Under the pieces are notes generated by a model, which searched no databases, was not told the origin of the DNA, and worked only from the letters and a program-made list of their open reading frames with translations. The translations under genes were made by a program, and so were the position numbers. Positions 1-32,033 of a DNA stretch of 32,033 nucleotides are shown in pieces. Within the stretch, counting starts at the first letter, position 1; each line of letters opens with the position of its first letter. Source of the DNA: Oscillospiraceae bacterium (GTDB taxonomy: Bacteria; Bacillota; Clostridia; Oscillospirales; Oscillospiraceae). The stretch is taken from NCBI GenBank assembly GCA_031264545.1, contig JAISDV010000204.1:1-32033 (forward strand), given 5' to 3'.

Positions 1-29
1 CTGAGTCTCAGGCAAGCTTTACAAACAGC

Positions 30-60
30 AAAGGGCCCCCTCTCACGAGGGGGTCCTTTG
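30..60 (+). terminator. Rho-independent terminator-like hairpin of an upstream gene
   Basis: AAAGGGCCCCCTC-TCAC-GAGGGGGTCCTTTG: near-perfect GC-rich stem with short loop, flanked by A/T tracts. Confidence 0.7.
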
Positions 61-171
61 CACCGCCCGTCCCGCGGCGCTTCACGCTAAAAATTCAGGT
101 TCTTACTATTTTCATTGTTGAAACGGCAAAAATTGTGTATGATATTGAGGGCTTGAAGGAGGCGTTTACCT

Positions 172-1041
172 GTGGCGGACAATAATAAAATTCAATTATT
201 TGAAGATCGGCGCATACGCACTGCATGGGACGAGGAAAAAGAGGAATGGTACTTTTCCGTCGTCGACGTGGTCGAGGTACTGACCGGCACTGAGAACCCG
301 CGCCGTTATTGGAGTGACCTGAAACGGAAGCTGAAAGCTGAGGGAAGTCAACTGTACGATGAAATCGTACAGTTGAGAATGACAGCTGAAGACGGTAAAA
401 AGCGGTTTACAGACGCCGCCGACACGGAACAGCTTTTGCGGATCATCCAATCCATCCCGTCGCCGAAAGCGGAGCCGCTGAAAAGGTGGCTCGCCGCCGT
501 GGGGCGCGCGCGTATCGAGGAAACGATCGACCCCGAGCAAGCGATCGACCGCGCTGTTGAAATATACTTAAAAAAGGGCTATAGCGAGGACTGGATACAC
601 CAGCGGCTTTTAACGATCCGTATCCGCAATGACCTCACCGCCGAATGGCAGAAACGCGGCGTTCAGAAAGGCGCGGAATACGCCATATTGACCGACGAAA
701 TAACAAAGGCTTGGGCAGGCATAAACACGCGGCAGTATAAGACCCTTAAAGGCTTGAAAAAAGAGAACCTGCGCGACAATATGAGCGATTTGGAGCTTGT
801 ATTGACCATGCTCGCGGAAGCCACGACGACCGAAATTTCAAAAACCGTCAAGCCGGAAAGCTTTGAGGAAAATCAGCGGACAGCGCGGCGCGGCGGCAGG
901 ATCGCCGGAAACGCCCGCCGCGAGATCGAAGCCGACACGGGCAAGCCCGTTATCACGGAAAAGAACGCCGCGCAGCTCAATACGCTCGTTACGGATATGA
1001 TAGAGGACACGGTCGGCGGCTCCGGCGGGGACGAAAAATAG
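172..1041 (+). CDS. BRO-N domain / DinD-like (antirepressor-type) protein
   Basis: GTG start with SD-like GAAGGAGG; N-terminal 'FSVVDVVEVLTGTENPRRYWSDLKRKL' typical of BRO-N; conserved 'SIPSPKAEPLKRWLA' and C-terminal 'RRGGRIAGNARREIE'. Confidence 0.8.
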   Translation: MADNNKIQLFEDRRIRTAWDEEKEEWYFSVVDVVEVLTGTENPRRYWSDLKRKLKAEGSQLYDEIVQLRMTAEDGKKRFTDAADTEQLLRIIQSIPSPKAEPLKRWLAAVGRARIEETIDPEQAIDRAVEIYLKKGYSEDWIHQRLLTIRIRNDLTAEWQKRGVQKGAEYAILTDEITKAWAGINTRQYKTLKGLKKENLRDNMSDLELVLTMLAEATTTEISKTVKPESFEENQRTARRGGRIAGNARREIEADTGKPVITEKNAAQLNTLVTDMIEDTVGGSGGDEK

Positions 1042-1061
1042 TTTCGCAGAAACTATTTTTT
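1034..1061 (+). terminator. Terminator overlapping the BRO-N stop codon
   Basis: AAAAATAGTTTC-GCA-GAAACTATTTTTT, perfect 12-bp stem with U-rich 3' arm. Confidence 0.75.
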
Positions 1062-1330
1062 ACGCGCAAGTGCGCACTATGTACGCACACACCGTTATTA
1101 TACCCTCAACTTCCGAATTTATCATGATATCGTTTCGCGATTTGTCATAATTTTGATTCCGGATTTATATTATTTTTTGATTTGGTGCAGATATAATAAT
1201 CCCCAAAAACACGCGCATCAGCATGCGAGTTATCCCTTAAATGGTTAAGCTTATTCTCTTTTATGCAGCATGATAAGATAGAAGTGTAAATAATAAAAGA
1301 AGAATTTGTAAAATATATTTACACACAGTG

Positions 1331-1359
1331 TTGTATTGTTGGTGCAGATATGCTATAAT
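1331..1359 (+). promoter_or_regulatory. Putative sigma-A promoter of the XRE-Panacea operon
   Basis: TTGTAT-N17-TATAAT, 30 bp upstream of the ATG at 1389. Confidence 0.6.
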
Positions 1360-1388
1360 GATTCCAGAAAAAAGAAAGGAGCCGGATC

Positions 1389-2108
1389 ATGAGCGGCAGC
1401 TTGTCAAATCATATTGAACAGGCGCGTTTGGCGCGCGGATATACGCAGGAGCAGGTGGCTCACGCTATAGGCGTTAGCCGTCCTACCTATATCAATATCG
1501 AGTCTGGTAAAAAAGAGCTTACAGTCCGTCAGGCGGAAGCCTTGTCTTCCATGCTGAGAATTAATATGGATGACATACTGGGCGTGGCCGACGGAACATC
1601 CGTATTTTCTGATATTCTTAAGTCTACCGAAAAATATAAGCAAATGATTCTAAACGCGCTAAAATATGGCGCCGGCGAAGATGGTAAGATTACTAAAACG
1701 AAACTTGCTAAATTGGTCTATCTGGCAGACTTCATCTGGTATTATCTCAACGCATCGCCAATGTCCGGCATGACGTACCGCAAACTGCCGCGCGGGCCTG
1801 TTGCGGACGTGTATTTCCGGGCCTTAGACGAATTAGAGGAAGACGGCACAATTATCCGCGAGCCAAAGGGAAATGCGATTCTGTTCTCTCTCATAGAAAA
1901 GGAGGCCCCTTCCGGCAGCTTGTCAGACGAGGAGCTTAAGCTTATAGAAAAGATTGGGACGGCGTGGCGCGGTAAGTCTACCGACGATATTGTGAACTTT
2001 ACACGTGAGCAGTTACCCTGGCAGATTTGCAGAGATGGTGAAGTCATTCCATACGGTCTGATTACTCAGGAAGAGCCTGAGCGTGTCTATGGAACGATTC
2101 AATTATAG
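1389..2108 (+). CDS. XRE-type HTH fused to Panacea (DUF4065/SocA-like) domain; putative antitoxin
   Basis: N-terminal 'LARGYTQEQVAHAIGVSRPTYINIESGKKELTVRQAEAL' is XRE HTH; 'ITKTKLAKLVYLADFIWYYLNASPMSGMTYRKLPRGPVADVY' is DUF4065/Panacea-like. Confidence 0.85.
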   Translation: MSGSLSNHIEQARLARGYTQEQVAHAIGVSRPTYINIESGKKELTVRQAEALSSMLRINMDDILGVADGTSVFSDILKSTEKYKQMILNALKYGAGEDGKITKTKLAKLVYLADFIWYYLNASPMSGMTYRKLPRGPVADVYFRALDELEEDGTIIREPKGNAILFSLIEKEAPSGSLSDEELKLIEKIGTAWRGKSTDDIVNFTREQLPWQICRDGEVIPYGLITQEEPERVYGTIQL

Positions 2109-2490
2109 GGTTCGGATTGAGCCTTTTGCGGAAAGGCATTACATTAAGAAATTCCAAAAAGCGTATAAAGAGAAGTGGCTTGCTACTGAGCGAACACTTA
2201 TCGCAGTCTGTGAGCGCATAGACAACATGCTGCAGTATAATCGTGCCGATCTTATATCAAACGCCGGTTGTTATAAGTTGGTTAAACTTGATTTTGCTGT
2301 CGAGGGTACTCGCATGTCGCCGAAAGCTTCCGGCAATAGGTGCATTTTGACCGTCGATGAGGATACACGGGAAGTAAAGATACTGCTTGTCTATTCAAAA
2401 AATGAAATTTCTTCACCAAATGAGGCGCAAAAGTGGAAAAGCATTATCAAGGGTGAGTATAGAGAGCTTGCTGAACGCTTTAGTCTGTAG
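2083..2490 (+). CDS. Small protein overlapping the Panacea gene; putative RelE/HigB-superfamily-like toxin
   Basis: 26-nt overlap with upstream stop; 'CYKLVKLDFAVEGTRMSPKASGNRCILTVDEDTREVKILLVYSKNEI' resembles the RelE-fold beta-sheet region; GTG 2083 or ATG 2089 start. Confidence 0.6.
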   Translation: MSMERFNYRVRIEPFAERHYIKKFQKAYKEKWLATERTLIAVCERIDNMLQYNRADLISNAGCYKLVKLDFAVEGTRMSPKASGNRCILTVDEDTREVKILLVYSKNEISSPNEAQKWKSIIKGEYRELAERFSL

Positions 2491-2528
2491 TGTTGTATCC
2501 TGCTGGTTTAGAACCTGCATGCATAAAC

Positions 2529-2585
2529 GCTTTTAACGATCCGTATCCGTATTAAAACCTCCTCTCAGTGAAAAAGCGACCCCTC
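2529..2585 (+). pseudogene. Decayed fragment of a BRO-N/DinD-like gene
   Basis: 21 nt identical to 606-626 of the BRO-N CDS (GCTTTTAACGATCCGTATCCG), followed by degraded similarity (ACCTC...GTGAAAAAGCG vs ACCTCACCGCCGAATGGCAGAAACGCG). Confidence 0.55.
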
Positions 2586-2630
2586 CAAAACGCAGGACCG
2601 CCCTTTGGTTTTAGAACTTGTATTCATCGC

Positions 2631-3479
2631 TCACTCCCTGAAATGCACGTGGCTGTTGATATGGTCGATGCAGAAGCAATGGTAGCCCGCGCATCTGGAG
2701 CAGAAGCGGAATTCCAGCTCAGGATGATCCCTGTCCGTTCTGCCGCAGACCTCGCACTTGCGGCTATAGGGCTTACTGGCCTGCTCCCGGGCGTACTGCC
2801 GCGCCGCGTTTTTGAAGTCGACGGTCTTCTGCCGCTGCTTCACCGACGACGGGCTGAGCTTATCGAACAGCCAGCCGCCGCAGAACAGCAGATAGTTGAG
2901 CACCGCGACGACAGGAAGAAGGTTCACCGGAAAAGGCCTGAAAATCACGGCAAACGCAAAAAAGGCGGCGTCTAAATAGGCCAGCCACTTGACCTTGACG
3001 GGGATGACGAAAAACAGCAGCACGACCGTATCGGGATAAAGCGTAGCGAAGGAAAAGAACATGGAAAGGTTGATATAGGACGCGGTGATATCGATGCCCG
3101 ACCCCCTGACCAGCCACATCAGCGTGCCGTAAAGGATGTTGAGCAGCATGCCGATAAGGTAGTAGATCGTAAACTTGCCCGAGCCCCACCGCCGTTCCAG
3201 CGCGCTTCCGATCCAGTAATAGAAATAAAGCGCGATCAGCAGCCAAAAGCCGTCCTGCTCGGGAATAAGCACAAAGCTCAGCAGCCGCCAGACCTCTCCC
3301 CTGGTGAAAATAAACTCCGCGTTGAACGTAAGCAGCGGCCGCAGCATGCTTGTCGTGTCCATAATGCCGAATAACCAGACGACCGCATTCCCGATGACGA
3401 TATAAAGCATCAGGTTCGGTAGTCCAAAACGTGGGTGCGTCAGGCAGAAGCGGTCGATCCGCCGCATAATGCGCTTCAT
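2631..3479 (-). CDS. Rhomboid-like multi-pass membrane protein with C-terminal Cys/His zinc-ribbon
   Basis: Rhomboid-like TM layout, 'GEVWRLLSFVLIP', 'FFVIPVKVKWLAYLDA'; C-terminal 'CEVCGRTDRDHPELEFRFCSRCAGYHCFCIDH'. Confidence 0.7.
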   Translation of the reverse strand: MKRIMRRIDRFCLTHPRFGLPNLMLYIVIGNAVVWLFGIMDTTSMLRPLLTFNAEFIFTRGEVWRLLSFVLIPEQDGFWLLIALYFYYWIGSALERRWGSGKFTIYYLIGMLLNILYGTLMWLVRGSGIDITASYINLSMFFSFATLYPDTVVLLFFVIPVKVKWLAYLDAAFFAFAVIFRPFPVNLLPVVAVLNYLLFCGGWLFDKLSPSSVKQRQKTVDFKNAARQYAREQASKPYSRKCEVCGRTDRDHPELEFRFCSRCAGYHCFCIDHINSHVHFRE

Positions 3480-3816
3480 AGCGTCGGTCCCTCCGATCGG
3501 AAGTGGTCTTGCTCCGGGTAATAAGATGATACCCTTTTTTTGCCCGGGTGTCTATGATATTTTTGTAAATTCAGCCATTACGGCTGCCAAAAGACATGAG
3601 GCAGACGCCAAGCCGGACCAAACCGGGCGACCGAATTCGGACTTTGAAATATTATGCTTTAAGTCCGGGCGCAAATATGCTATGATAGCTTAACGTTGTA
3701 TCCGTACCGGCGGGGCCGGCGGACGGGATACGCGTTCCGCCCGCCGCTGTGCGAGCATGATATATGGAAGGTACAGCTCCCGGCAAATGACCGACAGAGA
3801 CGAAAAGAGGCAGGCT

Positions 3817-5016
3817 ATGCGCAGAAATTACACAAACAGGGTTTTCACCTCCGAATCCGTTACGGAGGGGCATCCGGACAAAATGTGCGATCAGATATCC
3901 GACGCCGTTCTGGATACGATCATTGAAAAAGACAAAAAGGCGCGCGTCGCCTGTGAATGCATAACAACGACCGGCATGGTCGCGGTCTTCGGTGAGATCA
4001 CGACGGACTGCTATGTGGACATTCCCGCCATTGTGCGCAAAACCGTCCGCGAGATCGGCTATGACAACCCGGAATACGGCTTTGACTGTAAAACCTGTGC
4101 GGTGCTCAGCTCAATCGACGAGCAAAGCCCGGATATTGCCCTCGGCGTCGACCATGCGCTCGAAGCCAGGTCGGGCGAGGCCGACTACGACGGCGCGGAT
4201 ACCGGCGCCGGTGACCAGGGTATGATGTTCGGCTTCGCCTGCGACGAGACGCCGGAGCTGATGCCCGCGCCGATTTCCCTGGCGCATAAGCTCTCCCGCC
4301 GCCTTGCCGAGCTTCGCAAATCCGGTGAGCTGAACTGGCTGCGGCCGGACGGCAAAACGCAGGTCACCGTACAATACGGTGCGGACGGCGCCGTCGAGCG
4401 CGTTCCCGCCGTCGTCGTCTCCGCTCAGCACGGCCCCGATGCGGACATCGGCGTTCTGCGCGAGGCCGTCATGGAAACCGTGATAAAGCCCGTCATCCCC
4501 GCGGGACTCATCGACGGGAATACGAAATTCTTCATCAACCCCACCGGCCGCTTCGTCGTCGGCGGGCCCGTCGGCGATTCCGGCCTGACCGGGCGCAAGA
4601 TCATCGTCGACACCTACGGCGGCTACGCCTGTCACGGCGGCGGCTGCTTCTCCGGAAAGGACCCCACCAAGGTTGACCGGAGCGCCGCCTATATGGCGCG
4701 CTATGTTGCCAAGAACCTTGTCGCCGCCGGTCTGGCCAGCCGGTGCCAGATCGAGCTCGCCTACGCGATCGGGGTCGCAAGCCCCGTCTCCGTCGTGGTC
4801 GACACGCAGGGCACAGGCCGTATCCCCGACGAGCGCATCGCTGAAATCGTATCCGTCTGCTTCGACCTGCGGCCGGCAAGGATCATCAAAAAGCTCGACC
4901 TGCTGCGTCCGATCTACCGGCAGCTTGCGGCCTACGGGCATTTCGGCCGGACGGATATCGACCTGCCCTGGGAGCGCACGGACCTGTCCGAGGTCCTGCG
5001 CGAACGCGCAAGATGA
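3817..5016 (+). CDS. metK: S-adenosylmethionine synthetase
   Basis: '[24 protein letters not shown]', '[21 protein letters not shown]', '[15 protein letters not shown]'; ATG at 3817 preferred over the ORF-track start 3757. Confidence 0.97.
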
Positions 5017-5043
5017 CCGAAAAAACGGGCTTGGAGATATCCG

Positions 5044-5796
5044 ATGGATTTTGAAAACGACCGCGAGGACCTGATCGAGGGGCGAAACGCCGTTATCGAG
5101 GCGCTCCGCGCAGGCAGAACAATCGACAAAATATTTATTCAGAAGGGCGAGACGGACAAGACCCTCGGACATATCGCCTCGAAAGCGCGGGACGCCGGCG
5201 TCGTCGTGGTCGACGCGGATAAAAGAAAGCTCGACGCACTGAGCAAGACGCACGCGCATCAGGGTGTCGTCGCGCTGACCGCTGTGCGGGAATACTGCAC
5301 TGTCGCGGACCTTCTGGCAACCGCCGCCGTGCGGAACGAGCCGCCTTTCATCGTCGCCTGCGACGAGCTGAGCGACCCGCATAATCTCGGTGCGGTCATC
5401 CGGACGGCTGAGGCCGCCGGCGTCCACGGCATCGTCATTCCCAAGCGGCGCAGCGCCGGACTGACCGCCATCGTCGGCAAAACGAGCGCGGGGGCGGCCG
5501 AGCACATGGCGGTCGCGCGCGTAGCGAATCTCAGCGCCGCGCTGCGCGAGCTGAAAGAGGCCGGGGTCTGGATATTCGGCGCCGCGGCGGAGGGCGCAAG
5601 CCCGCTCTGGAAAACCGATCTGAAAGGGCCGGTCTGTCTCGTTATCGGTTCCGAGGGCAGCGGCATTTCAAGGCTTATTCGGGAAAATTGCGATTTTCTC
5701 GTGCGCATCCCCATGAAGGGTCAAATCTCCTCCCTCAACGCGAGTACGGCGGCGGCTGTCCTCATCTATGAGGCCTTGCGCCAGCGGGGCGTTTAG
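5044..5796 (+). CDS. rlmB: 23S rRNA (guanosine-2'-O-)-methyltransferase, RlmB/TrmH (SpoU) family
   Basis: 'DLIEGRNAVIEALRAGRTIDKIFI', 'DPHNLGAVIRTAEAAGVHGIVIPKRRSAGLT', 'VIGSEGSGISRLIRENCD..IPMKGQISSLNASTAAAVLIYE'. Confidence 0.93.
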   Translation: MDFENDREDLIEGRNAVIEALRAGRTIDKIFIQKGETDKTLGHIASKARDAGVVVVDADKRKLDALSKTHAHQGVVALTAVREYCTVADLLATAAVRNEPPFIVACDELSDPHNLGAVIRTAEAAGVHGIVIPKRRSAGLTAIVGKTSAGAAEHMAVARVANLSAALRELKEAGVWIFGAAAEGASPLWKTDLKGPVCLVIGSEGSGISRLIRENCDFLVRIPMKGQISSLNASTAAAVLIYEALRQRGV

Positions 5797-5862
5797 CGAC
5801 CGGTCCGTCAATAATCCGACGACCGTCCGCTTCGGGACGGAAGTTGCACATCAGGGTGCGAT

Positions 5863-8103
5863 ATGGATAATTTTACCTACGAAAAGAATAGCGATCCGGA
5901 AGACAGCGCCGAGCTTTCCGTCGATTCCATTCTGGCCGAGTTTAAGGCGGAAGAGCAGGTTGAGGCGCTTATCGGAGGCGCGGTCTCGGAAGCTGCGGCC
6001 GTCTCAGTCACAGAAGCCGCTGTTTCCGCCGCCACCGGTGAGTCCGCCGCGGATTTCACCGCGCCGCAGCCGGAGTCCGCTCAGGCCGGGACGGATTTTT
6101 CTCTTGACGATTTGCTGGAGGACGCCAGATATTATGAGCCCGATGCTCCGGGCGACGTGCAGGCGCGGGGCACGGACAGACGCGCCGCCGCGCCGCCGGC
6201 GGACGGGACTGCCACAGTCATTTTTGAGAAGATCCCAAGGACGGATGAGGACGCGGTCTGGGCGGAGAGTTCGGAAGCTGCCCGGGAGCGGGATAAATAT
6301 GCGCCGCGCCGCGAATACGCCCTGCCGGAGGACGGTGAGGATGCTGGGCCCGCCGCGCGGGAAGGCGGCGTTAACCCGCTGATCACCCTCATCGCCGCAG
6401 CCTCGGCAAAACGCGCGGAAAAGCGCCGGACAGAGCGGGCACGGAAGGCGCGGGAGGAAAAGGGCCTTCCGCCCGAAATGCGCCCGGAAAAGGCGGCTCT
6501 GCTTTATATGGATCAGGCCGCCGCCATTCGCCTGCGGCTGCTGCTCTCGGTTTTTCTCAGCCTTACGCTCGTCTGGCTGAGCTACGGCCTTCCCGCTATG
6601 GGCAGCCTCGGTTCCAGCGGCTATGTGCGGACGCTGGTTTGTCTGATACTGATGCTCGTTTCGATGGTCGTGGGGCTTGACATTGTAACGACAGGTCTTA
6701 TGACCCTGTTCGCCAAAAAGCCCGGTCCGGAATCCCTCGTTGTGCTGTCCTGCCTTTTTTCCGCGGCGGACGCGGCCTATATCCTCGTCTCCGGCAACAC
6801 GGCGGACGGACTGCCTTTCTGCGCCGTTTCCGCCCTCTCGCTCAGCTTTGCCCTCTGGGGCGCCTACCTGAACTGCCGTAGCTTTGTGCTGAGCTTCCAC
6901 ACCGCGGCGCTTGCGAAGTCCCCCTCGGTCATCCTCTCCGAGGAAGGCGGTGAGGCGTTCGGCCGCGTCCTCGTCAAGGTCCAGCGCCCTGTTACGGGCT
7001 TTGTGCGGAAGAGCGAAGAGGCGGACGTTTTTGAAAAGGCCTTCCGGCTCTTTTCGCCGCTGCTGATCGCCTTTGCGGCAATACTCAGCCTGTTCTGCTT
7101 CCTGGCCGGCAAGGGCTGCGACAATCTGACGCACACGCTCTCGGCGGCCTTTTCGGTCTGTGCGTCGTTTTCCGCCGTGTTCGGCTTTGCGCTGCCCTTC
7201 TATGTGCTCACAAAGCGGCTCGCGCGCAGCGGCGCGGCAGTCGCGGGCTACGCGGGCTGCTCCGAGCTGGGCAGGGTCAATCCGGTCGTCGTCAAGGACG
7301 GGGATATTTTCCCCATTCGGACGCTTTCCATCGCCAATGTGACGATACCCGAGGGCTTTTACCCGGATAAGGTCATCTCTTACACTGCCAGTATGGTTGC
7401 CGCCGCCGGAATGGGCATCGCCCCGGTTTTTACGGAGCTGATGAAGAAAAACGGCTGCAGCATGAAAAAGGTCGAGGATTTCGCCTGCCACGAGGGCGGC
7501 GGTATCATCGCGCGGATAAACGGCGACCGGGTTTATATCGGTTCATCGAGCTTTATGCAGCTCATGGGCATACGCGCCGACAAGGGCGCGGGCTCACAGA
7601 GCGCCGTGTACACCGCGATAAACGACGCGCCCGCCGGCATATTCGAGATAAATTACGTCCCGGTCTCGTCCGTTCAGCGGGGGCTCGTCACGCTCCTGCG
7701 CGGCAGCACGGAGCCGGTTTTCGCCGTAAGGGATTTTAATATCACGCCCCTGCTTGTCCGGCAGAAGTTTCGTCTGCCCAGAGAGAGCTACGACTTTCCC
7801 TCCTTTGCAGACCGCTATGCGATCTCTTCCGCAGAGACCGAGGCCGGCGGCAGCGTCGTCGCCATGTTCGCCCGCGGGGGCCTGAATGCCGTCGCCGGGC
7901 TGGTAAAGCGCGGCAAAGCGCTCTATAACGGGCTTCTGCTGTGCGCCGTGCTCTCGGTTCTCGGCGCGTTCGCGGGCCTGCTCCTGATGCTCTCGATGTG
8001 CTGGACCGGGGCCTACGGCTCAGCCGGCGTCACCAACGCAATCTCGTTCATGCTGCTCTGGCTGGTGCCGGTGCTTGTGATCGCCATCGGCCAGAGAAGA
8101 TAG
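5863..8103 (+). CDS. Large membrane protein resembling a catalytically degenerate P-type (P1B-like) ATPase with acidic disordered N-terminus
   Basis: TM segments plus 'GRVNPVVVKDGDIFP' at the position expected for DKTGT, and an N-domain-like 'HEGGGIIARINGDRVYIGSSSFMQLMGI'; no DKTGT or GDGxND motif seen. Confidence 0.65.
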   Translation: MDNFTYEKNSDPEDSAELSVDSILAEFKAEEQVEALIGGAVSEAAAVSVTEAAVSAATGESAADFTAPQPESAQAGTDFSLDDLLEDARYYEPDAPGDVQARGTDRRAAAPPADGTATVIFEKIPRTDEDAVWAESSEAARERDKYAPRREYALPEDGEDAGPAAREGGVNPLITLIAAASAKRAEKRRTERARKAREEKGLPPEMRPEKAALLYMDQAAAIRLRLLLSVFLSLTLVWLSYGLPAMGSLGSSGYVRTLVCLILMLVSMVVGLDIVTTGLMTLFAKKPGPESLVVLSCLFSAADAAYILVSGNTADGLPFCAVSALSLSFALWGAYLNCRSFVLSFHTAALAKSPSVILSEEGGEAFGRVLVKVQRPVTGFVRKSEEADVFEKAFRLFSPLLIAFAAILSLFCFLAGKGCDNLTHTLSAAFSVCASFSAVFGFALPFYVLTKRLARSGAAVAGYAGCSELGRVNPVVVKDGDIFPIRTLSIANVTIPEGFYPDKVISYTASMVAAAGMGIAPVFTELMKKNGCSMKKVEDFACHEGGGIIARINGDRVYIGSSSFMQLMGIRADKGAGSQSAVYTAINDAPAGIFEINYVPVSSVQRGLVTLLRGSTEPVFAVRDFNITPLLVRQKFRLPRESYDFPSFADRYAISSAETEAGGSVVAMFARGGLNAVAGLVKRGKALYNGLLLCAVLSVLGAFAGLLLMLSMCWTGAYGSAGVTNAISFMLLWLVPVLVIAIGQRR

Positions 8104-8120
8104 ACCGTCCCGGCACGCCG

Positions 8121-8167
8121 GGGCAGCGGGCACGCCGAAGCTTCCGGCGGGTCCGCTGCCCTTTTTT
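8121..8167 (+). terminator. Rho-independent terminator
   Basis: GGGCAGCGG...CCGCTGCCC followed by TTTTTT. Confidence 0.85.
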
Positions 8168-8228
8168 CGGAAAGGGCGCCATACGACGAAAATGACGAAG
8201 ACGCCCGTACTTTAACCTAAAAATATTG

Positions 8229-8257
8229 TTGCAAACGCCACTTTGCTTGTGTATAAT
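8229..8257 (+). promoter_or_regulatory. Sigma-A promoter upstream of the EF-G-like gene
   Basis: TTGCAA-N17-TATAAT. Confidence 0.65.
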
Positions 8258-8316
8258 CTTATTGTATGAGCTTTAACATCAGGTTAATATAAATTCAAGT
8301 AAGGAGAACCCCCAAC

Positions 8317-10356
8317 ATGAGCTATGCAATAAAGAACATACGCAATATCTGTCTCTTAGGCCACGGAGGCAACGGAAAAACCAGTCTTGCCGAGAGCATT
8401 CTTTTTATGACCGGCGCGACAGACAGGCTTGGAAGGGTGGCCGACGGGACGACGGTTTCCGATTTTGACTCGGAAGAGATCCGCCGCAAGATCAGCATCG
8501 CCGATTCCGCCATGTTCTGCGAATACGGCGGCGTTAAAATAAATATCATCGACACCCCGGGCTACTTCGACTTTGCCGGCGAGGTCGCCCAGGCGCTCCG
8601 CGTCGCGGACGCGGGCATCGTCGTCTGCTCGGCCAAGGACGGCCTGAACGTCGGCGCCGAGAAAGCCTGGAAGGCCCTCACGGAGGCTAAAAAGCCCCGC
8701 GCCATCTTCATCTCCAGGTCCGACGAGGAAAATGCGAATTACGATAGAGCCTTCAGCTCCCTGCGCGAAAAGTTCGGCGTCTCCGTCTGCCCGATGGTCG
8801 CGCCCATTGTTGAAAATGAAAAAATCACCGGCCTGATCGAGATCGCGACCAGGAAAGCTTATCAATTCGACGCGAAGGGCAAGCGCGGAGAGATTCCTGT
8901 GCCCGAAAGCATGCAGGCCGAGCTTTCCAAGCTCTACAACACCCTCGCGGAGGGTATCGCCGAGACCAGCGAGGAACTGATGGACAAATATTTCGGCGGC
9001 GAGGCCTTCACCCAGGCTGAAATGAGCGCCGCGCTCGGCGAGGGCCTGCGCGACGGCTCTATCTGCCCCGTCTTTTGCGGCAGCGCGCTTACCTTCCTCG
9101 GCGTCTCCCTGCTGCTCGATGCCATCGTCAGCTACTTTCCCACCCCGCACGAGGGCGCCGATCCGGTGAATGAAGCCGGACCCTCCGCAGCCGTTATTTA
9201 CAAAACCGTCTCCGACCAATACGGCAAATTCAGCCTGTTCAAGGTCGTTTCCGGCAAGATCACGAACGACATGACCCTCATCAATCCCCGCACGGGCACG
9301 AGCGAAAAGATCGGCCATATCTATGTCATGCAGGGCAAGAAGAATATCGAGGTCAACGAAATCTCCTGCGGAGACCTCGGCGCGGTGTCCAAGCTCTCGG
9401 ACACCAAGACGGGCGATACGCTCTGCGCGGCCTCGCTCAACAAGGCGCTTCCGGGCATCAGCTATGCCGCCCCCTGCTACGCCATGGCCATCGCCCCCAA
9501 GACTAAGGGGCAGGAAGACAAGATCGCCATGGGTCTTTCCCGCCTTTCCGAGGAGGATCTCACTTTCACCTATACCAACAACGCCGAAACGCATCAGCTC
9601 GTCATCTCCGGCGCGGGCGATATCCACCTGGACACGCTCTGCTCCAAGCTCAGGAACAAGTTCGGCGTTGACGTCGTGCTGAGCCCCGCCCGCGTACCCT
9701 ACCGCGAGAAGATCCGCGGCAAGGTCAAGGTCCAGGGACGCCACAAGAAGCAGTCCGGCGGACACGGCCAGTTCGGCGACGTCTGGATCGAATTCGAGCC
9801 GCAGAGCGAAACCGAAGACCTCGTTTTCGCTGAAAGCGTCTTCGGCGGCGCGGTTCCCAAAAACTTCTTCCCCGCCGTTGAGAAGGGTCTCCGCGAGAGC
9901 ATCCAGAAGGGTGTGCTCGCGGGCTACCCGGTCGTTTTTCTCAAGGCCACGCTGGTCGATGGTTCCTATCACCCCGTCGACTCCTCTGAAATGGCCTTTA
10001 AAACCGCCGCCAGTCTCGCCTATAAGGCCGGCCTTCCCAAGGCGAACCCCGTGATCCTCGAGCCGATCGCTTCTCTCAAAGTCACAATTCCGGACGCCTA
10101 TATGGGCGATATCATGTCCGACCTTTCCAAGCGCCGCGGCAACCCCATGGGCATGAGCGCACATGACGGTATGCAGATCGTCGAAGCCGAGGTTCCGATG
10201 GCCGAAATGGGCAGCTATGCCATCGACCTGCGCTCTATGACGCAGGGACGCGGCAGCTTCACCTTCGCGTTCGTCCGTTATGAGGAAACCCCCGCTATGA
10301 TTCAGCAAAAGATCATAGAGGAGGCCAAGGCGCTCGCCTCCGGCGACGAGGACTGA
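8317..10356 (+). CDS. Elongation factor G-like translational GTPase (EF-G paralogue)
   Basis: P-loop 'GHGGNGKTSL', 'DTPGYFDF', EF-G domain IV/V 'KVKVQGRHKKQSGGHGQFGDVWIEFEP', 'MTQGRGSFTFAFVRYEETP'. Confidence 0.93.
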   Translation: MSYAIKNIRNICLLGHGGNGKTSLAESILFMTGATDRLGRVADGTTVSDFDSEEIRRKISIADSAMFCEYGGVKINIIDTPGYFDFAGEVAQALRVADAGIVVCSAKDGLNVGAEKAWKALTEAKKPRAIFISRSDEENANYDRAFSSLREKFGVSVCPMVAPIVENEKITGLIEIATRKAYQFDAKGKRGEIPVPESMQAELSKLYNTLAEGIAETSEELMDKYFGGEAFTQAEMSAALGEGLRDGSICPVFCGSALTFLGVSLLLDAIVSYFPTPHEGADPVNEAGPSAAVIYKTVSDQYGKFSLFKVVSGKITNDMTLINPRTGTSEKIGHIYVMQGKKNIEVNEISCGDLGAVSKLSDTKTGDTLCAASLNKALPGISYAAPCYAMAIAPKTKGQEDKIAMGLSRLSEEDLTFTYTNNAETHQLVISGAGDIHLDTLCSKLRNKFGVDVVLSPARVPYREKIRGKVKVQGRHKKQSGGHGQFGDVWIEFEPQSETEDLVFAESVFGGAVPKNFFPAVEKGLRESIQKGVLAGYPVVFLKATLVDGSYHPVDSSEMAFKTAASLAYKAGLPKANPVILEPIASLKVTIPDAYMGDIMSDLSKRRGNPMGMSAHDGMQIVEAEVPMAEMGSYAIDLRSMTQGRGSFTFAFVRYEETPAMIQQKIIEEAKALASGDED

Positions 10357-10420
10357 CGGCAGGCCCTCTCTCAACGCGCCGCAGCATAAAACAGTGCGCA
10401 CATGCGTATGAAATTATTGT

Positions 10421-11746
10421 TTATGAATACACCCTGCGACGCGAGGAGGCCGGAATGCCCAGCTCGTCGCGGTATTTGGCGACTGTACGGCGGCTGACGC
10501 TTATACCGAGTCTCTTCAAGCTTTCCGCTATTTCCCCGTCGCTGAGCGGGGACTGCCTGTCCTCGCCGAGGATGATGCTCTGTATGCTGTTTTCGATACT
10601 GTTTTTCGTCATGGTCGGATGCGCTTCTGCCGTGGGCTTCGGGAAAAAATAATCCGTCGGAAACAGCCCCCAGTCGCACTCGACATACTTGTCCTTGAGC
10701 GCGCGGCTTACGGTTGATTCGCTCCTGACGATCCGCTCCGCCAGCTCTTTACGGCTGAAGGGCAGGAGGTAGTCCGGCCCGCTCTCGAAAAAGGCCCGCT
10801 GGCTGTTTAAAAGCTGGGACGCGCAGTCCATGAGCGTTTCACACCGCTGCCTGATGCTGTCCCGCAGCCATTGGGCCTTTTTCATGTTTTCGTACAGAAA
10901 GGTCCGGACGGTCTCGTTATCCGTCTCCTTATATATTTTCGAATAGGTATCGTCGATCATAATGCTGTCCGCGCGAAGCTGGTTCAGCTCGACGGCGAAG
11001 CCCTTTTCCCGTTTAAAAATCCTGATGTCCGGCGCGATATATCCGCTGCCCCTGTGCCTGGTCTCCATCATCAGGGGTTTGGGGTCGAGCGTTTTGATGA
11101 GCTGCTGGGCGCTCACGACGCGTTGGAGGGGAAGGCCTGTTTTCCTCGCGATCTGCGGAAGCTGGTTTTTCCCGAGAAGCTCGAGGTGATCCTGCGCGAT
11201 CTTCCAGGCGTCGCTGTCCTTGAGACCCTTCCGCTCAAGCTGGAGCAGAATGCACTCGCGCGGATTGAACGCGCCGACGCCCGCGGGCTCGAGCGAGCGA
11301 AGAAGATCGAGCGCCGTTTTGAGATCGTTCAGCGAAATATTCGAGGCCTGCGCAAGGCGCTCCACATCGTCGTAATACAGATAGCCGTTTTCATCGAGCA
11401 GGTAGATCAGCGCGTAGCCGATATGCTCGATCTCCAGAGACGGCCTGAGCATCGCAAACTGCAGGCGGAGACTCATAATCGGCGAGTTGTCGTCGTCCGC
11501 GACGATATCCGCAAGGACGGCCTCATTGTTGTCGTCGGTCGCATAATGGGAGTTCCGGCGGCACTTTTCCGCGTAGTCGATGCTGTCAAAGGTGATAACG
11601 GGATTTTCCTCAAGCTCCTTCATAAGATAGTCGTAAAGCTCTGTGGAAGGCATCTGAAGCACCCGCAGAGACTGCAGCATACGCGGAGAAAGGATCTGCA
11701 CCTGCTCCTGTTCCTGCATCTGGTGGGCGGCGAAGCTGTTTTCCAA
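10421..11746 (-). CDS. rpoN: RNA polymerase sigma-54 factor
   Basis: Region I 'QEQVQILSPRMLQSLRVLQMPSTELYDYLMKELEENPVI'; C-terminal RpoN box 'SRRTVAKYRDELGIPASSRRR'. A TTG start at 11746, 7 nt after AGGAGG, fits better than the ATG at 11833. Confidence 0.93.
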   Translation of the reverse strand: MENSFAAHQMQEQEQVQILSPRMLQSLRVLQMPSTELYDYLMKELEENPVITFDSIDYAEKCRRNSHYATDDNNEAVLADIVADDDNSPIMSLRLQFAMLRPSLEIEHIGYALIYLLDENGYLYYDDVERLAQASNISLNDLKTALDLLRSLEPAGVGAFNPRECILLQLERKGLKDSDAWKIAQDHLELLGKNQLPQIARKTGLPLQRVVSAQQLIKTLDPKPLMMETRHRGSGYIAPDIRIFKREKGFAVELNQLRADSIMIDDTYSKIYKETDNETVRTFLYENMKKAQWLRDSIRQRCETLMDCASQLLNSQRAFFESGPDYLLPFSRKELAERIVRSESTVSRALKDKYVECDWGLFPTDYFFPKPTAEAHPTMTKNSIENSIQSIILGEDRQSPLSDGEIAESLKRLGISVSRRTVAKYRDELGIPASSRRRVYS

Positions 11747-11901
11747 GGCGCTGCCTCCTATCTCATCAAGTCGGGTTTTGACAGAGAAAAGCGTTTCAGG
11801 CTCGTGCGGGGGCACACGCCGGAGCTGCGGCACAGGGCCGTGCCCGATTCTGCTTAAAGGCTCCGGGCAAATGACAAAAAATTATCGGAAGCTGCTATAA
11901 A

Positions 11902-11930
11902 ATTATAGCATGCTGACCAACTTTTATCAA
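11902..11930 (-). promoter_or_regulatory. Sigma-A promoter for rpoN
   Basis: Minus strand TTGATA-N17-TATAAT. Confidence 0.6.
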
Positions 11931-11963
11931 GACGGCAGCCTTCTCCAATTGTCGTATTATGCG

Positions 11964-12009
11964 AAAAAGCTTCGCCGCCGCAGGATTCGGGCACTGCGGC
12001 GGCGAAGCT
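11964..12009 (-). terminator. Terminator of the PAP2-ending operon
   Basis: 15-bp perfect stem AGCTTCGCCGCCGCA (11968-11982) / TGCGGCGGCGAAGCT (11995-12009) followed on the minus strand by TTTTC. Confidence 0.85.
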
Positions 12010-12566
12010 CACTGTCCTTTACCCTGCTGGGCCTGCGGGCTGCAATATCGCCGCAAAAGCAGGAAAACGGCGAGCGAAACCAGTGTGCCGACGAGCATGC
12101 CGGCCAGAACGTCGCTCGGGTAGTGTACCCCGACATAGCAGCGCGAAAAGGCGATCAGCACGGCGGGGATATAAGCGAGCGCGCCGCGCCTGCCGAAGGC
12201 CAGCGCAAGAGCGATGGCGGCGGCGAAGCTCGAGTTCGCGTGGCCGGACGGGAAGGAATACGAGCTGAGCGGAGCGACGAGGATCTCGAGTCCCGGCACG
12301 GCGTCGTAGGGTCTTGCCCGCGCGACCAGCGCTTTGATCAGAAAATCGTTTACAACGTATGCCGCGAGCAGGCAGATCAACATAAAAAATCCGCCAAGCC
12401 TTGTCTTCTTGGGAATGAGCAGAACAAGGCCCGTCAGTATCCAGCAGATTCCGGAATTGCCGATCAGAGAGAAAAAGACCATCAGGCCGGTGAGAAAAGG
12501 CGCGCGGAGCTGTGTCTGAATACAGAGGAGGGCGCCTGAGTCCAGACTCTGAATAAGCCCGGTCAC
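12009..12566 (-). CDS. PAP2-superfamily phosphatase (undecaprenyl-diphosphatase-like)
   Basis: PAP2 motifs 'KALVARARPYD', 'PSGH', 'SRCYVGVHYPSD'. Confidence 0.9.
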   Translation of the reverse strand: MTGLIQSLDSGALLCIQTQLRAPFLTGLMVFFSLIGNSGICWILTGLVLLIPKKTRLGGFFMLICLLAAYVVNDFLIKALVARARPYDAVPGLEILVAPLSSYSFPSGHANSSFAAAIALALAFGRRGALAYIPAVLIAFSRCYVGVHYPSDVLAGMLVGTLVSLAVFLLLRRYCSPQAQQGKGQ

Positions 12567-13276
12567 GGCTTTAGCTCCACGACCGCGTTTTCCTCCATGA
12601 GGGTCTTATGCGCGTGGTAAACGCGCTTGCGGGCCGGAACGAAGCCGCGTACGTTCGTCAGCGGAAAAATCCAGCTGTATGGGCCGATATGCGTGCCCGG
12701 CTGGGTGACGGCGTTTGCGCCGAGACGCGCGCTGTCACCGAGAATACAGCCGAAAAAGCTGTCACCGAGGTCGATGCGTGTCTCGCCCAGCTTCAGCACG
12801 GCGTTGGTCTGGTCAAATTTCCGGTTCGCCGTGATCGCGCCGCTGCCGATCCGTGCGGAAGCGCCGAGGACGCTGTCTCCCGCGAAGGCAAGCGAAGCGA
12901 TTTTCGCGCCGCCGAAGAGGACGCAGTGCTTGAGCTCGCTGCCGTGGCCGATGCTGCAGCCGTCGGCGATGATCGTGTTTGGGCGTATCACCGCGCCGGG
13001 CATGATTTCACAATTTTTACCGATATAGACCGGGCCGATGACGGTCACGCCGTTATAGATGACCGTCCCCTCCCCGATAAAGTAATTGCCGTACAGCTCA
13101 GGCGCGTCTCCGCGTATTTCGGCGTAGTTTTCTTTAACACCCGGTTCGGCAATATGCTCCTTTAGGTAGATTTTCGCCTTATGAAGTATCTCGTAAGCTT
13201 CGGAAATGCCGTCAAAGAAGTTTTCGATCGGAAATTTGTCGCGCTTCTGAAAATAGTAGTCGAGCTTTGTGGACAT
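12563..13276 (-). CDS. Left-handed beta-helix (hexapeptide repeat) protein, GlmU acyltransferase-like
   Basis: Hexapeptide repeats 'IGKNCEIMPGAVIRPNTIIADGCSIGHGSELKHCVL'; overlaps PAP2 start by 4 nt. Confidence 0.85.
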   Translation of the reverse strand: MSTKLDYYFQKRDKFPIENFFDGISEAYEILHKAKIYLKEHIAEPGVKENYAEIRGDAPELYGNYFIGEGTVIYNGVTVIGPVYIGKNCEIMPGAVIRPNTIIADGCSIGHGSELKHCVLFGGAKIASLAFAGDSVLGASARIGSGAITANRKFDQTNAVLKLGETRIDLGDSFFGCILGDSARLGANAVTQPGTHIGPYSWIFPLTNVRGFVPARKRVYHAHKTLMEENAVVELKP

Positions 13277-13354
13277 GGTGCCTCCTCCTTACAGCCTGGC
13301 CGGCGATGGCCGCACGGACCCCGGACAGACGGTTTTGCCCGGCGCGCAGCGGCC

Positions 13355-14290
13355 TCAGTATTTATATTTCCCTCCACCCAAAAACTCCGTGAGCAAGGCG
13401 TCCCGGGGCAAAAGCTTCGGGTCGATCGGCTCAAAGAGCGCGAAAGCGGATGCGATGTCCCGCAGCTCCGCGCAGCGTTCCGCACTATCGGGAACATTTG
13501 CGAAAAGCTTCTGTGCAACCGGCTTCATAATACAAACCTCATAGGGCAGGGAGGAATCGAATTTCCAGTCCGCTTTGTCCTTGAAAGGGCTGATGTGTGC
13601 CTTCTCGCCGCGGCGGACGTTCGCCCAAATCCCGAAGGTATATTCCGGCGAGGCCCCGCGAAAGAGTTTATCACGCACAACACGGCGGACAAGCCGCATC
13701 CAGGTGCCTTTGAAGCAGAGCTCTCCTGCGCCGTTTTCAACGTTTGACCGCGCACTGATATAGAGTCTGAGCGCATCGGGATTTGCGGCGGTCAGCGTAT
13801 CGTTGAGCGCATGGATACCTTCAACAACGACAATGTCATTTTTTCCGATCTTCAGCCTTTTTGAAGGGCTGTCAGCCCGGCGCTGCTCGGCAAAAAGGTA
13901 TTTCGGCACTTCGACGGTCTCGCCCGCTGCCAGCTTATGAAAATGTGCGCTGAGCAGTTCCATGTCCACACACTGCGGCGCCTCGAGGTCCGGCTCGCCG
14001 GCGGCGGTTCTCGGTGAATTTTCGTCGATCGTCCGGAAATAGCTGTCCATCGCAAGCGCGGTAGTGTTTATCCCGCGGCGGGACAGCTCCTCCTCGAGCT
14101 TTTTCGCGGTCGTCGTTTTCCCGCTGCCGGAAGGGCCGCTCATCAGGACGATCGGGCTTTCACTGCGGTGCTTCTGGATAAGATCCGCAGCATAGCGCAC
14201 TTTCGCGTCATAATCCGCGTTGCACGCCAGAATAAAGTCCCCGGGGGACTTTATTGCCCGCTCGTTGATCTCGTCGAGAAAAAATGCCAT
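13355..14290 (-). CDS. Uridine kinase / phosphoribulokinase-family nucleoside kinase
   Basis: P-loop 'MSGPSGSGKTTTAKKL', 'MDSYFRT', 'VVVEGIHALND'. Confidence 0.87.
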   Translation of the reverse strand: MAFFLDEINERAIKSPGDFILACNADYDAKVRYAADLIQKHRSESPIVLMSGPSGSGKTTTAKKLEEELSRRGINTTALAMDSYFRTIDENSPRTAAGEPDLEAPQCVDMELLSAHFHKLAAGETVEVPKYLFAEQRRADSPSKRLKIGKNDIVVVEGIHALNDTLTAANPDALRLYISARSNVENGAGELCFKGTWMRLVRRVVRDKLFRGASPEYTFGIWANVRRGEKAHISPFKDKADWKFDSSLPYEVCIMKPVAQKLFANVPDSAERCAELRDIASAFALFEPIDPKLLPRDALLTEFLGGGKYKY

Positions 14291-14362
14291 TGGCTGTACC
14301 TCCCATGTGCGATCTTGCTGTTCCGGCTGCGTTGTCCGCCTTGACCGGCGGCCAATTCCGGC

Positions 14363-15850
14363 TCAGCGTTTTTCCGCGTCGCCGCATTTCGCAAGCAAGC
14401 CGGAGATCTTATTTTTATCCGAAATGACTTTTTCGATACTGCCGATATATTCCGCGGGATATTTCGGATTGAATATGCGCTCAATACGCCCCCCGCCGCA
14501 GCACAGCTTCGTGGAAGCGCCGCCGCCGAGAGAAATGACCGAGCAAAGCTCTTCCATTATACATATGTTGTAGAGGCTTTCCGTGCTATCCCGCTGCCAG
14601 CCGACATTTTCAAAGCCGCCGGACATATATTTCTGGCGGTACAGGTAATATGGGGCATAGCCTGCCGTAAACAGGGCGGCGTTCGCATAGTCCAGCATTT
14701 TCCCGACCGCTGCGGGCGCGGGGCGCTCAGTCCCGCCGAGCATGAGCTCAGAGCCTTTTTTCAGCGCAAGCGTGTGGACTGTAATGTTTTCAGGAGAAAG
14801 CCGCAAAACAGCGTCCAGCGTTCTCCCGAAGCCCTCCGGCGTGTCCAGCGGCAGACCCGCGATGAGATCCATATTGACCTGAAATCCGCCCGCCTCGGCA
14901 ACGCGCGCGAGCGCGTCCAAAACGTCCCGGGCCGTATGCTTCCTGCCGATGGCCTCGAGCACGCTGTCGTCCATGGTCTGAGGATTGACGCTGACCCGCG
15001 TGACGCCGCGGCGTTTCAGCACCGTGAGCTTTTCCGCCGTGATCGTGTCCGGCCGGCCGGCCTCGACCGTGTATTCGCGGACAGCGGACAGGTCAAAGGC
15101 CTCCGAGAGCCGTCCGCACAGGAAGTCGAGCTGCTCCGCCGAGAGGACCGTCGGCGTCCCCCCGCCCATATAGACGCTGACCGGACGAAGGCCGAGACCG
15201 CACATCACCTGTGCCGTCGCCGCGAGCTCACGGTCAAGCGCCGCGAGGTATTCGGGAATGAGCCTCATACTCTTCCGGACGGCCTGGCTGACAAAGCTGC
15301 AGTAGGCGCAGCGCGTCGGGCAGAAGGGAATCCCAATATAAAGGCAGACGTCGTTTGTCCGCAGACTGCGGGCACAGTCCAGTCCGGCCCCGGCCGTGTA
15401 CAGGCACAGCCGCGCCCGGTCGGGGCTGACCCCGTAATCCCGCATGAAGGCGGAAAGCGCCGCCTTGTTCCGCATGCCGGTTTCCAGCAGATTGGAAAGG
15501 AGCTTTCCCGGTCTTATGCCTGTGAGCGAACCCCAGACCGGCTTTTCAAGCCCGGACTTCAGCGCGGCACGATAAAAAGAAAGCTTGATTATCCTCTGAA
15601 GATATTTTGCCCGCATCAATTCGCCGCTCAACGCTGAAACGCCGACCGCGGCTTTCCCGAGGTAACGCGCGTCCTCCAGAAAAAGCCTGCATACCGCGGT
15701 ATATCTCTCGGCGCCCTTATAGAGATAAAGCTCCGCCCTGTCCCCCTCCGGCGCTTCCGCAGGATATTCCGGACGCTCCCCTGGAAACAGGGTCAGCAGC
15801 ATCTGCTCGGCTGCGTAACGGTACCCGTGACCATAAAGAAACAGCTTCAT
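14363..15850 (-). CDS. hemZ: HemZ-type coproporphyrinogen dehydrogenase-like radical SAM protein
   Basis: 'CLYIGIPFCPTRCAYCSFVSQAV' (CxxxCxxC), 'YMGGGTPTVLSAEQLDFL', 'YTVEAGRPDTI'; overlaps scfB by 4 nt. Confidence 0.88.
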   Translation of the reverse strand: MKLFLYGHGYRYAAEQMLLTLFPGERPEYPAEAPEGDRAELYLYKGAERYTAVCRLFLEDARYLGKAAVGVSALSGELMRAKYLQRIIKLSFYRAALKSGLEKPVWGSLTGIRPGKLLSNLLETGMRNKAALSAFMRDYGVSPDRARLCLYTAGAGLDCARSLRTNDVCLYIGIPFCPTRCAYCSFVSQAVRKSMRLIPEYLAALDRELAATAQVMCGLGLRPVSVYMGGGTPTVLSAEQLDFLCGRLSEAFDLSAVREYTVEAGRPDTITAEKLTVLKRRGVTRVSVNPQTMDDSVLEAIGRKHTARDVLDALARVAEAGGFQVNMDLIAGLPLDTPEGFGRTLDAVLRLSPENITVHTLALKKGSELMLGGTERPAPAAVGKMLDYANAALFTAGYAPYYLYRQKYMSGGFENVGWQRDSTESLYNICIMEELCSVISLGGGASTKLCCGGGRIERIFNPKYPAEYIGSIEKVISDKNKISGLLAKCGDAEKR

Positions 15851-17292
15851 ATGATATCGGGATAGCTGCCGTTTGCCGAAGCGTCAAGGCACAAGGCGCT
15901 TTCCGCGCGGTCTTCGGTTTCGGTGATGTGCTCGGCCGCCTTAAGCATGATCGCACATTCCATACGTTTTTTGAAAAGCGTGCAGCCGTAATCGTTGATT
16001 CCGGCGATGTCGCCTGCGGCGTGATAGGCGTTCGCCGCGCAGCCGCCGCTGCAATAGAGCTTCGCCCAACAGTTTTGGCAGGCGGGGCGCGCATAGGCAT
16101 TGCAGCTGCGAAAGTGCTCGCGCAGGGCGGTGTTCTTCACGCCGTCCCAAAGGTTCCCCATTGAATAGTCCGGATCGCCCACGAACTGGTGGCAGGGAAA
16201 AAGCTCGCCCCAGGTGGTCACGGCAAGGTATTCTGTCCCGCTTCCGCAGCCGGCCAGGCGCTTATAGATGCACGGCCCGCCTTCGAGGTCGAGCATGTAG
16301 TGATAGAAAGTAAAGCCCCTGTTTTCTTTATTGCGTTTAATCATTTCCTTCGCCAATATTTCGTACTGCTCAAGCAGCACGGGCAGATCGTCCTCGGTCA
16401 GGGCGCAGGGGTCATCCGGAGAGCAGACGACCGGCTCCATAGACAGCGCTTGAAAGCCCAGATCAGCCATATGGAAAATATCGTTTGTAAAGTCGGTGTT
16501 GTGATGCGTAAAGGTTCCGCGAAGATAGTATTCTCTTTTCCCGCGCATTTCAATGAATTTTTGGAATTTTGGAATGATAAGCGCATAGCTGCCCTTGCCG
16601 TTCGGGGTCTTTCTGAGACGATCATGCACCTGCTCGCGTCCGTCAAGGCTCAGGACGACATTATGTATCTCGCGGTTGGCAAAGTCGATCACCTCATCGT
16701 CAAGAAGCAGTCCGTTTGTCGTGAGGGTAAAACGGAAGCGCTTGCCTGTTTCGGCTTCCCTGGAACGGGCATAGGCGACGACAGCCTTGCATACCGCCCA
16801 GTTCATCAGCGGCTCCCCGCCGAAGAAGTCAATATCGAGCGTCTTCTGTCCGCCCGAATTTTCGATCAGAAACTCGACGGCCTTTTTTCCGACCTCGAGG
16901 CTCATGACCGCCCGCTCGCCGCGATATTTGCCCTGGGCGGCAAAGCAGTATTCACAGCTGAGATTACAGGCGTGCGCGACATGAAGGCACAGCGCTTTGA
17001 TCGCGCGGCTGTTATTTTTAAAGTCGCAGGCGTGTTCGCCGAAGCAGTCCTCTGAAAAGAGCTTACCCTCGGCTTTCAGCTCCGCGACGTCGGTCAGGCA
17101 GCTGTACACCTCATCCGGCGTGATTTCCGGATCACCGGCGTATTTCTCCAGCGCGCGCGCAACGATCTCCTCCGCCGTATGCGTCTGAAAAAGCGCGATG
17201 ACGTCATAGGCCAGCGCATCTACGGAATGGACGGCGCCGCTGAACACGTCCAGTACGATGTGATACCCATTGAGTTGGTATTGATGGATCAT
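15847..17292 (-). CDS. scfB: Thioether cross-link-forming SCIFF peptide maturase (radical SAM/SPASM)
   Basis: 'CLHVAHACNLSCEYCFAAQGKYRGERAVMS' and SPASM cysteines 'CHQFVG..CRPACQNCWAKLYCSGGCAANAYH'-type region; SCIFF peptide immediately upstream. Confidence 0.92.
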   Translation of the reverse strand: MIHQYQLNGYHIVLDVFSGAVHSVDALAYDVIALFQTHTAEEIVARALEKYAGDPEITPDEVYSCLTDVAELKAEGKLFSEDCFGEHACDFKNNSRAIKALCLHVAHACNLSCEYCFAAQGKYRGERAVMSLEVGKKAVEFLIENSGGQKTLDIDFFGGEPLMNWAVCKAVVAYARSREAETGKRFRFTLTTNGLLLDDEVIDFANREIHNVVLSLDGREQVHDRLRKTPNGKGSYALIIPKFQKFIEMRGKREYYLRGTFTHHNTDFTNDIFHMADLGFQALSMEPVVCSPDDPCALTEDDLPVLLEQYEILAKEMIKRNKENRGFTFYHYMLDLEGGPCIYKRLAGCGSGTEYLAVTTWGELFPCHQFVGDPDYSMGNLWDGVKNTALREHFRSCNAYARPACQNCWAKLYCSGGCAANAYHAAGDIAGINDYGCTLFKKRMECAIMLKAAEHITETEDRAESALCLDASANGSYPDII

Positions 17293-17333
17293 AAGTACCT
17301 CCGGCTCCGGCGGCTTTATCCGCCCCGCGCAGA

Positions 17334-17374
17334 CAGGGAAAAATGCTGTTCGGCCAAAACGGGACGAACAGCAT
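17334..17374 (-). terminator. Hairpin/attenuator between scfA and scfB
   Basis: 10-bp perfect arms 17343-17352 / 17365-17374 (ATGCTGTTCG...CGAACAGCAT), minus strand continues TTTTTCCC. Confidence 0.75.
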
Positions 17375-17400
17375 CCGATGCTTTTTCCGGGGTCAGGCGC

Positions 17401-17553
17401 TTATCTGCACTTCTCGCAGACCTGGTTCGCGACGCCGCAGGAGGTCTTGCACGCGGATTGGCAGGAAGTCTGGCACGCGCCGCAGCCGCCTGTCTTCAGG
17501 GTCTTTTTAAGATCGCGGGTGCTGAGCGTTTTGATTCTTTTCATGGCTTTCAT
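17401..17553 (-). CDS. scfA: SCIFF ribosomal peptide precursor (50 aa), not in the ORF track
   Basis: Reverse-complement translation MKAMKRIKTLSTRDLKKTLKTGGCGACQTSCQSACKTSCGVANQVCEKCR*; SD AAGGAG 8 nt upstream; adjacent maturase. Confidence 0.95.
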   Translation of the reverse strand: MKAMKRIKTLSTRDLKKTLKTGGCGACQTSCQSACKTSCGVANQVCEKCR

Positions 17554-17588
17554 AGCTGATACTCCTTAAAGATCGACTGCTGTATTCT

Positions 17589-17617
17589 AATATAGAATAT
17601 ATCGCCCCGCTTGTCAA
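17589..17617 (-). promoter_or_regulatory. Sigma-A promoter of the scf operon
   Basis: Minus strand TTGACA-N17-TATATT. Confidence 0.75.
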
Positions 17618-17733
17618 GGGCGGCGCCGTTTTTGAAGACGTGCCGCGGCAAGCTATACAACCGCCCTGCGGCGTGTCCCACGCCACAGGGTTAAATCCAA
17701 GCGCGTGCGCACATGCGCGTAAAAATACCGTTT

Positions 17734-19227
17734 CTATCTGAGTACGCAGACAGTTTTCGGCATACCGCCGCCGCTGCCGTAAAGCAAAACGCCGGCCTCG
17801 CGCTGAATAGACAGGCTGCTGACCACCTCATCCGTCAACTCCTCGCCGGGTACGACCAGCGGGATGCCGGGGGGGTATGCCCAGATATATTCCGCGCAGA
17901 TCCGGCCACGCGCGTCGCGGAGGGCAAGCGCCCGCGCGGGCTGCCTGCGCGCCTGCGATACGGCCATCCGCCTCGGCGGTATCTTCGGAGCAGTAAAGGG
18001 AACGCGCGGAGCCGTCCGCCTGACGCCCGCGTCCACCGCGGCGAGCGCCGCCGCAAGTTTTTCAAGGTGCTCGTCGCTGTCGAGCAAGCCGGTCATCGCG
18101 ACCGCATGGCCGCAGGCGGCCATTTCACACTCTATGCCGAAGCCGGCGCGGAGCGCGTCCATAACGGCCACGCCGGTCGTGTCCGTCCCTTCACAGGAAA
18201 TCAGGATTTTGCTCCTGTCGAAGCCGCAGACCTCGGCACTCTCAATGCCGCGGCCCGAATAGCCCGCCTGATGACCCCGTTTCTGACAGGAAAAAAGCTC
18301 GCCGTGGCCCGGAAGCCGCAGATTTTGAACAGGTGAAAGCAGCCCGTCAAAGCGGTCGAGCCGTGCGCGCCACGCCTGAAAAAGCGCGCTCCCGCGCTCC
18401 TCGACCAGCTCGCGCGTACCATCGATCGCGGCCATGAGCAGGTATGAGGGACTGCTCGTCTCATATACGGATAGCTCGCGCAGGATATCCTCTCTCCGGA
18501 TAAGCCCGCCTGAGAGATGGAGAAGTCCCGTCTGCGTGAGTCCCGTGAGTGTTTTGTGGACGCTCTGTATAACGATATCCGCCCCCGCATGGACAGCCCC
18601 GCCCGTGAAATAGGGTGACAGGCCGAGGTGTGCGCCGTGCGCCTCGTCCACGATCAGGGGTGAGCCGTACATATGGCAAATTACGGCAATTTCCGCAATG
18701 TTGCTGATCACGCCCTCATAGGTCGGGCTTGTCAGGATAATTGGAGTACCAAGATTATCCTGTACCGCGATTTCTATCGCCTTGGGTGAAATGCTGCCGC
18801 AAAAGCCGAAGCCGGCGACTGTCGGCGGCGCGATGTAAACGGGCGTAAGCCCGTTCAGCTCCGCGGCGTTATAGACCGAGCGGTGACAGTTTCTCGCCAT
18901 GATGAGCGTCCCGTTTCCGCAGAGCTTTGAAGCCGCGGCGACGGCGGCAAGAATGCCGCAGGTCGAGCCGTTTACGAGGAAAAAAGCGTCGGCGCTGTTC
19001 CAGAGCGCTGCGGCCCTTTTCATGGCTTCGCGCAAGATCCCATGCGGATGATGCAGGTCGTCAAAGCCCGCGATTTCGGTAATATCATACCGCGCGCCCA
19101 GCTTTTCGAGAAATGCGATGCCGGCGGCGTTGCGTTTATGCCCGGGAACATGCATGGGTACGGCGCCGGAGGCCGCATAGGCCTTAAGCTGTTGAAACAG
19201 CGAGGGAAAGGCATCGTCTTTTATCAT
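17734..19227 (-). CDS. Orn/Lys/Arg decarboxylase-family PLP enzyme
   Basis: 'NGSTCGILAAVAAA', 'DEAHGAHLGLSPYF', 'QSVHKTLTGLTQTGLLHL'; start at ATG 19227 after GGAGGTGC. Confidence 0.92.
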   Translation of the reverse strand: MIKDDAFPSLFQQLKAYAASGAVPMHVPGHKRNAAGIAFLEKLGARYDITEIAGFDDLHHPHGILREAMKRAAALWNSADAFFLVNGSTCGILAAVAAASKLCGNGTLIMARNCHRSVYNAAELNGLTPVYIAPPTVAGFGFCGSISPKAIEIAVQDNLGTPIILTSPTYEGVISNIAEIAVICHMYGSPLIVDEAHGAHLGLSPYFTGGAVHAGADIVIQSVHKTLTGLTQTGLLHLSGGLIRREDILRELSVYETSSPSYLLMAAIDGTRELVEERGSALFQAWRARLDRFDGLLSPVQNLRLPGHGELFSCQKRGHQAGYSGRGIESAEVCGFDRSKILISCEGTDTTGVAVMDALRAGFGIECEMAACGHAVAMTGLLDSDEHLEKLAAALAAVDAGVRRTAPRVPFTAPKIPPRRMAVSQARRQPARALALRDARGRICAEYIWAYPPGIPLVVPGEELTDEVVSSLSIQREAGVLLYGSGGGMPKTVCVLR

Positions 19228-19445
19228 GAAGCACCTCCATATCGGCCCCGGTCGGAAGCGCATAGGCTTCCGCTGTGTGACGGCTTCGGATATCGGCAAG
19301 TCCATTATAATATCGTCCGCGGCCGATTATCAACATATTTCACCGCTTGATTTTTTGCAAGCAAATCCCGGGAGAAAAAAATTCTCCCGGGATTGACAAA
19401 AAACGCCTTTGCACAGCTATCAAAGCTGAAAATATTCGGCTGTGC

Positions 19446-19709
19446 TTATTGCATTTCGCTGAGCTTGACGGTAAGCCTGGATTTTTTGTGAGCCGCGCAG
19501 TTCTTGTGGATCAGATGCTTTGACGCGGCATGGTCGATCGTTTTGACAGCGACCTTATAGGCACTGACGGCTGTTTCGCGATCGCCCTCTGTAATTGCCG
19601 CGTCGAACTTCTTCAGGTTAGTTTTGAGCAAAGTTTTTGCCGCCCTGTTTTTCACGTTTCGGGCCTTGGCAAGGGCGTCTCTCTTCGCCGCAGATTTAAT
19701 ATTGGGCAC
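19446..19709 (-). CDS. rpsT: 30S ribosomal protein S20
   Basis: 'MPNIKSAAKRDALAKARNVKNRAAKTLLKTNLKKF...KTIDHAASKHLIHKNCAAHKKSRL'. Confidence 0.96.
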   Translation of the reverse strand: MPNIKSAAKRDALAKARNVKNRAAKTLLKTNLKKFDAAITEGDRETAVSAYKVAVKTIDHAASKHLIHKNCAAHKKSRLTVKLSEMQ

Positions 19710-19969
19710 TGGTTGCCACCTCCTCCTATAAGCAGTCGCGTCATAAATATTCCGCGGACATTAATTCTACCACTAAAAATCACCGTTTGCAAGAATTTTT
19801 TCAGTTTTTTCTTTTTTCTTTTTGAGTAAAATCGAGAAGCTGCTTGATAATGCGGAACGGCGGAAAATGACCGCTTTGGCGGTATTTTGCGCTGTGCATA
19901 CAGGTTCTCATAGTATAAGCCGGCTGTTAACGCAGAGACTATACATAAAATATTGACGGAGGAGCAGGA

Positions 19970-20854
19970 ATGGAAGGCTTCAGGCAACGGACCGATCTCG
20001 CCGCCGAGGCAAGGGAATTGGCGGCAGCCGGGAAAGCGGAGGAGCTGGAAGGCGTAAGCTTCGAGGAAATCGCAGCGGAGGAATTTAAATACCAAAAATT
20101 GTCAATTGCGAATGAAGCCGGCGCAGCGGCGATCGGAAAACCTGTTGGAACATACTATACGGCATTCCTTTCCTCCGTCTTAAGACGTGAAAGCGGCAGC
20201 TTTATCGCTGCGGTTTCAGCGCTTGCCGGACTATTGCGGGAATTGGCCGGCGAACCGGGCGGCCTAAGTCTGGTTGTGGGTCTGGGAAATAGGAATATAA
20301 CCCCGGATGCGATTGGTCCTGTTTCAGCCGCGGCGGTGCTTGTTACGCGCCATTTAAAAAGGCATGTGCCGGAGGATTTTGCCTTCCTCAGTCCGGTCGC
20401 AGTCGTTACGCCCGGTGTTCTCGGGACGAGCGGGATCGAGAGCGCCGACTATATCAAATGGATCTGCCTGAGGCTCAGGCCGGACAGGGTTATTGTCGTC
20501 GATGCGTTGGCTGCCCGTAATCCGGACAGGCTGTGCAGGACGGTTCAAATGACTGACACAGGCATCACGCCCGGCTCAGGCGTCGGCAACAGCCGCAGTG
20601 CAATCAACAAAGAAATGCTCGGCATTCCCGTCATTGCGATAGGCGTTCCCACTGTGATCGATATTCGCAGTCTTCTTCTGGACATGGGAGAGGGTACGCT
20701 TTCAAAAAAAGCAATAGATGCGAACGCTATGATCGTCACCCCCAGGAACATTGACAGCGAAGTCAGCTGTGCCGGGCGGGTAGTCGCTTACGCGATTAAT
20801 CTTGCGCTTCATAACGGACTGACTGTTGAAGACATTGATATGCTCATCGGCTGA
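19970..20854 (+). CDS. gpr: GPR germination protease
   Basis: 'GLGNRNITPDAIGP', 'VAVVTPGVLGTSGIESADYIK', 'GITPGSGVGNSRSAINKEMLGIPVIAIGVPTVID'. Confidence 0.95.
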   Translation: MEGFRQRTDLAAEARELAAAGKAEELEGVSFEEIAAEEFKYQKLSIANEAGAAAIGKPVGTYYTAFLSSVLRRESGSFIAAVSALAGLLRELAGEPGGLSLVVGLGNRNITPDAIGPVSAAAVLVTRHLKRHVPEDFAFLSPVAVVTPGVLGTSGIESADYIKWICLRLRPDRVIVVDALAARNPDRLCRTVQMTDTGITPGSGVGNSRSAINKEMLGIPVIAIGVPTVIDIRSLLLDMGEGTLSKKAIDANAMIVTPRNIDSEVSCAGRVVAYAINLALHNGLTVEDIDMLIG

Positions 20855-20862
20855 GTGCGCCC

Positions 20863-20912
20863 TTTTCTTCTGAGGGCAATGTTTCACGTGAAACATTGCC
20901 CTCAGAAGAAAA
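20863..20912. repeat. 50-bp perfect palindrome (25-bp arms, no spacer) centred on parS
   Basis: TTTTCTTCTGAGGGCAATGTTTCAC|GTGAAACATTGCCCTCAGAAGAAAA; every position checked by hand. Confidence 0.97.
20880..20895. promoter_or_regulatory. parS: parS centromere site (ParB/Spo0J binding)
   Basis: TGTTTCACGTGAAACA matches consensus TGTTNCACGTGAAACA; lies just upstream of parAB. Confidence 0.95.
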
Positions 20913-20935
20913 TTACAGCATCGCCGCTAAAGACA

Positions 20936-20964
20936 TTGAAAACGCTGTCCCAAACTGTTATAAT
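20936..20964 (+). promoter_or_regulatory. Sigma-A promoter for parAB
   Basis: TTGAAA-N17-TATAAT. Confidence 0.75.
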
Positions 20965-21003
20965 AAACAGCAAGACATAGAAAGGGCGCCAGGGAACACC
21001 ATT

Positions 21004-21792
21004 ATGGGCAAAATCATCGCAATAGTTAACCAGAAAGGCGGAGTGGGAAAAACGACTACCTGTGTCAACCTTTCCTATGCGCTGCACCTCCGAGGTAAGA
21101 AAGTGCTGCTCTGCGACTGCGACCCACAGGGGAACAGCACCTCCGGTCTCGGCGTCGACAAAAGCACGAGTCCGAATACATATGACGTGATCATGAACGG
21201 CGAATCGCCGGAAAATGCGGCAGTTCAAACGAAATTCGGGAGCCTTCTTCCGGCCAACCGAGAGCTTACAGGGGCGCTTATTGAACTCGTAGGCGTTGAT
21301 GAACGGGAATTTGTGCTGAAAAAGGCGCTTGCCGCGGTCAAAGAGCAGTACGATTACGTGTTTATCGACTGTCCGCCCTCGCTCGAACTCTTGACGCTCA
21401 ACGCCCTCTGCGCCGCGGACAGCGTACTTGTTCCGGTACAGTGCGAATACTTCGCGCTGGAAGGCTTGACCGACTTGGTCGCAACCGTCAAAACAGTCAA
21501 CAAACGCCTGAATACCAATTTGAAGTTCGAAGGCTTCGTGCTGACCATGTATGATTCCCGTACTAAGCTTTCTCTCGAGGTCGAGGCGGAAATCAAAAAG
21601 TTTTTTGGAAACAAGGTGTACGAAACCCGAATACCGAGAAATGTCCGCCTGAGTGAAGCGCCAAGCCATGGAAAGCCTGTCATTGCTTATGACAAAGCCT
21701 CAAAGGGAAGCCGGGCCTATCTGAAGCTGGCAAGCGAATTCCTCACGGCACAGGGCGGAAAGCGTATAAAACAAGGGTTGTTCGGGCTGTAA
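21004..21792 (+). CDS. parA: ParA/Soj chromosome partitioning ATPase
   Basis: 'MGKIIAIVNQKGGVGKTTTCVNLSYAL', 'DCDPQGNSTSGLG', 'YVFIDCPPSLELLTLNAL'; start corrected from 20896, which lies inside parS. Confidence 0.95.
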   Translation: MGKIIAIVNQKGGVGKTTTCVNLSYALHLRGKKVLLCDCDPQGNSTSGLGVDKSTSPNTYDVIMNGESPENAAVQTKFGSLLPANRELTGALIELVGVDEREFVLKKALAAVKEQYDYVFIDCPPSLELLTLNALCAADSVLVPVQCEYFALEGLTDLVATVKTVNKRLNTNLKFEGFVLTMYDSRTKLSLEVEAEIKKFFGNKVYETRIPRNVRLSEAPSHGKPVIAYDKASKGSRAYLKLASEFLTAQGGKRIKQGLFGL

Positions 21793-21824
21793 ATCGGCGG
21801 AACTATAGATATTAGGAGGTCGTT

Positions 21825-22739
21825 ATGGCCGAAAAGACACATAATAAAAGAGGACTGGGAACCGGATTGGGCGCGCTTTTTGGAGAGGACAGCATCGAAA
21901 ACGATCTGAGCGGGGCTATGAGCCTGGCAATAGAAAAAGTTGAACCGAAAAGTGATCAGCCAAGAAATTCCTTCGACCGGGAGAGCCTGCAGGCGCTTTC
22001 TGATTCGATCCGGCAGTACGGAATGATCCAGCCGATCACAGTCAGGCGTCTGGATTCAGGCTATTACCAAATCGTTGCAGGCGAACGGCGCTGGCGGGCG
22101 GCAAGGCTGGCCGGTCTGTCTGAGGTGCCCGTCCGTGTAATCGAGGCCGATGATAAAAAGGCTATGGAGCTTGCGCTCGTCGAAAATCTCCAGCGCGAGG
22201 ACCTGAATGCGATCGAGGAGGCCAAGGGCTACCGCACCTTAATCGAAGAGTATGGTATGACACAGGAGGAAGCCTCCCAGAGCATCGGTAAATCGCGCTC
22301 AGCCATAACAAATGCCCTCCGGCTGCTCAAGCTCGCGCCCCCCGTCATGGCAATGGTGGAGGACGGGGACATCTCAGCCGGGCACGCGAGGGCGCTGCTG
22401 GCCATCAGGGATGAAGCGGATCAGCTCCGAGCCGCAACAAAGGTTATCAGCGAAAGCCTCTCCGTCAGGCAAGCCGAAAGTCTGGCGGCAAAATTGAGCG
22501 CGCCGGCTACTGAGAGAGACACGCCGAATGACGACAGCACAGTTATCAGGGTCAATTACCTTGCCGAGGCGGAAAAAAGGCTGAAGGCCGCATTGGGCCG
22601 CAAGGTAACGATACGCGACGGCAGCAAAAAAGGCCTTGTTGAATTGGAATATTATGGAAGCGACGATAGAGAGGTCCTGATCGATGCGTTGCTGAAATTC
22701 GGCGGCGCAAAAGGGGATACGGGCTGCGAGGGCGACTGA
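21825..22739 (+). CDS. parB: ParB/Spo0J partition protein
   Basis: 'RGLGTGLGALFGE', 'QYGMIQPITVRRLDSGYYQIVAGERRWRAARLAGLSEVPV', 'ALVENLQREDLNAIEEA'. Confidence 0.96.
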   Translation: MAEKTHNKRGLGTGLGALFGEDSIENDLSGAMSLAIEKVEPKSDQPRNSFDRESLQALSDSIRQYGMIQPITVRRLDSGYYQIVAGERRWRAARLAGLSEVPVRVIEADDKKAMELALVENLQREDLNAIEEAKGYRTLIEEYGMTQEEASQSIGKSRSAITNALRLLKLAPPVMAMVEDGDISAGHARALLAIRDEADQLRAATKVISESLSVRQAESLAAKLSAPATERDTPNDDSTVIRVNYLAEAEKRLKAALGRKVTIRDGSKKGLVELEYYGSDDREVLIDALLKFGGAKGDTGCEGD

Positions 22740-22808
22740 CGGCAGTCAGCGCCGGCAGCATGCTATGAATTCAGCCGGAATCACCGGCAGGGAGAGGAGC
22801 AATAAAAA

Positions 22809-24140
22809 ATGCTGGATATAAAAATTATCAGGGAAAATCCCGAAGAGGTCAAAGCAAGACTCAAGGCAAAGCTGGCCGACTGCGACAGCGCGATCGACAG
22901 GATACTGGTTCTCGACAGCAAACGCCGCGAGCTGATTTTTGCGGCTGAAAACGCCAAAAGCGCGCAAAACAAGGTGTCCAAGGACATTCCCCGGCTTAAA
23001 AAGGCCGGACAGGACACAACGGAGATTCTCGCCCGCATGAACGCGCTCAAGGAGACGATCAAAAATCTCGACGCGGAGCTGAAAACGGTCGAAGATGCAT
23101 ACGAGGAGCTGATGCTCTCGCTTCCCAATCTTCCCGATCCCGACCTTGTGCCCGGCGGAAAGGAAAACAACGCGCCTCTGCGTTTTTTCGGTTCCGCCAG
23201 AATCCATGACTTCGAGCCGAAAAACCACATTGATCTCTGTACGGAGCTGGGGCTGATCGATTACCCGAGAGGCGCGAAGCTCGCCGGAAACGGCTACTGG
23301 ATCTACCGCGGCATGGGCGCGCGGCTGGAGTGGGCGCTGCTCAACTACTTCATTGAAACGCATGAGCTCGAGGGCTATGAATTCATGCTTCTTCCGCATA
23401 TGCTCGGTTATGAATGCGGGCTGACCGCCGGGCAGTTCCCAAAGTTCAAGGAGGATGTTTACTGGGTCGAAGCGTCCGAGGACCAGCAGCGCCGTTTTAT
23501 GCTGCCCACCGCCGAAACGGCGCTCGCCAGCATACACCGGGCAGAGCTGCTCGCCGAAGCCGAGCTGCCGAAAAAATATGTCTCCTATACGCCCTGTTTC
23601 CGCCGTGAAGGCGGCTCCTACCGCTCTGAGGAGCGCGGAATGATCCGGGGGCATCAGTTCAACAAGGTCGAGATGTTCCAGGTGACGCGGCCCGAGGATT
23701 CCGCCGCGGCCTTTGAGGAGCTTGTGACCAAGGCGGAATTCCTTGTCAAGAACCTGGGGCTGAAATTCCGCACCGTGAAGCTCGCTGCCGGGGACTGCTC
23801 GGCAGCCATGGCCAGAACCTACGATATCGAGGTTTACATTCCCTCGATGGGCGCTTACAAGGAGGTCTCCTCCGTCAGCAACGCGCGTGATTATCAGGCG
23901 CGCCGGGGCCAGATCCGCTTTCGCCGCGAGGAGACGGGCAAGATCGAGTTCTGCCATACGCTCAACGGCTCCGGTCTTGCGACGAGCCGGATACTGCCTG
24001 CCATCGTGGAACAGTATCAGAACGCCGACGGCTCCGTCGAGGTTCCGAAGGTGCTCAAGCGCTACCTGAGAGGCAGGGAACAGATCACAAAGGACGATAT
24101 TAAAAGGGCGCAAATGAAAAATCCCCTGAGCTGCGGGTAA
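22809..24140 (+). CDS. serS: Seryl-tRNA synthetase
   Basis: 'MLDIKIIRENPEEVKARL', 'LPTAETALASIHRAELL', 'TPCFRREGGSYRSEERGMIRGHQFNKVEMF', 'LNGSGLATSRILPAIVEQYQ'. Confidence 0.97.
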   Translation: MLDIKIIRENPEEVKARLKAKLADCDSAIDRILVLDSKRRELIFAAENAKSAQNKVSKDIPRLKKAGQDTTEILARMNALKETIKNLDAELKTVEDAYEELMLSLPNLPDPDLVPGGKENNAPLRFFGSARIHDFEPKNHIDLCTELGLIDYPRGAKLAGNGYWIYRGMGARLEWALLNYFIETHELEGYEFMLLPHMLGYECGLTAGQFPKFKEDVYWVEASEDQQRRFMLPTAETALASIHRAELLAEAELPKKYVSYTPCFRREGGSYRSEERGMIRGHQFNKVEMFQVTRPEDSAAAFEELVTKAEFLVKNLGLKFRTVKLAAGDCSAAMARTYDIEVYIPSMGAYKEVSSVSNARDYQARRGQIRFRREETGKIEFCHTLNGSGLATSRILPAIVEQYQNADGSVEVPKVLKRYLRGREQITKDDIKRAQMKNPLSCG

Positions 24141-24155
24141 GCCTCTAAAACAGCA

Positions 24156-24180
24156 AAAAATATCCTGTTAAGATATTTTT
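24156..24180. terminator. Bidirectional terminator between convergent genes
   Basis: AAAAATATC-cctgttaa region-GATATTTTT, perfect 9-bp stem. Confidence 0.75.
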
Positions 24181-24216
24181 GTGGTCAAAAATCTGCACAT
24201 TACAGTGCATTGTTTG

Positions 24217-25680
24217 TCAGGCTTGCTTCATCGTTCCTGTTTTGAGGAAGCGGCTGTGCCAGGACAGCGCCTTGGAGAGATCATGCGGCGTCTGGCATGG
24301 GCCGCAGAGCGCGCTCGCGGAGCTGAAATAGTCCAGGAGCGGCGCCCGGTAATCCGGGTGCGCGCAGTTTTCGATGATCGCGCGCGCCCGCTCCTTAGGC
24401 GATTTTCCGCGCAGATCGGCATACCCGTACTCGGTGGCAATAATATCGGTATCATGCTCCGAGGAATCCACATGCGGAACCATCGGAACGATGCAGGAAA
24501 TATCGCCGTTTTTCGCCGTAGCGGGCGTAATAAAAACCGACAGCTTCGCGCTTCTGCAGAAATCATTTGAGCCGCCGATACCATTGAGCATATCGACCCC
24601 CAGCACGTGGGTTGAGTTGATATTACCGTAAATATCCGCTTCAAGCGCAGTGTTTATCGCGACGAGACCCATCGCCGTTATCTGCGAAGCGCTATTGGAC
24701 GTCCCGAGCGGGCGCAGGACGATATGCTCCTTGTAAAACGCCGCATTCGCGAAAAAGGCCGCGAGCCCTTTTAAGGAGAGATCGAGCGCCGTTGTCGAGG
24801 CCTCGGAAATCACGCCGGCGGCGATCAGGCCGAGCGCGCCGTCCGCAAGGACTTCTGTAAACATTTTAAGATTTTTGTGACCGCCCTCGCTGAATTCCCT
24901 CAAAACCGCGTTGGCAACGCCCCCGACGCCCGCCTGAAGCGTGAACTCAGCCGGCAGACGCTTCGCCGCAAGCTCACCGTCCAAAAGCGCGCGTACCTGC
25001 TTTGCGATGCCCCGGCAAACGGCGTCCGTATCCCGGATGTCGATTTCCGGCTCCTCCGCCTGCGTGATCACGATACCCGCGATTTTTTCGGGATCACAGC
25101 GCAGAACCGCTTCGCCCCTGCGTTCGAGGATGCCGCCGAGGGGACAAAGCGCGCTTCCGCCGACGTCGTGGATACCCGTGATCGCAGTGGGCACGGCGAG
25201 ATTTATCTCAAGCAGAACCTTTTCAGCGCACTCGAGAAGCGCGTCATTGATCCCGAGCGAGAGGGACGGGATGATCCCGCCGTCCTCCCTGATGCCGGAA
25301 CACGCGATCACCGCGCAGTCGACTTTCCCGAAAACGCCGGCGCGCAGCTTGTCTGAAAGCTGTCCGAGATGTACGTCCGAAAAGGCAATTTTTCCGGCGT
25401 TTATCATATCACGCATCTCGCGGCACCACTGGAAAGCGATATAGCGGGAAACGGCGTCCGACTGGGCTAGCTCCGTAAGCATTCCGCGGCCGGCGCCCTG
25501 AATCACCGTGAGGTCATGGAACTTACCGGGCTTGGCAAGCTCAAGCGGTATGGCCTTTGGCGCGCCGGTGCTGAAGCCGCTCATCCCGATTATCATGCCC
25601 GGTTTAATAAAAGCGGCGGCCTCCTCCGCGCACAGGATACGATTTTCAAGCGCCGCGCATTGCATTCTTTCACAGTACAT
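24217..25680 (-). CDS. Acetyl-CoA hydrolase/transferase family (succinate/4-hydroxybutyrate-type CoA-transferase)
   Basis: 'GMSGFSTGAPKAIPLELA', 'GIGGSNDFCRSAKLSVFITPATAKNGDISCIVPMVPHVDSSEHDTDIIATEYGYADLRGKSPKERARAIIENCAHPDYR'. Confidence 0.9.
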   Translation of the reverse strand: MYCERMQCAALENRILCAEEAAAFIKPGMIIGMSGFSTGAPKAIPLELAKPGKFHDLTVIQGAGRGMLTELAQSDAVSRYIAFQWCREMRDMINAGKIAFSDVHLGQLSDKLRAGVFGKVDCAVIACSGIREDGGIIPSLSLGINDALLECAEKVLLEINLAVPTAITGIHDVGGSALCPLGGILERRGEAVLRCDPEKIAGIVITQAEEPEIDIRDTDAVCRGIAKQVRALLDGELAAKRLPAEFTLQAGVGGVANAVLREFSEGGHKNLKMFTEVLADGALGLIAAGVISEASTTALDLSLKGLAAFFANAAFYKEHIVLRPLGTSNSASQITAMGLVAINTALEADIYGNINSTHVLGVDMLNGIGGSNDFCRSAKLSVFITPATAKNGDISCIVPMVPHVDSSEHDTDIIATEYGYADLRGKSPKERARAIIENCAHPDYRAPLLDYFSSASALCGPCQTPHDLSKALSWHSRFLKTGTMKQA

Positions 25681-26225
25681 GCTGTTTCCTCCGGTATCTG
25701 AGAACCTGTATTTACAGCGAAAAATGCCGGACAGGCAAACCGTTATTCGACGAATTTCCGCTCAGAGACACAATAGAGTTTATTATAACGCACTTGCAGA
25801 CAAAAGTGAACAGAAAATTTGTATCTTTTTTCCAGCTTGTTTCCGGCGCGAGTCCCTGCCGCAGCTCCGTCCGTCCTGTTTATCGAGATAACGGAAGAAA
25901 GTTATCGAAGGTACAAAAAGACCGCGTATTTTTGTGCCTTTTGGCCAGTATTTTGAAATAAAATAGAAAAAGCGGCAAAAATCCTGTTTAATTTTTGTCA
26001 ACAAGTGCAGGTGCAAAATGCGCAAAATACGTTTATTTCCTTCTCGCGGAGTGTTATAATTTTGCCGCAGTTATAAAATAAGCACTTCGCTGTACGGATC
26101 ACCGCGCCGAACGGGCGCGGGCTTGTGCCCTGTTTTGGACGCAGGCGCGCTCTTTTATGATCGATCGCATAAATCACAGCAGAATCAGCAGGAAGCCCTT
26201 GCGACCCCCTGCTCCGGCTGAACAG

Positions 26226-26264
26226 AAATGGACACAGGATACTGCCGCGTCCATTTTTGCGTTT
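26226..26264 (+). terminator. Putative attenuator in the dehydratase module 1 leader
   Basis: AAATGGAC (26226-26233) / GTCCATTT (26249-26256) followed by TTGCGTTTT. Confidence 0.5.
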
Positions 26265-26312
26265 TCAGGCAAGTTTCAGAGCGTCGGGTCTCAACTAAAA
26301 AGGAGGAAAGAA

Positions 26313-27446
26313 ATGGAGTACCAAAGACTGTTCGAATCCGGCATTTCGACCGCGGCGGCGCAGGCCTGGAGAGCGCAGGGAAAAAAGGCCCTGGGCGTGA
26401 TTTGCTGCCATGTTCCGGAGGAGCTTTTCTATGCAGCGGACATATTGCCCGTCCGTATGAGAGCAACCGACTGCGTCGATAACGCCGAGGCCCAGGCCTG
26501 GATGTCGAGCTTCAGCTGCAGCTTCGCGCGGGGTATCCTGCAATACTGGCTGGCCGGCCCGTACAAGGACCTTGACGGCATTGTCACCTCCGACGGGTGT
26601 ATGCAGGCCTCCCGCGTATATGACAACGCGGCGCATATCAACGCCCGTGAAAGGACCGGGAAATATATCCGTCAGATCGACGTGCCCAGAAAAACATCCA
26701 AACGCGCCTATCCTTTCTACAAAGAGGAGCTGCAGATACTGATCAGCGAGCTTGAAAAGCTCTCAGGCAGCAAGGTCACGGATGAAAAGCTGAAAGAAGC
26801 CGCCGCCAAGTTCAATGAGGCGCGCAAGCTGATCGCCCGGATTTACGCGCTCAGAAAAGAGAAGCATCCCGTTATCAGCGGCGCGGACTGTCTGAGGCTG
26901 ACGCTCTCAGCCACAAATATGCCGATCGACGAGTATGTGGCGCTTCTCAAAGCTTTTCTCGCGGACGCCCGGAACCGTACGCCTATTACCGATTACCGCG
27001 CGCGGCTTATGGTCATCGGCTCCGGACTGGACGATCCGCAATATCTCCAGCTTGTTGAAAGCAAGGGTGCGCTCGTCGTGCAGGACGCGCTTTGTTTCGG
27101 GGCGCGAGGCTTCAACGAGCCGCTCGAAATTGACGACGGCGACGTCCTCGGCTCGATCGCCCGGTATTATCTTGACCGTCTCGTCTGTCCGAGAATGATG
27201 GATAAGCACTTTGAGATGGACGATTATATTATCGACGCCTGCAAACAGTGGCAGGTGGACGGTATTTTATATCAGCGTATGCAATATTGCGAGATTTGGG
27301 GCGGAGAGGCCGTGTATTTCCAAGACAGGCTCAAGGACGCCGGCATCCCGATGCTGACAGTCGAGCGTGAGGAGCAGCTGGCAAACGCAGGGCAGCTCGG
27401 CATCCGCGTAGAGGCATTTGTTGAAATGGTTGAAAAGGAGGACTAG
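26313..27446 (+). CDS. 2-hydroxyacyl-CoA dehydratase-family subunit, module 1 smaller subunit
   Basis: 'LFYAADILPVRMRA', 'SFSCSFARGILQ', 'GIVTSDGCMQASR', 'MQYCEIWGGEAVYFQDRL..GIPMLTVEREEQLANAGQLGIRVEAFVEM'; SD AGGAGG. Confidence 0.92.
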   Translation: MEYQRLFESGISTAAAQAWRAQGKKALGVICCHVPEELFYAADILPVRMRATDCVDNAEAQAWMSSFSCSFARGILQYWLAGPYKDLDGIVTSDGCMQASRVYDNAAHINARERTGKYIRQIDVPRKTSKRAYPFYKEELQILISELEKLSGSKVTDEKLKEAAAKFNEARKLIARIYALRKEKHPVISGADCLRLTLSATNMPIDEYVALLKAFLADARNRTPITDYRARLMVIGSGLDDPQYLQLVESKGALVVQDALCFGARGFNEPLEIDDGDVLGSIARYYLDRLVCPRMMDKHFEMDDYIIDACKQWQVDGILYQRMQYCEIWGGEAVYFQDRLKDAGIPMLTVEREEQLANAGQLGIRVEAFVEMVEKED

Positions 27447-27449
27447 ACA

Positions 27450-28742
27450 ATGGCAGACGTCAGAGACCTTGAGGAGCTCGTATTAAAAGGTGAGATGAGC
27501 ATAACGGAATTCGCCTGCACGAAGATCGACGGCTCCCTGGAACGTATGCGGCAAAAGCACCCGGAAATGCTGTGGACGATGGAAGTTCAGAAATTCATGT
27601 GGGACAATTACCGCGACGCCCACAAAAACGGGAAAAAACTGGTGTTCTACGGCGGTTCTGTTCCCACGGAGATCATCGCCGCTTTCGATTGCTTCGGCTT
27701 TTATATGGATGTCATCCCCTTCCGTCTTTCCACAAATCCGGCGCTGACCGCCAAGTACATAGACGAGGCTGAAAAATACGTCGCCCCGACGATGTGCGGT
27801 CTCGACAAAACCGAGCTGGGCGCGTGGCTCTCCGGCGCCTACGGTATCAAGCCCGATCTCTTCGTTTACAATACCGTCCCCTGCGACAGCTCGCGCCTGG
27901 CTTATCCCGCAATGGAAAAGCTGATGAACGTCCCAAGCTTCAGCTTTGACAATCCTTTCCACCGCGACGAGCGCGGGGCGGCGTATCTCGCCGATCAAAT
28001 CGAGGACTTCATCGCTTTCATGGAGGAGCACACCGGGCATAAGCTCGACTGGGACAAGCTCAAATTCTACATGGAAAATGCCAACCGCAATTTCGAGCTG
28101 CAGAAGAAATGCGCGGATCTGCGCAAGCACAAGCCCTGCCCGCTGCCCGGACGTCTTCTCGTGCTGAACGGAACGACCAACGCCATAGCCTGCTATCCCG
28201 AAATGGGCGATCTTCTTCAGAGCGAGCTGGAGACCGGCCAGATGATGCTGGAGCTCGGTATGGGCGCCTGTCCGGACGAAAAATACCGCGTCGCTATGCT
28301 TCAGAACATGATCTGGGGCGCGGCGGGGATTATGGACTGGATGGAACGGGAGTATAACGCCGTCGCAGTCATGGACGCTTTCGGGTTCCAGGGCGACATC
28401 ATGTATGAGCACATGGACGACAGGCGGGACTGCCTGAAGGTCATGGGCAAGAAGCTCCAGAACAATCCGATGATCCACGGCGCCTCGGGGCCCTCCGCAT
28501 ATCATCTCGATCTGGTCGACAAAATATTCCAGAACTACGACCCGAACGTTTCCATGTTCCTCGGACATGTCGGCTGCAAACACACCTGGGCCTCCGCGAA
28601 AATGGTTTCCGACATGGTCCAGGAGAAATACGGCCTTCCGACCCTGTACCTCGATCTCGATGCTATCGACGGACGCTATAAAACGAACGACGAGATCAAG
28701 GCGCAGCTCTCGGAATATTTCGAGACGGTCGTCATGAAATGA
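27450..28742 (+). CDS. 2-hydroxyacyl-CoA dehydratase-family subunit, module 1 larger subunit
   Basis: 'NTVPCDSSRLAYPAMEKLMNVPSFSFDNPF', 'CADLRKHKPCPLPGRLLVLNG', 'GHVGCKHTWASAKMVSDMVQEKYGLPTLYLDLDAIDGRY'. Confidence 0.9.
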   Translation: MADVRDLEELVLKGEMSITEFACTKIDGSLERMRQKHPEMLWTMEVQKFMWDNYRDAHKNGKKLVFYGGSVPTEIIAAFDCFGFYMDVIPFRLSTNPALTAKYIDEAEKYVAPTMCGLDKTELGAWLSGAYGIKPDLFVYNTVPCDSSRLAYPAMEKLMNVPSFSFDNPFHRDERGAAYLADQIEDFIAFMEEHTGHKLDWDKLKFYMENANRNFELQKKCADLRKHKPCPLPGRLLVLNGTTNAIACYPEMGDLLQSELETGQMMLELGMGACPDEKYRVAMLQNMIWGAAGIMDWMEREYNAVAVMDAFGFQGDIMYEHMDDRRDCLKVMGKKLQNNPMIHGASGPSAYHLDLVDKIFQNYDPNVSMFLGHVGCKHTWASAKMVSDMVQEKYGLPTLYLDLDAIDGRYKTNDEIKAQLSEYFETVVMK

Positions 28743-28908
28743 CTCCCGCGCGCCGGCGGCGCTTACCCGGGCGGCGATTCATATTATTTGCAGGATATAT
28801 ACATGGACAATCGATTATATACCACTTTTCTATGTATCGGAATTGCCCGCCTATTTGCACAAAAAAGTGCCCGAATTATCGTTTAATCCACGGAAATTCT
28901 TTCGATAA

Positions 28909-28937
28909 TTGACATTTCAGCGTTCTGACTGTAGAAT
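28909..28937 (+). promoter_or_regulatory. Sigma-A promoter of dehydratase module 2
   Basis: TTGACA-N17-TAGAAT. Confidence 0.8.
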
Positions 28938-29131
28938 ATTGTGCGTGTGACTGACTAGAAAATTGTTCAATTCAGCAAAAAATACGGCTCAGATACGCGG
29001 ATAAGGCAGCTTGCGCAGAGCCGGCAGCGACGCTCAAATTTTAACTTATAAAGGCGGGAGCTGCCGGGAATACGGCGGGGAAGCCTGCATAAGGTGAAAT
29101 TAGAACCCCAAGAATAAAAAGGAGGAGACAC

Positions 29132-30259
29132 ATGGATTACCAGAAATTATTCAATGCAGAAATTTCAGGCGAATCGATCGCGGCCTGGAAAGCACAGGGT
29201 AAGAAGGCGCTGGGACTGATCTGCTGTCATGTTCCGGTTGAACTTTTTTACGCGCTGGACATTATGCCTGTCCGCATGAGGGCGACAGGGACGACAGAAA
29301 GCCCTGACGGGGACACGTGGATGTCCACTTTCAGCTGCAGCTTCGCGAGAGGTGTGCTGCAGCAGTGGATCACCGGCCCCTATAAGGCGCTGGACGGCAT
29401 CGTGACGTCCGACGGCTGTATGATGTCCGCCCGCGCTTTTGACAACGCCGAGCACATCAGCAAAAAGGCCAAGGAAGGGAAATTCTTTTTCCAGATCGGC
29501 GCGCCGCGTATGTCCGGTAATCTTGAGCTTGCTTACTACAAGGATGAGCTCAAGGATCTGGTCGAAGCGCTCGAGAAGTTCTCCGGCAACAAGCTGACGG
29601 ATGAGAAGCTCAAGGCCGCCATCGCAAAGGAAAACGAAGCCCGCGAGCTCATTCAGCAGGTCAACGCCCTCCGCAAGGCGGAAAGCCCCGTCATCAGCGG
29701 TGAAGACGCGCTGACCATCATGCTGGCTGCCACAAACTTCAGCATCGATGAGTACATAGCGTTGCTCAAGGCTTTCCTGGCGGACGCCGAAAACCGCACG
29801 CCCATCGCCGACAAGCGCGCCCGCCTGATGATCATCGGCTCCGCGCTTGATAATCCCGGTTATCTCAAGGTCATCGAGGATAAGGGCGGCCTGTTCGTGG
29901 CAGACGACCTGTGCTACGGCAGCAAGGTGTTCAATCACGTCCTGCCGGTCCAGGACGCCGATGTGCTCGGCTCCGTTGCCGACTACTACCTCAATCGTAT
30001 CGTTTGCCCGCGCATGCTGGATAACCGCATAGCCCTCCAGAAAAACATCGTGGACACCTGCAAGGAATACGGTGTCGAGGGCGTCGTGTACCAGAAGATT
30101 CAGTACTGCGAGTGCTGGGGCGGCGAGAGCCTTTACCTTGAGCCCGACCTCAAGGCGATCGGGGTGCCGATGCTGATCGTTGAGCGCGAGGAACACCTGG
30201 CCAACGCCGGGCAGCTTGCTATCCGAGCGGAAGCTTTCATAGAAATGATTGAGAAATAA
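29132..30259 (+). CDS. 2-hydroxyacyl-CoA dehydratase-family subunit, module 2 smaller subunit
   Basis: Collinear paralogue of 26313-27446 ('KALGLICCHVPVELFYALDIMPVRMRA', 'IQYCECWGGESLYLEPDL'). Confidence 0.92.
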   Translation: MDYQKLFNAEISGESIAAWKAQGKKALGLICCHVPVELFYALDIMPVRMRATGTTESPDGDTWMSTFSCSFARGVLQQWITGPYKALDGIVTSDGCMMSARAFDNAEHISKKAKEGKFFFQIGAPRMSGNLELAYYKDELKDLVEALEKFSGNKLTDEKLKAAIAKENEARELIQQVNALRKAESPVISGEDALTIMLAATNFSIDEYIALLKAFLADAENRTPIADKRARLMIIGSALDNPGYLKVIEDKGGLFVADDLCYGSKVFNHVLPVQDADVLGSVADYYLNRIVCPRMLDNRIALQKNIVDTCKEYGVEGVVYQKIQYCECWGGESLYLEPDLKAIGVPMLIVEREEHLANAGQLAIRAEAFIEMIEK

Positions 30260-30278
30260 GGAAAAGGAGGACTGTAAA

Positions 30279-31583
30279 ATGGCTGAAAAGGTTAAAGACA
30301 CCACTTTGGAAGACGCCGTGATGAGAGGCGAGCTGTCCGTTTTCGACTTCTGCTGCCAGAAGGTCGAGGGACAGTTGGAACGCATGAGGGAAAGAAACCC
30401 CGACCTCCTTTGGACGCTCGAGATCCAGGATGTCATGTGGCACAACTACCGCGACGCGCAGAAGCGGGGCAAGAAGCTCATCTTCTTCGGCGGCCCGGTT
30501 CCGACAAATATTATCGTCGCTTTTGACTGTATCCCCGTCTATCTGGATACGATCCCCATCCGGCTTTCCCCGAACCCCGTTCTGACGGGCAAATTCATCG
30601 ACTCGGCCGAGCGTTATGTCCCGCCCACCACCTGCGGCCTGTGCAAGACCTATATGGGAACCGCGCTCGAGAACCAGTACGGCTCAAAGCCCGACGCTTT
30701 CGTTTATTCCGCTGTCCCCTGCGACTCCTCCCGCACCGTTTACCCCAATATGGAGCGTATTTTCAACGTTCCCTCGTTCTCCTTTGACTACCCCTTCCGC
30801 AGAGACGACCGCGGCCTCGAATATCTGGTCGATCAGACCGAGCGGTTTATCGTCTGGATGGAAGAATTCACCGGAACCAAGTTCGACTGGGATAAGTTCA
30901 AGGAAACTATGAAGCACTCCAACAGGACCTTTGAGCTCCAGGGCAAATGCGCCGACCTGCGCAAGCATAAGCCCTGCCCGCTGCCCGGCCGTATGCTGGT
31001 TCTCAACGGGACCTCCAACGCGATGAGCTGTTTCCCCGAGATGGGGGACCTGCTCGAAAAGGAGCTCGAAGCCGGCCAGATGATGATAGAGCTGGGCATG
31101 GGACCCTGCCTGAACGGCGAAAAGCACCGCGTCGCCCTGCTCCAGAACATGCTCTGGTCCTTCTCCGGCGCGATGGACTGGATGGAGCGGGAATACGACT
31201 CCGTCACCGTTATGGACGCTTTCGGTTTCCAGCACGGCGAGATCTTCGAGCATATGGACGACAGGCACGACTGCCTGAAGACCATGGCCAGAATGATGCA
31301 GAACAACCCGATGATCCACGGCGCATCCGGCCCGAGCGAGAACTTCCTGTATCTGGTCGACAAGATCTTCGCGGAATACGAGCCGGACGTCTCCATCTTC
31401 CTCGGCCACATCGGCTGCAAGCACACTTGGGCCTCCGCCAAGATGGTCACCGACATGATCCAGGAGAAGTACGGCATCCCATCCCTGTATCTCGACGTCG
31501 ACGGTATCGACGGCCGCTACAAGACCAAGGACGAGATCACCGGCGCACTTTCGGAATATTTCGACACCGTCGTCAATAAATAA
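30279..31583 (+). CDS. 2-hydroxyacyl-CoA dehydratase-family subunit, module 2 larger subunit
   Basis: Collinear paralogue of 27450-28742 ('SAVPCDSSRTVYPNMERIFNVPSFSFDYPF', 'GHIGCKHTWASAKMVTDMIQEKYGIPSLYLDVDGIDGRYKT'); ATG 30279 after AAAGGAGG. Confidence 0.9.
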   Translation: MAEKVKDTTLEDAVMRGELSVFDFCCQKVEGQLERMRERNPDLLWTLEIQDVMWHNYRDAQKRGKKLIFFGGPVPTNIIVAFDCIPVYLDTIPIRLSPNPVLTGKFIDSAERYVPPTTCGLCKTYMGTALENQYGSKPDAFVYSAVPCDSSRTVYPNMERIFNVPSFSFDYPFRRDDRGLEYLVDQTERFIVWMEEFTGTKFDWDKFKETMKHSNRTFELQGKCADLRKHKPCPLPGRMLVLNGTSNAMSCFPEMGDLLEKELEAGQMMIELGMGPCLNGEKHRVALLQNMLWSFSGAMDWMEREYDSVTVMDAFGFQHGEIFEHMDDRHDCLKTMARMMQNNPMIHGASGPSENFLYLVDKIFAEYEPDVSIFLGHIGCKHTWASAKMVTDMIQEKYGIPSLYLDVDGIDGRYKTKDEITGALSEYFDTVVNK

Positions 31584-31982
31584 ACCGGCGGAAGCAAAGC
31601 GTTTTCGCGTCAGCGGGCGGAGGCACAAGCTGTCTCCGCTCCTTGCTTTCCGCGCAGCCGGGGCGGTTCGGAGCGTCCGGCACGGCTACACGCTCAGCCT
31701 GGTCGATTTCTCCCGAGCGTACAACAGAAATCGTCCGAAATGCCCTGTGCCTGCCGATCCGGCTTAACATGCGGATGTGAAGCGAAGCAATAAAAAACAA
31801 TTTTGAAACAAATTTGACACACTGCCTGTGCCATGTTGAATCGGCACGACTCAGATATTGATATAAGTGCCGCTATATAGGCGAAGCGTCCGCCGTGATT
31901 GGGAGGACTGCCTGAACAAGGTGTACAAAAAAATGTACCGTAATTTGTTCGAAGAATACTAATTTGTTAAAATCTGAGGAAT

Positions 31983-31998
31983 TGGCATATTTTTTGCT
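31983..31998 (+). promoter_or_regulatory. Sigma-54 (-24/-12) promoter reading rightward out of the window
   Basis: TGGCATA-TTTT-TTGCT matches TGGCAYR-N4-TTGCW, with exactly 10 bp between GG and GC. Confidence 0.8.
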
Positions 31999-32033
31999 CA
32001 ATACTCAATACCAGTTATATGGACATGATGACG

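Follow-up and report, generated by a model that had tools for sequence, protein, structure and literature searches.

An apparent pseudo-P1B-type ATPase, near-universal in one order of Clostridia, carries a tail motif shared with signal peptidase II

The 746-residue protein encoded on the forward strand at positions 5863-8103 of the window (the whole analysed stretch of 32,033 nucleotides) is almost certainly a P1B-type ATPase that does not pump. Comparison of sequences and profiles gives good support to a pseudoenzyme descended from the CopA-type heavy-metal ATPases, with loss of the pumping activity. The gene belongs to the core set of one Clostridia order, being present in nearly every genome, and the disordered N-terminal tail of the protein carries a conserved motif, new here, that is common to the pseudo-ATPase and to tail-extended forms of the signal peptidase II LspA. 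The open reading frame given in a preliminary description of this DNA was confirmed, both peptides quoted there are present in its translation, and the pseudo-P-type ATPase which that description proposed is borne out by sequence, profile and fold. The features of the locus and of the protein are as follows.

3757-5016, forward: metK, upstream of rlmB and on the same strand in the closest relatives (TIGR01034, E 6.8e-174)
5044-5796, forward: rlmB, 23S rRNA G2251 2'-O-methyltransferase, immediately upstream (TIGR00186, E 2.5e-70)
5863-8103, forward: apparent pseudo-P1B ATPase gene, 746 aa (homology and predicted fold)
5863-6372, forward: N-terminal tail, residues 1-170, predicted to be mostly disordered (AlphaFold2 pLDDT)
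5914-5943, forward: tail motif LSVDSILAEF, residues 18-27 (conservation)
6484-6912, forward: predicted transmembrane segments MA, MB, M1 and M2, residues 208-350 (AlphaFold2 helices)
6913-7026, forward: A-domain remnant without TGES, residues 351-388 (model and alignment)
7027-7230, forward: M3-M4, residues 389-456, ASF replacing CPC (model and alignment)
7294-7314, forward: KDGDIFP, residues 478-484, replacing DKTGTLT; family motif DxDxFP (alignments)
7363-7662, forward: N-domain-like region, residues 501-600 (homology and conservation)
7663-7878, forward: second half of the P domain, shortened and without GDGxND, residues 601-672 (model and alignment)
7729-7734, forward: Arg623-Asp624, remnant of TGD (alignment; the Asp is retained in 67/69 homologues)
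7879-8100, forward: M5-M6, residues 673-746 (model)
8317-10356, forward: EF-G paralogue, following the ATPase gene in some of the lineages (NF009381, E 2.4e-259)

Descent from P1B-type pumps

The 746-aa protein gave no Pfam match, and its best NCBIfam match, to ZntA, was sub-threshold (E 0.006). A phmmer comparison with the CopA structure 3rfu returned E 2.5e-6, with KDGDI aligned on DKTGT. A profile built solely from DKTGT-less proteins matched the same genuine CopA in the PDB at E 2.4e-38 and genuine pumps of other Clostridia at E values down to 4.6e-64. Since a DKTGT-less profile recovers genuine CopA, the homology to P1B ATPases, found both by sequence and by profile, is far beyond chance, and the profile evidence for this descent is independent of any structure model. 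The same genome also encodes a genuine CopA-like pump with DKTGT, which is 25% identical to the 746-aa protein over the matched part.

AlphaFold2 was used to model the window protein (pLDDT 77.6, pTM 0.69) and a shorter homologue (pLDDT 85.5, pTM 0.78); in both models the elements follow each other as in P1B pumps, with eight predicted transmembrane helices, the first four of which (MA, MB, M1 and M2) span residues 208-240, 253-283, 289-310 and 320-350 of the window protein. When these models were compared with P-type ATPases using Foldseek, a check that the preliminary description had proposed, the top matches were P1B pumps: CopA 4bbj was the best PDB match of both (E 8.8e-17 and 7.3e-15, about 676 columns), and the top matches comprised CopA, ATP7B, HMA4 and ZntA, then KdpB. 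The query TM-scores of the best full-length matches were moderate, about 0.33-0.48, which we attribute to domain movement and to the largely missing A domain; only about 39 residues separate M2 from M3, where an A domain with TGES is expected. A structure search of the viral library gave no informative match.

Loss of the catalytic motifs

Motifs were compared in an alignment of 69 pseudo-ATPases with 18 genuine P1B ATPases, in which all motifs are intact. In the window protein KDGDI stands in place of DKTGT, AGMG in place of SEHP, ASF in place of CPC and VRD in place of TGD, and both TGES and GDGxND fall in gaps. The same losses were observed throughout the alignment. The Lys, Gly and final Thr of DKTGT occur in 0/69 pseudo members, the motif being destroyed in every homologue examined; the ATP-site His of the N-domain HP motif and the CPC metal site of M4 are likewise found in 0/69, the Gly of TGD in 0/69 (its Asp in 67/69), and TGES and GDGxND are gaps in 69/69, the latter string appearing nowhere in the 69 sequences. 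Judged by its sequence, phosphoenzyme formation and the pump cycle would be impossible for this protein. A TGES string that occurs in the tail of the window protein is a chance one, outside the A domain.

The preliminary description had reported that the phosphoacceptor Asp is replaced by Lys and that GDGxND is absent, and had asked whether the loss of DKTGT is conserved. The absence of GDGxND was upheld, and the loss is general, the rest of DKTGT being gone in 69/69 with no intact close orthologue. The replacement by Lys is correct for the window protein, in which Lys478 occupies the phosphoacceptor column, but does not extend throughout the order, as the residue in this column varies (D 21, T 16, S 8, R 6 and K 5 among the 69) and is even Asp in some members. 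Likewise, the claim that the cytoplasmic fold is kept holds for the N domain and partly for the P domain, but not for the A domain, reduced to some 39 residues, nor for the GDGxND stretch of the P domain, which is lost.

An initial alignment, A1, of 29 members showed DxDxFP at the DKTGT site, the DxD being invariant in all 29, a conserved N-domain stretch GGG...GSSxFMxLMGI and RDFNITP at the TGDN site. The N domain, in which Gly547 and Gly560 are near invariant, is the best conserved region in the close family, and the membrane segments are conserved less; Gly278, Pro445 and Trp733 (in the M5-M6 region, present in 91% of homologues) are conserved residues in or near the membrane part.

Distribution and gene neighbourhood

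Within the same taxonomic family a match was found in 140/151 genomes, including 96 of the 97 good ones. With a wider alignment of 69 members (A2) as the query for 199 genomes of the order, and a strong match defined as E at most 1e-76, strong matches were obtained in 188/199 genomes and in 152 of the 156 of good quality; in the four good genomes without one, the best matches were genuine pumps. Conversely, 0/280 genomes from other orders of the class gave a strong match, the best hit (E 2.7e-40) being a partial one on a DKTGT-bearing pump. The distribution is thus two-peaked and order-wide, with strong matches in the order at E at most 1e-76 and 2.7e-40 as the best value outside it. Eight of the weakest strong matches were inspected, and all of them lack DKTGT and adjoin rlmB. 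A few homologues have an in-frame stop, and many of the genomes resemble metagenome assemblies. Tail length varies within the order: homologues of some lineages (f23, e.g. L091, L092 and L144) have tails of about 600-900 residues, and pseudo-ATPases of about 545 aa in family f10 (L094, L095, L096, L138, L139 and L147) are without the entire N-terminal tail. Several members of one genus in f10 are also without SpoIVA.

Synteny, as determined by tblastn, is close to constant on the upstream side, rlmB being the next gene upstream on the same strand in 81/82 loci; the remaining locus stops at a contig border. Among the 81 is L122, where an in-frame stop interrupts the reading frame of the pseudo-ATPase. 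On the downstream side, 16/38 loci have an EF-G paralogue within 500 bp. Further upstream in the window lie a Bro-N protein (172-1041), a gene encoding a fusion of an HTH domain with a SocA/Panacea antitoxin domain (1389-2108, forward strand) and, on the reverse strand, a Rhomboid/Der1-like membrane protein with weak Pfam matches (2631-3479), the last of which has a position upstream of metK that the nearest relatives share.

A tail motif shared with LspA

The N-terminal tail of the window protein has pLDDT below 50 at residues 1-18 and 43-169, and the disordered tails of the family carry a motif with the consensus (F/Y)S(L)(D/E)xILxE(F/Y). In A1 the motif (residues 19-28) is conserved at 3.23 bits per column, about equal to the core (2.61), and the remainder of the tail has 1.36; Ile23 is invariant in the 29 family members. 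The strict form of the motif was found in 31 tails, where 0.005 were expected from shuffles, and a loose form within the first 60 residues in 63/87 tails against 0.58 expected; in the other 24/87 tails it was undetected within these 60 residues. As to a possible packing of the motif helix on the core of the same protein, the block reached pLDDT values of 65 and 72 in two AlphaFold2 runs. At residues 79-88 (positions 6097-6126), farther from the N-terminus, the tail of the window protein contains FSLDDLLEDA, which resembles a second copy of the motif.

When a DNA pattern for the motif was run on the 151 genomes, more than 100 matches were obtained, against 2 for the reversed control. Those matches that were not pseudo-ATPases were mostly LspA: 17 LspA proteins with a long C-terminal extension carried the motif, mostly 1-5 residues from the C-terminus, a number that is a lower bound as it derives from one strict pattern. 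The LspA of the window genome (L223:595-1497, forward strand, G000:C152; Peptidase_A8, E 2.8e-37 in Pfam) has such a tail, which ends in GFSIDDIIAEFRDK*. Genome G081 encodes a second degenerate P1B ATPase (L263:12428-14944, reverse strand), which also has the motif at its C-terminus, in an acidic tail that ends in MEFTLEDILKEFRDQ*; this protein has FGKTGVLTEG, i.e. GKTGV for DKTGT, and is without TGES and GDGxND, and its nearest relatives, in G098 and G101, are less degenerate and retain DKTG. Similarly, an ABC-2 type permease from another family of the order (L262:1927-3234, reverse strand, G254) has the same motif at its N-terminus, which starts MSDKFSIDDILAEIGSDKD. The C-termini of LspA and the N-termini of P-type ATPases are cytoplasmic, so the motif is positioned to bind something intracellular, and as a shared element it offers a concrete handle on what the fold was re-used for.

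Proposed role and alternative explanations

The explanation that we favour, with a probability of roughly 55%, is that a dead P1B pump was fixed early in the order and serves as a membrane scaffold or sensor that docks via its tail motif. The gene became a core gene directly downstream of rlmB; of the pump, the protein retains eight predicted transmembrane helices, the N domain and a P domain that has been trimmed, and a long disordered tail is added to these. Anchored in the membrane, it would act as a scaffold or sensor, with the tail motif binding a putative hub. LspA, through the motif on its C-terminal tail, and a small number of further membrane proteins with the motif would bind to the same hub, and the motif carriers would thereby be gathered into one complex. 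The N domain, in turn, may read a ligand or partner and so change the docking state. We infer the role of scaffold or sensor and the common hub from the sharing of the motif together with the conservation of the N domain; 'sensor or scaffold' was already among the roles named in the preliminary description, and the shared docking-type motif speaks for it. The more specific proposal, that ILxE(F/Y), as a terminal motif of the pseudo-pump, of LspA and of a small number of further membrane proteins, constitutes a docking code private to the order and read by one putative hub, so that the dead pump organises an envelope complex, is tentative, and we would put it at appreciably less than even odds. 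If true, this complex would include lipoprotein maturation. The docking proposal is weakened by the fact that no partner of the motif was found; docking is also not the sole role, given the 24 of 87 tails in which the motif went undetected within the first 60 residues and the missing tail of f10, and the LspA link may be lineage-specific since the strict pattern detected LspA with the motif in no more than 17 of the 151 genomes. The rlmB neighbourhood contains no pointer to LspA.

The constancy of that neighbourhood, with rlmB adjacent in nearly all loci and the EF-G paralogue a near neighbour on the downstream side in 16 of 38, would also fit a membrane-located regulator of translation or ribosome assembly that acts together with RlmB and the EF-G paralogue. 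We consider this unlikely, as the adjacency could be mere operon history, EF-G is often missing from the locus, and the motif matches beyond the pseudo-ATPase are mostly LspA. Transport independent of ATP, in which the membrane domain was kept for conduction as a channel or secondary transporter and the ATPase parts decayed, is slightly less probable still: all eight predicted helices are retained and Gly278, Pro445 and Trp733 are conserved, but CPC is gone, and it is the N domain, not the membrane segments, that is best conserved in the close family.

The preliminary description had also raised a link to sporulation. A sporulation-specific membrane protein would agree with the presence of SpoIVA in 175/199 genomes of the order, but the scan of these genomes does not sustain the link: eight genomes without SpoIVA, at least 90% complete, keep the gene at E <1e-120 (good SpoIVA-less genomes with the pseudo-ATPase include G175, G177, G187, G201, G216, G223, G229 and G255), and no sporulation genes were seen adjoining it, which makes this reading quite improbable. 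Marginally lower still we place a HAD-type phosphatase or phosphotransferase using a shifted DxD (Asp479 and Asp481) with Asp624. In favour are the invariance of DxD in the close family and the near-constant Asp624; only some two thirds of the wider set, however, retain the two DxD aspartates, TGES is gone, and of the HAD phosphatase signature (DxD, motif II Ser/Thr, motif III Lys/Arg and acidic motif IV) the acidic motif IV, which in P-type ATPases is GDGxND, is deleted. Catalysis via the shifted DxD was rejected, as this pair occurs in only part of the order. A decaying pseudogene, a local mutation or a sequencing error would account for the missing motifs and nothing else, and can practically be dismissed: the frames are open, identical losses recur in more than 20 families of the order and residue conservation is strong, so that the orthologues refute decay or mutation of a single gene.

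Relation to known systems

P-type ATPases are defined by phosphoenzyme chemistry, and in the open-access literature searched no bacterial family was found described in which the P-type fold persists in the absence of that chemistry. The present pseudoenzyme is such a case; nearly all genomes of an entire bacterial order have it as a core gene, and no Pfam model names it. The libraries and open-licence literature searched yielded nothing relevant on bacterial pseudo-P-type ATPases or LspA tails, which is weak evidence of absence; in a 2023 review of P-type ATPases the words 'inactive' and 'degenerate' are absent and 'pseudo' has no relevant use. Compared with the P1B-type ATPases CopA and ZntA, the pseudo-ATPase shares descent, the eight-helix topology, the N domain and part of the P domain, but has lost the phosphorylation and dephosphorylation motifs, the ATP-site His and the CPC metal motif, its A domain is mostly deleted, and a long disordered, motif-bearing N-tail stands in place of the metal-binding domains.

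Docking motifs on the tails of bacterial membrane proteins are known, e.g. those read by GpsB or bound by FtsZ partners. The similarity lies in a short conserved motif on the tails of unrelated membrane proteins; the sequences differ from the ILxE(F/Y) motif, the reader of which would here be a putative hub. Among P-type ATPases with functions other than pumping, the apicomplexan guanylyl cyclase with a P4-ATPase domain likewise has the fold serving signalling, albeit in a eukaryote and in another P-type class, and it keeps the conserved DKTGT Asp, which is needed according to the evidence of its authors (PMC7858053). Similarly, pump-independent roles are debated for C. elegans CATP-1, a P-type ATPase with proposed non-pumping functions; unlike the pseudo-ATPase described here, it retains the DKTGT Asp, and a change at this position has an effect (PMC11631496).
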